Source: an uncultured Rhodocyclaceae bacterium (lineage in GTDB: Bacteria; Pseudomonadota; Gammaproteobacteria; Burkholderiales; Rhodocyclaceae). Taken from it: 64,000 nucleotides of DNA. A program made the translations under genes and the position numbers. Below, piece by piece: positions 1 to 64,000 of the stretch. The notes beneath the pieces are model-generated. The model searched no databases. It was not told where the DNA came from and was given only the letters and a program-made list of their open reading frames with translations. Within the stretch, counting starts at the first letter, position 1; each line of letters begins with the position of its first letter. The stretch spans positions 620,001-684,000 of the forward strand of contig OU015322.1 of NCBI GenBank assembly GCA_907163225.1, written 5' to 3'.

Positions 1-2963
<2,963 letters not shown>

Positions 2964-2975
2964 TTACACATTCGC

Positions 2976-3335
2976 TCAGGCGCCGAGCTGTGCCTTGGCC
3001 TGGGCGGCCAGAGCGGCAAAAGCCGGCTGATCGAAAACGGCCAGATCGGCCAGAACCTTGCGGTCGACTTCGATGTTGGCCTTCTTCAGACCGTTCATGA
3101 AGGTGCTGTACTTCATGCCCAGCTCACGTGCCGCTGCATTGATACGGGCGATCCACAGGGAACGGAACTGACGCTTGCGTTGACGACGGTCACGGTACTG
3201 GTATTGACCGGCCTTCATCACCGCCTGCTTGGCGATGCGATATACGTTCTTGCGACGACCGCGGTAACCCTTGGCCTGAACAAGAATCTTCTTGTGACGC
3301 GCGCGCGCTGTTACACCACGTTTAACTCTAGGCAT
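2976..3335 (-). CDS. rplT: 50S ribosomal protein L20
   Basis: 119 aa, the full length of bacterial L20. It has the basic RNA-binding N-terminus ([16 protein letters not shown]) and the C-terminal globular part ([19 protein letters not shown]). L20 binds 23S rRNA early in 50S assembly and in enterobacteria represses its own operon by binding the mRNA. It sits 11 bases after rpmI in the thrS-infC-rpmI-rplT-pheST order. Confidence 0.98.
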
Positions 3336-3346
3336 CTTCTATCTCC

Positions 3347-3544
3347 TTATGCGTAGGGCATCATGGCGCGGACGGATGCGACGTCGCGCTCGTTAACAGC
3401 GGCGGCACCGCGCAGGTGACGCTTAACCTTGGTGGTCTTCTTGGTCAGGATGTGACGCTTGAAGGCTTGGCCGCGCTTGATGGAACCACCAGCGCGAACA
3501 GAGAAACGCTTTTTGGCGCTGCTCTTGGTCTTCATTTTGGGCAT
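3347..3544 (-). CDS. rpmI: 50S ribosomal protein L35
   Basis: 65 aa, the normal length for L35, with the family start [14 protein letters not shown] and a highly basic composition including [16 protein letters not shown]. It lies between infC and rplT, the standard arrangement in which L35 and L20 are translationally coupled. Confidence 0.98.
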
Positions 3545-3637
3545 TTAATGCTCCTTAATGACATGCCGCCAGGTGGTTTCCACTACGGAAACGCTTTGAC
3601 TACCCGAAAGCACTTATAAAACTACGTTTGCTACTAA

Positions 3638-4159
3638 CTACTTCTTCTTGGCCGGCCCGATGATCATGATCATCTGACGACCTTCCATCTTTGGCATCTG
3701 CTCGACTGCACCTACTTCGTCGAGGTCTGCCTTGATCCGTTCCAGCTGACGCATACCGAATTCCTGATGCGCCATTTCGCGGCCCCGGAAGCGCAGGGTC
3801 ACTTTGACCTTGTCGCCCTCTTCCAGGAAACGCGTCATGTTCCTGAGCTTGATCTGGTAATCGTTTTCGTCGGTGCCCGGGCGCAGCTTGATTTCCTTGA
3901 CCTGCACCTGCTTCTGCTTCAACTTGGCTTCGTGAGCGCGCTTCTGTTCCTGGTACTTGAACTTGCCATAGTCCATTATGCGACAGACTGGCGGCTTGGC
4001 GGTCGGCGCGATCTCAACGAGATCAACCCCGGCTTCTTCTGCCATGTGCAAGGCTTCGCGAATACTGACGATGCCAAGCTGTTCACCCTCTGCACCCTGG
4101 AGACGAATCTCCGGAACCGTGATTTCTTCGTTGAGGCGATGCGCCTTGTTCTGAGCTAT
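3638..4159 (-). CDS. infC: Translation initiation factor IF-3, AUA start proposed
   Basis: IF-3 binds the 30S subunit and rejects non-canonical start codons. The first in-frame ATG (4051) would remove the start of the N-domain. Upstream the frame stays open with typical IF-3 residues ([23 protein letters not shown]). The best start is an ATA at 4159-4157, preceded by a GGGGGTTTCACC ribosome-binding region and 26 bases after the thrS stop. This gives 173 aa, the usual length. IF-3 genes classically use AUU, AUC or AUA starts, which allows autorepression. The C-domain is intact ([27 protein letters not shown]). The identity is certain; the exact start is an inference. Confidence 0.95.
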
Positions 4160-4185
4160 GGTGAAACCCCCGAAAACAACAAAAA

Positions 4186-6102
4186 TTAAGCCGTGCCACT
4201 CCGCGCCGCAACTTCGTTCTGAAGATGCTTGATCAGGTCATCCACGGACATCTGTCCGAGATCCTGACCACCGCGAGTACGCACGGCTACCAGACCGTCC
4301 GCTTTTTCCTTATCGCCCACAACGAGCTGATAAGGCAGCCGGTTCAAGCTATGTTCGCGGATTTTATAGGTAATTTTCTCGTTACGCAAATCCGCCTCGG
4401 CCCGGAAGCCCGCCGAATGCAGCTTTTGCGCAACATCGGTGGCGTAATCCGCCTGTTTTTCGGAAATATTCAGAACAACTGCCTGCACCGGTGCCAGCCA
4501 GAGCGGCAAGGCCCCGGAGAAGTTCTCGATCAGGATGCCAATGAAGCGTTCCAGCGAACCGAGGATGGCCCGGTGCAACATGACCGGCACCTTGCGCGTA
4601 TCGTCGGCGCCAACATATTCAGCCCCGAGACGACCCGGCATCGAGAAGTCGACCTGCATCGTGCCGCACTGCCATGAGCGGCCGATGGCGTCGCGGATGT
4701 GGAATTCAATCTTCGGACCATAGAAAGCGCCCTCGCCCGGCAGCTCTGTCCACTCCAGACCGGAAGCCCGCAGCCCCTGGCGCAACGCATCTTCGGCCTT
4801 ATCCCAGACCTCGTCGGAACCAACACGACTATCCGGACGCAAGGCCAGCTTGACGGCGACATCGTTGAAACCGAAATCAGCATAGACCTTCTTGACCAGC
4901 GCATTGAAGGCCGTCACTTCGGATTCGATCTGATCTTCGGTGCAGAAGATATGACCGTCATCCTGCACGAAACCGCGCACGCGCATCAGGCCATGCAGCG
5001 CACCGGCTGGCTCGTTGCGATGACAGGAGCCAAACTCGCCGTAACGCAACGGCAGTTCGCGATAGGAGCGCAGGCCGGCATTGAAAACCTGGACGTGACC
5101 CGGACAATTCATCGGCTTGACGGCGTAATCGCGGTTTTCCGACGAGGTCGTGAACATGTTGTCGTTGTAATGCTCCCAATGGCCCGACTTTTCCCACAGC
5201 GACTTATCGAGAATCTGCGGACAACGGACTTCCTGATACCCGTTGTTTCGATAAACGGCGCGCATGTAGCTTTCGATTTCCTGCCAGATCGCCCAGCCCT
5301 TGGGGTGCCAGAAGACCAGGCCCGGCGCTTCGTCCTGCATGTGAAACAGGTCGAATTGCTTGCCGAGGCGGCGGTGATCGCGCTTTTCAGCCTCTTCCAG
5401 CATGTGCAGGTAGGCGTCAAGGTCTTCCTTCTTGGCCCAGGCCGTGCCGTAGATGCGCTGCAGCATCTCGTTCTTCGAATCGCCACGCCAATAGGCGCCG
5501 GCCACCTTCATCAGCTTGAAGACCTTGAGCTTGCCCGTCGTCGGCACGTGCGGACCACGACAGAGGTCGATAAAATCGCCTTCGCGGTAGAGCGAAACCT
5601 GCTGGTCGGCCGGAATGGCGCCGATCAGTTCAGCCTTGTATTTTTCGCCGAGTTCGAGAAAGAACTTGACCGCATCATCACGCGCCCAGACTTCGCGCGT
5701 TACCGGAATATCCTTCTTGGCCAGTTCCGCCATGCGCTTTTCGATGGCAACCAGATCTTCCGGGGTAAACGGACGCTTGTAGGCGAAATCGTAATAGAAG
5801 CCGTTTTCGATGACCGGACCGATGGTGACCTGCGCATCCGGAAACAGCTCCTTGACGGCAAAGGCCAGCAGGTGGGCGGTCGAATGGCGGATCAGCTCCA
5901 GCCCTTCGGGATCGCGCTCGGTGATGATGGCCAGATCGACATTTTTTTCGATCAGATACGAGGTATCGACAAGATTGCCATCGACCTTGCCGCCCAGCGC
6001 GGCACGGGCCAGACCGGCGCCGATGCTGGCTGCGACTTCGGCGATTGTTACCGGCTGTTCAAAAGAGCGGATGGAACCATCGGGCAGTTTGATATCAGGC
6101 AT
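4186..6102 (-). CDS. thrS: Threonine--tRNA ligase
   Basis: Class II synthetase charging tRNA-Thr (638 aa, standard length). Domain order: N-terminal TGS domain (about 1-60, [16 protein letters not shown]), N2 editing domain with [17 protein letters not shown] domain with [12 protein letters not shown], catalytic core with the zinc cysteine in KPMNCPGH, class II motifs ([20 protein letters not shown]) and a C-terminal anticodon-binding domain ([14 protein letters not shown]). It is the first gene of the translation operon. Its ATG lies only 16 bases after the T-run of a hairpin terminator, which suggests leader regulation. Confidence 0.98.
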
Positions 6103-6118
6103 GGCAAATCTCTAGGCG

Positions 6119-6151
6119 AAAAAAAAGTGCGGGAGTGAGCCGCACTTTTTT
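6119..6151 (-). terminator. Terminator/attenuator in the thrS leader
   Basis: A perfect 12-bp stem (AAAAAAGTGCGG against CCGCACTTTTTT) with a 7-base loop. Read on the minus strand it ends in eight Ts. It lies between tRNA-Val and thrS and leaves only 16 bases to the thrS ATG, so thrS transcripts must pass through it. It may terminate the tRNA-Val transcript, act as a thrS attenuator, or both. Confidence 0.8.
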
Positions 6152-6234
6152 GGTCAAACGAAGGCTGACTCGATTAGTGTTTCTGAACTGCGGTGCAAGT
6201 TCGGAAAATCATCAATTAAGCTCCGTTAGGAATT

Positions 6235-6311
6235 TGGTAGGCGGTATTGGAATCGAACCAACGACCTCCACGATGTCAACGTGGCGCTCTAACCAACTGA
6301 GCTAACCGCCT
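6235..6311 (-). tRNA. tRNA-Val (anticodon GAC)
   Basis: On the minus strand the acceptor AGGCGGT pairs with ACCGCCT, followed by A and an encoded CCA. The anticodon arm is CCACG-TTGACAT-CGTGG (anticodon GAC, reading GUC/GUU), and the T-arm has GGTTCGAATCC. All four arms fold. It is transcribed toward thrS. Confidence 0.97.
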
Positions 6312-6412
6312 AAAGAAGCGCGCATTTTACAGACGTAAAAGCCGATGTCAACAGCCCTTCGCGATTTTTTGAGAAGACAATTACACTTCTCGCTTAAGCA
6401 AAGAGGTGGTGA

Positions 6413-6553
6413 ATGAACGAAGGCTGGATAATTCTTGGAATATGTCTGATTCTGGTAGTGGGCGGAGCAATGCCGTTACTTCGGCCGCCGCGCAATGACG
6501 CGCCTCCACCCGCTCCCAAGGAAACTCTGCGCGACTGGCGTAGCGAAAAATAA
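6413..6553 (+). CDS. Small single-pass membrane protein, unknown function
   Basis: 46 codons from an ATG preceded by AAGAGGTGG. The product has one hydrophobic segment (WIILGICLILVVGGAM, residues 5-20), then a proline-rich linker (RPPRNDAPPPAPKE) and a charged end (DWRSEK). It lies 9 bases before slyX and is probably co-transcribed with slyX and the DHH gene. No known family recognised. A good ribosome-binding site and clean membrane topology support a real gene. Confidence 0.6.
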   Translation: MNEGWIILGICLILVVGGAMPLLRPPRNDAPPPAPKETLRDWRSEK

Positions 6554-6562
6554 GGATCCCCT

Positions 6563-6763
6563 GTGGAATCGCGCATTACCGAACTGGAAATCAAGATCAG
6601 CTACACCGAAGATCTGGTCGACGAATTGAACCGGATTGTTTTTCGTCAGCAACAGCAGATTGATTTGTTGGCAAAGGAAATTCGCGCCTTGCGCGAACAG
6701 GCCCAAAGTGCGCAGTCGCATGAACAGGGCAACCTGCGCGACGAACTGCCGCCGCATTACTGA
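6563..6763 (+). CDS. slyX: SlyX family protein
   Basis: 66 aa from a GTG start with AAGGA upstream. It is almost entirely a coiled coil (LEIKISYTEDLVDELNRIVF, then QQQQIDLLAKEIRALREQ) and ends in the family signature LRDELPPHY. The molecular role of SlyX is unknown; it was named from its position beside slyD in E. coli. It sits 2 bases before the DHH gene, so it is coupled to it. Confidence 0.9.
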   Translation: MESRITELEIKISYTEDLVDELNRIVFRQQQQIDLLAKEIRALREQAQSAQSHEQGNLRDELPPHY

Positions 6764-6765
6764 AC

Positions 6766-7779
6766 ATGCCGCAATCTCCCGTTACCGTTATCTACCATGG
6801 CGATTGCCTGGATGGCTTTGGCTCGGCCTACGCTGCATGGCGCCATTACGGCGATTCAGCGACCTATCGCCCGATGCACCACGGCGAACCGTGGGCGCTC
6901 GCCGATATCGCCGGCCACAAGGTATTCATTCTAGACTTTTCGTTTCCACCAGATTTCCTGGAAACAATGGCCGGCATCGCCGAATCGGTGACTCAAATTG
7001 ACCACCATGCCTCGGCACTGATTGCCTGGGGCGACAAAATTGAAACCAGCAAAAAGAGCCTGCGCAGTTATCAGCATCCAAAATTGCCGCTAACGGTTGC
7101 CTTTGACCTTGAAAAATCCGGTGCGCGCCTGGCTTGGGAGCATTTCCATCCGAATGCCCCGATGCCATTGGTACTTCGGCACATTGAGGATCAGGACATG
7201 TGGCGCTTTGCGATACCCGGCACGCGAGCCTTTTGCCGCGCTCTGCGTCTGTTGCCTTTTGAACTTTCAACCTGGCACCAGTTAATTGATGACACGCCTG
7301 ACGAGGTGGCGCCGCGCTACGTTGAAGCCATCGCGCAAGGTTCTGCCATCGAACAGTTTTGCCAAAATGAGATCGAGTGGCTGGCGCAAAGCAGCCTTCG
7401 TATGCCGGCGCAACTTCGCGGTGACCCGGTGGATGCGCTGCAGGCATTGCGCCATGGACAAGCGGTACTGACCGACGGTGACCAAACCTGGCTCTCAATT
7501 CCTGGCATTGCCATCAACACAAACGCACTGTTTGCCTCCGAGTTGGGAAACACGCTGGCAGAGCAAAGCGGCAGCTATGCGCTGATCTGGCAACTTTCCC
7601 GAAACGGGGAGGTCAAGGCCTCGCTGCGCTCAAAAGGAAAAGCGCTCGATGTCTCGGAAATCGCCACCCGTTATGGCGGCGGCGGCCATCCAAACGCGGC
7701 CGGGTTCCGGATGCCCGCCGGGAAATTTTTCAGCGAAGTACTGAATACATCCCTAAATCCTGAACAAACAACAGATTAA
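6766..7779 (+). CDS. DHH-family phosphoesterase
   Basis: 337 aa. Metal-binding motifs of the DHH superfamily appear in order: HGDCLDGFGSAYAAW near the N-terminus, LDFSFPPD, the signature QIDHHASA (about residues 82-89), an ED pair (HIEDQDMW), and a C-terminal DHHA1 motif GGGGHPNAAGFRM. Relatives hydrolyse phosphodiesters in short oligonucleotides or cyclic dinucleotides, or pyrophosphate. The exact substrate cannot be read from sequence. It follows slyX and converges on the next gene with no intervening base. Confidence 0.9.
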   Translation: MPQSPVTVIYHGDCLDGFGSAYAAWRHYGDSATYRPMHHGEPWALADIAGHKVFILDFSFPPDFLETMAGIAESVTQIDHHASALIAWGDKIETSKKSLRSYQHPKLPLTVAFDLEKSGARLAWEHFHPNAPMPLVLRHIEDQDMWRFAIPGTRAFCRALRLLPFELSTWHQLIDDTPDEVAPRYVEAIAQGSAIEQFCQNEIEWLAQSSLRMPAQLRGDPVDALQALRHGQAVLTDGDQTWLSIPGIAINTNALFASELGNTLAEQSGSYALIWQLSRNGEVKASLRSKGKALDVSEIATRYGGGGHPNAAGFRMPAGKFFSEVLNTSLNPEQTTD

Positions 7780-8154
7780 TTACTCACGCGCCAAGACTGT
7801 CCGCCAGCCCTCCGGGCACGCCTGGGCATACGGGTAATACATCGCACTTGAACCGCAGAAATACCAGACGCCCGATACATGGCCGGACGACGCGACCGGC
7901 AACGACTGTTGCTCAATGTAAATTGTCTGAGGTGGATAGGCAGGCGGGCCAGATGATGGCTCAACATAGATCGTCCGACTCCGTTCAGCCATGATCGCGA
8001 ACCCGGAAAGCAAACCGAACACAGCCAGTCCAGCCCAACCGGAACCACCTCCGCGGTGATGGCCATAAGCACCATGACCATAGCCTCGTTGGGCATGAGC
8101 GGGAAGCGCTACTAGCAATAGCGCAAGCAAAACCGGGACGATAAGTTTGTTCAC
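7780..8154 (-). CDS. Secreted glycine/tyrosine-rich hypothetical protein
   Basis: 124 aa from a GTG at 8154, chosen because GAGGAG sits 6 bases upstream; an earlier in-frame GTG at 8172 lacks such a site. A signal peptide is clear (LIVPVLLALLLVALPAHAQ, cleavage after AHA). Then comes a Gly/His/Tyr-rich stretch (RGYGHGAYGHHRGGG), a hydrophobic segment (GWAGLAVFGLLSGFAIMA) and a C-terminal domain with two cysteines (WYFCGSS, QACPEGWRTV) that could form a disulfide. The tail resembles small periplasmic proteins ending in CPEGW. Function unknown. Confidence 0.75.
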   Translation of the reverse strand: MNKLIVPVLLALLLVALPAHAQRGYGHGAYGHHRGGGSGWAGLAVFGLLSGFAIMAERSRTIYVEPSSGPPAYPPQTIYIEQQSLPVASSGHVSGVWYFCGSSAMYYPYAQACPEGWRTVLARE

Positions 8155-8284
8155 GATGGACTCCTCTGTCACCAGGAACGCTCTGGCTCCTTTGATCAGT
8201 ATAGGTGCTTCCGGTACAGCCCAGGATTATTTGGGGTCGTATTGCCACCATCGCAGGCAACTCGAAACACCGACAGTCAAAAAG

Positions 8285-8312
8285 CAAAAAAGCCCTGAAT
8301 AATCAGGGCTTT
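8285..8312 (-). terminator. Terminator of tRNA-Leu
   Basis: On the minus strand, stem AAAGCCCTGA / TCAGGGCTTT with a 4-base loop, followed by a T-run. It starts 11 bases beyond the CCA end of tRNA-Leu. Confidence 0.85.
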
Positions 8313-8322
8313 GTGCTATATT

Positions 8323-8407
8323 TGGTGCCCAAGAAGGGACTCGAACCCCCACACCTTTCGGCGCCAGAACCTAAATCTGGTGCGTCTACCAATTTCGCCA
8401 CTTGGGC
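8323..8407 (-). tRNA. tRNA-Leu (anticodon TAG)
   Basis: 85 bases with encoded CCA. Acceptor GCCCAAG pairs with CTTGGGC. The anticodon arm is CCAGA-TTTAGGT-TCTGG (anticodon TAG, reading CUA/CUG). It has a long variable arm (class II tRNA) and a T-arm GGGTTCGAGTCCC. Confidence 0.97.
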
Positions 8408-8461
8408 AAGCGGGGCGCATTCTAGCACTGACTAGGCGCCAAGCTCCAGAGCTGACTCACA

Positions 8462-9271
8462 ATGTCCGTCGATCATTACGAAAATTTTCCTGTTGCTTCG
8501 CTTCTTGTGCCGGCCAAACTGCGCCGGCCAATCGAGGTCATTTACCGCTTTGCCCGTAGCGCCGACGACATTGCCGACGAAGGCGACGCCCTGCCGGCCG
8601 AGCGTCTGGCGGCATTGAACGCTTACCGAGCCGAACTGGATCGCATCGAAGCCGGCAGCACATCGCAGACACCGCTTTTCGTTGCACTGGCTGAAACCAT
8701 CGCCACGCACAAATTGCCCATCCAGTTATTTCGCGATCTGCTCGATGCCTTCGCGCAGGACGTGGTCAAGACGCGCTACGCAGATTACCCGGAACTGCTC
8801 GATTACTGCCGGCGTTCGGCCAACCCGGTCGGGCGACTGGTTTTGCATCTTTTTGGCCGCACGGAGGCGGAGCACCTCGAACAATCTGACTGCATCTGCA
8901 CCGCCTTGCAGTTGATCAATTTTTGGCAGGATGTTGCGGTCGACTGGAAAAAAGACCGAATTTACATACCGCTGACTGACTTTCCACACTTCAAAGTTGG
9001 CGAAGACGACGTCGCGCAAAGCCGTTGGTCGGCCAACTGGGCGGCGCTCATGGATTTCGAAATCGATCGCGCCGCCGCCCTGATGAAGCGCGGCGCGCCG
9101 CTGGTTCATGCCCTGCCCGGCCGGCTCGGCTGGGAAATCCGCCTGACCATGCAGGGCGGGCTGCGCATTCTTGAACGCATCCGCCAGGTGCGCGGCGATG
9201 TCTTCACCCGCCGGCCGAAGCTTGGCAAGTGGGATTGGGCCGTTCTCGCCGTTCGATCCATTAGAATGTGA
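8462..9271 (+). CDS. hpnC: Squalene synthase HpnC (hydroxysqualene-forming)
   Basis: 269 aa member of the trans-isoprenyl diphosphate synthase fold. The first Asp-rich motif is RSADDIADE (about residues 35-43) and the second region is NFWQDVAVDWKKDRIYIP. In the HpnCDE route, HpnD makes presqualene diphosphate from two farnesyl diphosphates, HpnC converts it to hydroxysqualene and HpnE reduces that to squalene. It is the first gene of a tight operon (4-base gap to hpnD). Squalene would feed hopanoids, but no squalene-hopene cyclase is in this window. Confidence 0.93.
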   Translation: MSVDHYENFPVASLLVPAKLRRPIEVIYRFARSADDIADEGDALPAERLAALNAYRAELDRIEAGSTSQTPLFVALAETIATHKLPIQLFRDLLDAFAQDVVKTRYADYPELLDYCRRSANPVGRLVLHLFGRTEAEHLEQSDCICTALQLINFWQDVAVDWKKDRIYIPLTDFPHFKVGEDDVAQSRWSANWAALMDFEIDRAAALMKRGAPLVHALPGRLGWEIRLTMQGGLRILERIRQVRGDVFTRRPKLGKWDWAVLAVRSIRM

Positions 9272-9275
9272 CCCC

Positions 9276-10109
9276 ATGAATCCCGATCAATACTGCCAGG
9301 AGAAGTGCGCCAAGAGCGGCTCCTCCTTTTATTACAGCTTCCTGTTCCTGCCTGTCGAGCGCCGCCGCGCCATCATGGCGCTCTACGCTTTCTGTCGCGA
9401 AGTCGATGACGTGGTCGATGAATGCAACGACACGTCCATCGCCTCGACCAAGCTCACCTGGTGGCGACAGGAAATCGAACGCGTCGCCGACGGCCAGCCG
9501 CAACATCCAGTTGGCCTGGCACTGAAGGGGCTGGACAAGAGCATCAACCTGCCGAAAGAGCAGTTGCTGGAAATCATCGACGGCATGGAGATGGACCTCA
9601 TCCAGTCGCGCTATCTCGACTTCAAGGGCCTGTCGCTTTACTGCTACCGCGTCGCCAGCGTCGTCGGACTTCTTGCCGCGGAAATCTTCGGCTACACCGA
9701 CCGCCAGACGCAGAAATACGCCCACGATCTGGGCATGGCTTTCCAGCTCACCAACATCATTCGCGACATCGGCGAAGACGCCCGACGGGGCCGGATTTAC
9801 ATCCCGATGGATGAACTCAAGCAGTTCAACGTGCCGGCAGCCGACATCCTGAACAGCAAATATTCCGACAATTTCACGGCCCTCATGCAGTTCCAGTACG
9901 AACGCGCCGAGAAGTACTACGAGCAGGCGTTTGCCCAATTGCCGGCCGTCGACCGCAAGAGCCAGCGCCCCGGCCTGATCATGGCGGCGATCTATCGCAC
10001 CGTGCTCGACGAGATCAAGCGCGAGAACTTCCAGGTCCTGCACCAGCGCATTTCGCTGCCGCCGACGCGTAAGCTGTGGCTGGCGCTCAAGACCTGGATC
10101 AAGGCCTGA
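9276..10109 (+). CDS. hpnD: Presqualene diphosphate synthase HpnD
   Basis: 277 aa starting MNPDQYCQEKCAKSGSSFYY, the typical HpnD beginning. Asp-rich motif 1 is FCREVDDVVDEC and motif 2 is QLTNIIRDIGEDARRGRIY, both chelating Mg for condensation of two farnesyl diphosphates. Tryptophans in TKLTWWRQE match the family. The ATG at 9276 is chosen over upstream in-frame starts because those fall within hpnC. Confidence 0.95.
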   Translation: MNPDQYCQEKCAKSGSSFYYSFLFLPVERRRAIMALYAFCREVDDVVDECNDTSIASTKLTWWRQEIERVADGQPQHPVGLALKGLDKSINLPKEQLLEIIDGMEMDLIQSRYLDFKGLSLYCYRVASVVGLLAAEIFGYTDRQTQKYAHDLGMAFQLTNIIRDIGEDARRGRIYIPMDELKQFNVPAADILNSKYSDNFTALMQFQYERAEKYYEQAFAQLPAVDRKSQRPGLIMAAIYRTVLDEIKRENFQVLHQRISLPPTRKLWLALKTWIKA

Positions 10110-10113
10110 TCCC

Positions 10114-11349
10114 TTGAAAATCGCCGTCATCGGTGGCGGCTGGGCGGGCATCGCAGCAGCCGTTGAACTGACCGCGAACGGCGCAGAAACGACGCTTTTC
10201 GAAGCCGGCCGCGGGCTTGGTGGTCGGGCTCGGGGCGTCGAGATCGACGGTCGCCAACTCGACAACGGCCAGCACATCCTGCTCGGCGCCTACCGCGACA
10301 CGCTGGCGCTGATGCGCCGGGTCGGCGCTGATCCCGGCAAGCTATTCGACCGCCAACCGTTGCAGGTCATCGACAACACCGGCTTTCGCCTCGCCCTGCC
10401 CCACCTGCCCGCGCCGCTGAACGTTGCCTGGGGCTTGCTGACGGCTTCGGCGGTCAACTGGAAAGAAAAGCTGAAAACGGCGTGGTGGATGGACGGCATC
10501 AAGCGCCGGGGTTTCCGGTTAGCGCAGGAAATGACCGTGGCGGAATGGCTCGATGATGCCGGCCAGACCGGCACCCTTCGCCGCCATCTGTGGGAACCGC
10601 TCTGCCTGGCCGCGCTGAACCTGCCAGCCGAACGCGCCTCGGCCCAACTTTTCGCCAATGTACTGCGCGATAGCCTGGGCAGTTCGCGCCGCGAAGACAC
10701 GGACTTGCTGCTGCCTCGCGTTGATCTCGGCCAATTGCTGCCGGAACCAGCCAGGCATTGGCTGCTGGCCAAGGGGGCGCAAATCCGGCTAAGCACACGT
10801 GTTCAGCAGATCGCGCAAACTGGAAATGGCATCGAGATCGACGGTACACTTTTTGCCGCAGCCATCATCGCCACGGCGCCGCAACACGTCGGCACCCTGT
10901 GGCCTGCCGCGGCCACGAATTTCGCCTACGAGCCGATTGCTACGGTCTACCTGAAATTCGGGCCAAAAATCAAAACCGCTTTCCCACTAAGCAACCGACT
11001 CGGCCAGCATGGCCAATGGATCGTTGATCGCGGTCATGGCCTGCTCGCCTGCGTACTCAGCGGCCATGGCGACTGGGAAAAGTTCGATGATGCGGCGCTG
11101 GCCACCACCCTTGAGGCCGAACTGGCAATGCCCGAAGCGGCGAGCTGGCACAAGGTAATCAGGGAAAAACGCGCCACCTTCTCGGCCAGCCCCGGCCTGC
11201 TTCGCCCTGACTTCAAGACCACCGAGCCACGCATCTTCCTGGCTGGCGACTACACCTGGGCGGACTACCCGGCCACCCTGGAAGGTGCAGTCAGAAGCGG
11301 ACTGCGGGCAGCAAGATGCGTTGAAAACGCGGTGCTGCAGCACCCTTAG
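10114..11349 (+). CDS. hpnE: Hydroxysqualene dehydroxylase HpnE
   Basis: 411 aa FAD-dependent amine-oxidase/phytoene-desaturase type protein. A Rossmann dinucleotide motif sits at the very N-terminus (VIGGGWAGIAAAVEL) and a C-terminal FAD motif is seen in FLAGDYTWADYPATLEGAVRSG. It catalyses the last step, hydroxysqualene to squalene. The start is a TTG at 10114, 4 bases after hpnD; no ATG is near and the Rossmann motif requires this start. Confidence 0.93.
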   Translation: MKIAVIGGGWAGIAAAVELTANGAETTLFEAGRGLGGRARGVEIDGRQLDNGQHILLGAYRDTLALMRRVGADPGKLFDRQPLQVIDNTGFRLALPHLPAPLNVAWGLLTASAVNWKEKLKTAWWMDGIKRRGFRLAQEMTVAEWLDDAGQTGTLRRHLWEPLCLAALNLPAERASAQLFANVLRDSLGSSRREDTDLLLPRVDLGQLLPEPARHWLLAKGAQIRLSTRVQQIAQTGNGIEIDGTLFAAAIIATAPQHVGTLWPAAATNFAYEPIATVYLKFGPKIKTAFPLSNRLGQHGQWIVDRGHGLLACVLSGHGDWEKFDDAALATTLEAELAMPEAASWHKVIREKRATFSASPGLLRPDFKTTEPRIFLAGDYTWADYPATLEGAVRSGLRAARCVENAVLQHP

Positions 11350-11525
11350 TCGACGGCTACGCTCGGCAAGTCGGAGGTTGCTGATGTGAAACCCGCAGAT
11401 TGAGGCGCAAGCATTTTCAAGACCAGCGATTTCATCGAAGCCGCCTTTCCAGCAAGTTCTAAACATTGTCCGCAATCGGGCAGGCTCGCACATCGCAAAA
11501 GCCGCATATTGATGATTTTTATGGT

Positions 11526-11549
11526 AAAATGACCCATAAATGTCATTTT
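11526..11549. promoter_or_regulatory. Inverted repeat before the TonB-dependent receptor
   Basis: AAAATGAC and GTCATTTT form a perfect 8-bp inverted repeat with an 8-base AT-rich centre, 29 bases upstream of the receptor ATG. It could be an operator or a weak terminator of hpnE. The rest of the 228-base gap between hpnE and the receptor shows no gene that I can support. Confidence 0.4.
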
Positions 11550-11577
11550 TAGAACTTTAGACTTTGGGGGTATTACC

Positions 11578-13668
11578 ATGAATAGAGGGCACACGCATCA
11601 GGCCAGGTTATCCAGAATCGCGTTCGGCATTATCGTCGCCCTGGGATCGCATCTGGCACTGGGATCCGAAGACGATCCTTTCTTCGACCTTGATCTCAAG
11701 GAAGTCCTCAATCTCGAAATAACCTCCGTATCCAAAAAGCCGCAGACAGTTTCCCGTGCCGCCGCCGCTGTCTTCGTTATCACCAGCGACGATATCCGCC
11801 GCTCCGGTGCCAGCACCATCCCCGACCTGTTGCGAATGGCCCCGGGCATCCAGGTTGGCCAAATCAGCAACAACACCTGGGGCGTCAGCTCCCGTGGCAT
11901 GGATGGCCGGTTCACCAACAAACTGCTCGTGCTCATCGATGGCCGAAGCCTCTATACGCCAACCTTCTCCGGCGTTTATTGGGATGTTCAGGACACCGTG
12001 CTAGCCGATATCGAACGCATCGAAGTCATCCGCGGCCCCGGTGCGGCGCTGTGGGGGGCCAATGCCGTCAATGGCGTAATCAACATCATCACCAAATCGT
12101 CGGCAGCCACCCAGGGAGGACTGATTGAAGCCGCCGCCGGCAGCAATGATCGTGGCACAGGTTCGGTACGTTATGGCGGCAAAGTGGGCGACATCGGCCA
12201 CTGGCGCATCTACGCCAAGGGCTTCGACCGCAACGGCTCGATTGTTGAATCCACTGGTGCACGCGGCGACGATAAATGGCAGCAACAGCGCGTTGGTTTC
12301 CGTACCGATTTGACACCCAGCGCCCGTGATGCGGTGACGGTTCAAGGTGATTATTACGACGGTCGATCCGGTGAATCAGCCTTTCTCAACAGCCTGAGCG
12401 CCCCCTATAACATCCTGACCGGAACCACCCAGACGGTTTCCGGCGGCAACCTGCTCGGTCGCTGGCAGCGCGACATCTCGGCCACCGACTCGTTCACCGT
12501 GCAAGGCTACTTCGATCATACGAAACGCGACTGGCCCGCACACTCGAACGAGGTTCGCAACACCGTTGACATCGATTTCCAGTATCGCAGCAAGCGACTG
12601 AGCGGTCACGACCTGGTCATCGGCGCTGGATACCGCCTGAACCAAGACGAGATGACACCGTCGTTCACCGGCATCCCGTCAAATATTCTGCAGTTTTCCA
12701 CCTTCTCCCCGGCGTCATCCGAAAATTCGCTCTACAGCCTTTTCATTCAGGACGACATCACCCTGATGCAGAAGGAACTGGTGCTCACCCTCGGCACCAA
12801 GCTGGAACACAACGACTACACGGGCCTGGAACACCAGCCAAACGTCAAACTGTTGTGGACGCCCAGCGAGACAACAACCTTCTGGGGATCAGCCGCGCGT
12901 GCGGTCCGCACCCCCAGCCGCATCGACAGTGGCGGCTCGGTCAATCAGACGGTACTGCCCCCGCTCTCGTCGAGAAATCCCTTGGCTCTGCCAGTCCTGA
13001 TCACTGCCCAAGGTCGCGTCGACACCGAAACCGTGATTGCCTACGAAGCCGGCTGGAAGCAACGCATCACGCCGACGCTCAGTTTTGATCTCGCTGTTTT
13101 CCACAATAACTACAAGGATCTCAGGACCGGCCTATTCGGTACGCCTGTATGCCAACCATCCCCGTTTGTCTGCTTCTTCACCCCCAGTCAAGCCTACATC
13201 CAGCAACCAACCCTCGCGAGCAACCAGGCCACGGGGCAGAGCAACGGCATGGAACTCTCAGCCGACTGGCGCGTTCGTCCGGATCTGCGATTCCAGTTTT
13301 CCTGGACAGAACTGCGTGTGCGCATGAAGGAAGAACCCCATGCCTTCACGACTGATCGCGAAGGCAGCACGCCAAAACATCAACTCGGACTGCGCATGGC
13401 GTGGAACCCAAGGTCGGATACCGACGTGGATATCTGGTTACGTCACGTCAGCAAACTGCCACTAGTCAGCGAGGGTGTTCCCCCGATTCCCGCCTACAAC
13501 GAAGCCGACATGCGCCTCGCCTGGCGACCGTCGAAGGGGCTGGAGCTCGCACTGGTTGGACGCAATCTCCTGCACAAGCGCCACAAGGAATTTGCCTCCG
13601 AACTGCTTGACGTTCAGCAGATGCAGATTGAACGCGCCGTCTTTGGCCAGCTTAACTGGAAATTCTGA
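11578..13668 (+). CDS. TonB-dependent outer-membrane receptor
   Basis: 696 aa. Signal peptide (IAFGIIVALGSHLALGS), a motif LDLKEVLNLEITSVSKK typical of one TonB-receptor group, a plug domain (about residues 50-165; SGASTIPDLLRMAPGIQV, IEVIRGPGAALWGANAVNGVINI) and a C-terminal beta-barrel ending in an aromatic residue (GQLNWKF). The ligand is not evident. It is followed after 34 bases by a YfiR-like periplasmic protein and then a hybrid kinase, which suggests a sensing role rather than simple iron uptake. GGGGG precedes the start at an acceptable distance. Confidence 0.92.
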   Translation: MNRGHTHQARLSRIAFGIIVALGSHLALGSEDDPFFDLDLKEVLNLEITSVSKKPQTVSRAAAAVFVITSDDIRRSGASTIPDLLRMAPGIQVGQISNNTWGVSSRGMDGRFTNKLLVLIDGRSLYTPTFSGVYWDVQDTVLADIERIEVIRGPGAALWGANAVNGVINIITKSSAATQGGLIEAAAGSNDRGTGSVRYGGKVGDIGHWRIYAKGFDRNGSIVESTGARGDDKWQQQRVGFRTDLTPSARDAVTVQGDYYDGRSGESAFLNSLSAPYNILTGTTQTVSGGNLLGRWQRDISATDSFTVQGYFDHTKRDWPAHSNEVRNTVDIDFQYRSKRLSGHDLVIGAGYRLNQDEMTPSFTGIPSNILQFSTFSPASSENSLYSLFIQDDITLMQKELVLTLGTKLEHNDYTGLEHQPNVKLLWTPSETTTFWGSAARAVRTPSRIDSGGSVNQTVLPPLSSRNPLALPVLITAQGRVDTETVIAYEAGWKQRITPTLSFDLAVFHNNYKDLRTGLFGTPVCQPSPFVCFFTPSQAYIQQPTLASNQATGQSNGMELSADWRVRPDLRFQFSWTELRVRMKEEPHAFTTDREGSTPKHQLGLRMAWNPRSDTDVDIWLRHVSKLPLVSEGVPPIPAYNEADMRLAWRPSKGLELALVGRNLLHKRHKEFASELLDVQQMQIERAVFGQLNWKF

Positions 13669-13702
13669 CAGATCCTGAGACGCATCAATCCGCCTCCCGA
13701 CC

Positions 13703-14248
13703 ATGCCACCCGTCCGTAGCGCCGCGGCAGCCATCTTGTCAGCAATCATGCTGATGTCGGCGCACGCCTGGGCGCAGACGGCGCCGCGGGAGGAACGCAT
13801 CAAGGCAGCCCTGATTTTCAAGCTGGTCAAATTCGTCGAGTGGCCAGCATCGCTGCTCGCCAGCAACGCCCCCCTGCAGATTTGCGCCTATGGCAACTCA
13901 GGCGTTACCGAAGCGCTAGCCGCAGCCGATGGCAAACCGGCACGCGACCGAACGGCCAAGTTTCACAAGCTGGACTCGCTCTCGGCCAACGACATCAAGG
14001 GTTGCCATGTTCTGTTCATTGCCGCCGGCACCCGAGAGCTGGCCAACGGTGTCCCGCCGGTGCTGCGTAATCGTGGCAGCGGACTGCTCACCATCAGCGA
14101 CAACCCGGATTTTGCAAGGCGCGGCGGCATGATTGGATTGAATCAAGGTGAAAACAAGATCACCTTCGAAATAAACCTTCGCCTGGCGCGCGATGGCGGG
14201 CTTGAGCCAGGCGCCTCTTTGCTGGAATTGGCGACTGTCATAGACTAG
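13703..14248 (+). CDS. YfiR-like (DUF4154) periplasmic protein
   Basis: 181 aa with a signal peptide ([15 protein letters not shown]). Family features: [15 protein letters not shown] at the mature N-terminus, [20 protein letters not shown], and the end [21 protein letters not shown]. YfiR-type proteins are periplasmic repressors of inner-membrane signalling proteins (YfiN in Pseudomonas). The gene lies 4 bases before a membrane kinase with a periplasmic sensor domain, so that kinase is the likely partner (inference). Confidence 0.88.
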
Positions 14249-14252
14249 CCCG

Positions 14253-17057
14253 ATGCAACCGCCCAGCCTGGCCTCATCAACCCCGACTTCGATCCGTGAA
14301 AAACTTCGGCGGCTCATCTGGTCAACCGTTGGCAGCGCCCTGGCCTTCGTCACCATCGCTTTCGTAGCCTTCCAGTTCTGGTCTTTTCACACCGCCATTA
14401 CCGAACGTCTGTCGGCCATTTCGATGGTTTTGTCCAGCAACGTCAAGGCTGCGCTGGAATTTGACGAACCACGGCAGGCGGAAAAACTCCTGGAGTCCCT
14501 CTCGGCCGAGCAGGACATATCTTCGGTTACGGTACTAAACGGCAACGGAGAATACTTTGCCGGCCACGGCAAGCAGGCTTCAGAAACGCCAGCCGAGGTG
14601 CATGGCGACGCCTGGTTGAAGGCAAATATCGAGGCTAAAACACAGGCGTTTCGCTTCCAGGTGGATGCCATCGACCACGTGTCACCCATCATGATGTATG
14701 GCGAAGCCATTGGCTTCCTGCACCTTCACGCCAGCCCCAAGCGCTTTTATACCGAGCTGGCCTTCAGCATCCTGATGATTCTTGGCGTCACGGTTCTGTC
14801 CGCCTGGTTTGCCCTGTACTGGGCATATCGGCTGCAACGAAGGATTGTCTCCCCAATTTTCCATCTCGCAGACTCGATGCGCAAAGTAACCAGCGACCAG
14901 GATTTTTCGCTGCGCGCCCGCAAGGAGGAAGATGATGAAATCGGTCAGTTGACCGATGGTTTTAACCGGATGCTGGCCCAAATCGAAGAGCGTGACCGAG
15001 AACTGGCCAAGACCAACCTGGATTTGAAACTTGCCGTGGCCGACGCAAATCTGGCAAAGGCACGCGCGGAAGAAGCCACCCAGTCAAAATCCATGTTCCT
15101 GGCGAACATGAGTCACGAGATTCGTACGCCAATGAACGGTGTGCTGGGCATGATCGAGCTATTGCTCGATTCGCCGCTCATGGAAGAGCAGCGACGCCAG
15201 GCCGAAACCGCCCTCCGTTCAGGGCAGGCGCTGGTTAACGTGATCAGCGACATCCTCGATTTTTCCAAGATTGAAGCCGGCAAACTCGAACTCGACCCGA
15301 CAGATTTCGCGTTACGCGACATGACCGAGGACGTCATTGGCCTATTCGCCGAAGCGGCTCAGAACAAGGGGCTTGAGATCAGTTGCCGAATGGCGGAAGA
15401 CGTCCCGCTCTGGGCCAATGCGGACTCTGGCCGACTACGGCAGGTGCTTTCAAATTTGCTCAGCAATGCGATCAAATTTACCGAGCGCGGTGAAATCAAA
15501 CTGGAGATTACTGCCCACACAGGCCCGGACAAGCTGATCGATCTGCGTTTCGAGGTTCAGGATACCGGTCGCGGCATTTGCACCGACAAGCAGGCGTCCA
15601 TCTTCCAGGAATTCGACCAGGGCGAGGTCAGCACCGCACGCCACTACGGTGGTACCGGCTTGGGCCTTGCCATTGTTCGCCGCCTCTGCCAACTGATGGG
15701 CGGCGAAGTGGGCGTCACCAGCCAACTAGGCGCCGGAAGCACCTTCTGGTTCACCGTCAAAGCCAGGCCGGCAGCGGAACAGGCGCTTGCCGAATTCGAG
15801 CGCGATGACAATGGACTGAAAGGGCGTCGGGTTCTGATTGTTGATGACAACAACACGAATCGCGAGATCATGCTCATGCACACGCAGGGCTGGGGCATGG
15901 CCGCGGAAACAGCAGCCGATGGCAACGAGGCACTCGACAAGCTGCGCATGGCGGCGGTCTGCGGCCAGCCTTACGACATCGTGTTGCTCGACATGCTGAT
16001 GCCAGGCATGAGCGGTATCGACCTGAGCCGCAAAATACGCGCTGAACCTCAGCTCTTCCCGAACATCCGCATCGTCATGCTGACCTCGCTGAATCGCATT
16101 TCGGCGACGCGCAGTGCCCGCGACGCCGGCGTGGACAAGCACCTGGTCAAGCCTGTCCGAAAATCCCGGATGTTCAACGCGGTGTGCATTGTGCTTGGCC
16201 TGGCACCCGACGACGGCGAGGCCAATATGTCTGGCGAGGAGCAGCCAGACACGCTGGTTTCGGTCAAAGTGCTGCTGGTGGAAGACAACCCCGTCAATCA
16301 AGAAGTGGCCGGCGCCATCCTGCGCCGCTTTGGTTGCGAAGTAGCCATCGCGGAAGGCGGTATCGACGGCGTTGCGGAGGCCACCTCAAAGCCTTGGGAC
16401 ATCATTCTCATGGACTGCCAGATGCCCGATCTGGACGGCTACGAAGCAACCCGCCGCATTCGTGCCTGGGAGGCAGAACAAGCCGCTGCCGGCAAGCACT
16501 TGCCGCGGATGCCGATTATCGCGCTCACGGCAAACGCCATGCGCGGCAGCAGGGAGCAATGCCTGGCTGCCGGCATGGACGACTACGTGACCAAGCCATT
16601 CCGGCAAAAGCTCCTGTTCGACACCATGAGCCGATATGTCGCCGTCGCTTCCAGTCCCGAGCTGTCCGTCGAGCCGGTCACCAGCGCTGACAAGACGGGA
16701 CTGGCATTGAACCCGGCTGGACTGGATACGCTTCGCAACATGGACCGATCCGGGAAAGGACTATTTGTCGGCCGGGTAATCGACGCTTACCTTGCTGACA
16801 CCCCCAGACAGATGGCCAATGCGTGGGATGCCCTGACTTCGGGAAACCATCAGGCCCTGAGGCTGGCTGCCCATACGATGAAGTCGGCCAGCGCGACCGT
16901 TGGCGCCGATAGCCTTGCCGCCATCTGCCGCGACATTGAAGGCCAGACGATACACGGCCAACTTGACGGTCTGGAAGGCAAACTTTCTGAAGCGTCCCTC
17001 CTGCTTGATCAGGTTGTTGCCGAACTGCAGGCATTGCGCCACCGCGAATTGGCATAA
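14253..17057 (+). CDS. Hybrid sensor histidine kinase (CHASE8-HAMP-HisKA-HATPase-REC-REC-HPt)
   Basis: 934 aa. Two membrane helices (about 25-45 and 168-190) bracket a CHASE8-like periplasmic domain. Then follow HAMP (about 190-245), HisKA with phospho-acceptor His288 ([10 protein letters not shown]), an ATPase domain ([18 protein letters not shown]), receiver 1 with Asp580 ([12 protein letters not shown]), receiver 2 with Asp721 ([15 protein letters not shown]) and an HPt domain with His874 (AAHTMKSAS). The layout is BarA-like. The phosphate relay should pass H-D-H to a separate response regulator, which is not in the window. Confidence 0.94.
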
Positions 17058-17127
17058 TCGCCGCGTGGTGGCGCCGCCTGTCGCCAAAGGGCGAACGGGC
17101 GCTGACGGAAACCGATACCGCGAGCTG

Positions 17128-17160
17128 CCACGGTCAACCGGAAAAAGCGGCCAAAATTCG
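17128..17160 (+). repeat. Dispersed repeat, copy 1
   Basis: Begins CCACGGTCAACCGGAAAAA and continues GCGGCCAAAATTCG. It shares 19 identical leading bases with the copies at 27224 and 33976. It lies 71 bases after the hybrid-kinase stop. GGCCAA ... TTGGCC follows as a weak hairpin. Confidence 0.8.
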
Positions 17161-17216
17161 AACCTTGGCCAAACCTGATCGGAAAAACCCGTGCCGCCGG
17201 GGATGTACTACCCTGC

Positions 17217-18182
17217 TCAGGCCGCGAACCGCCCAAGATCTGCAAAGGAACCAAGCAACCCCAGCGTTGCCGCCTGCATAGCCGCGGCAAAAGGATCGTG
17301 CCCGACGCCCTCGATCCAGGTGCGACCGGCATTCGGCAGTTTTTCCAGCAACACGGCAGTCGCGCTGGCTGGACAAACGTGGTCGGCGATGCCTTGCACA
17401 ACGTGGATAGGCACATTGGCTGCCGCAATGCACTCGGCAGCTGCCAGCACGCCGCCTGCCGGAATGAAGCAGGCGTGGCTGAAATAATGCAGTTGCAGGC
17501 GATAGCGTGCCTGCAACGAATCGATCTCACCTGGACGCAAAGCCCTGATCGGCGACCGGGCCAGGGCGCACTCCCAGCCATGCCAGGCAGCGACGTGGGG
17601 CGCCAGTGTTGAGGGATGGCCGTTGCAAAAGCACTCAGCCAGCCAAGGCAGCATGGCACCTGGCAGTTCCGGTGTGCCAAGCGCCGCCCATTTCTGCCAC
17701 GCCGCAGGATGATGCTGGCGGGCGCCGCCAAAGAACCAGTCGAGATCGGCCGCTCGCGCCAAAAACGGGTTGCGCAACAGCAGGCCGCTGAGCTGCGCGG
17801 GATACGCTGCTGCATACAAAATGCCGAGCGTGGCGCCCCACGAGCCGCCCATCACCAACCATTGGTCTATCGCCAGATGCCGGCGCAAAATTTCAATGTC
17901 GTCGATCAGTAGCAACGTCGTGTTGTCCTCGCAGCCCCCGGCAGGCAAACTTTTGCAGGCACCGCGCTGGTCAAGCAGGATGACGCGATAACGCTCAGGG
18001 TCGAAAAAGCCGGCCATGAGCGGCGAGCAACCGGAACCGGGGCCGCCGTGCAAAACCAGTACGGGAATGCCCGCCAGCGCCCCCCGTTGCTCGTAGTAAA
18101 TGCGATGGCCGCCGGAGACTGGCAACCAGCCGCTGTCATACGGTGGCAGCAGCGAATGCAAGGTGGCGGAAGCGGCGGTCAT
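17217..18182 (-). CDS. pip: Proline iminopeptidase (alpha/beta hydrolase, S33)
   Basis: 321 aa from the ATG at 18182; a GTG at 18209 is an alternative. It cleaves N-terminal proline from peptides. Visible features: oxyanion region VLHGGPGSGCSP, DQRGACKSLPAGGCEDNTT (family-typical after DQRG), nucleophile elbow GGSWGATLG, and later acidic and histidine positions (VQGIADHVCPAS and EGVGHDPFA) completing a Ser-Asp-His triad. The usual DQRGCGRS is DQRGACKS here, a small variation. Monocistronic, divergent from the pqq genes. Confidence 0.88.
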   Translation of the reverse strand: MTAASATLHSLLPPYDSGWLPVSGGHRIYYEQRGALAGIPVLVLHGGPGSGCSPLMAGFFDPERYRVILLDQRGACKSLPAGGCEDNTTLLLIDDIEILRRHLAIDQWLVMGGSWGATLGILYAAAYPAQLSGLLLRNPFLARAADLDWFFGGARQHHPAAWQKWAALGTPELPGAMLPWLAECFCNGHPSTLAPHVAAWHGWECALARSPIRALRPGEIDSLQARYRLQLHYFSHACFIPAGGVLAAAECIAAANVPIHVVQGIADHVCPASATAVLLEKLPNAGRTWIEGVGHDPFAAAMQAATLGLLGSFADLGRFAA

Positions 18183-18269
18183 GCCGGCCATTTTACCCAT
18201 CGTCGGCACCGGCTAACCGGCACGACCGGAATCTCATGAAAATCATGATGGCCAATTCATAAATCCTCC

Positions 18270-18357
18270 GGGGCGCCAAGTCGCGCCCCTTGCGATAGTT
18301 CAATCCAGTCCGCCGCATCGCTGAAAGCAGCGGACAACCGGCGGCATGTGCTGCCGG
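18270..18357 (+). promoter_or_regulatory. Hairpin-rich pqqA leader
   Basis: Three successive inverted repeats lie in the 120 bases before pqqA: GGGGCGC/GCGCCCC (18270-18289), TCCGCCGC/GCAGCGGA (18309-18334, one mismatch) and CCGGCGGCA/TGCTGCCGG (18338-18357, one G-T pair). None has a clear T-run. They may shape mRNA stability or translation of pqqA. Function is not shown by sequence. Confidence 0.45.
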
Positions 18358-18386
18358 ACTTTCAATCCATAACGGAGACTATCGAC

Positions 18387-18461
18387 ATGAAATGGGAAAC
18401 CCCGACCGCTTGTGACTTCCGCTTCGGCTTCGAAATCACGATGTACATCGCCGCCCGCTAA
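18387..18461 (+). CDS. pqqA: PQQ precursor peptide PqqA
   Basis: 24-residue peptide starting MKWETPTACDFRFGFE and ending MYIAAR. It contains the conserved Glu16 and Tyr20 (motif E-I-T-M-Y) that are cross-linked by the radical-SAM enzyme PqqE and become the carbon skeleton of pyrroloquinoline quinone. It has CGGAG upstream of the ATG and lies 50 bases before pqqB. Size, motif and operon make it certain. Confidence 0.97.
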   Translation: MKWETPTACDFRFGFEITMYIAAR

Positions 18462-18511
18462 GGGATCCGCCGTCATCGCGGCTACGGCCGGGATGACGGT
18501 TCCAAATAACC

Positions 18512-19432
18512 ATGAAACTGATCATTCTCGGCGCCTCGGCCGGCGGCGGCTTCCCGCAGTGGAACTGCAACTGCCGCAATTGCGCCGGCATCCGCGACGG
18601 CAGCGTCCGCGCCAAACCGCGCACCCAGTCATCGATCTGCGTCAGCGCCGACGACGGCCAGGACTGGGCCCTGCTCAACGCCTCGCCCGACGTCCTGCAA
18701 CAGATCAAGGCCACCCCCGAATTGCAGCCGAACCGCGCCCTGCGCGACACCGGCATCGGCGGCACCCTCCTCGTCGACGGCCAGATCGACCACGCCACCG
18801 GCCTCTTCATGCTGCGCGAGCAGAAGTCGAAAATGCCGCTGTGGTGCGCCGAGCCGGTCTACGAAGACCTGACCACTGGCAACCCGGTTCTCAAGGTGCT
18901 GGAACACTACTGCGGTGTCGACCGCCACGACATCCCGCTCGACGGCACGCCCTTCGCCATGCCCAAGGTCCCCGGCATCGAATTCTCCGTGCTGCCGCTG
19001 TCCAGCAAGGCTGCGCCCTACTCGCCGCACCGCGAAGCCTCGGTGGACGGCGACAACGTTGGCGTCACCATCACCGACCAGCTCAGCGGCCACAAGCTGT
19101 TCTACGCCCCCGGTCTCGGCGCCCGCACGCCGGAAGTCTTCGCCCGCATGGCGGAAGCCGACTGCGTGATGGTCGACGGCACATTCTGGACCGACGACGA
19201 AATGATCGCCGCCGGCCTGTCCACCAAGACCGCCCGCGACATCGGCCACCTGCCGCAATCCGGCCCCGGCGGCATGATGGACTGGCTGGATGAGCTGCCG
19301 AAACACGTGCGCAAGATCCTCATCCACATCAACAACACCAATCCCATCCTCGACGAAAACTCGCCGCAGCGCGCCGAACTAACCCGGCGCGGCATCGAGG
19401 TTGCCGAAGACGGCGCCCGCATCACCATTTAA
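18512..19432 (+). CDS. pqqB: PQQ biosynthesis protein PqqB
   Basis: 306 aa metallo-beta-lactamase-fold protein. It starts [20 protein letters not shown], with the family cysteines (CNCRNCAGI). PqqB acts as an iron-dependent hydroxylase on the tyrosine-derived part of the PQQ intermediate. Other family stretches are [13 protein letters not shown] and [11 protein letters not shown]. Second gene of pqqABCDE. Confidence 0.97.
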
Positions 19433-19445
19433 ACGAGAGACAGCC

Positions 19446-20237
19446 ATGATCCGAGCCGACATCCTTGCCGAATCCCACGACGCCGACGACGGCCGCCCGG
19501 CCTGGAGCCGCGAAGAATTCGAAGCGCAGCTGCGCGAGAACGGCAAGGCCTATCACATCCACCACCCGTTCAACGTCATGCTCAACACCGGCCACGCCAC
19601 GCCCGAGCAGATTCGCGGTTGGGTGGCCAACCGCTACTACTACCAGATCGCCATTCCGGTGAAAGACGCGGCGATCATGGCCAACTGCCCGGACCGCGAG
19701 GTGCGCCGGGGCTGGGTGCAGCGCATCCTCGACCATGACGGTTTCGAATACGGCCTGCCGAATGGCGAAAAAATGCTCGACGCCGGCGGCATCGAAGCCT
19801 GGATACGCCTCGGCGAAGCCGTCGGCCTGACCCGCGAGGAAATCGTCGATCTGCGCCACGTGTTGCCCGGTGTCCGCTTCGCCGTCGACGCCTACATCAA
19901 CTTCGCCCGCCGCGCCCCGTGGCAGGAGGCCGTCTGCTCGTCGCTGACCGAACTGTTCGCCCCGGTCATCCACCTCCAGCGCCTGGCCACCTGGCCCGGG
20001 CACTACCCGTGGATCGAATCGTCCGGCCTGCAATATTTCCGCAACCGGACCAGCCAGGCGCCGCGCGATGTGATTCAGGGGCTCAACGTCACGCTCGACT
20101 ACTTCCGCACCCGCGCCATGCAGGAACGCGCCGTGCAGATTCTCAAGTTCAAGCTCGACATCCTGTGGTCGATGAACGACGTCATGGGCCAGCACTACGG
20201 CACGAATGGTGTCGAGGCCGAACGGAAAGTCGCCTGA
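19446..20237 (+). CDS. pqqC: Pyrroloquinoline-quinone synthase PqqC
   Basis: 263 aa helical oxidase that performs the final ring closure and eight-electron oxidation to PQQ without a metal cofactor. Family stretches: [46 protein letters not shown] and [11 protein letters not shown] at 19446, 13 bases after pqqB. The stop overlaps pqqD (TGATG). Confidence 0.97.
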
Positions 20238-20512
20238 TGGACGGTACGCCGCGCCTCGGCCACGGCTTCCGTTTTCAGTGGGAGCCGGCGCAGCAATGTC
20301 ACGTGCTGCTCTACCCGGAAGGCATGATCAAGCTCAACCAGAGCGGCGGCGAGATCCTTGCCCGCTGCGACGGCCAGCGCGACGTCACGGCCATCGTCGC
20401 CGATCTTGAAGCGGCATTTTCAGCCAGCGGCTTGCGCGGCGATGTCGAGGCCTTCCTCGCCATGGCCATCGAAAAACGCTGGCTGCGCCTGGAAACCGGA
20501 GCCAAAACATGA
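20237..20512 (+). CDS. pqqD: PQQ biosynthesis chaperone PqqD
   Basis: 91 aa peptide-binding protein that presents PqqA to PqqE. Family residues: YPEGMIKLNQSGGEIL and CDGQRDVTAIVADLE, a winged-helix-like RRE fold. Start overlaps pqqC by one base and the end overlaps pqqE by four. Confidence 0.96.
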   Translation: MDGTPRLGHGFRFQWEPAQQCHVLLYPEGMIKLNQSGGEILARCDGQRDVTAIVADLEAAFSASGLRGDVEAFLAMAIEKRWLRLETGAKT

Positions 20513-21654
20513 ACGCCCCGGCCAAAATCGGCCCGCCGATGTGGCTGCTGGCCGAAGTCACCTACCGCTGCCCGCTGCACTGCGTGTTCTGCTACAACCC
20601 GGTCGATTTCGCCAAGCACGAGACCGAACTGAGCACCGACGACTGGCTGCGCGTGCTGCGCGAAGGGCGCGAACTCGGTGCCGTGCAATGTGGTTTTTCC
20701 GGCGGCGAACCGCTGCTGCGCGACGATCTTGAAATCCTCATCGGCGAAGCCCGCCAGCTCGGCTACTACACCAACCTCATCACCTCCGGCGTCGGCCTCA
20801 CCGAAGCCCGACTCGACGCCTTCAAGGCCGCCGGCCTCGACCACATCCAGCTTTCTTTCCAGGATTCGACCAAGGAAATCAACGATTTCCTGACCCACAC
20901 GCGCACCTTCGACCTCAAGCAGAAGGTCGGCGAAATGATCAAGGCGCGCGGCTGGCCGATGGTCATGAACGTCGTCATCCATCGCCTCAACATCGATCAC
21001 ATCGGCCGCATCATCGAAATGGCCGACGAACTCGGCGCCGAATACCTCGAACTGGCCAACGCCCAGTACTACTCGTGGGCGCTGCTCAACCGCGACCAGC
21101 TCATGCCGTCGCGCGAGCAACTGCACCGCGCCGAAGCCATCACCGACGAGTGGAAAGCCAAACTCGCCGAACGCATGCGCATCCTTTTCGTCGTCCCCGA
21201 TTACCACGAAGGCAAGCCCAAGAAATGCATGAACGGCTGGGGCAACGTCTTCCTGACCGTAACGCCTGACGGCACCGCGCTGCCCTGCCACACCGCCCGC
21301 ATGCTGCCCGGCCTGAGTTTCCCCAACGTCCGCGACAGCAGCCTGCGCGAGATATGGTACGAATCAGAAGGCTTCAACCACTATCGCGGCACCGGCTGGA
21401 TGAAAAAGCCCTGCCGCGACTGCGACAAAAAAGAAGAAGACCTCGGCGGCTGCCGCTGCCAGGCCTACCTGCTGACCGGCGATGCCGACGCGGCCGACCC
21501 GGTCTGCCCGAAAAGCCCGCACCATGAAATCGTCAGCGCGGCGCTTGAAAACTCCGGAAACCATGACCGCCAGACACAGCCCCTCATTTTTCGCGACCCG
21601 AAAGAAAGCCGGCGACTGATCGGGGAAGCCGAAGCGCCAGCATCAAGCGACTGA
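20509..21654 (+). CDS. pqqE: PqqA peptide cyclase PqqE (radical SAM)
   Basis: 381 aa radical SAM/SPASM enzyme that forms the Glu-Tyr carbon-carbon bond in PqqA. The SAM cluster motif is CPLHCVFCYNP (CxxxCxxC). SAM-binding GGEPLLRDD follows. C-terminal auxiliary cluster cysteines are seen in KCMNGWGNV, LPCHTARM, CRDCDKK and GGCRCQAYLLTGD. Last gene of the operon. Confidence 0.97.
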   Translation: MNAPAKIGPPMWLLAEVTYRCPLHCVFCYNPVDFAKHETELSTDDWLRVLREGRELGAVQCGFSGGEPLLRDDLEILIGEARQLGYYTNLITSGVGLTEARLDAFKAAGLDHIQLSFQDSTKEINDFLTHTRTFDLKQKVGEMIKARGWPMVMNVVIHRLNIDHIGRIIEMADELGAEYLELANAQYYSWALLNRDQLMPSREQLHRAEAITDEWKAKLAERMRILFVVPDYHEGKPKKCMNGWGNVFLTVTPDGTALPCHTARMLPGLSFPNVRDSSLREIWYESEGFNHYRGTGWMKKPCRDCDKKEEDLGGCRCQAYLLTGDADAADPVCPKSPHHEIVSAALENSGNHDRQTQPLIFRDPKESRRLIGEAEAPASSD

Positions 21655-21672
21655 TTGGGTGGTTGGCCATTT

Positions 21673-21705
21673 CTACGGTGAACCGGAAAAACTGGGAAAT
21701 TTGAG
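21673..21705 (+). repeat. Dispersed repeat, copy 4 (diverged)
   Basis: CTACGGTGAACCGGAAAAA followed by CTGGGAAATTTGAG; it differs from the 19-base core at two positions. It starts 18 bases after the pqqE stop. Confidence 0.65.
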
Positions 21706-21709
21706 CCAG

Positions 21710-21830
21710 ATAAAGCGGCAGCATAAGTGAGTCAGGGTCAGTTGCCTCCCGAAGTACATCAGCCTGAGCGTCGTCGTTGCAGAGAATCATCAAATCGATG
21801 TCCGATGCGTCAAGTTTGTCACGGTTGACT
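21710..21830 (-). pseudogene. Possible nucleotidyltransferase (MNT-type) fragment
   Basis: One minus-strand frame reads KLDASDIDLMILCNDD and then QADVLREATDP. The SDIDLMI string is typical of the metal-binding motif in minimal nucleotidyltransferases. There is no start and no gene-length frame. It directly abuts the IS4 remnant. Weak evidence; it could be chance. Confidence 0.25.
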
Positions 21831-21849
21831 GTGCAAAACAGATGCCATT

Positions 21850-22370
21850 CGGCTCCTTGAGTTGCTGACCCAAGTGAAACAGCGAGCTACCGAAGGCCAT
21901 GCCGGCAACCTGATGCGTGGGAATCGACGTCACGCTGACGGCCCGGATCTGCGGGCAACTCGCCACCTTGCCGCTGGCGTATGCCTGGGCACCAAAATCT
22001 CGGTTCTCGGCGCTATCAGGCGCGCGAAAGGTGGTGCCATCCATCGCCCACAGGGAGAGTCCCTTCCACGTATGGCGCTGGGCATCTTGCGCGCACCACG
22101 TGCTTGCCGTCTGATTGAAGAGGCTTTCCGCGGGTCGCTGCCCAGACGTTGCCTGGCTTGCGTGACAGCACTCTTGCTGATGACACGGTTTGTCGCAAAC
22201 GGCAATGCCAGGTCCAGTGTCGCCAGTACTTCGGGCTTGGATTGGTGCCGGAACAACGCCTGCGCTATGACCAGCCACACCACTTGTTCGGCTGGCAATC
22301 TCCGCCGCCGGATTCTGGCCGTACCGCTCGCCCTGAGCGCTTGTTCAATTCATATCAGCAGCCGATGCTC
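21850..22370 (-). pseudogene. Decayed IS4-family transposase
   Basis: Two minus-strand frames together resemble the N-terminal half of IS4-type transposases. One has [31 protein letters not shown] and [17 protein letters not shown] (IS4 N-terminal domain). The other continues with [31 protein letters not shown] and [22 protein letters not shown] frameshift separates them, an upstream stop interrupts the N-terminus, and the catalytic C-terminal half is missing. No terminal repeats were found. It is a dead, truncated remnant. Confidence 0.8.
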
Positions 22371-22493
22371 AGCTAGCCGGTCAAGACCAGGGACTGGCAG
22401 AACATCCGTCGTCGCGCGAAGTTGGCTCGATGCCATCGGGCCAAAAGTTAACCGTGTTCGATAATGTTTACAATACCTTGCACGCAAAATGAA

Positions 22494-22521
22494 ATGCCGT
22501 TCAGACTTGACTGAACGGCAT
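22494..22521 (-). terminator. Hairpin downstream of the phasin gene
   Basis: Perfect 11-bp stem ATGCCGTTCAG / CTGAACGGCAT with a 6-base loop. On the minus strand it is followed by TTCATTTTG, a modest T-run. Together with the hairpin at 22548-22574 it probably ends phasin transcription. Confidence 0.65.
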
Positions 22522-22547
22522 TAACTTGATGAGCAAGGGCTTTTTTC

Positions 22548-22574
22548 GATAGCCGCAGACGGGCTGCGGCTATC
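22548..22574 (-). terminator. Second hairpin after the phasin gene
   Basis: Perfect 11-bp stem GATAGCCGCAG / CTGCGGCTATC with a 5-base loop, 24 bases past the phasin stop. On the minus strand it is followed by As, not Ts, so it may protect the mRNA 3' end rather than terminate. Confidence 0.5.
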
Positions 22575-22597
22575 TCACTGCAAGAAGCAATCTGCGC

Positions 22598-23149
22598 TTA
22601 GGCAGCCTTCTTGGCAGCAGCCTTCGGGGCAGCAACGGCAGCCTTCATCGTGGCGCTGGTAGCGGCAGCAACGCTGGCTTCGGCAACTTCAGCAGCCTGC
22701 TTGGCAGCCTTGTTGAGGCCTTCGTAGGCTTCGTTGGCGGACTTGATCGCGGTCTTGACGGCAGCGACAGCAACTTCGGAACCAGCCGGAGCAGAAGCCA
22801 GGGCCTTTTCGACCAGGCCAGAAACCTGGGCGTTGGTTTCAGCAACCTTGGTTTCGACTTCCTTGGCCAGCTTGTCCTTGGTTTCAGAAGCGATGGCGAT
22901 CACGTTGCGTGAGTATTCCATGCCCTTTTCGATGGACGGGGAAGCCAGTTGCTTTTGCAGGGAAACGAAGGAATTGACATCCTTGGCGCCGAGCAGAGCG
23001 GTGATGTTGGACATGGTGCCTTCGAAAACCGAACGGGCAGCGGCCAGATTCAACAGAGCCAGACGCTCGATGCCATCAAACGTGGTGTTGGCAAAGAACA
23101 GGGCGGAATTGATACCGGACATGGCGAAATCTTGGGGCTTGGTGAACAT
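22598..23149 (-). CDS. phaP: Phasin (polyhydroxyalkanoate granule protein)
   Basis: 183 aa from the ATG at 23149 with AGGAG upstream. Typical phasin features: an amphipathic, Ala-rich helical protein without a signal peptide, with FAMSGINSALFFANTTFDG and IERLALLNLAAARSVFEG near the start and an Ala/Lys-rich tail (AAPKAAAKKAA). It coats PHB granules and controls their size and number. The promoter carries paired operator-like repeats, consistent with repression by a PhaR-type regulator when no polymer is present. Confidence 0.92.
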   Translation of the reverse strand: MFTKPQDFAMSGINSALFFANTTFDGIERLALLNLAAARSVFEGTMSNITALLGAKDVNSFVSLQKQLASPSIEKGMEYSRNVIAIASETKDKLAKEVETKVAETNAQVSGLVEKALASAPAGSEVAVAAVKTAIKSANEAYEGLNKAAKQAAEVAEASVAAATSATMKAAVAAPKAAAKKAA

Positions 23150-23194
23150 GGTTGAATCTCCTGAGGTTGGGTGATGTTGTCGTTGCAGCGTTAT

Positions 23195-23265
23195 GTTGCA
23201 CTGCACCATGACTCAATTCTAGCCGTTGAAATCAGCTTGTCAACCACTTTGTTGCACCGCACCAT
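23195..23265 (-). promoter_or_regulatory. phaP promoter with two operator-like repeats
   Basis: Minus strand: -35 TTGACA (23243-23238), 16-base spacer, -10 TAGAAT (23221-23216). Two near-identical 15-mers flank it: GTTGCACCGCACCAT (plus strand, 23251-23265) just upstream of the -35, and GTTGCACTGCACCAT (23195-23209) at the predicted transcription start. They differ at one position. The arrangement, one site above -35 and one over the start, matches that known for PhaR control of phaP1 in Ralstonia. Confidence 0.75.
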
Positions 23266-23297
23266 TTTTCTTCGAGGAAGCTGTGGCAAATCCCCAA

Positions 23298-24095
23298 CTA
23301 ATCGGCCGAATCGGGGCATAGGCCAAGCCTGTCGAGGATTTCGGACATCGCTTCAGCGGCGCCGAGCGGCAAATAAATATCGACGATGTCACTAAGCTGC
23401 GTCCGTGCCGGATTGATCTCTACGGTCGGAATTCCGCTACATGCCGCCAGCACAACCGGCTGCGTTATGTAGGGAAAAATACTCGACGTACCAATTGTGA
23501 AAACGATATCAAAACCTTCCTCAAAAGCATCGATAAACCGATCCAGTTCCCCTTCAGGCAAGGCTTCGCCGAACAGCACGACCTTTGGCCGCAACACCGC
23601 GCCGCAAACGGGGCACAACGGCGGCATCTCCCGCGCGCCCAGATCGGAGGCCGATTCCTCGTGGCTGCAGGCCGTACAGGCCAATTCCTGTAGGTTGCCG
23701 TGGATTTCAATGACAACCTGGCTACCGGCTTGCCGGTGCAGGCCGTCGACGTTCTGAGTAAACACCATCACCTGATCGAGATTCTGCTCCAGGCAGGCAA
23801 TCGCCAAGTGCGCTGCGTTCGGTTTGGCGCCGCGACAGGTTTTTTCAATCTGGATCAGGTATTTCCAGGTAATGTCCGGTCGCGCGGCAAAGACGTCGCC
23901 AGACAGCGCCTCTTCGATACGCATGCCATCTGCCGTCTCATCGTTGTCGTAGAGACCGCCAACGCCTCGATAAGTCGGCAGGCCGGAATCGGCGGAGATA
24001 CCGGCCCCGGTAATGAACAATGCCCGCCGGGCCTGGCGCAGATGCTGGACTACCGATGCCAGCGATGCTTCAACCGATGCAGAATGTGCCGTCAT
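23298..24095 (-). CDS. Sir2-family NAD-dependent deacylase
   Basis: 265 aa from the ATG at 24095. NAD-binding motif GAGISADSGLPTYRG, active-site region TQNVDGLHRQAG and IHGNLQELACTAC with the catalytic His, zinc ligands CTAC and CPVC, and TIGTSSIFPY for nucleotide binding. It removes acyl groups from lysines using NAD+. GLPTYRG replaces the usual GIPTFRG, a mild variation. Downstream partner not evident. Confidence 0.93.
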   Translation of the reverse strand: MTAHSASVEASLASVVQHLRQARRALFITGAGISADSGLPTYRGVGGLYDNDETADGMRIEEALSGDVFAARPDITWKYLIQIEKTCRGAKPNAAHLAIACLEQNLDQVMVFTQNVDGLHRQAGSQVVIEIHGNLQELACTACSHEESASDLGAREMPPLCPVCGAVLRPKVVLFGEALPEGELDRFIDAFEEGFDIVFTIGTSSIFPYITQPVVLAACSGIPTVEINPARTQLSDIVDIYLPLGAAEAMSEILDRLGLCPDSAD

Positions 24096-24112
24096 CAACG
24101 AAATGGGCGACC

Positions 24113-24511
24113 TTACTGAATCAGGAATTTGGTAAACAGGACGTCCTTGATGCCCGTCTTTTCATCTTCGTGAATGATGTGGTTTGCCAATTCGAGGATT
24201 TCCTCAATCAGTTCCTTTTTGCCATCCAGGGTCCGCATTTTCGCTGCATCCTTGCCGGACAGCAGCAGGATGATTTCATGCTGGATCTTTGGTTTATAGG
24301 AAGCTAGTGAGTGGGCTGCTTCCGGCGTGGCCGTTTCGAAAATCAGGCCAAACTGCAAATAATTTTCCTTGCCAAGATTGACCGTAAAAACTGTCGGCTC
24401 CGGCGCGCCACCGCCACCGTCGCTGGCTTGTACCGACAGCGGCAGCAGCAGGGCCAGCAGCATAAGCAAAGGTGTTACCAGGGCATTGATCATCCGGGGA
24501 GATGCGTTCAT
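24113..24511 (-). CDS. FliL-like protein with signal peptide
   Basis: 132 aa from the ATG at 24511 (AGGA upstream). A hydrophobic N-terminus (LVTPLLMLLALLLPLSVQA) looks like a cleavable signal. The rest is a FliL domain: TVNLGKENYLQFGLIFETA, HEIILLLSGKDAAKMRTLDG and FTKFLIQ. FliL supports stator function at the flagellar motor. It is not next to flagellar genes, lacks the usual longer linker and ends 14 bases before sir2. It may be a paralogue with another role. Confidence 0.82.
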   Translation of the reverse strand: MNASPRMINALVTPLLMLLALLLPLSVQASDGGGGAPEPTVFTVNLGKENYLQFGLIFETATPEAAHSLASYKPKIQHEIILLLSGKDAAKMRTLDGKKELIEEILELANHIIHEDEKTGIKDVLFTKFLIQ

Positions 24512-24747
24512 GACAGTCCTAATCGGTAATTTCTGTTCGAGTGACTCGGGCTTTATACCGCCTGAAAATGAAAAACGCCACCAGAACAACATCGATTTCA
24601 GATCGTCAAACAACACGCAGTGGCGGAATGTCATCCAGAAAGCGGTCGCCCCTCCCCCTGACCGACAGACCAGCGTATATTTCGCCCTCCACCCAAGGCC
24701 ATCCCCAAAATTTTTGGCCCGGCACCGCCCCCACGACCGCGTAAACC

Positions 24748-25836
24748 ATGCCCCTTCCCGTTTTCGACCCCGCCCTCTACCCGGCCCAACTCGCCAGCAA
24801 ACTCGCCCATTTCGAGCAGACCTTTGCCCCGCTCGGCGTAGCCAACACCGTCGCCCATGCCTCGACGCCGCTGCACTACCGCTTGCGCGCCGAATTCCGC
24901 ATGTGGCACGACGGCGACCGCCTCGACTACGCGATGTTCGACCCGGAAGACCCGAAAGTGCCGATCACCCTCGACACCTTCCCACCCGCCACCGAATCCA
25001 TCTGCGCCCTGATGCCGCGCCTGCGCGACTGCCTTGCCGTCAGCCCTACCCTGCGCCGCAGCCTGTTTCAGGCCGATTTTCTCGCCACGCTGAGTGGGGA
25101 CATGCTGGTCACGCTGATTTATCACCGCAACCTCGACGAAGCCTGGGAAACCGCCGCCCGCGAGCTTGCCAGCGAACTCGGCATCCGCATCATCGGCCGC
25201 AGCCGGGGCCAGAAAAAAGTACTCGACCGCGACTGGGTGCTCGAAGAATTCGAGCTCAATGGCCGCCAGCTGCGCTACCAGCAGGTCGAAGGCAGCTTCA
25301 CCCAGCCCAACGGCGGCGTAAACCGCCAGATGCTCGGCTGGGCCTGCCAGCAGGCAGCCGGCATTGGCGGCAATCTGGTCGAGCTTTACTGCGGCAACGG
25401 CAACTTCACCATCGCGCTGGCCCCGCTGTTCGACAAGGTGCTCGCCACCGAAGTCAGCAAATCCTCCGTCCATGCCGCGCAATACAACCTCGCCGCCAAC
25501 AACGTAGAAAACGTCGCCATCGCCCGCATGTCGAGCGAAGAGTTCAGCGATGCCCTGTCCGGCCGCGAAACCTTCACGCGCCTCAAGGACATCGACCTAG
25601 AACCCTTCCGCCACGCCGCGCTCTTCGTCGACCCGCCACGCAGCGGGCTGGACGCCATCACGCTTGAACTGGCCCGTGGCTTCAATCGCATCCTGTACAT
25701 CTCCTGCAACCAGCAGACCCTGTTCGAGAACGTCACCGCCCTGCAGGACACCCACCTGATCGCCGCCTCGGCGGTTTTCGACCAGTTCCCCTACACGCAC
25801 CATCTGGAGTGTGGCCTGCTGCTCACGCGGCGCTAA
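24748..25836 (+). CDS. trmA: tRNA (uracil(54)-C5)-methyltransferase
   Basis: 362 aa. Makes ribothymidine at tRNA position 54. N-terminal family stretch LASKLAHFEQTFAPLGV and LHYRLRAEFRMWHDG, SAM motif VELYCGNGNFTIAL, VDPPRSGLD, and the catalytic cysteine in YISCNQQTLFENV. The last matches SCNPETL in E. coli with QQ replacing PE. Length is as for E. coli TrmA. Confidence 0.95.
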   Translation: MPLPVFDPALYPAQLASKLAHFEQTFAPLGVANTVAHASTPLHYRLRAEFRMWHDGDRLDYAMFDPEDPKVPITLDTFPPATESICALMPRLRDCLAVSPTLRRSLFQADFLATLSGDMLVTLIYHRNLDEAWETAARELASELGIRIIGRSRGQKKVLDRDWVLEEFELNGRQLRYQQVEGSFTQPNGGVNRQMLGWACQQAAGIGGNLVELYCGNGNFTIALAPLFDKVLATEVSKSSVHAAQYNLAANNVENVAIARMSSEEFSDALSGRETFTRLKDIDLEPFRHAALFVDPPRSGLDAITLELARGFNRILYISCNQQTLFENVTALQDTHLIAASAVFDQFPYTHHLECGLLLTRR

Positions 25837-25915
25837 GCGGATTGCAGCCCGCCGCGATCAAAGCGGCGGGTTAAACTCGCTCCTTTGCTGACCACGCGTT
25901 TTCCCCTCCCCGCCC

Positions 25916-27277
25916 ATGACCTTCTCCGCCCTCGGCCTTGCCGAAACGCTGCTCCAATCCCTCAAAACGCTCGGCTACAAGACGCCGACGCCGATTCAGG
26001 AGCAAGCCATTCCCGCCATTCTCGAAGGGCGCGACGTGATGGCCGCTGCCCAGACCGGCACCGGCAAGACCGCCGGCTTCGCCCTGCCCATCCTGCACAG
26101 CCTGGCTACCGATGGCATCAAGGTCGGCAGCAACTCGGTGCGCGCCCTCGTCCTCGTGCCGACGCGCGAACTGGCCGAACAGGTCCACGCCAGCTTCCGC
26201 CAGTACGGCGAACACAGCGGCGTCAGCACCTACGCGGCCTACGGCGGCGTCAGCATCAACCCGCAGATGATGCGCCTGCGCCGTGGCGTCGATGTTCTCG
26301 TCGCCACCCCCGGCCGCCTGCTCGACCTCTACAGCCAGAACGCCCTCAAGCTCAACAAGGTGCAGATTCTCGTCCTCGACGAAGCCGACCGCATGCTCGA
26401 CCTCGGCTTTTCGACCGAGCTCGACGCCGTCTTCGCCGCCCTGCCCAAAAAGCGGCAAACCCTGCTCTTCTCGGCCACCTTCTCCGAAGTCATCCGCAGC
26501 CTGGCGAAGGCCCGCCTGCGCAACCCGCTGACCATCGAAATCAGCCCGCCCAACAGCACCGTCAAGGCCGTCAAACAGTGGATGGTGCCGGTCGACAAAA
26601 AGCGCAAGACCGAACTCTTCCTGTTCATGCGCAAGGACAGGAAATGGGGCCAGGTGCTCGTCTTCGTCAAAACCAAGCGCGGCGCTGACGAACTGGTCAA
26701 AGTACTGCACGCCAAGCGCATCAAGGCCGACGCCATCCACGGCGACAAGCCGCAACCGGCCCGCCTGCGCGCTCTCGAAAGCTTCAAGGCTGGCGAAGTG
26801 CAAATTCTGGTTGCCACCGACGTCGCCGCCCGCGGGCTGGACATCGACGACCTGCCGCAAGTCGTCAACTTCGACCTGCCCATCGTCGCCGAAGACTACA
26901 TCCACCGCATCGGCCGCACCGGCCGCGCCGGCGCCACCGGCGAAGCCATCTCGCTCGTCTGCGCCGACGAAGCCCCGATGCTCGCCGCCATCGAAATACT
27001 GCTCAAGCAAACCCTTAGCCGCGAAGAAGAACCGGGCTTCCAGCCTGACCACCGGGTTCCGCTGACCGGGGCCGCCGCGATTGCCGCGGTTGCCGCCAAG
27101 AAGATCAAAAAACCAAAGGTCGCTGGCGGCCGAAGCGGCAAAAAGACACCCGACAACTGGGTAGGCTTCGACAGCGCCCCGAAACGCCCTGGCGCCCGCC
27201 CCGCAGCCCGTCCAGGCGGAGCTCCACGGTCAACCGGAAAAACTGGCCAAAAGCCAAATAAATCCGGCAGTCGCTAA
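25916..27277 (+). CDS. rhlE: DEAD-box RNA helicase, RhlE type
   Basis: 453 aa. Q-motif (GYKTPTPIQEQAIP), motif I AQTGTGKTAGF, Ia PTRELAEQV, II DEADRMLDLGF, III SAT, and helicase C-domain motifs ATDVAARGLDID and HRIGRTGRAG. A basic low-complexity tail follows. The last ~17 codons (RSTGKTGQKPNKSG) are encoded by copy 2 of the dispersed repeat, so the C-terminus may have been rewritten by it. RhlE proteins remodel RNA in ribosome assembly and cold adaptation. No clear ribosome-binding site before the ATG. Confidence 0.94.
   Translation: MTFSALGLAETLLQSLKTLGYKTPTPIQEQAIPAILEGRDVMAAAQTGTGKTAGFALPILHSLATDGIKVGSNSVRALVLVPTRELAEQVHASFRQYGEHSGVSTYAAYGGVSINPQMMRLRRGVDVLVATPGRLLDLYSQNALKLNKVQILVLDEADRMLDLGFSTELDAVFAALPKKRQTLLFSATFSEVIRSLAKARLRNPLTIEISPPNSTVKAVKQWMVPVDKKRKTELFLFMRKDRKWGQVLVFVKTKRGADELVKVLHAKRIKADAIHGDKPQPARLRALESFKAGEVQILVATDVAARGLDIDDLPQVVNFDLPIVAEDYIHRIGRTGRAGATGEAISLVCADEAPMLAAIEILLKQTLSREEEPGFQPDHRVPLTGAAAIAAVAAKKIKKPKVAGGRSGKKTPDNWVGFDSAPKRPGARPAARPGGAPRSTGKTGQKPNKSGSR
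27224..27256 (+). repeat. Dispersed repeat, copy 2 (within rhlE 3' end)
   Basis: Starts CCACGGTCAACCGGAAAAA and continues CTGGCCAAAAGCC. It lies wholly inside the helicase coding sequence and encodes its penultimate residues; the stop follows 18 bases later. Confidence 0.8.
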
Positions 27278-27385
27278 ACCAAAATCGGGAACCCAAAAGC
27301 GGCCCGCAGGCACTGACGGCGGGGCGTCCAACTTGCGGCGAAGTCAGCGCAACCAGCCCGTGGCGCTGCCTCTAAGCAGCCCGCG

Positions 27386-27769
27386 CTAGCGCCTGCGGTC
27401 AACCCGAAAAATGAGCCGATTTCCATGATTGTCCTCGCCGCTACCGTGGAGGGATCGGCAGGTAATTGCCGACCAGCGCACCGGAATTGTCCGGCCGTCA
27501 GTGCAACGAACGACACCTTTTCCGGCCTCGCCCTCGCAACTGCCCGGCACCGGCGAAATATCCGGCGCGGCGAGTTCTCCATCACATTGCAGGCGGCCAT
27601 CCCGGTCGGCCAGTGCAAAGCGACCGCCGCCGGTCATGTTGCCGGGAAAACCCTTGCCGCGCATCTCTCCCGGCACATCGCTCAGGCTGCCGTGGGCCTG
27701 GTAGCCGATGGCGCAAGCAGCCAGTTGCGTACTGACTAAAACGATCCATAGAAATACAAGTTTGTTCAT
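27386..27769 (-). CDS. Putative lipoprotein, unknown function
   Basis: 127 aa. N-terminal lipoprotein signal (LVFLWIVLVSTQLAAC, lipobox LAAC, lipidated Cys about residue 19). The mature part has several cysteines (LQCDGEL, GSCEGEAG, VVRCTDG, AITCRS), Gly-rich stretches (MTGGGRFALADRDG) and ends FRVDRRR. No family recognised. Its last codons overlap copy 5 of the dispersed repeat in antisense. It is the only gene between rhlE and dapC. Confidence 0.7.
   Translation of the reverse strand: MNKLVFLWIVLVSTQLAACAIGYQAHGSLSDVPGEMRGKGFPGNMTGGGRFALADRDGRLQCDGELAAPDISPVPGSCEGEAGKGVVRCTDGRTIPVRWSAITCRSLHGSGEDNHGNRLIFRVDRRR
27395..27423 (+). repeat. Dispersed repeat, copy 5 (diverged)
   Basis: TGCGGTCAACCCGAAAAA then TGAGCCGATTTCC. 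It keeps the CGGTCAAC...GAAAAA...GCC pattern. It overlaps the 3' end of the lipoprotein gene on the other strand. Confidence 0.6.
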
Positions 27770-27828
27770 AAGGCAGCGAATGCGTTTTCAGGGATAATCG
27801 ACATTTTTACACCCATTCGACGCTCGAC

Positions 27829-29019
27829 GTGAATCCGCACCTCGCCCAACTCCAGCCCTACCCCTTCGAAAAGCTGCGCGCCCTGTTCGCCGGCGTCACC
27901 CCCAACCCGCAATACAAAGAGATCAAGCTATCCATCGGCGAGCCGCAACATCCGACGCCGGCTTTCATCATGGAAGCGCTGGCCAATGGCTTGAAGGGCC
28001 TGGCCAATTACCCGACGACGCAAGGCATCCCGGCGCTGCGGCAGGCCATCGCCAACTGGTGTCAGCGCCGCTACGATCTGGCGCTCAATCCGGAAACCGA
28101 AATCCTGCCGGTCAACGGTTCGCGCGAGGCGCTTTTCTCCTTTGCCCAGACAGTCATTGATCCGAGCCGTGGTCACGTCCCGCTGGTCGTCAGCCCGAAC
28201 CCGTTCTATCAAATTTACGAAGGTGCGGCCTATCTGGCCGGCGCCGAGCCGCGCTTTCTGAACAACCTGCCCGACAACGATTTTGCTTTCGATTACGCCA
28301 GTCTGAGCGAAGAAGAATGGTCCCGAGTGCAGTTGTTCTACGTCTGTTCGCCGGGCAATCCGACCGGCAAGGTGCTGTCGCTGGCCGACTGGAAAACCCT
28401 GTTCGACCTCTCGGACAAATATGGCTTCATCATCGCTTCCGACGAGTGCTACTCGGAAATTTTCTTCGACGAAGCCAACCCGCCTATCGGCGGCCTCCAG
28501 GCGGCCAAGCTCCTCGGCCGTACGAATGAGCGACTGGTCATGTTCTCCAGCCTGTCCAAGCGTTCCAACGTGCCGGGCATGCGCTCGGGCTTCGTGGCCG
28601 GTGACGAAAAGATCCTGAAGAAATTCCTGCTTTACCGCACCTACCATGGCTGCGCCATGGCGCCTCCGGTACAGACCGCATCCGTCGCTGCCTGGAACGA
28701 CGAGGCGCATGTGCTGGACAACCGCAACCAGTACCGCGAGAAGTTTGCTGCCTGCACGCCGCTGATCGCCGAGGTGCTCGGCACCGGCATGCCGGACGCC
28801 AGCTTCTACCTGTGGGCCAAAACTCCCATCGCTGACACCGAGTTCGCCCGCGGTTTGCTCGAACACTATAATGTCGTCGCCCTGCCCGGCAGCTTCCTGG
28901 CCCGCGAAGTTGGCGGCGTCAATCCGGGCGCCAATTTCATTCGTATCGCGCTGGTCGCTTCGCTGGCCGAATGCCTCGACGCCACCCAACGCATCCGTCA
29001 ATTTGCCCAACAACTTTAA
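27829..29019 (+). CDS. dapC: Succinyldiaminopimelate transaminase
   Basis: 396 aa class I/II aminotransferase. PLP lysine in SSLSKRSNVPGMRSGF, VNGSREALFSF, YVCSPGNPTGKVL and SDECYSEIFFDE are typical. DapC transfers an amino group to N-succinyl-2-amino-6-ketopimelate in the lysine/diaminopimelate pathway. Start is a GTG at 27829. It is followed by dapD after 15 bases and precedes dapE, supporting the DapC assignment over other aminotransferases. Confidence 0.93.
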   Translation: MNPHLAQLQPYPFEKLRALFAGVTPNPQYKEIKLSIGEPQHPTPAFIMEALANGLKGLANYPTTQGIPALRQAIANWCQRRYDLALNPETEILPVNGSREALFSFAQTVIDPSRGHVPLVVSPNPFYQIYEGAAYLAGAEPRFLNNLPDNDFAFDYASLSEEEWSRVQLFYVCSPGNPTGKVLSLADWKTLFDLSDKYGFIIASDECYSEIFFDEANPPIGGLQAAKLLGRTNERLVMFSSLSKRSNVPGMRSGFVAGDEKILKKFLLYRTYHGCAMAPPVQTASVAAWNDEAHVLDNRNQYREKFAACTPLIAEVLGTGMPDASFYLWAKTPIADTEFARGLLEHYNVVALPGSFLAREVGGVNPGANFIRIALVASLAECLDATQRIRQFAQQL

Positions 29020-29034
29020 TCAGAGAGAACACCC

Positions 29035-29853
29035 ATGACCCATCCACTGCAAGCCATCATCGAAGAACTCTGGGAACGCCGTACCGAGCTGTCCCCGCAA
29101 TCCCCGACCGACGTCATCGCCGCCATCAACCAGGTGGTCGGCATGCTCGACTCCGGCGCCCTGCGCGTTGCCGAAAAGATCAATGGCGACTGGGTTACCC
29201 ACCAGTGGATCAAGAAGGCCGTCCTGCTCTCCTTCCGCGTCCGCGACAATCGCGTTCAGGAATCCGGCGACGTTCGTTTCTACGACAAAGTCGACACCAA
29301 ATTCGAAGGCTGGACCGAAGAGCAGTTCCGCCAGGGCGGTTTCCGCGTCGTGCCGGGCACTATCGTCCGCAAGGGTTCCTACGTTGCCAAGAATGCCGTT
29401 CTGATGCCGTCGTTTGTGAACATCGGCGCCTACGTCGATGAAGCCACGATGGTCGACACCTGGGTCACGGTCGGTTCCTGCGCCCAGATCGGCAAGAACG
29501 TGCACCTCTCAGGCGGCGTCGGCATTGGCGGCGTGCTTGAGCCGCTGCAGGCCAACCCGACCATCATCGAAGACAACTGCTTCATCGGCGCCCGCTCGGA
29601 GGTCGTCGAAGGCGTCATCATCGGTGAAAACTCCGTGCTGTCGATGGGCGTCTACATCGGCCAGAGCACACCGATCTACGACCGTGAAACCGGCGAAGTC
29701 ACCTACGGCCGCGTGCCCCCGGGTTCCGTCGTGATCAGCGGTACCTTGCCGAAGGCCAATGGCGCCTACAGCCTGTACGCCGCCATCATCGTCAAGAAGG
29801 TCGACGCGCAAACCCGTTCGAAGACCAGCATCAACGAACTGCTGCGCCCGTAA
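29035..29853 (+). CDS. dapD: Tetrahydrodipicolinate N-succinyltransferase
   Basis: 272 aa, the usual length. An N-terminal helical domain is followed by a left-handed beta-helix of hexapeptide repeats ([51 protein letters not shown]). Uses succinyl-CoA in diaminopimelate synthesis. SD AGAGAG precedes the ATG. Confidence 0.97.
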
Positions 29854-29878
29854 GTCAAACCACCACGAAGGTCTTGTC

Positions 29879-33088
<3,210 letters not shown>

Positions 33089-33092
<4 letters not shown>

Positions 33093-33958
33093 CCAAGCTG
33101 TTTGAAATACCCAGCCCGTTTGAAGTCGAAACGGGCACCGTGCTCATGCACGAACCGTCATGGGCGCGCGAAGGCGAACTGCGCGCCCAGCTGCTCGACG
33201 AAAGCTACCCCAAGCCTTTCGTCATCGACGACGGCAAATCGCGTTTCCTCTATTTCAATGTGCGCCTGATGCAGAGCGAAATGTCGCTCAAGGCTCCGCA
33301 CGATCTGGCCATCCGCTACACGCAGAAAATGATGGCCTTCCTGCTCTTCCAGCCACGCCCGAAGCGCATCGTGCTGATCGGCCTCGGCGGCGGCTCGCTG
33401 ATCAAGTTCTGCTACCAGCGCATGCCGGGCACGCAATTGACGGCCGTCGAACTCGACCCCAACGTCATCGCCTTCCGCGACACCTTCCTGCTACCACCGG
33501 ACGATGATCGCCTGCAGGTTCTCGAAGCCGACGGTGCCGAATTCCTTGAAAAGACCGAGAAAGGCATCGACGCCCTGCTCGTCGACGCCTTCGACAAGAC
33601 CGGCTTCGCGCCCAGCCTGGCTAACCGCGAATTCTTCGACAACGCCTGGGCCAAGCTCTCCGGCAACGGCGTGCTGGTCATCAATCTGGCAGGCGAAAAG
33701 GAAACCTACGCCGGCCTGATCGGCGAGGCCATGCACGTTTTCGACGACCAGGTCATCGTGATTTCGGTGCCGGACGATGGCAACCACGTGCTCTACGCTT
33801 TCAAGGAACGCCATTTCGAGCCGCGCTGGCGCTGGCTGCACAACTACGCCAAGGAGTTACGCGCCAAGTTCGGCCTCGACTTCCCGGCCTTCGTGCAAAA
33901 GATGGAACGCTCGACCAAACTCGGCCTGGCCCGGCGCGAGGCGATTCGGGGCCGCTAG
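33089..33958 (+). CDS. Spermidine synthase-like methyltransferase-fold protein
   Basis: 289 aa from a TTG that overlaps the prmB stop; a later internal ATG in LMHEPSWA is an alternative. Rossmann core: IVLIGLGGGSLIKFCYQRMP, LTAVELDPNVIAF, LEADGAEFLEK and LLVDAFDKTG. This resembles the polyamine synthase fold, but the N-terminal domain of true SpeE is reduced, so substrate is uncertain. Last gene of the dapE-prmB group; the dispersed repeat starts 18 bases after its stop. Confidence 0.8.
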
Positions 33959-33975
33959 CCAGCTTTTTGCAACTT

Positions 33976-34010
33976 CCACGGTCAACCGGAAAAAACAGCC
34001 AAAATTGAAA
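33976..34010 (+). repeat. Dispersed repeat, copy 3
   Basis: Starts CCACGGTCAACCGGAAAAA and continues AACAGCCAAAATTGAAA. It lies in the 81-base gap between two convergent genes; a weak GCCA...TGGC pairing follows. Confidence 0.8.
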
Positions 34011-34039
34011 TAGTCTGGCCGCGCCTCCCGAGGCGGGAA

Positions 34040-35494
34040 CTATCGAATGTCCGTCAATATCGCCCGCAACAACCGCCAGCAGCGCTCGACCGAGGCAATC
34101 TCAACCCGCTCGCCCGGCGCATGCGCGCCACGGATGGTCGGGCCAAACGAAACGATATCCATCCCCGGATACTTGTCGCCGATGATGCCGCACTCCAGCC
34201 CGGCATGAATGACCTGCACCTTCGAATCCGCCGCAAAATCCCGCCGATAAACCGATTGGCACAACTTGAGCAATGCCGAATCAGGATTCGGCGCCCAACC
34301 CGGATAAAAACCCGATTTCTCGGCGCTCGTTCCGCTCAAGGCCCACAAACTGACAATTTCATCGGCCAGCGCCAGACTGCCGCTGCCAATCAGCGAACGC
34401 ACCATGAAATTGCACGATCCACCATTCGGGTGCACATCGACCATGCCCAGATTGTTCGACGTCTCGACCACGCCCGGCACCTGCCGGCTCATCCGGCGCA
34501 CCCCATGCGGCGCCGCGTGCAAAGAACCGAGCCAGACCTCCTGTTCGGCGACCGACATGACCTGCATCGCCTCGGCCAGCGAAACAGCAAGGCTCACGTC
34601 CTCGTCAATTCCCCGCAATTCGGCACGCAAATTAGCCTCCACCCCGGCCAGCCAACCCGCCAGACGCCCGCCCCGACCGCCAGGCACGGCCACTGTCGCC
34701 ACCGCCTCGCGCGGCAAGGCATTGCGCGCCGAGCCGCCGACCAGATCGACCAGCCGAACCGGCGTCACCCCATCCAGCTCGCGCAACACGCGAACCAGCA
34801 GCTTGATCGCGTTGCCCCGCTCTTCGTGGATATCGACGCCGGAATGCCCGCCACGCAAGCCGCGCAACGCAATCCGGCATACCTCGAATCCGGCCGGAAC
34901 AGGCTCAGCCACACCAGCGCGCTCGACATTCACATCAAGCCCGCCGGCGCAGCCCAGATAAAACTCACCCCACTCTTCGGTATCGAGATTGAGCATCAGC
35001 CGGCCCTGCAGGACTCCCGCCTCCAGACCCCGCGCCCCGCCCATGCCGGCCTCTTCATCAACAGTCAGCAAGGCTTCAAGCGGCCCATGAACGAGACTGT
35101 CATCTTCAAGCGCCGCCAGAATCAGCGCCACGCCTATCCCGTTATCGGCCCCCAGCGTCGTTTTTTCAGCCACCAACCAGCCATCGCGCAGTTCCGGAAC
35201 AATCGCATCGCGGGAAAAGTCGTGGCTGCTGTCGGCATTCTTCTGGCACACCATATCGAGATGTGCCTGCAGCACGACGCCCGGACGATTCTCGCAACCC
35301 GCGCTCGCCGCCTTGCGAATGATCAGGTTGCCCGCCGCGTCGACCAGCGCTTCCAGACCGTGCGCCAAGGCCCACCGCAGCAAGGAGTCACGCAGCGTCG
35401 CCTCAGCCTTCGAAGCACGCGGCGTAGCGCACAAGGTGGCAAAATGCTTCCAGACCATCGCAGGCTGCAGGCAGGCAATTTCGGAATTCGTCAC
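34040..35494 (-). CDS. pepD: Aminoacyl-histidine dipeptidase (M20)
   Basis: 484 aa from a GTG at 35494; a TTG at 35509 is the only earlier in-frame start. Cleaves Xaa-His dipeptides with two metals. Motifs: LQAHLDMVCQKNADSSHDF, TTLGADNGIGVAL, VDEEAGMGGARGL, LNLDTEEWGEFYLGCAGG and HAGLECGIIG near the end. Monocistronic. Upstream lie the old terminator and 3' end of tRNA-His. Confidence 0.93.
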   Translation of the reverse strand: MTNSEIACLQPAMVWKHFATLCATPRASKAEATLRDSLLRWALAHGLEALVDAAGNLIIRKAASAGCENRPGVVLQAHLDMVCQKNADSSHDFSRDAIVPELRDGWLVAEKTTLGADNGIGVALILAALEDDSLVHGPLEALLTVDEEAGMGGARGLEAGVLQGRLMLNLDTEEWGEFYLGCAGGLDVNVERAGVAEPVPAGFEVCRIALRGLRGGHSGVDIHEERGNAIKLLVRVLRELDGVTPVRLVDLVGGSARNALPREAVATVAVPGGRGGRLAGWLAGVEANLRAELRGIDEDVSLAVSLAEAMQVMSVAEQEVWLGSLHAAPHGVRRMSRQVPGVVETSNNLGMVDVHPNGGSCNFMVRSLIGSGSLALADEIVSLWALSGTSAEKSGFYPGWAPNPDSALLKLCQSVYRRDFAADSKVQVIHAGLECGIIGDKYPGMDIVSFGPTIRGAHAPGERVEIASVERCWRLLRAILTDIR

Positions 35495-35517
35495 GTTCGC
35501 AGGCTCCAAAGTGAAAA

Positions 35518-35545
35518 CCCCCGCAGACCTTGCGGTGTGCGGGGG
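35518..35545 (-). terminator. Original tRNA-His terminator left behind the element
   Basis: CCCCCGCA / TGCGGGGG stem with a 12-base loop, followed on the minus strand by TTTTCAC. It lies 8 bases beyond the displaced tRNA-His 3' end at attL, so before insertion it would have terminated tRNA-His. Confidence 0.65.
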
Positions 35546-35553
35546 TTAAATTC

Positions 35554-35599
35554 TGGGGCGACTGATGGGGCTCGAACCCACGACAACCGGAATCACAAT
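35554..35599 (-). other. attL: displaced 3' end of tRNA-His
   Basis: 46 bases identical to 48310-48355. They cover the CCA end, T-arm and anticodon stem of tRNA-His, up to the anticodon loop. The 5' half of the tRNA is absent here. This is the classic signature of site-specific integration into a tRNA 3' end. Confidence 0.95.
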
Positions 35600-35727
35600 A
35601 CAATTCCCAGAACTTTACCCCCGCTTACCGGGAGTTACTTATTAAATAAATTTCCTTGATATTCCGCTATTTACGCCTTACTATCAGTCCAGTTGTTAGG
35701 CAACAAATTACTACTTTTTACCGCTCT

Positions 35728-35748
35728 CTGCTTACCATGTGCTTACCA
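35728..35748 (+). repeat. Left 21-bp direct repeat (putative integrase arm sites)
   Basis: Contains GCTTACCA twice, 11 bases apart, and is identical over 21 bases to 48224-48244 at the other end. Further single boxes lie at 35623-35629 (GCTTACC) and, inverted, at 35758-35765 (GTAAGCAG). This is the expected layout for arm-type binding sites of a tyrosine recombinase. Confidence 0.75.
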
Positions 35749-35793
35749 CAGCGAAAAGTAAGCAGAGAAAAACCGGGCAAATGGGGCGTGAAA

Positions 35794-37095
35794 ATGGCGA
35801 AGCTGACCAAGGTCGAAGTCGACAATCTTAAGCCATCCGACAAGGATGCTTTTGTCTGGGCTGATGATCCGAAGGGGTTCGGTGTCAAAGTCTTCACCTC
35901 TGGCGTCAAGAGTTTCGTATTCCAGTACCGGACGAATGAAGGCAAGTCGCGGCGCTACACCATCGGCAAGCTATCCGACACGCTTACCGTCGAACAAGCC
36001 AGAAAGAAGGCGAAAGACCTTTTTCGCGAGGTTCTAGCCGGCAACGACCCGATGGGGCACAAGCAGCAACGCCGGGAAGCCATCACCGTTGAAACCCTGC
36101 TGAATCGTTACGTCGAATCGCCGACTTTTGCTGAAAAGGCCGAAACCACAAAGGCAACCGACAAGGGGCGCATTGAGCGGCACCTGATACCGCTACTCGG
36201 CAACAAGTTCGCCGACCTCCTGACTGCAGACGATGTTCGCCGGGCTCAAAATGCCATCAAGGACGGCAAGACGGCGGGCCGGTTTAAGACCGTTGCGCGG
36301 GGTTTGGCGAAGGTGACGGGTGGCGCCGGGACTGCTGACAAGTCGGTGTTGATACTTCGCGCCGCTTACGCCTGGGCAATTTCTGAAGGCATCCTGAAGG
36401 ATAACCCGGCCGCATCAATCAAAGTGGCCCAGCCTGGCCAGCGCGAAACCATCCTTGGCGGATCGGACGACTACGCCGCTCTATTTCGCACCCTGGCAAA
36501 AATGGAAAACGAACACCGCATCCGGTCAAATGTTGCTGATGCGATTCGACTCATTGCACTGACCGGAGCGAGGCGCGGCGAAGTGGTCGGCCTGCACTGG
36601 CAGTACGTCGACCTCAAGTCAGGATTGATTACCCTGCCCCCCAAGGCCCACAAGACCGGATCGCGCACAGGCAAACCACGCATCATTGGCCTGCCAGCCG
36701 AGGCCCAAACGATTATCGCCAGACAACCCAAGGGCGAACCCGAGGACTACGTTTTCAAGCCATCCAAGGGAGAAGGAACGCTGAACATTGCGAAACCGTG
36801 GATGGATGTCCGCAAAGAGGCGAACTTTCCCGACAATCTCGGGCTCCATGGCCTGCGTCACTCTCTCGCCTCGCATCTAGCCATGGCCGGCGCATCAGCC
36901 GTTGAACTGATGGAAGCGATGGGCCACAAGCAGGTTTCGACCACGCAACGCTATATCCACTTTGCCGAGCGAGCTAGAACCACCCTGGCCGAACGCGCCG
37001 CATCGATCGCCATGGCCGGAATGAATGAAGCCAACGGCAAGAAAAAAGCGGACGTAGTGCCACTGAAGAAACCCAGAAAAAGCAAGTCAGCCTGA
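35794..37095 (+). CDS. int: Tyrosine-recombinase integrase (P4-type)
   Basis: 433 aa from the ATG at 35794, where the family start MAKLTKVEVDNLKPSDKD appears; the frame is open further upstream but that DNA holds the arm sites. An N-terminal DUF4102-like arm-binding domain (VWADDPKGFGVKVF, SRRYTIGKLSDTLTVEQAR) is followed by a core-binding domain and catalytic domain: Arg in LTGARRGEVVGLHW, HGLRHSLASHL (HxxR), the GH motif of MEAMGHKQ, and the nucleophile Tyr in TTQRYIHFAE. It lies next to attL, as usual. Confidence 0.95.
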   Translation: MAKLTKVEVDNLKPSDKDAFVWADDPKGFGVKVFTSGVKSFVFQYRTNEGKSRRYTIGKLSDTLTVEQARKKAKDLFREVLAGNDPMGHKQQRREAITVETLLNRYVESPTFAEKAETTKATDKGRIERHLIPLLGNKFADLLTADDVRRAQNAIKDGKTAGRFKTVARGLAKVTGGAGTADKSVLILRAAYAWAISEGILKDNPAASIKVAQPGQRETILGGSDDYAALFRTLAKMENEHRIRSNVADAIRLIALTGARRGEVVGLHWQYVDLKSGLITLPPKAHKTGSRTGKPRIIGLPAEAQTIIARQPKGEPEDYVFKPSKGEGTLNIAKPWMDVRKEANFPDNLGLHGLRHSLASHLAMAGASAVELMEAMGHKQVSTTQRYIHFAERARTTLAERAASIAMAGMNEANGKKKADVVPLKKPRKSKSA

Positions 37096-37154
37096 CTTCA
37101 GCAACAAATCCAACAATTACTTGATATGCGAAACGCTACGCTATACACTTAACC

Positions 37155-37433
37155 ATGATTAAGAGTTTTCTGCACAAAGGACTTCAAACCTTTTTCGAGA
37201 AAGGCAGCAAAGCCGGTATTCAGCCGCATCATGCAACCCGGTTGTCACGCCAGCTAATCCGCCTCGATATAGCGAAAAGCCCCGACTATATGAACGTGCC
37301 CGGCTGGAAATTTCACGGCCTATCCGGTGATCTGGCCGGGCACTACTCGATAACGGTGAATGGCAACTGGCGTCTGACCTTCACCTTTGAAGATGGCGAC
37401 GCTGTTCTGGTCAATTACCAGGACTACCACTGA
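37155..37433 (+). CDS. higB: HigB-type toxin (RelE superfamily)
   Basis: 92 aa ribosome-dependent mRNA interferase type. Family stretches: MIKSFLHKGLQTFFEKGSK, ATRLSRQLIRLDIA, NVPGWKFHGLSGDLAGHYSI and NWRLTFTFEDGDAVLVNYQDYH. The toxin gene precedes the antitoxin, the typical HigBA order, with a 12-base gap. Confidence 0.92.
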   Translation: MIKSFLHKGLQTFFEKGSKAGIQPHHATRLSRQLIRLDIAKSPDYMNVPGWKFHGLSGDLAGHYSITVNGNWRLTFTFEDGDAVLVNYQDYH

Positions 37434-37445
37434 GAGGTAAAAAAG

Positions 37446-37760
37446 ATGAGCCGAATGTTCAACCCCCCGCATCCCGGCGAGACGCTCCGCGAAGATGTTT
37501 TGCCCGCCCTGAGCCTGACCGTCACCGAAGCGGCTACGCAGCTTGGCGTTACCCGCGCCGCGCTTTCTCGCGTACTGAATGGCCGCGCTGCCATTTCCCC
37601 AACGATGGCGCTGCGGATTGAGGGCTGGCTGGGCGTCGAGAACGGTGGAGGCGCTGACGGATGGCTGGCGCAGCAAACCGCCTATGACCTCTGGCAAGCA
37701 CGGGAGGCCGGGTTACCAAAGGTCAAGCAGGCAACGATACAGAGCAACCCCGCCGCCTGA
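37446..37760 (+). CDS. higA: HigA-type antitoxin (XRE HTH)
   Basis: 104 aa. HigA signature PPHPGETLREDVLPAL, then an HTH (TEAATQLGVTRAALSRVLNG) and MALRIEGWLGVENGG. It neutralises HigB and represses the operon. SD GAGAGG upstream. The pair likely stabilises the element in the host. Confidence 0.93.
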   Translation: MSRMFNPPHPGETLREDVLPALSLTVTEAATQLGVTRAALSRVLNGRAAISPTMALRIEGWLGVENGGGADGWLAQQTAYDLWQAREAGLPKVKQATIQSNPAA

Positions 37761-37838
37761 CGGACTCAGGCAAAGCGCCGGAACAGGATGTTGACGCATC
37801 CCGCCCGGCTAACCAATCATCACTTACGGGAGTGAATC

Positions 37839-38609
37839 ATGGCTGCGGAAAATTCTACGGCAAATCTCAACGGGCTTTTCAAATACCACGAGTATTTGTG
37901 GGGCGATCTTATTTGCGGCACAAAGGGCCAACTCCAAGTCATAGGAATTGGGGTTGGATTGGCCTTCCCTGGTGAGATTGGCGGACCGCAAAAAAAACTC
38001 AACACGGTTGATCCGCGTGGATTCAAGTGCGTAGTTAAACATGCTCGAGGCGAGGCAGACGGTCTCTTCGAAGCATGGATTACATTCCCAGAAAGGGAGC
38101 AATTATTTGGATTTAGCGACTGGGAGCCATTCGCTCCAGGAGTACAGCGCAAGGCAATGTACTGGACTGATGATTTCCTCGGCAGCGCTGATGATTTGGT
38201 GAGCGCCGGGCTAGTGCCAGCCGGATTTTTCCCGGGGCTTCCCGGTATGCGAAAAACCAGGGTTATCATACTTCCCGACGATTCTCTCTTCACGGGATCT
38301 CCAACAGCGAACTATGGCCGGCGCCCTGGCACCAAAAGAGTTGAAAAGGCATCCGGCGGAAAATATCACGTTGAAATCCGTATCCCCCATGATCTAGGTG
38401 AGTTGCGTGCCGAAGAATGTCGGCGGCGCGATGCACAATGGGCGGCGAAAATAATGGCGTTACCTCGCCCGCCGAGAGTTGATGGTCCGCTTCGCGCCAC
38501 ACGGAACCAAGAAGCTACCGCGAGCCGCTCGGCGCTTCGCCTGGTTTGGTCGAAACCTAGTTTTGCTCCGGGCTTCAACAGCCTACCACCCGGGCCATTT
38601 GCCAGATAG
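37839..38609 (+). CDS. Unknown cargo protein (256 aa)
   Basis: Start ATG with GGGAG upstream. No family recognised. The first ~150 residues look like a compact mixed fold (LFKYHEYLWGDLICGTKGQL, VIGIGVGLAFPGEIGGPQKK, GFKCVVKHARGEADGLFEA). The tail (from about residue 190) is basic and low in complexity. No signal peptide or membrane helix. Base composition is lower in GC than the flanking chromosome. Its place between HigBA and the AlpA-like regulator is where P4-like and PICI elements carry accessory genes. Confidence 0.65.
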   Translation: MAAENSTANLNGLFKYHEYLWGDLICGTKGQLQVIGIGVGLAFPGEIGGPQKKLNTVDPRGFKCVVKHARGEADGLFEAWITFPEREQLFGFSDWEPFAPGVQRKAMYWTDDFLGSADDLVSAGLVPAGFFPGLPGMRKTRVIILPDDSLFTGSPTANYGRRPGTKRVEKASGGKYHVEIRIPHDLGELRAEECRRRDAQWAAKIMALPRPPRVDGPLRATRNQEATASRSALRLVWSKPSFAPGFNSLPPGPFAR

Positions 38610-38697
38610 CCTGCTATAGAGGCGCTCGCCACCCTACGCCTGACCATTCAACCGGCCCTGGGTGGCGCCAAGCAAAAGAAGCAAAAGAGGAGAGCTC

Positions 38698-39324
38698 ATG
38701 CAGGATACTGATGCTGAATGGCCGTCCGAGCTTTCGGTTCAACTTCGCCGCCAACTCGAAAAACTTGCTGAAACAGTAGCTCAAGCCAGGTCAATGCAAG
38801 ACACCCTGTTGCACAGCAATATGAAGAAGGACGCAAAGGCCATTGCCACCGCCGCCGCGAAGTTGCTGGAAAAAGTTCGTGACTTTTCAAAAAATTACGA
38901 GGTGGCGAAGTACGAAAATTACCGCACATCGGCCATTGAGACCATCAATGACGACTTTGGCGGATTCAGCGACGATCATCTAAATCGCTGCAGAATGGGC
39001 ATGGACGAATCTTTATTGCAGTGGCCCCTGCTCGGACTTAATAACTACATGCGGGTGCTCGCTGCCATACCCGGCAAAGCGGGCCCACGTAAAGCCAATC
39101 TGGAGCGTTACGCAGTAGAGGAAACCATCAAGATATTCAAGCGCGATGGCCTGCCAATTTCGTCTAGTGAAAATGGCCTATTGTTTCGCGCCTGCCGCGC
39201 CGTGCTAGCGCAATCCGGATTCGTTCCCCGCCGCAGCCGCATCATCGCCAAGCGCGGCGACGACCCCGATATAGACGAAGCGTTGAAGCATTACATACGT
39301 CAAATCAATGGTGCGAAAACCTAG
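38698..39324 (+). CDS. Unknown helical cargo protein (208 aa)
   Basis: ATG at 38698 chosen for the strong AGAGGAGA site; an earlier in-frame start at 38662 lacks one. Predicted mostly helical, with coiled-coil-like N-terminal segments (LRRQLEKLAETVAQARSMQD, AAAKLLEKVRDFSKNYE) and a basic C-terminal part (FVPRRSRIIAKRGDD). No known domain recognised. Second of the two unknown genes after HigBA. Confidence 0.65.
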   Translation: MQDTDAEWPSELSVQLRRQLEKLAETVAQARSMQDTLLHSNMKKDAKAIATAAAKLLEKVRDFSKNYEVAKYENYRTSAIETINDDFGGFSDDHLNRCRMGMDESLLQWPLLGLNNYMRVLAAIPGKAGPRKANLERYAVEETIKIFKRDGLPISSSENGLLFRACRAVLAQSGFVPRRSRIIAKRGDDPDIDEALKHYIRQINGAKT

Positions 39325-39414
39325 CTAAAACCGGGCAGATTATCGCCGTGACGCGCTACCTGTCGTTTCCTAAACTCGCTGCATGCCTACTTTCTAAGGC
39401 GGAATGGAGCGATC

Positions 39415-39630
39415 ATGGAAAAACACTTTTTAAGTCGCGAAGAAGCGGCGCAGTACCTTACTGAACGCGGCCTGAAAACCGCCAAGGGCACCCTGCAAAA
39501 ATGGGTGACCACCGGAGGCGGCCCGGCATACCGCCGCTTCGGCAAGCGCGCCGTCTACCTGGTAGAAGATCTGAACGAATGGGCCGAGCGCAAACTGACC
39601 GCCCCTCGCCTTTCTTCGTCGGGGGTATGA
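39415..39630 (+). CDS. AlpA/excisionase-like HTH regulator
   Basis: 71 aa with a MerR/AlpA-type helix-turn-helix (LSREEAAQYLTERGLKTAKG) and wing (PAYRRFGKRAVYLVEDLNEW). Such proteins activate integrase or direct excision in P4-like elements and PICIs. GGAATGGAG precedes the ATG. It starts the second half of the element, just before the replication genes. Confidence 0.82.
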   Translation: MEKHFLSREEAAQYLTERGLKTAKGTLQKWVTTGGGPAYRRFGKRAVYLVEDLNEWAERKLTAPRLSSSGV

Positions 39631-39631
39631 C

Positions 39632-40042
39632 ATGGCCGGCCCCCAAGAACAAGCATACGACTCGATCTCCGAAATCGAGCGAAACCGCCTCGATGGTCTT
39701 CCTGCCCACGGATTTTTAGATATCGATGCGCTGGCCACATTGGCGTGCAATAACCTACCGGCGCGATCTTCTGCCGATGGCCGTGTTGTTACTTGGTACG
39801 AAATCTGTAGACGGGCAGCGGCCGCCATAAAAGACGATTCCACGTATGACAAATACGTGCTCGCTACCAGCGCTGAAAGCCGTCTCTACGATCAGAACGA
39901 CCCGTTATTTGTTGCGCTGTTGGTTCTGATGAAAATGCAGGGTAAGTGTTCGTGGATCAGTGACATAGACCTGCTCCTTGGCTACATCGACGCTAAGAAG
40001 TGGCCCCGTGCAGTTGGACAGAAATTCGGTTTTCTTAGGTGA
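39632..40042 (+). CDS. Unknown element gene, 3' end altered by IS3 insertion
   Basis: 136 aa as read now, from an ATG with GGGGG upstream. Stretches: DSISEIERNRLDGLPAHGFL, VVTWYEICRRAAAAIKDDST and SDIDLLLGYIDAKKWPRAV. The last ~9 codons (GQKFGFLR and stop) fall inside the left end of the IS3 element, so the natural C-terminus is lost. On the far side of the IS one frame runs about 22 codons to a TGA that overlaps the ATG of the next gene, a plausible original ending. Function unknown. Confidence 0.6.
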   Translation: MAGPQEQAYDSISEIERNRLDGLPAHGFLDIDALATLACNNLPARSSADGRVVTWYEICRRAAAAIKDDSTYDKYVLATSAESRLYDQNDPLFVALLVLMKMQGKCSWISDIDLLLGYIDAKKWPRAVGQKFGFLR

Positions 40043-40054
40043 TTTCTCTGCGGG

Positions 40055-40882
40055 TTAAGCCGCTGCGGCGAGCAGCGACGGGTTGAAGTAAGCCGTATCC
40101 GGGGTTAGCCCGTCAAGGGATGAATGCGGACGACGCCGATTGTAAAAATCGAAATAGCGAGCCAGTGCCTGCCTGACCTCGGAAACGGTTTCGTAGCCGT
40201 GCAGATATATTTCTTCGTACTTGACCGATTTCCAGAGGCGCTCAACGAAGACGTTATCCCGCCAACAACCTTTGCCATCCATGCTGACCTGAATCCTGAG
40301 CTCCTGAAGCAAGCCAATGAAGGCGGAGCTGGTGAATTGGCTGCCTTGGTCTGTGTTCATGATTTCCGGCTTGCCGTATTTCATGATGGCCTCTTCCAGC
40401 GCATCGACACAGGGATCGGCGGTCAGGCTGTTTGACAGGCGCCACGCCAGCACCCGGCGAGTGGCCCAGTCGAGCACGGCGCTCAGATAGACGAAGCCCC
40501 GGCGCATTGGAATGTAGGTGGTATCCATCGCCCAGACCTGGTTCGGACGGTCGATGCTGAGATTCCGCAGCAGATAGGGATAAATGCGGTGTGCCTGGTT
40601 GCGCCGGCTGGTGTTGGCTTTGCGGTAGATGGCCTGGATGTCGAGCTTCTTCATCAGCGTGCCGACATGCTTGCGACCGATCTCATGTCCTTCCAGCTTG
40701 AGCATGTCACGCAGCATCCGCGCCCCGGCGAAGGGATGCTCCAGGTGCAGTTCATCGATTCGCCGCATCAGCCGCAGGTCAACTTCGGGCGTTGGTTGCG
40801 GCAGGTAATAGACGGAGGAGCGAGAGAGTTCCAGCAATTGCGCCTGCCGCACGACAGGCAACTCGTGGTTCTTGTCGATCAT
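40055..40882 (-). CDS. IS3-family transposase OrfB (DDE domain)
   Basis: 275 aa from the ATG in [15 protein letters not shown]. rve-type integrase core: first Asp in [14 protein letters not shown], second in [11 protein letters not shown], Glu in [20 protein letters not shown]_21-like region upstream ([20 protein letters not shown]). The frame is open back to 41053 and overlaps OrfA, as required for a frameshift fusion protein. Confidence 0.93.
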
Positions 40883-41181
40883 CGTTTTGCGCTCGCATCG
40901 CCGATGCGACCGAGCGCGACGGCCAAAAAATCGATTTCCAGCGCCTGCTGGCCAATCTTTGCGTGCAAGTCTTTCAGATCTGGCGTTGCTGACTGCTTCT
41001 CGGCAGCCGTGGCGAAGACGCCGGAGGCGTTCTCCAGCAGTTGCGTCTTCCACTGGGTAATCTGGTTCGGATGAACATCAAACTTCTCCGCTAACGCGGC
41101 CAGCGTCTCATCGCCCTTGAGGGCGGCGATCGCCACTTTCGCCTTGAAGGTGGCTGTGTGGTTACGGCGGGGTCTTCTCAT
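40879..41181 (-). CDS. IS3-family transposase OrfA (HTH)
   Basis: 100 aa. HTH of the transposase_8 type: [47 protein letters not shown] string (minus strand, 40930-40924) lies in the overlap with OrfB and is a plausible -1 slippage site that would produce OrfAB. Confidence 0.92.
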
Positions 41182-41312
41182 TGCTTCTGCTCCTTGGCAG
41201 GCGATTTACATCGCCCATTGAAGCAGAGAATTCACTTAACCGGATGTCCGGATTCGCGGAGCCACTTCTCTATTCGTCACCGGCAAAAGCGGGATGTTCT
41301 GCAGGATTGGCA

Positions 41313-42959
41313 ATGACCAACGTTACCAATCTGGAAAAAGCCTCCGCCAAGCTGGCCGGCAAAGACAGGAAGAGCAACGCACCCGACGGCGCTACCTACG
41401 ACGCCAATGGAAAACGCGTCATTCGCCACATACCCGGCGAACTACCGAGCATTCTGGATCAAGTCGAAACGGCCCTGAGCGAATCACCCGAGCAAAACGT
41501 CTACCGCTACGCCGGCCGGCTCGCCCGTGTCTATCAGGCCGAGGAGCCGGCCGACAAGAGTGTCAAGCGTCCGGCTGGGGCGATCATGGTGCACCCGGTC
41601 GAGTCGCCGCTACTAGCCGAGCTCGCGGGCCGCGCCGCAATCCACGAGAAGTTCGACGCCAGGTCATCGTCATACAAACCTTGCGACTGCCCTCGCCGCG
41701 TCGCCGATGCACTTCTGTCTCGTGGGCATTGGCCACAACTCCCCGACCTCGCTGGCTTCATTGAGGCGCCGACAATCACCGACGACAACCGCGTCATTGA
41801 CGAGCCGGGCTACGATCCCGGCAGCGGTTTGTTCTGCGCCTTCGCCGCGATCCCCGGCTATGAAGCGCCGCCAGCGAAGCCGACCAAGGATGATGCCAAG
41901 CGAGCCGCCGGCAAGCTGGTTGATCTGGTCGCCAGCTTCCCGTTCGTCGATGCCACGGACCGCGCCGCGATCCTGGCCGGCATCCTGACCGCATTGCAGC
42001 GCCGCCTGCTTCCCGCCGCCCCTCTGGTCGCGATCACCGCGCCGACGCCAGGAACCGGCAAAACCTTGCTGTGTGAAATGCTGGCGATCATCGCCACGGC
42101 TCGCCGGGCTAGCGTCCTTTCTCTGGGCCACGACGACGCCGAAACTGAGAAGCGCCTGGCGGGTGTCTTCCTTGCCGGTGATGCGGTCATCTCGGTCGAC
42201 AACATCGAGCGCCCGCTGAAGGGCGATCTGCTGTGTCAGGTGGCGACGCAGCAATTCGTTCGACTGCGCCCGCTTGGCGGGTCCGGGATGCTCAACGTAC
42301 CAACGCATTCGCTACTCGTGGCTACTGGCAACAACCTGGCCATCGTCGGCGATTTGAAGCGCCGGGTCATCATGGTTCGCCTTGACGCCAAGACCGAGCG
42401 CCCCGAGCATCGTGCATTCGACAATGACTTTTTGAAAGACATTGCCGCCCGCCGGGGCCTGATCATCACCTGGGGCCTGACCATCGTTTCCGCGTATCTT
42501 GCGGCCGGATCGCCGAGGATCGCCGGCCTGCACGGCTTTGGCGGATTCGAGCAATGGGATCACATGGTCAGGCGGCCGCTGGTCTGGCTCGACTTCCCCG
42601 ACCCTCTCCTGACCTCAGAGGAGTTACGGGAGCAAGACCCCGACCTCGAAGCCACGCGCCTGCTCCTAGCTGCTTGGTACGAACTGTTCAAAGCAACGCG
42701 ACAGACGGCCGCCGATGTGGTCGCCGCCGGTATGCAGGCATCACCGATGGGCTTCGATAAAGTGAACCCAGACCTCTATGATGCTTTGCAACTGGTGTGC
42801 AGCGAGAAGCCCAACGCCCGCAGACTTGGCTACTGGCTACGCGCCCACCGTGACCGCATTGTAGGCGGACTGGTATTGAAACATGCCGGCGCTGAAGGTC
42901 GTACCAAGACTGTCCGCTGGTTAGTAACTGCTGCGGGTGATGCGGGTCATTGCGGGTGA
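41313..42959 (+). CDS. Element primase/helicase-type ATPase
   Basis: 548 aa from the ATG at 41313 (AGGA upstream). The central part holds a P-loop (APTPGTGKTLLCEMLAIIAT), a Walker-B-like stretch (AGDAVISVDNIERP) and a sensor region (HSLLVATGNNLAIVGDLKRR), as in phage and plasmid primase-associated helicases. The N-terminal half resembles no catalytic primase motif I can point to. The last residues (GDAGHCG) are encoded by the left arm of the iteron-like inverted repeat. Likely the element's replication initiator/helicase. Confidence 0.75.
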   Translation: MTNVTNLEKASAKLAGKDRKSNAPDGATYDANGKRVIRHIPGELPSILDQVETALSESPEQNVYRYAGRLARVYQAEEPADKSVKRPAGAIMVHPVESPLLAELAGRAAIHEKFDARSSSYKPCDCPRRVADALLSRGHWPQLPDLAGFIEAPTITDDNRVIDEPGYDPGSGLFCAFAAIPGYEAPPAKPTKDDAKRAAGKLVDLVASFPFVDATDRAAILAGILTALQRRLLPAAPLVAITAPTPGTGKTLLCEMLAIIATARRASVLSLGHDDAETEKRLAGVFLAGDAVISVDNIERPLKGDLLCQVATQQFVRLRPLGGSGMLNVPTHSLLVATGNNLAIVGDLKRRVIMVRLDAKTERPEHRAFDNDFLKDIAARRGLIITWGLTIVSAYLAAGSPRIAGLHGFGGFEQWDHMVRRPLVWLDFPDPLLTSEELREQDPDLEATRLLLAAWYELFKATRQTAADVVAAGMQASPMGFDKVNPDLYDALQLVCSEKPNARRLGYWLRAHRDRIVGGLVLKHAGAEGRTKTVRWLVTAAGDAGHCG

Positions 42960-43043
42960 TCTTCTCTTGGACGTGAAAAAGTGTCAGAGACAAAAATTAT
43001 AAATGGGCCGAAAAGTTACCCGCAATGACCCGCATCACCCGCA
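42932..43043. other. Candidate replication origin: iterons in a perfect 26-bp inverted repeat
   Basis: Left arm 42932-42957 holds three tandem TGCGGGT units about 9-10 bases apart. The right arm 43018-43043 is its exact reverse complement. The 60-base centre is AT-rich in part (GACAAAAATTATAAATGGG). It immediately follows, and partly lies in, the end of the replication ATPase gene. Iterons beside an initiator gene are typical of P4-like and plasmid origins. It could also be a transcription terminator or operator. Confidence 0.6.
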
Positions 43044-43150
43044 AGCGGGGGCCCCTGTATGTTCGGGCGCACAAGGGTATCGCTGAGCTCGTGCCGCGTG
43101 TAAGTAGTTGATTTTAAAGTAAATGAACAGATGACATTGACCGTGACAAG

Positions 43151-43690
43151 ATGACAGACACGCACAACTCTCAGGAAAAAATTCCGGAATCCGGGCGCTT
43201 GTCACTTCCGTTTGACCCTGCCGATCTGGCTCAAGGCATCCGGGTACGACCTGCGCAATTTGCCCGGATGTGCAACGTCAGCCGGCAAACAGCCAGCCAG
43301 TGGGTCAAGCGCGGCTTGGTTCAGCTCTTTCCTGACGGTACGCTTGATCCGGCGCAAGCGGCGAAGCGGGTAATTCAGAACACCGACCCCGCCAGGCTAC
43401 GGGCTCGCATCTTCTCTGATTTAACGAAAACGGTCGACGACTGGAAACGCGAGGCGAAGGCTGCCAAGGCGGAACTGCTGCAAGCCAAGGAGCGTATCCA
43501 GTACCTGGAAGGCCGCCTGCGTGAAGATGAGCTGATCGAGAAACTGTTCCTGGTGGAACTGGAGGCGGCTGCCTCCGAGATCGCAGCCGCCGCTCCCGAT
43601 ACCGTTCCCGGCTTGCTGGAGAAAATTCTGGACGATTGCATTACTCGAGCGGGTGAACAACTTCAAGCCGCCGGTCAGTCGCCATCATAG
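43151..43690 (+). CDS. Nu1-like DNA-binding protein (possible small terminase)
   Basis: 179 aa. HTH in the first third (FARMCNVSRQTASQWVKRG), a wing-like segment (LFPDGTLDPAQAAKRV) and a long coiled coil (WKREAKAAKAELLQAKERIQ). This is the layout of lambda Nu1-type small terminase subunits. No large terminase is found beside it, so its role is inferred. It could instead regulate the origin directly upstream. Confidence 0.6.
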   Translation: MTDTHNSQEKIPESGRLSLPFDPADLAQGIRVRPAQFARMCNVSRQTASQWVKRGLVQLFPDGTLDPAQAAKRVIQNTDPARLRARIFSDLTKTVDDWKREAKAAKAELLQAKERIQYLEGRLREDELIEKLFLVELEAAASEIAAAAPDTVPGLLEKILDDCITRAGEQLQAAGQSPS

Positions 43691-43902
43691 CGGCCGGCAA
43701 TGCCGGCATCCGGCTCTGGCGCGGAGTGATCGTGGAACCAGTCGTTCGATCAACTTGAGCCTAACCCCCCCGGCGCCTGACGACACCCGAAAGGGAGGGG
43801 GGAGCACCGCCCAAAGCCAATCAATCCGCTTGAAATCCACCCACAGGCGGAGAAATTCCACGAAACCCAGAATTAGCGGGTCACTCAACGAGAGGCCTAC
43901 TG

Positions 43903-44121
43903 ATGAACCTTCCCAACCTCATTCCGGATGTTGACCAGACCCCCTTAGGTCTGTGTCGGCTGTCATCTGCTGCCAACCTGGCAAAACTTTCCCCCGAGCT
44001 GTTCGAACAGGGAATCGAAGACGGCGCCATTCCTTTGGAATTGATCCGCATCGGCAAACGCTTCAAGTACGTGCGTTCGACCGACCTTGCCGCCTGGCTG
44101 TCTGGCAAACCTACCCGCTGA
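43903..44121 (+). CDS. Small HTH/excisionase-like protein
   Basis: 72 aa. Residues 22-70 (LSSAANLAKLSPELFEQGIE, IPLELIRIGKRFKYVRSTDL, AAWLSG) look like a short MerR/excisionase-type HTH with a wing. It lies 18 bases before the capsid gene, so it is likely co-expressed with it. The 212 bases upstream carry no gene I can support. Confidence 0.6.
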   Translation: MNLPNLIPDVDQTPLGLCRLSSAANLAKLSPELFEQGIEDGAIPLELIRIGKRFKYVRSTDLAAWLSGKPTR

Positions 44122-44139
44122 TTTTTGGAGAACTGAACC

Positions 44140-45126
44140 ATGAACGATATTTTTGGCAGCGACCTGTTTACCGCCGAATCCCTGACCGCCGCAATCAATA
44201 AGGCCCCCTACGTGCCCGGCCAGATCGCAGCCCTGAAACTCTTCGCTGAGCGCGGCATTGCCACGACCAAGGCGGCCATCGAACTCAAGAACAACACACT
44301 GACCCTGGTTCCCAATATCGGGCGCGGCGCACCGGCGCCGGTATTCACCCCCGGCAAACGCGAAGGCGTGAGCTTTGAATGCGCCCACCTGATCCAGCGC
44401 TCGACCCTGTTGGCCGACTCCATTCAGGATGTGCGCGAGTTTGGCAGCACGGAGCTGAAATCCCTGGAAACCTCGCTGAACGACGATCACCTGATGCCGA
44501 TGCGCCAGAATATCGAAGCCACCATCGAATATCACCGTGTTGGCGCCATCAAGGGGCAGATTCTCGACGCCTCCGGCGCCGTGCTGATCGATCTGTTCAG
44601 TGAATTCGGAGTTTCCCAGCAGACGACCGATTTCGAACTGGATGTGTCGACCGTCAAGGTACAGGCCAAGGTAATGGCCGCCAAACGGCTGGCTGAAGAT
44701 GCCCTGGGTGCCCTCAAGCCGACCGGCTGGATCGCGCTGTGCTCCCCTGGCTTCCTGGACGCCATGATGGGCCATTCTTCCGTCGAAAACTTCGCCGCCG
44801 GCTGGACAGCAGCCAGCATGTTGCGCGACGACGTGCGCGATTCGGTGAATATCGGCGGCGTCCAATTCACCGAGTATCGCGGGCGCTACAACGGCACTGA
44901 CTTCATTCCGGCCGGCGAGGCCTACCTGGTTCCCGTGGGCGTGCCGGGCCTGTTCATCACCCGTTTTGCACCGGCCGATTATGCTGAGGCGGTCAATACC
45001 GAAGGGTTGCCGATTTACTCGAAATCGCACCTGCTGCCGTTCAACCGGGGCGCGATGCTGGAAGCCCAGTCGAACCCGGTCAACCTCTGCACGCTGCCGC
45101 GTACGGTCATCAAACTGACCGCCTGA
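44140..45126 (+). CDS. Major capsid protein (lambda gpE family)
   Basis: 328 aa with TTTTTGGAG upstream. gpE-family features: N-terminal ALKLFAERGIATTKAAIELK, NTLTLVPNIGRGAPAPVF, the central FELDVSTVKVQAKVMAAKRL, and the C-terminal FITRFAPADYAEAVNTEGLP with YSKSHLLPFNRGAMLEAQSN. It would form the icosahedral shell. Its TGA stop is the first unit of the 7-bp tandem repeat. No decoration protein or portal gene is adjacent. Confidence 0.92.
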   Translation: MNDIFGSDLFTAESLTAAINKAPYVPGQIAALKLFAERGIATTKAAIELKNNTLTLVPNIGRGAPAPVFTPGKREGVSFECAHLIQRSTLLADSIQDVREFGSTELKSLETSLNDDHLMPMRQNIEATIEYHRVGAIKGQILDASGAVLIDLFSEFGVSQQTTDFELDVSTVKVQAKVMAAKRLAEDALGALKPTGWIALCSPGFLDAMMGHSSVENFAAGWTAASMLRDDVRDSVNIGGVQFTEYRGRYNGTDFIPAGEAYLVPVGVPGLFITRFAPADYAEAVNTEGLPIYSKSHLLPFNRGAMLEAQSNPVNLCTLPRTVIKLTA

Positions 45127-45312
45127 TGGTTGATGGTTGATGGTTGATGGTTGATGGTTGATGGTTGATGGTTGATGGTTGATGGTTGATGGTTGATGGT
45201 TGATGGTTGATGGCTGATGGTTGATGGTTGATGGCTGATGGCTGATGGCTGATGGCTGATGGCTGATGGCTGATGGCTGATGGCTGATGGCTGATGGCTG
45301 ATGGCTGATGGC
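45124..45312 (+). repeat. 27 x 7-bp tandem repeat (TGATGGT / TGATGGC)
   Basis: Exactly 27 head-to-tail heptamers. Order: twelve TGATGGT, one TGATGGC, two TGATGGT, twelve TGATGGC. The first unit contains the capsid stop codon. It ends 53 bases before the protease ATG. Such perfect repeats are prone to slippage, so copy number probably varies between isolates. It is not a CRISPR: there are no spacers. Confidence 0.98.
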
Positions 45313-45365
45313 GCTGCGACCGGCTCAACCGTGAGCCGGTTCCCTTCCTCCCCTGGAGAATTTCA

Positions 45366-46319
45366 ATGAAAAAACACTGGTTCGAGCTGAAGGCCGGCGC
45401 TGAACAGCCGGCGGAAATCAGCATTTACGATGACATTGGCGCCTATGGCGTTTCGGCCAAGGATTTCATCGCGGCCCTGAACGGTATTACCGCGCCGGTC
45501 ATTCACCTGAGCATCAATTCACCGGGCGGCGCCGTGTTCGACGCCCTGGCGATGTACAACGCCTTGCGGCAGCACCCGGCAGAGATCCTGGTCGACGTGA
45601 TGGGCGTTGCTGCGTCTGCAGCGTCCCTGGTGGCCATGGCCGGCGACAAGATTATGATGCCGGAGAACGCCTTCATGATGATTCACAATCCGTGGAGCGT
45701 AGCTACCGGAAATGCCGCAGACCTGCGTGAGCTGGCCGACACCATGGACAAGATCGGCGAATCACTGACGTCGATCTACAGCAACCGTAGCGGGCAGTCG
45801 GCCGACAAGATCAAGACCCTGCTCGACGCCGAAACCTGGCTATCGGCGCAGGAAGCAGTCGACTTGGGCTTTGCCGACGAAATCAGCGCAACCATGCCGA
45901 TAGCGGCTCGCTTCGATCTGGAACGAATGCCCGATGCAGTGCGGGCGATCTGGGGCAAGACATCATCGGTGCCGATCCCGCCGGAAGCGGCACCGACTAC
46001 CCTGACCGGCCGGATCAAGGCTATCGAGAATGCCCTGGTCGATTTCGCCAAGGCCCGTGGCGTTTCGCTGTCCCCCAAGGTGCCCCTGCAGCCCACTGAA
46101 TACGCACTCAATGCGGCGGCGATCTGCGAGGCGGCCAAGCTCCCCGATCTGATTGATACGGTCATCGAATCGAAGGTGCCGCTGGCTGTTTTACGTCAGA
46201 TGCTGCAGAACTATCGCGCCTCAAGTGATCTGGCCATTGAGGTCAGCAACATCCTTCCCCAGTCGGGCAACGGCAGCATGGCCAGCCAGATTTGGGCGCA
46301 GCGCCAGGGGCAGGCATGA
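45366..46319 (+). CDS. ClpP-like prohead (head maturation) protease
   Basis: 317 aa. S14-type protease fold: IHLSINSPGGAVFDALAMYN, nucleophile Ser in VMGVAASAASLVAMAG and catalytic His in AFMMIHNPWSVATG. The C-terminal ~120 residues form an extra domain, possibly scaffold. It would process capsid precursors during head assembly. CTGGAG precedes the ATG. The protease follows the capsid gene here, whereas in lambda the protease comes first. Confidence 0.9.
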   Translation: MKKHWFELKAGAEQPAEISIYDDIGAYGVSAKDFIAALNGITAPVIHLSINSPGGAVFDALAMYNALRQHPAEILVDVMGVAASAASLVAMAGDKIMMPENAFMMIHNPWSVATGNAADLRELADTMDKIGESLTSIYSNRSGQSADKIKTLLDAETWLSAQEAVDLGFADEISATMPIAARFDLERMPDAVRAIWGKTSSVPIPPEAAPTTLTGRIKAIENALVDFAKARGVSLSPKVPLQPTEYALNAAAICEAAKLPDLIDTVIESKVPLAVLRQMLQNYRASSDLAIEVSNILPQSGNGSMASQIWAQRQGQA

Positions 46320-46693
46320 ACGCCGATAAGCTGCTGATGCTCCTGGACAAGCACCGGGACCGGCAGGCAGCCTATCGGCTGCTGACCGCGCGTTATCGCG
46401 GAGCCGCCAAGGAGGTGGCAAAGATCGAGGCCGGTCTGACCGCCGAGGTCGAGGATTTGGCCGAAAGCATCGTCACCATGCCGACCGAGGCGCTGGCTCG
46501 GGTGACGCCGGAAGAGCTCGCCGCAGCCGGCATTTCCGATGCCCATCACAAGCGCCTGCTGGCGGCCCGGCGTCTGGCTGAGCGCCTGCGCCTTGAGACC
46601 GAGGCGCAGGCCGACGAACTCAAGCAGAGCCAGGCCTTGACCGAGCGCCTGGTGGAATACGCCAGCCAGCGCGGCGAACTGGTGCATCTGTGA
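46316..46693 (+). CDS. Unknown helical protein after protease (125 aa)
   Basis: The ATG overlaps the protease stop (ATGA). Highly charged and helical, with likely coiled coils (KEVAKIEAGLTAEVEDLAES, RLAERLRLETEAQADELKQS). No recognised family. Position after the protease suggests a head-completion or scaffold role, but this is inference only. Confidence 0.65.
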   Translation: MNADKLLMLLDKHRDRQAAYRLLTARYRGAAKEVAKIEAGLTAEVEDLAESIVTMPTEALARVTPEELAAAGISDAHHKRLLAARRLAERLRLETEAQADELKQSQALTERLVEYASQRGELVHL

Positions 46694-47199
46694 GGAACGA
46701 CATGGAAAAGATCAATCAACTGCGTGTGCAGATCGCCGGTTTGAAGGCCGAACGGCTGACCATCCTACGCCAGGGACGTAACCGGGAGGAGGTGCGGGGC
46801 TGCATCGATGCCTGGCTATCGGCTGCCGAGCAGCAGGGCCGCGATGCGCTGCAGATCGCCTGCGAGCGCGCCCTGGCTGGGCAAGCCTTCACCCCCTGCC
46901 ATGTCCATGGCAATGCGGCCGTATTTGAAGCACCCGGCGCGGCGCCGCTTTCGCTGGATATGGGGCCGCTGCTGCTTGCCATCCTGGGCAAGAGCGCCGT
47001 CAAGAAAGCACTGAGCGGCATGGTCGATGCGCTGCCGGAGGGTTTGTCACCCCAAGATAAGGTGAAGCGCCTGAAAACTATCGAGGATGAACTTTACAGC
47101 CTGGAGGTAGCAGAAGAGGCGGCAATCGTCGATGCTGAGCTGGCCGGAGAAAGCGTCCTGCGCCGGCCTGATGCCCGCCCGGAGATCATCCTGGCGTAA
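46690..47199 (+). CDS. Unknown protein with coiled coil (169 aa)
   Basis: GTG start overlapping the previous stop (GTGA); an ATG at 46702 is an alternative. An N-terminal helical segment (INQLRVQIAGLKAERLTILR), a middle hydrophobic part (LSLDMGPLLLAILGKSAVKK) and a C-terminal acidic helix (LKTIEDELYSLEVAEEAAIV). The arrangement hints at a virion or assembly protein. No family recognised. Confidence 0.62.
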   Translation: MRNDMEKINQLRVQIAGLKAERLTILRQGRNREEVRGCIDAWLSAAEQQGRDALQIACERALAGQAFTPCHVHGNAAVFEAPGAAPLSLDMGPLLLAILGKSAVKKALSGMVDALPEGLSPQDKVKRLKTIEDELYSLEVAEEAAIVDAELAGESVLRRPDARPEIILA

Positions 47200-47206
47200 C
47201 CCGTTC

Positions 47207-47274
47207 GCTACGGTCAGACTCTCACAACCGCGAGGCCGGGGACATGTCCAATGTCGGCATAGTCTGACCGTAGC
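47207..47274. other. Long hairpin region in the element
   Basis: GCTACGGTCAGACT (47207-47220) and its exact reverse complement (47261-47274) enclose 40 bases with a GACATGTC palindrome. A related CCGCGAGGCC-GGGG string occurs inside the loop and again about 80 bases later. It lies in a 219-base gene-free gap. It could end the head-gene transcript or be a recognition site for packaging or regulation. Confidence 0.45.
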
Positions 47275-47418
47275 CCCTTCAAGCCGTCATCAGTTTCCGG
47301 TATCCGCGAGGCCCGGGGGTTACCAGACCTTCACCGACTGATGGCGGCCACTCATTCGCTGCCAGACGCTTAAAAATGCCCACAGGCAGCGCGTTGAGCC
47401 GTCTTGCAGCATGGCGGC

Positions 47419-47883
47419 ATGCAAACGATGTTCCTCAAGATCAGCGACGCCATCGGACCACTTCCTGCCATGGTGTTTTGTGCGTTTGCATCAGCCAAGA
47501 AAACATTTTATGTACCCGAAAGCTATATCCCGGGCCACGTGCTTGAGCGGCTGCTTGGCGAGGATGCTTTCCTGGGCATGATCGCCAATTTTGGCGGTGA
47601 GACGATCATGGCCCCCGGCATGCGCCTGGATGAGGTTCGAAACCTTGGCATTGTCTATACCTTGACCAAGCGCGGCCTGAGTGCGCAGGAAATCGAAAGC
47701 CAGACAGGGCTGCAATATCGAAATATCAAGCTGTTGCAGCAGCGAATCAAGAGCGATCGGCCGTTGACCGAATTGGCGGCAGCCAGCTTGAAGCCGAGCA
47801 GCCGCTTAGCGATCAATGGGCAAATTTCAGGCAAAACAGCCGTTATCGATTTGACATCCAAGTTGGCAACACCCATGCTTTGA
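47419..47883 (+). CDS. Mor/C-type transcription activator-like protein
   Basis: 154 aa from the ATG at 47419 (an ATG at 47428 is also possible). The middle has the Mor pattern: YIPGHVLERLLGEDAFLGMI, NFGGETIMAPGMRLDEV, then an HTH (TKRGLSAQEIESQTGLQYRN IKLLQQRI). Mor and C of phage Mu activate middle and late promoters. In this element it may control the head genes, though it lies after them. Confidence 0.65.
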   Translation: MQTMFLKISDAIGPLPAMVFCAFASAKKTFYVPESYIPGHVLERLLGEDAFLGMIANFGGETIMAPGMRLDEVRNLGIVYTLTKRGLSAQEIESQTGLQYRNIKLLQQRIKSDRPLTELAAASLKPSSRLAINGQISGKTAVIDLTSKLATPML

Positions 47884-47909
47884 TTGTTGGCATCTGCAAA
47901 GGATTCGTC

Positions 47910-48068
47910 GTGAAACTGCTTCGTTTTGGCTGGTTGTGCTGGCTGATTGCAGCGATGCTTTTCTTCTCTGGGACGAAAGGCACCGGATGGCTGATTTTGC
48001 TATTCGTGATCGCCGGATTCGGCGTCAGTCTGGCCGTGGCAAGCCGGACCATGCGTTCAAATCCATGA
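47910..48068 (+). CDS. Small two-helix membrane protein
   Basis: 52 aa from a GTG at 47910 with AAAGGA 6 bases upstream. Two hydrophobic segments (FGWLCWLIAAMLFFSG and GWLILLFVIAGFGVSLAVA) separated by TKGT. Function unknown. Its stop overlaps the next small gene (ATGA). Confidence 0.55.
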   Translation: MKLLRFGWLCWLIAAMLFFSGTKGTGWLILLFVIAGFGVSLAVASRTMRSNP

Positions 48069-48187
48069 AAATCGTTCTTGCCACCATAACGGTGCTACCT
48101 GCACTGTTCAGCAACCCGCTCGGGGCTGTATTGGCCATCCCGGTCGTATGGGCAATCCTTTGGATCGTCGACGGCATATTGTCATGA
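48065..48187 (+). CDS. Small membrane protein (40 aa)
   Basis: Begins at an ATG overlapping the previous stop. The product is largely hydrophobic (IVLATITVLPALFSNPLGAV, IPVVWAILWIVDGILS), as a small membrane or toxin-like peptide would be. Last coding sequence before attR. Function unknown. Confidence 0.5.
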   Translation: MKIVLATITVLPALFSNPLGAVLAIPVVWAILWIVDGILS

Positions 48188-48223
48188 TGTGCATCGTCTG
48201 GCGTCACCACCAATAGGCGCCCC

Positions 48224-48244
48224 CTGCTTACCATGTGCTTACCA
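48224..48244 (+). repeat. Right 21-bp direct repeat (putative integrase arm sites)
   Basis: Identical over 21 bases to 35728-35748, again with two GCTTACCA boxes 11 bases apart. It lies 66 bases inside attR. Confidence 0.75.
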
Positions 48245-48257
48245 GAAATCCAGAAAG

Positions 48258-48284
48258 CAAAAAGGCCATCCGTTTTGATGGCCT
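48258..48284 (-). terminator. Element-supplied terminator for tRNA-His
   Basis: AGGCCATC / GATGGCCT stem with a 6-base loop and five Ts after it on the minus strand. It lies just beyond the CCA end of tRNA-His, inside the element, so it replaces the host terminator left at 35518. Confidence 0.8.
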
Positions 48285-48309
48285 AATTACTTGTTTCTTC
48301 AATGTTTTT

Positions 48310-48355
48310 TGGGGCGACTGATGGGGCTCGAACCCACGACAACCGGAATCACAAT
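48310..48355 (-). other. attR core (identical to attL)
   Basis: The 46-bp match to 35554-35599, forming the 3' part of the functional tRNA-His. Identity stops at the anticodon loop on one side and one base beyond the CCA end on the other. Confidence 0.95.
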
Positions 48356-48386
48356 CCGGGACTCTACCAACTGAGCTACAGCCGCC
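48310..48386 (-). tRNA. tRNA-His (anticodon GTG), rebuilt at attR
   Basis: 77 bases including the extra 5' G(-1), which pairs with C73 as required for histidine tRNA, and CCA. The anticodon arm has ATTGTGATT (anticodon GTG) and the T-arm GGGTTCGAGCCCC. The 3' 46 bases come from the element and keep the tRNA intact. Confidence 0.97.
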
Positions 48387-48551
48387 GCTGAAGAAGGCGC
48401 GCATTGTACGAAGTTCCGCGGGCTCTGTCTACAGCCAAACGTTCTCTCAATACAAAGATCCTCGCGGCAAGGGAGAAGCATCCGACAGCGAAGCTCCCGT
48501 GATATTATTGTCAGCTTTATTTTTTCGGCTCTGTCGTCACAAGGAACTCTC

Positions 48552-49856
48552 ATGGAAGCAACTACTGCACAAGCTAACGAACTTGAACGCCGCGTCGATC
48601 TCTCCATCGCTATTGCCGATGTTGAGAAGGAAATGGAACAGCGCCTGAAGCGCATGGGCAAGAACATGAAGGTGCCTGGCTTCCGCCCGGGCAAGGTACC
48701 GTTCAACATCGTCAAGCAGCAGCACGGCGACCAGGCACGGCACGAAGTACTGTCCGAGGAACTCGACCGCGTTTTCGGCGAAACCGTCACCGAAAAAAAG
48801 ATGCGCGTTGCCGGTTACCCACGCATTGAGCCGAAGACCACCGAAAGCACCACCCACATCGAGTTTTCGGCCATTTTCGAGGTCTATCCGGAATTTACGC
48901 CTGGCGACCTGTCGACCGCAGAAGTCGAACGTCCGATCCTCGAAGTCAGCGCCGCTGAAGTCGACAAGACCCTCGACATTCTGCGCAAGCAACGCGTTTC
49001 CTATGAAGATGCCGACCGCGCTGCCGCCAAGGAAGACCGCGTCGTCATCGACTTTTTGGGCAAGAAGGATGGCGTACCGTTCCAGGGCGGTCAGGCCAGC
49101 GATTACCCGTTCGTTCTCGGCCAGGGCATGATGCTGCCTGATTTCGAAAATGCCGTTGAAGGCGCCAAGACGGGTGAAACCAAGACGTTCGATTTGACCT
49201 TCCCGGCCGATTATCACGCCAAGGAACTGGCTGGCCAGACAGTCCAGTTTGACATCACCGTCAAGCAAGTTCAGGCCCCGGTTCTCCCGGAGCTTGATGC
49301 AGAATTCGCCACTGGCATGGGCATCGCCGATGGCGACGTGGCCAAAATGCGCGCTGAAATCGAAGCCAACCTGAAGCGCGAAGTTAAGCGTCGCATTGAA
49401 GGCAAGCTGAAAGACCAGGTCATGGAAGCCTTGATCAAGGCCAACCCGATCTCCGTACCGACCTCACTGGTCGATATGGAAATCCAGCGCCTAATGCAGG
49501 CTGCTCGCCAGGACATGGAACAGCGTGGCATGAAGATCAACGACATGCCTATCCAACCGGAATGGTTTGCAGACCAGGCCAAGCGCCGCGTCATTCTTGG
49601 TCTGATCCTTGCTGAAGTTGTAAAAACCGAAAAGCTCCATGCAACGCCGGAACAAGTTCGCGCAATGGTCGAAGAAAATGCCCAGAGCTACGAGCATCCG
49701 GAAGAAGTGATCCGTTGGTATTACGCTCAACCGCAGCGTCTTCAGGAAGTTGAAGGCGTCGCCATCGAAAACAACGTAGTTGCGTGGGTCCTGGGCAAGG
49801 CCAAGGTCACTGACAAGGCTGCTGTTTTTGATGAACTGATGGGTCAAAAACAGTAA
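48552..49856 (+). CDS. tig: Trigger factor
   Basis: 434 aa ribosome-bound chaperone with peptidyl-prolyl isomerase activity. N-terminal ribosome-binding domain (signature [12 protein letters not shown]), FKBP-like domain (about 160-240, [20 protein letters not shown]), and a helical C-terminal chaperone domain. It precedes clpP and clpX, the usual order. CAAGGA precedes the ATG. Confidence 0.97.
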
Positions 49857-49923
49857 TCCTGACCTTGTCGCGAAAACGACAATCGTCTTGAACGTAACGA
49901 AACGGCAACACACAAGGGCTGAC

Positions 49924-50553
49924 ATGAATATCAACAACGCAAGCAACTGGGATCCACAGGCACTCGGCATGGTCCCGATGGTGGTAGAGCAGAGCGGCCG
50001 CGGCGAACGCGCGTACGACATCTATTCGCGCCTCCTCAAAGAGCGGGTGATTTTTCTTGTCGGCCCTGTCAACGACGTTACGGCCAATCTGGTCGTCGCC
50101 CAACTGTTGTTTCTTGAAGCCGAAAATCCGGACAAGGACATCTACTTCTACATCAACTCGCCGGGCGGCTCGGTGACTGCAGGGATGTCGATCTACGACA
50201 CCATGCAGTTCATCAAGCCCGACGTGTCGACGCTGTGTATTGGTCAGGCCGCCTCAATGGGCGCGTTTCTGCTCAACGCCGGCGCCAAGGGAAAGCGTTT
50301 CGCCCTGCCCAACTCCCGCGTCATGATTCACCAGCCGCTCGGTGGATTCCAGGGCCAAGCCTCGGATATCGCCATCCACGCCAAGGAAATCCTGTCGATT
50401 CGTGATCGCCTCAATCGGATCATGGCCGAACACAGCGGCCAGCCGCTGGAACGCATTGAAAAAGATACTGACCGCGATAATTTCCTTTCGGCCGCAGAAG
50501 CAGCTGAATACGGCTTGATCGACAAGGTATTGTCCCGCCGCGACGCGGCCTGA
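49924..50553 (+). CDS. clpP: ATP-dependent Clp protease proteolytic subunit
   Basis: 209 aa. Serine protease with Ser111 ([11 protein letters not shown]) and His136 ([11 protein letters not shown]); the Asp lies downstream. ATG at 49924. It forms a double heptameric ring and degrades substrates unfolded by ClpX. Confidence 0.98.
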
Positions 50554-50567
50554 ACGGAGAGCTACAG

Positions 50568-51830
50568 ATGACCAAAGGCACGCCGGAAAAACTGCTCTAC
50601 TGCTCCTTCTGCGGCAAGAGCCAGCACGAAGTCAAAAAGCTTATCGCTGGCCCATCGGTATTCATCTGTGACGAGTGCATCGCACTCTGCAACGACATTA
50701 TTCGCGACGAATTGCCTGAAGAGGCCGCCAAAGCCGGTCGTTCCGACCTGCCAACGCCGCGCGAAATCAGTTCCATTCTTGACCAGTACGTCATCGGACA
50801 GGAAGTTGCCAAGCGTATTCTTGCCGTGGCGGTGTACAACCATTACAAGCGTTTGCGCCATAGCGCCAAGAACGCTGGCGAGGTTGAGCTATCCAAGAGC
50901 AACATTCTGCTCATCGGCCCGACCGGTTCCGGAAAGACGCTACTCGCTCAGACGCTGGCCCGCCTGCTCAATGTGCCGTTCGTCATGGCAGATGCCACGA
51001 CGCTGACCGAAGCTGGCTATGTCGGAGAGGACGTCGAGAACATCATCCAAAAGCTCCTGCAAAAGTGCGACTACGATGTTGAGAAGGCACAGCAAGGCAT
51101 CGTCTACATTGACGAAATCGACAAGATTTCGCGCAAATCCGATAATCCGTCGATCACGCGAGATGTTTCCGGTGAAGGTGTGCAACAGGCGCTTCTCAAG
51201 CTCATTGAAGGCACCACCGCCTCGATTCCGCCCCAAGGCGGCCGCAAGCATCCGAACCAGGATTTTGTCCAGGTCGATACCACGAATATTCTCTTTATCT
51301 GTGGCGGTGCCTTTGCGGGCCTGGAAAAAGTCATCCAGAAACGCTCCGAAAAGGGCGGTATCGGCTTCGGCGCTGAAGTCAAGAGCAAGGATGACGGCAA
51401 GGCCGTTGGCAAAATTCTGCTCGAAACGGAACCCGAGGATCTGATCAAATTCGGCCTTATCCCCGAGCTGATCGGTCGACTGCCGGTAGTCGCCACACTG
51501 CAGGAACTGGAAGAAGACGCGCTGATCCAGATTCTGACTGAACCGAAGAATGCACTGGTCAAGCAATACCAGAAGCTGTTCGGCATGGAAGATGTTGAAT
51601 TGGAGATTCGCTCAGGCGCCCTTTCCGCCATCGCCAAAAAGGCCCTGGAGCGCAAAACCGGGGCACGTGGACTTCGCTCGATCATGGAGCACGCACTCCT
51701 TGATACGATGTACGAACTCCCGGGCATGGAGAATGTCGAAAAAGTGGTGATCGATGAAAACATGATCACCGGCGACACTCCCCCCCTGCTCATTTACGCC
51801 GATCAGCCAAAGGTTTCCGGCTCCAACTGA
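50568..51830 (+). CDS. clpX: Clp protease ATP-binding subunit ClpX
   Basis: 420 aa AAA+ unfoldase. N-terminal zinc domain ([12 protein letters not shown] and ICDECIALC), Walker [14 protein letters not shown], Walker [11 protein letters not shown] and sensor-2 [15 protein letters not shown]. The IGF loop ([13 protein letters not shown]) contacts ClpP. 14 bases after clpP. Confidence 0.98.
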
Positions 51831-51837
51831 GTCGGGA

Positions 51838-51865
51838 CTTGAATTGCGGTTCCCCGCCCCCATCT
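51838..51865 (+). promoter_or_regulatory. Heat-shock (sigma-32) promoter of lon
   Basis: CTTGAA (51838-51843), 14-base spacer, CCCCATCT (51858-51865). This matches the sigma-32 consensus CTTGAAA / CCCCATnT. It lies 32 bases before the lon ATG, in the gap after clpX. Confidence 0.82.
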
Positions 51866-51897
51866 GAGGGGCACATACCTATTTCAAAGGCATCGTA

Positions 51898-54312
51898 ATG
51901 TCGAACCCCAACACGCTCCCGGAAACCGTTGAACTGCCGTTGCTGCCACTGCGCGATGTCGTGGTGTTTCCGCACATGGTCATTCCGCTCTTCGTCGGCC
52001 GCCCGAAATCCATCAAGGCGCTCGAAATGGCGATGGAAGCCGGCAAGAACATCCTGCTGGTAGCCCAGAAGTCGGCCGCCAAGGACGAACCGGAACCAGA
52101 AGACCTCTATCGCATCGGCTGCCTGGCCAACATCCTGCAGATGCTCAAGCTGCCCGACGGCACCGTCAAGGTGCTGGTCGAAGGCACTCAGCGTGCGCGA
52201 GTTGAAGCCATCGAGGTGCAGTCCTCCGTCTTCATGGCAACCGCCCTGCCCTTGACCCAACCCGGCGTTGAAGACCACGAAATCGAGGCCATGCGCCGCG
52301 CCGTGGTTGCCCAGTTCGACCAGTTCGTAAAGCTCAATAAAAAGATTCCGTCCGAGGTACTTTCCTCTATCGCTGGCATCGAAGATGCCGGACGTCTTGC
52401 AGACACGATCGCTGCGCACCTCCCGCTAAAGCTTGAGCAGAAGCAGGAAGTGCTGGAAATGGAAAGCATCCGTGATCGTATCGACCGCCTGCTTTCGCAA
52501 CTCGAAGCCGAAATCGACATCCTGCAGGTTGAAAAGCGCATCCGCGGCCGCGTCAAGCGCCAGATGGAAAAGAGCCAGCGCGAGTACTACCTGAATGAGC
52601 AAGTCAAGGCTATCCAGAAGGAGCTCGGGGAAGGCGAAGAAGGTGCCGATCTCGAAGAACTGGACAAAAAGATCAAGGCCGCAGGCATGAGCAAGGAAGG
52701 CTTGGCCAAAGCCGAAGGCGAGTTGAAAAAACTGCGCCTGATGTCGCCGATGTCAGCTGAAGCTACGGTCGTCCGTAATTTCATCGAGACCCTGGTTGGC
52801 CTGCCGTGGCGCAAAAAGACACGCACCAGCAAGGATTTGCGCGAAGCCGAAAAGGTGCTTGATCTCGATCACTACGGGCTGGATAAGGTCAAGGAGCGCA
52901 TTGTCGAATATCTCGCTGTGCAACAGCGCGTCGACAAGGTAAAGGCGCCAATTTTGTGTCTCGTCGGCCCCCCCGGTGTCGGCAAGACCTCGCTCGGCCA
53001 GTCCATCGCCAAGGCCACGAACCGCAAATTCGTGCGCATGGCGCTCGGCGGCGTTCGTGACGAAGCCGAAATTCGCGGTCATCGTCGTACCTACATCGGC
53101 TCCATGCCGGGCAAGATTCTGCAAAGCCTAACGAAAGTTGGCGTTCGCAATCCGCTTTTCCTCCTCGACGAAGTGGACAAGCTTGGCCAGGATTTCCGTG
53201 GTGACCCATCCTCTGCTCTGCTCGAAGTACTCGACCCGGAACAGAACCATACTTTCCAGGACCACTACGTTGAAGTCGACTTCGACCTCTCCGACGTCAT
53301 GTTCGTGGCCACTGCCAACACTCTGAATATTCCGGCTCCGCTACTTGACCGAATGGAAGTCATTCGCCTGTCCGGTTATACAGAAGACGAGAAGGTCAAT
53401 ATTGCCATGCGCTATCTGCTACCCAAGCAGATCAAGAACAATGGTTTGAAAAAGACTGAAATCGCCGTGGCCGACAGTGCGGTGCGCGACATTGTCCGTT
53501 ACTACACCCGCGAAGCTGGTGTCCGCGCGCTAGAGCGAGAAATCTCCAAGATTTGCCGCAAGGTCGTCAAAACCCTCGTCCTGAAGAAGCGCGACACGAA
53601 GCTTGCGGTCAACGCGAGAAATCTGGATAAATTCCTCGGTGTCCGCCGCTATAGCTACGGCATGGCTGAGAAAGAAAACCAGGTAGGTCAAGTCACCGGT
53701 CTGGCCTGGACGGAAGTTGGCGGGGAACTGCTTACCATCGAATGCGCCATCATGCCGGGCAAGGGCAACATTATCCGAACCGGTTCGTTGGGCGATGTCA
53801 TGAAAGAGTCCGTTGAAGCAGCCCGCTCGGTCGTCCGGGCCCGCGCTCGTCGCCTCGGCATCAAGGACGAAGCATTCGAAAAAACCGACATCCACATCCA
53901 CGTCCCGGAAGGTGCCACACCGAAGGATGGCCCGTCAGCAGGCGGAGCCATGACCACAGCGTTGGTATCGTCCTACACGGGCATTCCAGTTCGCTGTGAT
54001 GTCTGCATGACCGGCGAAATCACCTTGCGCGGCGAAGTTCTACCGATCGGGGGCCTCAAGGAAAAGCTGCTCGCGGCCGTACGTGGCGGCCTGAAGGTCG
54101 CATTGATCCCTGAAGAGAACGTCAAAGACTTGACCGAAATTCCTGACAACATCAAAAACAAGATCGAAATCGTCCCGGTCAAATGGATCGATCAGGTTTT
54201 GGAGCGAGCGCTTGAACACATGCCGGAAGCACTTACTGAACCTGCAGTGGCCGACTCGACCGTACAAGCTGGCGGTGAGGGGGTTGCAGCAAAAACGGTG
54301 CTTACCCATTGA
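51898..54312 (+). CDS. lon: ATP-dependent Lon protease
   Basis: 804 aa. N-terminal substrate domain (PLLPLRDVVVFPHMVIPLF), AAA+ module with Walker A GPPGVGKTSLGQ (Lys363), and protease domain with Ser680 (PKDGPSAGGAM) and Lys723 (GGLKEKLLAA), the Ser-Lys dyad. It degrades misfolded and regulatory proteins. It follows the sigma-32 promoter. Confidence 0.98.
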   Translation: MSNPNTLPETVELPLLPLRDVVVFPHMVIPLFVGRPKSIKALEMAMEAGKNILLVAQKSAAKDEPEPEDLYRIGCLANILQMLKLPDGTVKVLVEGTQRARVEAIEVQSSVFMATALPLTQPGVEDHEIEAMRRAVVAQFDQFVKLNKKIPSEVLSSIAGIEDAGRLADTIAAHLPLKLEQKQEVLEMESIRDRIDRLLSQLEAEIDILQVEKRIRGRVKRQMEKSQREYYLNEQVKAIQKELGEGEEGADLEELDKKIKAAGMSKEGLAKAEGELKKLRLMSPMSAEATVVRNFIETLVGLPWRKKTRTSKDLREAEKVLDLDHYGLDKVKERIVEYLAVQQRVDKVKAPILCLVGPPGVGKTSLGQSIAKATNRKFVRMALGGVRDEAEIRGHRRTYIGSMPGKILQSLTKVGVRNPLFLLDEVDKLGQDFRGDPSSALLEVLDPEQNHTFQDHYVEVDFDLSDVMFVATANTLNIPAPLLDRMEVIRLSGYTEDEKVNIAMRYLLPKQIKNNGLKKTEIAVADSAVRDIVRYYTREAGVRALEREISKICRKVVKTLVLKKRDTKLAVNARNLDKFLGVRRYSYGMAEKENQVGQVTGLAWTEVGGELLTIECAIMPGKGNIIRTGSLGDVMKESVEAARSVVRARARRLGIKDEAFEKTDIHIHVPEGATPKDGPSAGGAMTTALVSSYTGIPVRCDVCMTGEITLRGEVLPIGGLKEKLLAAVRGGLKVALIPEENVKDLTEIPDNIKNKIEIVPVKWIDQVLERALEHMPEALTEPAVADSTVQAGGEGVAAKTVLTH

Positions 54313-54393
54313 TTCAGAAGGAGAGGATGCCAAAACAATACGTAACACATCCTTTCCAATCATCACCCCCTCGAAAACTGTCTGCAAATCCGC

Positions 54394-54423
54394 TTGACAC
54401 ACGGATTTCGGCGGAGCTATAAA
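54394..54423 (+). promoter_or_regulatory. Sigma-70 promoter of hupB
   Basis: TTGACA (54394-54399), 18-base spacer, TATAAA (54418-54423), 53 bases before the hupB ATG. The -35 is perfect and the -10 near-consensus. Confidence 0.7.
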
Positions 54424-54475
54424 TCTGCCCTCAAAGCGTTTTCAACGTTTCAAATCAACTCTTTAGGGGACCTGA

Positions 54476-54748
54476 ATGAACAAGACTGAACTGATCAATG
54501 CGATCGCCAACCAAGCTGACATTTCCAAGGCAGCTGCTGGCCGTGCACTTGACGCTGCTGTTGACGCCATCAAGGTCGCACTCAAAGGAGGCGATACGGT
54601 CAGCCTGATTGGCTTCGGTACATTTTATGTTGGCGAACGCGCTGCCCGCATCGGCCGAAATCCACGCACGGGGAAGACACTGCAGATCAAGGCTGCCAAA
54701 TCACCGAAATTCCGAGCCGGCAAGAGCCTGAAGGACGCCTGCAACTAA
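54476..54748 (+). CDS. hupB: DNA-binding protein HU-beta
   Basis: 90 aa, the usual HU length. [20 protein letters not shown] at the start, [20 protein letters not shown] in the arm region and the signature [15 protein letters not shown] nucleoid-structuring protein. TTAGGGGA precedes the ATG. It sits downstream of lon, the conserved order. Confidence 0.97.
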
Positions 54749-54775
54749 CATTGGCTAACGCGACAATCGTACAGA

Positions 54776-54852
54776 GATTAGCATTTCCTGCGAGGCGAGA
54801 CCTCGATCTTTGGAGTGCCAACGCAGTTGCCAAACCACAGTTCATGCTAATC
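54776..54852 (+). ncRNA. Candidate structured RNA downstream of hupB
   Basis: 77 bases that fold as a three-way junction. The closing stem is GATTAGCAT (54776-54784) with ATGCTAATC (54844-54852), 9 bp perfect. Hairpin A is CGAGG-CGAGA-CCTCG (54791-54805). Hairpin B is TTTGG (54809-54813) plus CAAC with GTTG and CCAAA (54826-54834), closed on GCA with a 5-base bulge. It is not a tRNA. A strong terminator that probably belonged to this transcript is now displaced to 56312-56356 by the ISL3 insertion. Family unknown. Confidence 0.45.
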
Positions 54853-54882
54853 AAACCCGAAGTGTTGGAGCAAGTTGTTTAG

Positions 54883-56290
54883 GGCTCTTCGTCGTTTGAC
54901 GACGGTAAAAAGGGATGACTGACATCCCTGAAACCGAGTATCTACCTGTGTTCTCTGAGGACGCAGATAGGCAAACGATATGGGAGCAGTCATCCCGGCT
55001 GGGATTTTGGGGTACGAGGGGCAAGTGATCAAGGAAGTTCGACATGACGAGGCGACAGGGAAGGTGAAGGTGATATGCCGGCGCGACCGTCGGCATCGGC
55101 CGGTCGATGCCAGGTGCGGACGTGCCGGTTCGGTCAATCGCTGGTTACGGCGAACGGTGCGCGATGTCCCACTGGGCGGTCGCCCCTGCGAGGTTGAGAT
55201 TGAGTACGCGCAGGTCTTCCTGTCACCGTCGTGCGTGCGCACCGAAGCCGTGCCGTTTGTGGCGCCCGGCACGCGTGCGACCCGGCGCTTCGCCCGATTG
55301 GTGTCAGGACTGTGCCGGTACATGCCGATCGAGGCCGTGGCGCGGCACACGGGTTTATCCTGGCACTCAGTGAAGGCGCTCGATGCGGCCACGCTGACCG
55401 AGACGGTGGTGCCGCCGCGACCTGGCTTGCTGACCGACATTCGCTACTTGGGCGTTGATGAAGTGGCCCGCGCCAAGGGTCATGACTACGTGACCTTGGT
55501 CTATGACTTGACGCCGGGCGAGCACTGCGGACGCATCCTGTGGGTGAAAGAGGGGCGCGATGCGGCCACCTTGCTTGAGTTTCTCGATGCGCTTTCGCAG
55601 GAATGTGCAGACGGTATTGAAGCGGTGGCCATCGATATGGGCTTGGCTTATATCGCCGCCGTACAGAAGGGCTTGCCGTCCGCCGCCATCGTCTTCGACC
55701 GCTTCCACGTCATGCAGATGTTCAGCAAGGTGATCCGCGATTGTCGGCGGGCGCAGTTCAAGGAAGCGAAGAAACTCGACGACCTGACCGGTCAGCAGAC
55801 CATCAAGGGAAGCCTGTGGCTGCTGCTGTCCAATCGCAACACACTCAAGGATTCCGACCAGAACCGACTCGACCAGTTGCTGACGCAGAACCAGCCGCTG
55901 GCAACGCTCTATGCCCTCAAAGAGCAATTGCAGCGGCTGTGGCATCAACCGATCTCGTCTGCCGACATGGCCGCCCGCCTTGATGACTGGTGTGGCCTGG
56001 CCACAGCCGCCAAAATCACTGGCTTGGCAAAATTCGTGAGGACTTTGCAGTCGCACCGCTCAGGCATTTGTGCCTACGCCGATCACCAGATCACGACGGC
56101 CCGACTTGAGGCCGGCAACGTATCCATTGGCCTGCTGCGCCGTCGGGCCCGTGGCTTTCGTGACACCGAATACCTCAAGCTCAAGATTTACCAACTCAAC
56201 ACGCCGGATACTCCCTCCTTCCTCTATGCCCATGTCCCCGTGCATCGGTCAGAAAAACAGATGTCCACCGTATGAAAACGACGAAGAGCC
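54883..56290 (+). mobile_element. ISL3-family insertion sequence with 8-bp target duplication
   Basis: About 1.41 kb. Terminal inverted repeats begin GGCTCTTCGTCGTTT on both ends. It is flanked by a perfect direct repeat TTGTTTAG at 54875-54882 and 56291-56298, the 8-bp duplication typical of ISL3. The ends and transposase look intact, so insertion is recent. Confidence 0.95.
54980..56275 (+). CDS. ISL3-family transposase
   Basis: 431 aa. DDE transposase: first Asp in LGVDEVARAKGHDYVTLVYD, second in SAAIVFDRFHVMQMFSKVI, Glu later in RARGFRDTEYLKLKIYQLN. The N-terminal Zn-finger-like region (KVICRRDRRHR, DARCGRAGSVNRW) is typical. Intact and probably active. Confidence 0.94.
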   Translation: MGAVIPAGILGYEGQVIKEVRHDEATGKVKVICRRDRRHRPVDARCGRAGSVNRWLRRTVRDVPLGGRPCEVEIEYAQVFLSPSCVRTEAVPFVAPGTRATRRFARLVSGLCRYMPIEAVARHTGLSWHSVKALDAATLTETVVPPRPGLLTDIRYLGVDEVARAKGHDYVTLVYDLTPGEHCGRILWVKEGRDAATLLEFLDALSQECADGIEAVAIDMGLAYIAAVQKGLPSAAIVFDRFHVMQMFSKVIRDCRRAQFKEAKKLDDLTGQQTIKGSLWLLLSNRNTLKDSDQNRLDQLLTQNQPLATLYALKEQLQRLWHQPISSADMAARLDDWCGLATAAKITGLAKFVRTLQSHRSGICAYADHQITTARLEAGNVSIGLLRRRARGFRDTEYLKLKIYQLNTPDTPSFLYAHVPVHRSEKQMSTV

Positions 56291-56311
56291 TTGTTTAGCG
56301 TGCAGCAATAC

Positions 56312-56356
56312 GGGGGCAAACAAGCCCCCCAAACCCCGCCACACGGCGGGGTTTTT
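56312..56356 (+). terminator. Tandem terminator hairpins right of ISL3
   Basis: First hairpin GGGGGC / GCCCCC (56312-56329). Second AAACCCCGCC / GGCGGGGTTT (56331-56354) with an ACAC loop and a T-run. On the plus strand this is a strong terminator, once close to hupB and the candidate RNA, now separated from them by the IS. Confidence 0.85.
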
Positions 56357-56372
56357 GTTTGATAATACTGCC

Positions 56373-57251
56373 ATGACCTCCGCCGAAGCCGCTCACGATC
56401 TGGACAAAAAGGGAGAAGCGTTGAAAATTCAACGCTTTGAAATGTTGACAGACATCGCCAAAGAGCTTTCCGGCGAAGTTATTTTCCCGACCTATTTTGA
56501 CGCTGTTCTGCGTCTTCGCAAGGTACTGCATGACCCAGAGCAAAGCATCGCCAACATTGCTCACGCGGTCTCCGTCGAGCCGCTGATTTCTGCCAAATTG
56601 CTCCATCTTGCCAACTCCGTGGTTTTCAACCCAGAAGGACGTGAGTTGGTTGACCTGAAGTCTGCTATTTTTAGACTCGGGCTCAATGCGGTACGTACTG
56701 CTGCGCTAAGCATCGTGATGACTCAGCTTATGCGCGCCAAGGGTATGGCCGAATTTTCCGAAATTACCCACTCGCTATGGGAGCATTCTGTCCAGACAGC
56801 TGCCGCGGCTAGTGTCATCGCACGCCAGATGCCCCACCAAAATGCTGATGAGGCCATGCTGGCTGGCCTGATTCACGATCTGGGTGCGTTTTACATGCTT
56901 TATCGTGCCACTCAGTACGAAGAATTGCGCCATCGCCCGGACAGCATCAAATATTTGATCGTACAGTGGCACGAAAGCATTGGTGTTTCCTTGCTAAACG
57001 CTTTGGGATTGCCCGAGGAAATTGTGGAGGCAACGGTCGATCATGATCACATGCGAGCAACGCCAACAAAGATCAGAAACCTGGCTGACATCATTTATGT
57101 CGCCAATATGCTCAGCGGCGGACACTTTGAATGGCTGATGCAGGATCAACCAGAATTACCGTTTGAACTGGCTTCAATTGAAGAAAAATACGGCCACCTT
57201 CGACCGGAAATTGAAGCACTGGCTGCAGAAATGCGCAGTAGCTTCACCTGA
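56373..57251 (+). CDS. HDOD-domain signalling protein
   Basis: 292 aa from the ATG at 56373. No clear ribosome-binding site is present; a TTG at 56420 with GGGAG upstream is an alternative start. HDOD domain: TYFDAVLRLRKVLHDPEQSI, ISAKLLHLANSVVFNPEG, LWEHSVQTAAAASVIAR, AMLAGLIHDLGAFYM and DHDHMRA. HDOD proteins act in signalling and often bind regulators, with HD residues that may lack hydrolase activity. Regulation partner unknown. It converges on trmJ with 8 bases between stops. Confidence 0.85.
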   Translation: MTSAEAAHDLDKKGEALKIQRFEMLTDIAKELSGEVIFPTYFDAVLRLRKVLHDPEQSIANIAHAVSVEPLISAKLLHLANSVVFNPEGRELVDLKSAIFRLGLNAVRTAALSIVMTQLMRAKGMAEFSEITHSLWEHSVQTAAAASVIARQMPHQNADEAMLAGLIHDLGAFYMLYRATQYEELRHRPDSIKYLIVQWHESIGVSLLNALGLPEEIVEATVDHDHMRATPTKIRNLADIIYVANMLSGGHFEWLMQDQPELPFELASIEEKYGHLRPEIEALAAEMRSSFT

Positions 57252-57259
57252 ACGTTGGA

Positions 57260-58021
57260 TCAGCCCTTGCGGCCATGGCCAGTCCTGACCTCAGTGGCAG
57301 CCAGAACCCCTCGAAGAATATTTATTTCATCCCTTTCCAGGCGTGCTCGTCCAAATAAACGGCGCAATTTTGGCAGCAAGCGCCCAGGTTGTTTCGGATT
57401 GAAAAACCCAGTCGCCGTCATTACAGATTCGAGATGAGCGTAAAGGCCCTCAATTTCATCATGCGTTGCTGCCGGTGATGAAAAAGGCGTAACGCCGGCG
57501 TCGACATGGGGCGGCCGCTCGGCAAATGCTGCCATTCGACAGTCATAGCAAAGCACTTGAACTGCCGATCCAAGATTCAGCGAACTGAAGTCCGGGTTTG
57601 TCGGAATGGTCACAGCCGCTTGGCAATGAAGAATTTCCTCATTGCTTAGACCAACCGTCTCATTTCCAAAAACCAAGGCTACATCGCCCCGCTCGGCCTC
57701 GGACAGAAGGCGCGCAACAGTTTCCCGCGGGGCGCCGAGAGCGGGCCCAATATCGCGCTGACGTGCCGAAAGGGCGACAACATATGAAGCGCCAACCAGC
57801 GCCTCGCTGAGCGATGAGGTAATGATCGCCCTTTGCAACAAGTCTACCGCACCGGTTGCCCTCGTATCAGCTTCCGGATCAGGAAACTGCTTGGGCTGAA
57901 CAAGATACAAACTGGACAAACCCATCGTTTTCATGGCTCGTGCCGCAGCACCGATATTGCCGGGGTGACTCGTGCGGCAAAGTACGACTCTGATACGTGA
58001 AAGCAGGACTTCAGGGTTCAT
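57260..58021 (-). CDS. trmJ: tRNA (cytidine/uridine-2'-O-)-methyltransferase TrmJ
   Basis: 253 aa SPOUT enzyme methylating position 32 of tRNA. Family stretches: VVLCRTSHPGNIGAAARAMK, LVFGNETVGLSNEEI, and SSLNLGSAVQVLCYDCRMA forming the knotted SAM site. ATG at 58021. Divergent from suhB. Confidence 0.95.
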   Translation of the reverse strand: MNPEVLLSRIRVVLCRTSHPGNIGAAARAMKTMGLSSLYLVQPKQFPDPEADTRATGAVDLLQRAIITSSLSEALVGASYVVALSARQRDIGPALGAPRETVARLLSEAERGDVALVFGNETVGLSNEEILHCQAAVTIPTNPDFSSLNLGSAVQVLCYDCRMAAFAERPPHVDAGVTPFSSPAATHDEIEGLYAHLESVMTATGFFNPKQPGRLLPKLRRLFGRARLERDEINILRGVLAATEVRTGHGRKG

Positions 58022-58085
58022 GGTGTAAAATTCATTCTTTAAATATATTTCGGGTGCTTTTTGCACCCGTCAGCTCTTTAAGCTC

Positions 58086-58898
58086 ATGCATCCAACACTG
58101 AATATCGCCATCAAGGCAGCGCGCCGTGCTGGCCAAATCATTAATCGCGCCTCAAATGATCTGGACTTGCTCAAAGTCACGACCAAACAGCCCAACGACT
58201 TTGTGACAGAAGTTGACAAGGCAGCAGAAGCCGCAATTATCGAAACACTGAAAGATGCCTACCCAGGGTACGGCATTCTAGCAGAGGAGTCCGGCACGAC
58301 CCCTGGCACAGGGAACGGAGATACCGAGTACCAGTGGATAATCGACCCACTCGATGGAACCACAAACTTCATCCATGGTATGCCGCAATATGCCGTATCC
58401 ATCGCCTTGGCAAAGGGCGGAGTGATCGAACAAGCCGTTGTCTTCGACCCCAACCGCAACGAACTATTCACTGCCAGCAAAGGTGCCGGCGCCTTCCTGA
58501 ATGAACGCCGTATTCGCGTTTCCAAGCGTACCAAGCTTCAGGACTCCTTGATCGGAACAGGGTTCCCTTATCGAATGTTCGACCACATCGACACATACAT
58601 GGTGATTTTCAAGGAACTGGCTCAAAAGACAGCAGGCCAGCGCCGTCCGGGTGCTGCCTCGCTTGACTTGGCATACGTCGCCTGTGGCAGATACGACGGC
58701 TTCTGGGAGTTTGGCCTTTCGCCTTGGGACATGGCTGCCGGTGCCCTTCTCATCGCTGAAGCAGGCGGCCTGGTCAGCGACTTGCGCGGTGATGCAACCT
58801 ACCTCGAGTCAGGCAATCTAGTTGCTGGCACCCCCAAGGTTTTTTCCCCGTTACTCAAGCTAATTCAAGACAAACTTCCTGAATCTGTTCGCGGCTAA
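58086..58898 (+). CDS. suhB: Inositol-1-monophosphatase SuhB
   Basis: 270 aa. Li-sensitive phosphatase fold: metal motif [16 protein letters not shown] and [16 protein letters not shown]-terminal [14 protein letters not shown] and AEESG. SuhB also joins rRNA antitermination complexes. Terminator follows at 58912. Confidence 0.96.
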
Positions 58899-58911
58899 AA
58901 AGCCACCCCAC

Positions 58912-58937
58912 AAAAAAGCGCCCAAGGGCGCTTTTTT
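58912..58937 (+). terminator. Terminator after suhB
   Basis: AAAAAAGCGCCC and GGGCGCTTTTTT form a 12-bp stem with an AA loop and a T-run. It starts 14 bases after the suhB stop. Confidence 0.93.
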
Positions 58938-59010
58938 GTTATTCAGTGAAGCCAGAACCAAATATCTGAAGTTCCTACGAAATTCACATGACGGCTAGCG
59001 TAGCAAGTCT

Positions 59011-59193
59011 TCATTCGCCGAGATGCCTTTCCAGGCGCGCATCAGGATTGGCAAAATAACAATCGAGTGCTTCCTTCAGATTCTCTACAGCTTCGTCCCT
59101 GGTGAGTCCGTCGGTTGAAATTTCCAGTTCAATACACCGAGCCACGAAAATACCAGCCTCTAGATCTACTGTGAAATTTAGTTTTTCAGCCAT
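59011..59193 (-). CDS. HicB-like antitoxin (orphan)
   Basis: 60 aa. Partial HicB fold (FTVDLEAGIFVARCIELEIS, TDGLTRDEAVENLKEALDCY). No HicA toxin gene lies beside it: the flanks are a terminator and tRNA-Ser. It may be a free-standing DUF1902-like protein rather than part of a toxin-antitoxin system. Confidence 0.72.
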   Translation of the reverse strand: MAEKLNFTVDLEAGIFVARCIELEISTDGLTRDEAVENLKEALDCYFANPDARLERHLGE

Positions 59194-59242
59194 AAAAGAA
59201 TTGTCGAACTTAATTTTTGGTCAATTAGAAGACGCAAAATAC

Positions 59243-59270
59243 AAAAAAGCGCCCGAAAAAGGCGCTTTTT
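59243..59270 (-). terminator. Terminator of tRNA-Ser
   Basis: AAAAAGCGCC / GGCGCTTTTT stem with a 7-base loop and a T-run on the minus strand, 9 bases after the tRNA-Ser CCA. Confidence 0.85.
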
Positions 59271-59279
59271 GCATATTAC

Positions 59280-59370
59280 TGGCGGAGGAGGCGGGATTCG
59301 AACCCGCGGTAGGGGATTACCCTACACACGCTTTCCAGGCGTGCGACTTAAACCACTCATCCACCCCTCC
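59280..59370 (-). tRNA. tRNA-Ser (anticodon GGA)
   Basis: 91 bases with CCA. Acceptor GGAGGGG pairs with CTCCTCC (one G-T). The anticodon arm is CACGC-CTGGAAA-GCGTG (anticodon GGA). A long variable arm (TAGGGTAATCCCCTA) is typical of serine tRNA. Confidence 0.97.
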
Positions 59371-59405
59371 GGAAGCCGCGCATTGTAGCAGAACAACGGC
59401 CTTGG

Positions 59406-59675
59406 TCAAATAGACTTTCTTAGAAATGCGAGTCCTAGCCAAACTAGCAGAAGGATTACAAAGCTGAGCACACCTATGACGGTAGCACTTGCTGAAATGG
59501 GCAGAATATTTGCCACCACCCGACGGGGAGCTTTGGTGATCAGGTCAAATAACTGATAGATACGATTTTTCCCTCTATTTTGTCCTGCCAGGACGTACAG
59601 AAAGCTCTGCCCAAGCATGCATAGGCCGAGCATCTCGACGATCGATCTAACGGCACCAATTAAAAGCAAGGTCAT
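59406..59675 (-). CDS. Small membrane protein in the symporter operon (89 aa)
   Basis: ATG at 59675 with a strong AGGAGG site. Two or three membrane helices (SIVEMLGLCMLGQSFLYVLA, ATVIGVLSFVILLLVWLGLA) around a basic loop (GQNRGKNRIYQLFDLITKAP). It follows the DUF4212 gene after 11 bases, so it is the last gene of the operon. Likely an accessory subunit. Family not recognised. Confidence 0.7.
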   Translation of the reverse strand: MTLLLIGAVRSIVEMLGLCMLGQSFLYVLAGQNRGKNRIYQLFDLITKAPRRVVANILPISASATVIGVLSFVILLLVWLGLAFLRKSI

Positions 59676-59686
59676 GTCAGGCCTCC

Positions 59687-59935
59687 TTAATCGTCCTCGA
59701 TACCGAATTCGGCATCAATTTTAATCATCTGTCGGTTGTACAACCAGATGATGATCAAATACAGAATCAGGGCACCTTGAGCTGCCATGTAAAAGCCGAG
59801 GGGAAAACCGAGAATGACGATCTCGTTGGCTGACTTGGCGAACCAAGTCAGTCCGAAAGTAATGAGTACCCAGAATACAAGCAAGGTGAAGGTCAGGCGC
59901 CTTGTTTTGCGCCAGTACTCATCTGCCGTAGCCAT
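59687..59935 (-). CDS. DUF4212 small subunit of sodium:solute symporter
   Basis: 82 aa with two membrane helices (RRLTFTLLVFWVLITFGLTW, LGFYMAAQGALILYLIIIWL) and the family ending YNRQMIKIDAEFG. DUF4212 proteins are encoded beside acetate-permease-like symporters and probably stabilise them. Start overlaps the symporter stop (TGATG). Confidence 0.88.
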   Translation of the reverse strand: MATADEYWRKTRRLTFTLLVFWVLITFGLTWFAKSANEIVILGFPLGFYMAAQGALILYLIIIWLYNRQMIKIDAEFGIEDD

Positions 59936-61971
59936 CACTGCCCTACTCCATTTCTGAAGCGGATAGTCTTGAGAAAGCTTGCAGCCCGTGGATCTGGCCG
60001 TGTAACGAGGCTCACTATTATGATTGTCAGGAAGCCAGCGAAGACACCAAACAAACCGCCCGAGGTGGATTGAACATGGAACCACGGATCCATATTGAAG
60101 CCGCTGATACCCAGGAAGGGAATGCTGTCGAATTCGACACGCATGATGTAATAGATGGAAAGAAGTATCCCGACAACCATGCCGGCAAGGGCTCCTGCGC
60201 GCGTCGCTCTTTCCCAGAAAATGCCGAGGACTAGCGCGGGAAAGAAAGCAGAACCGGCGATGGAAAATGCCCAGGCGACCATGGACAGAATGGTTCCAGG
60301 TTTTTGGGCAGCAACGGTAGCAGCCAATACGGCAACGACCAGTAGCATCGATTTTGAAATGACCAGTCGGAACTGAGTTGATGCGTCTGGTCTGATGATG
60401 CGGTAATAGACGTCATGGGAGAGCGCGCTGGTGATCGTCAACAACAGTCCGTCGGCTGTTGACAGGGCAGCTGCCAAACCGCCAGCTGCAACAAGACCGG
60501 AGACGACATAGGGCATGCCGGCAATTTCCGGCGTGGCCAAAACGATGACATCGGGATTCAGCGATAGCTCAGCCAATTGGAGAATGCCGTCGCCATTGAT
60601 ATCTTCAATGCCGACCAAACCTACCTTGGCCCACGCAGCAACCCAGCCGGGCAGTTTGGCGATCGGAATTTCTGCAAGATGCGACAGGACTTCATATTTT
60701 GCGAAGACTGCGTAAGCCGGCGCAGTGATATATAAAAGCAGGATAAACAGCAGCGACCAAAATACGGACTCTCGGGCCTGTCGCACCGTTGGCGTGGTGT
60801 AGTAGCGGGTCAGAACGTGGGGCAAGGCCGCAGTGCCGATGGTCAGGCAGAAGATCAGCGCCAGGAAATTGATGCGCAGGATATCCTGCTCCTCCACTGT
60901 TTCACCGGGAAATGCCTCACCGTGATGGATGGGCGCCTTGCTGCGGTCAACGGCCGAAAACATGGCATTTTCCCAACGCACCCGCGCCTGATCTGGATCA
61001 TGAGGAAGGTCGCGGCGCTGCCTTTCGAGGATGACAATATCTTTCATCTGCGCGTCGCTGGCTTTGAGCTGATTGATCTGCGCCGACAACTGTTCGCGCT
61101 CGAAACTCAATGATGAAGGCAGCTGCATGATCTTCTGGGCATACAAATCGGCCCGTTCCCGATAGAGCTGACGGACCTCGATTTCCGCCGGGCTCTGGAA
61201 AAGCCGGTTTTCCAGGTCTGTAACCTGCTGTAGCACCTGTCCATAGACAAGCTGCGGCACAGGATTTCCTGTGACGTTATAGGAGAGGATGGCGACCGGG
61301 GTGACGTAGGCAACGATCAGGATCAGATATTGGGCGACCTGGGTCCAGGTCACAGCCCGCATGCCGCCCAGAAAAGAACAGACAAGGATACCGGCGAGGC
61401 CGACAAAGACGCCAATCTCGAATTGGAGGCTGACGAAACGGCTGGTAATGACGCCAACCCCATAAATTTGTGCCACTACGTAGACGAAGGACGCCAAAAT
61501 GGCCGCGCCAACAGCAACCAGGCGAATAGCGTTTCCACCGTAACGGGCACCGAGAAAATCAGGAACAGTATATTGGCCAAAACGGCGCAGATACGGGGCG
61601 AGCAAGAGCGCAACCAGCACGAAGCCCCCGGTCCATCCGATGACGTAGGCCAATCCCTGAAAACCGGACAGGTAAAGCGTACCCGCCAGGCCAATGAAGG
61701 AGGCGGCGCTCATCCAGTCGGCGCCGGTTGCCATCCCGTTGAAGAATGCCGGAACACGCCGGCCGGCGACGTAGTACTCGGAAACATCGGTGGTCCGGCT
61801 GACGATGCCGATGACGGCGTACATCGAAATGGTAAAAAAGAGGAAGGAATAGCCGATCCAGCGTGGCGGCATCCCATGTTGCTCCAACACGGCGAGCGCC
61901 CCAATAAATGCCAGGAAGCTCCCCGTGTAATAGAGGTAATAGCGCTGTAGTTTGGTCAGTGCGCCCAACAT
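59935..61971 (-). CDS. Sodium:solute symporter, VC2705/ActP-like with EF-hand
   Basis: 678 aa SSS-family transporter, longer than ActP (about 550). N-terminal helices, the SSS signature region (GMATGADWMSAASFIGLAGT) and CSFLGGMRAVTWTQVAQYLI are present. A large polar insert (about 235-365; RQLYRERADLYAQKIMQLPS, KASDAQMKDIVILERQRRDL) is predicted cytoplasmic or external. A perfect EF-hand loop, DINGDGILQLAE (12 residues), lies between two later helices, suggesting calcium control. Substrate is likely a monocarboxylate such as acetate. Confidence 0.9.
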   Translation of the reverse strand: MLGALTKLQRYYLYYTGSFLAFIGALAVLEQHGMPPRWIGYSFLFFTISMYAVIGIVSRTTDVSEYYVAGRRVPAFFNGMATGADWMSAASFIGLAGTLYLSGFQGLAYVIGWTGGFVLVALLLAPYLRRFGQYTVPDFLGARYGGNAIRLVAVGAAILASFVYVVAQIYGVGVITSRFVSLQFEIGVFVGLAGILVCSFLGGMRAVTWTQVAQYLILIVAYVTPVAILSYNVTGNPVPQLVYGQVLQQVTDLENRLFQSPAEIEVRQLYRERADLYAQKIMQLPSSLSFEREQLSAQINQLKASDAQMKDIVILERQRRDLPHDPDQARVRWENAMFSAVDRSKAPIHHGEAFPGETVEEQDILRINFLALIFCLTIGTAALPHVLTRYYTTPTVRQARESVFWSLLFILLLYITAPAYAVFAKYEVLSHLAEIPIAKLPGWVAAWAKVGLVGIEDINGDGILQLAELSLNPDVIVLATPEIAGMPYVVSGLVAAGGLAAALSTADGLLLTITSALSHDVYYRIIRPDASTQFRLVISKSMLLVVAVLAATVAAQKPGTILSMVAWAFSIAGSAFFPALVLGIFWERATRAGALAGMVVGILLSIYYIMRVEFDSIPFLGISGFNMDPWFHVQSTSGGLFGVFAGFLTIIIVSLVTRPDPRAASFLKTIRFRNGVGQ

Positions 61972-61980
61972 CCGCTGGAG

Positions 61981-62652
61981 CTAGTGGTTTCGGCGAAGAA
62001 AACTGCTGGCTTGGGACTCGTCGATCAGCCGGGCTGCCGTATCGATCTGTTTGCCGACAGCCCGTACGGTCAGCATCTGGCAAATGCGGGCCAGCAGCAG
62101 CGTATTGACCATGGCATCGCGGCGACCGCTACCTGCATCGAGACCGAAGACATCAATCCAGTGATCAAGCGGCATGACCATATGCCCCTTCTCTTCAAAC
62201 ATCGATGGCAACAGCCAGGCAAGGTCGATCCATTGCGGCTGAAAGTCGACGCCCAGTCGCTCCTTGAATGCGCGCTGAAGAAAGCCGCCTACGTAGGGAA
62301 TATGGTAGGTCACCAGTGGCGCCTTGGCGGCAAACAGCAAAAATGCCGTTAATTGCCGGTCGACCGCAGCACCTTCACCATCCAGCGTTGAAAAATTCGC
62401 GTAAAAGGTTTCGTCAGGCTGGATAGCACCTTTCCAGATCGTGCTTGCAGCAATGCCAAGCAACTGGTCGCTATCGGGGTTCGAGCCGCTACTGACGATA
62501 TCCACCACCACGTAGCGGGTGTGAAAATGCAGATCGTCAAGCGCCGGCGCAGGACTGGCACGCCATACTTCAAGCGAAGCTCGCACATCATCGGGAAGAC
62601 TGGTCGGTGCGCCGCCCCGAAACAGGAATTTTTTCAGGCCGAGCATGATCAT
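61981..62652 (-). CDS. Degenerate DEDD exonuclease-like protein
   Basis: 223 aa resembling the DnaQ/epsilon 3'-5' exonuclease fold. The first motif VVVDIVSSGSNPDSDQLLGI lacks the expected Glu (DxE is DIV here), and motif II (TYHIPYVGGFLQRAFKERLG) lacks the usual Asp. Motif III still has an Asp (GRRDAMVNTLLLAR). Two of four metal ligands are missing, so it is probably inactive as a nuclease. ATG overlaps the stop of the CBS gene (ATGA); a second ATG at 62646 is possible. Confidence 0.8.
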   Translation of the reverse strand: MIMLGLKKFLFRGGAPTSLPDDVRASLEVWRASPAPALDDLHFHTRYVVVDIVSSGSNPDSDQLLGIAASTIWKGAIQPDETFYANFSTLDGEGAAVDRQLTAFLLFAAKAPLVTYHIPYVGGFLQRAFKERLGVDFQPQWIDLAWLLPSMFEEKGHMVMPLDHWIDVFGLDAGSGRRDAMVNTLLLARICQMLTVRAVGKQIDTAARLIDESQASSFLRRNH

Positions 62653-64000
62653 TGCACCTGGTAATCAAGTTTGAGGCGAGTCTGTATCTTGCGGGCCTGG
62701 CGGAAGGACTCCTTCAGGATGCGCCGATCCAGTTCGTTCAGGGTATCCGGATCGATCAGGTTATCCCCCTGCGTGCCCGGTTCGCCTTCGAGATACTGAT
62801 GTTGCAGGCGAAGCAACTGGATGAAATTCAAGCCTTCCAGCACGGCATTGATTTCATCACTGCGGATAGACAGGCGCTGGGCCGCGAGCCGCAGGCGCTG
62901 AATCGAGTTGGTGTTGTGCACGCCGCTGGCCATTGCGTAGATCCGCGCCACATCAACAAAAATTCGCGATCCGTATTTCTTCAGATCGATTTTGCCCGGA
63001 TGGCCGGGTTCGAGATCGGTCAGGAAATCGCGGATCTTGCCGAGCGGCGGCTCAACGTCAAGGGCATTCTTTGCCATGGCACGCAGGAACATCGGATTGG
63101 CCGTGGTTTGTGCCAGCAGGTGCCGGCGCATGGCATCGGCGAGTTCGGCCTGGCCAAACAATGCCCGGAAATCGAAGAAAATGGTGGCATTCAGCAAGGC
63201 ATCGGGCTGAGGCATCCGGATCCAGTTGGAAAACTGTTCTTTCCACTCGGTCAGCGTCAGACACCATTGCGGATTGCTCGCCATGATGTTGCCTTTGCAG
63301 AGCGGGAAGCCGACGCGATCGAGATCATTGTTGACGTCACGGGCGTAAGCCAAAAAGCGTTGTTTCAATGCGTCGACCGAAGCACCCTCGGGCGGAGCGA
63401 AAACGATGCCATTATCCTGGTCGGTACTGAAGGTCTGCTCGTCTCGCCCCTCTGAGCCAAAGGCCAGCCAGGCCCATTCGATACCGTCGAAATTATGGTT
63501 TTCGAGATTGAGCTGGATGACCCGACGCGTCAGCGCATCGTTCAACGCAGAGATGAATTGCGTCAGTTGCTCGGCGCCGACACCTTGGGCCAGCATGTTG
63601 AACGAAAGCTGGCGAACATCCGCGGCCGCCTGCTGCAGCGCCTCGACATCGCTCGCACTGTCGATGGACTGGCGAATCTGGCGCAGGCCAACGCGCTGTA
63701 GCGAAAAGAGATCCCGCTCGGAGACGACTCCGGTCAGCTTGCCTTCAGCGTCCGTGACCAGCACGTGGCGAATACCGTGCGTCGCCATGGCGAACATCGC
63801 GTCGTAGGCCGTGGCATGCTCTTCGATCATGAATGGGTTGGGTGACATCGCCTGAACAATCGGCGTGGTCAGTGGCAAGTCGGCCAGCACCACGCGATCC
63901 AGCAAATCCGTACGGGTAAACACACCCACCGCCTTGCGGTCCTCTCCGGCGACGACCAGTGAACCGACGCCGGCCTTCGACATCGTTTCCAGCGCAGCAC
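62649..64000 (-). CDS. CBS / DUF294 nucleotidyltransferase-like protein, 5' end beyond window
   Basis: At least 450 codons; the frame stays open to the window edge, so the start lies outside. The visible part begins in a CBS domain pair (VGVFTRTDLLDRVVLADLPL, HVLVTDAEGKLTGVVSERDL). Then a DUF294 nucleotidyltransferase-like domain (LAFGSEGRDEQTFSTDQDNG, the G-S-x-G-R metal motif) and a DUF294 C-terminal helical domain (FFDFRALFGQAELADAMRRH). Such proteins resemble GlnD/GlnE uridylyl/adenylyl transferases and may regulate the downstream symporter. Confidence 0.9.
   Translation of the reverse strand, partial: AALETMSKAGVGSLVVAGEDRKAVGVFTRTDLLDRVVLADLPLTTPIVQAMSPNPFMIEEHATAYDAMFAMATHGIRHVLVTDAEGKLTGVVSERDLFSLQRVGLRQIRQSIDSASDVEALQQAAADVRQLSFNMLAQGVGAEQLTQFISALNDALTRRVIQLNLENHNFDGIEWAWLAFGSEGRDEQTFSTDQDNGIVFAPPEGASVDALKQRFLAYARDVNNDLDRVGFPLCKGNIMASNPQWCLTLTEWKEQFSNWIRMPQPDALLNATIFFDFRALFGQAELADAMRRHLLAQTTANPMFLRAMAKNALDVEPPLGKIRDFLTDLEPGHPGKIDLKKYGSRIFVDVARIYAMASGVHNTNSIQRLRLAAQRLSIRSDEINAVLEGLNFIQLLRLQHQYLEGEPGTQGDNLIDPDTLNELDRRILKESFRQARKIQTRLKLDYQVQ

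What the first reader, a model, noticed from the sequence alone, without database searches (positions are those of the whole stretch)
35554..48355. Capsid-encoding satellite-like element without portal, large terminase or tail genes
A 12.8-kb element with its own integrase, AlpA-like regulator, replication ATPase and candidate origin encodes a gpE-type capsid protein and a ClpP-like prohead protease plus a Nu1-like protein. I see no portal, large terminase, tail or lysis gene. Capsid-forming phage-inducible chromosomal islands are known to carry head genes and borrow tails, but those usually keep portal and terminase. This may be a more reduced form, or a deleted prophage. The unusual capsid-before-protease order and the Mor-like gene at the end are further departures.
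Basis: partly seen in the sequence, partly recalled or inferred. Interest (0 to 1): 0.72.

Follow-up and report, generated by a model that had tools for sequence, protein, structure and literature searches.

The report
Phage satellite with its own capsid
This is a small parasitic DNA element that probably lives off a bacterial virus and carries the virus shell gene and shell-processing enzyme, but not the DNA doorway, DNA pump or tail; its closest relatives carry different single pieces of the virus assembly line instead.

Summary
A 12.8-kb element is bounded by a 49-nt duplication of the tRNA-His 3' end; related genomes show the empty site. It encodes an integrase, HigBA-like pair, HTH regulator, replication ATPase with an inverted-repeat origin candidate, TerS/Nu1-like protein, gpE capsid, ClpP-type prohead protease, small unknowns and a Mor-like regulator. 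No portal, large terminase, tail or lysis gene was found. It reads better as a satellite than as a decayed prophage. Fourteen relatives share the replication gene (>=50% identity); 6 of the 10 tested have tRNA-derived att repeats (9.1-14.1 kb). None shows a complete virion kit in the stretches examined. Each carries a part: capsid (6 of 15, window included), large terminase (4), neck/tail-completion protein (7), or none seen (1); capsid and large terminase never co-occur. An independent 13.1-kb element with another replication gene also has gpE capsid then protease, without portal or terminase found. Most likely the satellite builds heads from its own shell protein around a helper's portal, terminase and tail. 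No experiment supports this, no helper of this type is resident, and an IS lies just before the replication gene, where no primase was found. New variant of a known kind.

The parts
35551..35599 (.). attachment-site copy (3' end of tRNA-His duplicated)
   Evidence: 49-nt direct repeat with 48307-48355, 98%; 46 nt exact
48307..48355 (.). attachment-site copy inside tRNA-His 48310-48385 (-)
   Evidence: tRNA-His next to a pepD homologue without insert in 11 of 29 other loci
35722..35748 (.). short direct repeat just inside the left end (TGCTTACCA twice), possible integrase arm site
   Evidence: 93% match to 48218-48244; role inferred
48218..48244 (.). partner of the repeat at 35722-35748, just inside the right end
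   Evidence: role inferred
35656..37095 (+). tyrosine integrase (start codon uncertain)
   Evidence: PF00589 2.6e-20, PF13356 2.2e-18 from residue 50
37155..37433 (+). HigB-like toxin
   Evidence: PF05015 5.6e-21; 88% homologue in L069
37446..37760 (+). HigA-like antitoxin
   Evidence: HTH_3 1.4e-7; 89% homologue in L069
37839..38609 (+). backbone protein, unknown
   Evidence: 64% homologue at the same place in L068; no Pfam match above cut-off, no PADLOC match
38662..39324 (+). backbone protein, unknown
   Evidence: 39% homologue at the same place in L068
   Evidence: PF12728 8.5e-8
39996..41269 (-). IS3-type insertion element (two transposase frames); orf39632 runs into it
   Evidence: inverted repeats 39996-40020/41245-41269, 76%; rve and HTH_Tnp_1 domains; IS3 name by general knowledge
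41313..42959 (+). replication ATPase (rep), marker of the family
   Evidence: phrog_29234 1.9e-114; 50-70% identity to the 12 relatives aligned; start codon
42932..43043 (.). probable replication origin: inverted TGCGGGT units, 26-nt arms, 60-nt loop
   Evidence: similar layout after rep in 12 of 13 relatives; role inferred
43151..43690 (+). TerS/Nu1-like packaging-specificity protein
   Evidence: phrog_57 5.9e-10; homologues in L068, L163, L075, L108
43903..44121 (+). small HTH-like protein
   Evidence: weak PrtN/excisionase matches; 35% match over 62 aa in L068
44140..45126 (+). major capsid protein, gpE type, full length
   Evidence: PF03864 7e-82, phrog_29 9.5e-54
45123..45311 (+). 27 copies of a 7-bp unit between capsid and protease; no other match of three units in the genome
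45366..46319 (+). ClpP-type prohead protease
   Evidence: PF00574 1.1e-35; phrog_133 1.2e-76
46316..46693 (+). small protein, unknown (pair with orf46690)
   Evidence: no significant family; weak counterpart by position in L038
46690..47199 (+). small coiled-coil-like protein, unknown, shared with three other elements
   Evidence: alignment with L038, L068, L109; model pLDDT 86 from 4 sequences, no significant fold match
47404..47883 (+). Mor-like late transcription activator
   Evidence: phrog_836 2.7e-5; 39% match in L068 (holds a stop there) and 31% beside the terminase of gpE prophage L039

Best explanation
It is an integrated phage satellite. Shown by sequence: it sits in tRNA-His, has its own integrase and replication ATPase, and carries a capsid protein and prohead protease while no portal, large terminase, tail or lysis gene was found. 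Inferred: when a helper phage (none of this type is resident) reaches late expression, the element excises, replicates from the inverted-repeat origin behind rep, and makes its own gpE shell protein and protease. These assemble heads on the helper's portal; the Nu1-like protein directs the helper's large terminase to satellite DNA; helper tails and lysis complete the particle. Supplying the shell protein itself would let the satellite set head size and starve the helper. Relatives take over a different step: terminase, or neck/tail completion.
For: att repeat and empty site. Complete capsid and protease domains. Nine frames of 200 aa or more, none a portal or large terminase. Of 14 rep relatives (>=50%) none shows a complete head or tail module in the stretches examined; 6 of 10 tested for repeats have tRNA-derived ones, 9.1-14.1 kb. 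Origin-like repeats in 12 of 13. Rep homologues below 50% identity include phages with portals (L143, L147, L154). Independent element L038, 13.1 kb at tRNA-Met, has gpE capsid then protease, gpD and tape measure, no portal or large terminase found. Precedent: SaPIbov5 Ccm, a capsid homologue that alone redirects helper head size (PMC8569155, passages).
Against: No excision, induction or particle was observed. No gpA-type TerL (phrog_15) or lambda-type portal (PF05136) at E<=0.001 in the host genome, so no resident helper of this kind. No decoration protein recognised. No primase found in the element (best match of a confirmed relative primase E 0.12), while 4 of 5 relatives tested have one before rep; an IS sits there. 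TerS and Mor calls rest on weak profile scores. The capsid-protease block as such was seen in no other rep relative.
Confidence: 0.66

Rival explanations
1. Decayed prophage: a lambda-like prophage lost terminase, portal and tail genes by deletion, and the IS is part of that decay.
For: An IS sits in the element and no primase was found. Capsid, protease and Mor have relatives in a gpE prophage with terminase and portal, L039 (49%, 51%, 31%). No resident helper of this type.
Against: Clear att repeats and full-length capsid and protease. Fourteen relatives with the same rep, 12 of 13 tested with a similar repeat behind it, are also incomplete, in different ways. The protease lies on the other side of the capsid from its place in 18 of 18 phage and prophage loci where it was detectable; one simple deletion would not give that.
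Confidence: 0.17
2. Interference element: the capsid and protease do not build satellite heads but poison helper assembly, protecting the host, while the element itself moves in otherwise helper-made particles.
For: Other family members carry single virion proteins (gpZ-like, baseplate hub, capsid) that could act as decoys. A satellite with a capsid homologue strongly suppresses its helper (PMC8569155, passages).
Against: A protease and a TerS-like protein beside the capsid suggest assembly and packaging rather than poisoning. Not exclusive with the best explanation. No PADLOC family hit in 7 of 7 window proteins scanned.
Confidence: 0.13
3. The element is a reduced capsid-forming PICI, descended from a cf-PICI that lost portal and terminase.
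For: Same general plan: integrase, small HTH regulator, replication gene, head genes.
Against: Rep relatives carry unrelated virion modules (HK97-type, ClpP-fusion or gpE capsids; or terminase; or neck), intermixed on the rep tree, and no full head-and-packaging kit was seen in them. cf-PICIs are described as encoding all head and packaging components (PMC10690885, passages).
Confidence: 0.04

Closest known systems
Capsid-forming PICIs (cf-PICIs)
   Same: Small integrated satellite with its own capsid protein and head protease; tails must come from a helper.
   Different: cf-PICIs also encode portal, connectors, both terminase subunits and HNH nuclease (PMC10690885, passages); here only capsid, protease and a TerS-like protein were found.
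Phage-inducible chromosomal islands of proteobacteria (PICIs)
   Same: Integrase, small HTH regulator, replication gene, similar size (PICI average 9.5 kb, cf-PICI 14 kb, PMC10803314, passages).
   Different: Classical PICIs lack a major capsid and prohead protease (recalled); the abstract of PMC13376191 says satellites lack structural genes (search listing). No induction shown here.
SaPIbov5 Ccm (cos-type SaPIs)
   Same: A satellite-encoded homologue of a phage capsid protein.
   Different: Ccm is an HK97-like protein that cannot build shells alone (PMC8569155, passages); here a full gpE-type protein comes with its own protease, in an unrelated element and host.
lambda-like gpE phages and prophages (L039, Pseudomonas phage vB_Pae_U8, Curvibacter phage PCA1)
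   Same: Capsid 44-49% identical; protease 46-51% identical over 172-195 aa in PCA1 and L039.
   Different: Those have protease, then decoration, then capsid, with terminase and portal upstream in L039 and U8; here capsid precedes protease and the rest is absent.

Membership tests
Phage satellite (general) | Integrated element with own integrase and att sites | tested here: met
Phage satellite (general) | Lacks genes needed for a complete virion | tested here: met
Phage satellite (general) | Mobilised by a helper phage | not testable with these tools
   no helper known; no lambda-type portal or gpA-type TerL in the genome
PICI (proteobacterial) | AlpA-family regulator before the replication genes | tested here: inconclusive
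   small HTH_17 protein at the expected place, no AlpA family match at E<=0.1
PICI (proteobacterial) | Primase-replicase present | tested here: inconclusive
   rep ATPase present; no primase found, IS just before rep
PICI (proteobacterial) | No structural genes other than packaging or redirection genes (recalled) | tested here: not met
   major capsid and prohead protease
cf-PICI | Own major capsid protein and head protease | tested here: met
cf-PICI | Own portal, connectors and both terminase subunits | tested here: not met
   no portal or TerL found; only a weak TerS-like protein
P4-like satellite | P4 core genes (psu, sid, delta, alpha; recalled) | not tested
   no specific search; none named among the Pfam/PHROG matches shown
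rep-defined satellite family described here | rep >=50% identical, inverted GCGGG-type repeat behind it, att-bounded small size, partial virion module | tested here: met
   the definition was drawn from the same set

The most novel reading that the evidence does not exclude
One lineage of satellites keeps a fixed replication gene and origin and swaps in interchangeable single-step virion modules, so that each satellite seizes a different step of a helper's assembly line: shell and protease, terminase, or neck/tail completion. The window element is the gpE-shell version, making a hybrid head of satellite shell on a helper portal.
Probability: 0.5. Interest if true: 0.78.

Novelty: new variant of a known kind. 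Interest (0 to 1): 0.66.

Why it matters
Known satellites are described mainly as remodelling helper capsids with small factors or, as cf-PICIs, bringing a whole head and packaging kit. A family whose members each bring one replaceable step would show that phage assembly lines can be taken over piece by piece, and gives a natural set to ask which virion parts are compatible between phages. It also extends satellites with capsid genes to Rhodocyclaceae, where seven searches of the held library listed no such report.

Tried and rejected
Searches that led nowhere: capsid scan of genome contigs (44 stretches matched, none confirmed); Nu1-like and orf46690 in the phage collection (no match); orf46690 alignments and the Nu1 alignment in viral contigs (none confirmed); fold search of the orf46690 model (no match at E<=0.001; best in the PDB a prefoldin at 0.033).

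Considered and dropped: that rep is cut by the IS. Its start aligns with relatives; the frame that runs into the IS is orf39632. That the small viral contigs are excised circles: no terminal repeat in 5 of 5 tested. That L046, L047, L054 or L057 are further gpE satellites: their frames were only looked at; L054 looks Mu-like by eye, the others stay unclassified.

Results against my reading: L142 (49% rep) falls inside the satellite part of the tree beside L078, although it shows ParB-like genes and its contig is 21 kb, so it may not be a satellite. The deep fork is open (85/97) and the tree is midpoint-rooted; the rows L150 and L153 were labelled phage by me without a portal confirmed by profile. 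L078 runs to its contig end and L079, L080, L081 and L141 are whole short contigs, so missing genes there prove little; the firm statements rest on the 7 rep-family elements with tRNA att repeats, plus L038. L068 had a 14-nt and L076 a 20-nt and a 12-nt repeat, L078 none, and L109 a 29-nt repeat where no tRNA was detected. L163 has rep, Nu1-like protein and an IS transposase but no virion gene or primase recognised. The L038 protease also matches phrog_21, named portal (3.2e-22), at profile positions 557-845; the portal of L143 matches that profile at 8-538, so I read phrog_21 as a portal-protease fusion and the L038 match as its protease part. The Mor-like gene of L068 holds a stop codon. In 3 of the 11 empty-site loci the tRNA-His match is only 79%. 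No shuffled control was run for the origin repeats of relatives. Of the 35 other gpE places, 19 were fetched and examined.

Full report
The element. A direct repeat of 49 nt with one mismatch flanks the region, 35551-35599 and 48307-48355, 12,756 bp apart. The right copy lies in tRNA-His 48310-48385. In genome G666 a pepD homologue, 92% identical to the gene left of the element, starts about 42 bp from tRNA-His; in 11 of 29 other same-genus loci listed, G666 included, the two lie next to each other without an insert. So the element is a discrete insertion. The genome is one contig of 3.46 Mb.

Gene content. Integrase, HigBA-like pair, two backbone proteins shared with a relative, a small HTH protein, an IS3-type insertion, a replication ATPase, a TerS/Nu1-like protein, a small HTH-like protein, a full-length gpE capsid, a ClpP-type prohead protease, two small unknowns, a Mor-like protein. 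Nine frames of 200 aa or more exist in the element: integrase, orf37839, orf38662, IS transposase, rep, capsid, protease and two antisense frames. The two unnamed ones, 256 and 220 aa, are short for a portal or large terminase.

Order. In lambda-like relatives the order is terminase, portal, protease, decoration, capsid. I tested 24 gpE loci: 19 of the 35 other places listed, four phage or viral records, and L038. A protease was detectable in 19 of 24; it lay upstream of the capsid in 18 and downstream only in L038. The window has it downstream. A portal was detectable in 17 of 24, with one portal query.

L038. This locus, in another family of the same class, was found through orf46690 (matches in 2 of 369 genomes: the window's own and G576). 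It has a 48-nt tRNA-Met repeat, 13,094 bp apart, an integrase and a DnaB helicase, counterparts of orf46316 and orf46690 before the capsid, gpE capsid, S49-type protease (by position and phrog_53), gpD-like protein and tape measure. No portal or large terminase was found there. It has no detectable copy of the window's rep, so a similar reduced head set sits beside a different replication system.

The rep family. Searching with rep gave 8 of 60 relatives, 23 of 297 family genomes, 4 of 399 order genomes at E<=1e-100, 6 named contigs and 3 then 20 viral contigs, three shared. I took as one family the 15 loci at 50% identity or more, duplicates merged: the window, L068, L069, L075-L081, L107-L109, L141, L163. 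Weaker matches were set aside, except six used in the tree. Virion genes by PHROG (L081's capsid fusion by near-identity of layout to L080): capsid in the window, L075, L080, L081, L107, L108 (6 of 15); large terminase in L069, L078, L079, L109 (4 of 15); neck or tail-completion protein in L068, L076, L077, L078, L079, L109, L141 (7 of 15); none seen in L163. Capsid and large terminase share no element (0 of 15), nor capsid and neck protein (0 of 15; chance of no overlap 0.017 by simple counting, uncorrected, truncated contigs included). No separate portal turned up among the proteins scanned; not every small frame was scanned. Three capsid types occur: gpE, HK97-type (alone or fused to a protease) and ClpP-capsid fusions.

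Firmness. tRNA-derived repeats bound 7 of the 11 rep-family loci tested: window 12.8 kb, L069 11.2, L075 10.2, L077 12.1, L107 14.1, L108 9.1, L163 10.2 (L069 and L075 also show a whole tRNA-Gly copy, which would add about 0.2 kb). In these, frames of 300 aa or more were listed and were assigned to integrase, rep, primase, capsid, terminase, tape measure, baseplate hub, regulator or transposase, apart from a 309-aa protein of L069 without a convincing family and frames antisense to known genes.

Origin. Behind rep, inverted copies of GCGGG-containing units occur in the window and in 12 of 13 relatives, with 53-100 nt between the best arms in 12 of these 13 and 162 in L081; none was found in L077, and L141 was not tested. 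Recurrence across elements with different cargo supports an origin role; that is inference.

Tree. The rep tree (21 rows, 10 of 18 inner branches starred) separates L143, L147, L150, L153 and L154 from the rest, with cargo types intermixed among the satellites. Portals were confirmed by profile in L143, L147 and L154. L142 falls inside with L078 and is unclear. The simplest reading is a satellite lineage that exchanges virion modules.

A shared small protein. A family of 124-259 aa proteins links L038 and L167 with the rep-family loci L069, L080, L081, L107, L108 and L109 (best pair across the two groups E 6e-12, several pairs weak). It lies near the capsid or terminase. The window lacks it (no match). 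It hints that the two satellite groups exchange genes.

State of this copy. A primase before rep was confirmed by profile in L068, L069, L077 and L079 and not in L163. The window has none detectable (best match of those four tested as query, plus L076, L141, L163 and two small frames of L075: E 0.12 for a confirmed primase, 0.013 for an unverified frame; L077 itself was not used) and an IS lies there. This copy may depend on another primase or be disabled. Between capsid and protease lies an array of 27 copies of a 7-bp unit, with no other match of three units in the genome; no function is shown.

Mechanism. The best reading is a satellite making its own shell and protease and borrowing portal, large terminase, tail and lysis, with the Nu1-like protein steering packaging and the Mor-like protein tying late genes to a helper. 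Only the anatomy is shown. No helper of lambda type is resident: 0 matches to PF05136 and to phrog_15, while these searches rang in 3 and 4 of 14 control genomes.

Literature. cf-PICIs are described as encoding all head and packaging parts (PMC10690885, passages); satellite sizes and families in PMC10803314 (passages) and PMC11389934 (passages); Ccm in PMC8569155 (passages); PMC12846349 was opened for passages and added nothing. Seven paper searches listed no report of a satellite family of this make-up; I saw only the top of long lists, the held library lacks most subscription papers, and the main satellite survey (PMC10085698) was not held.

Noticed in passing
window 45123-45311: 27 tandem copies of a 7-bp unit (TTGATGG/CTGATGG) start at the capsid stop codon and fill most of the gap before the protease; each unit holds a stop and a start triplet; no other match of three units in the genome.
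   Followed up: partly
window 37155-37760: HigBA-like toxin-antitoxin pair just inside the integrase, 88-89% identical to the pair in the otherwise different element L069; likely recent exchange.
   Followed up: partly
L038 3816-6311 and L107 14204-16390: Both elements carry a full-length tape measure protein without other tail genes recognised; a satellite-set tail length is conceivable.
   Followed up: no
G667:C80, G669:C78, G690:C177: Extra partial tRNA-His copies: about 1.4 and 5 kb from the main match in G667 and G669, and two copies 4.1 kb apart on another contig in G690; other islands may use this site.
   Followed up: no
L167 (G408 contig of 6.5 kb): Integrase, small HTH-like frame, a member of the shared small-protein family and an orf46690-like protein near the contig end; probably another element of this kind, cut off.
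   Followed up: partly
L080 6354-7001, L081 5982-6533, L069 13623-14027, L108 8963-9337 (-), L107 12095-12502, L038 10559-11107 (-), L167 1548-2042 (-), L109 4479-5258 (-): A small protein family recurs near the capsid or terminase in both satellite groups; no PHROG match in the three scanned (L069, L080, L107). A possible hallmark of these satellites.
   Followed up: partly
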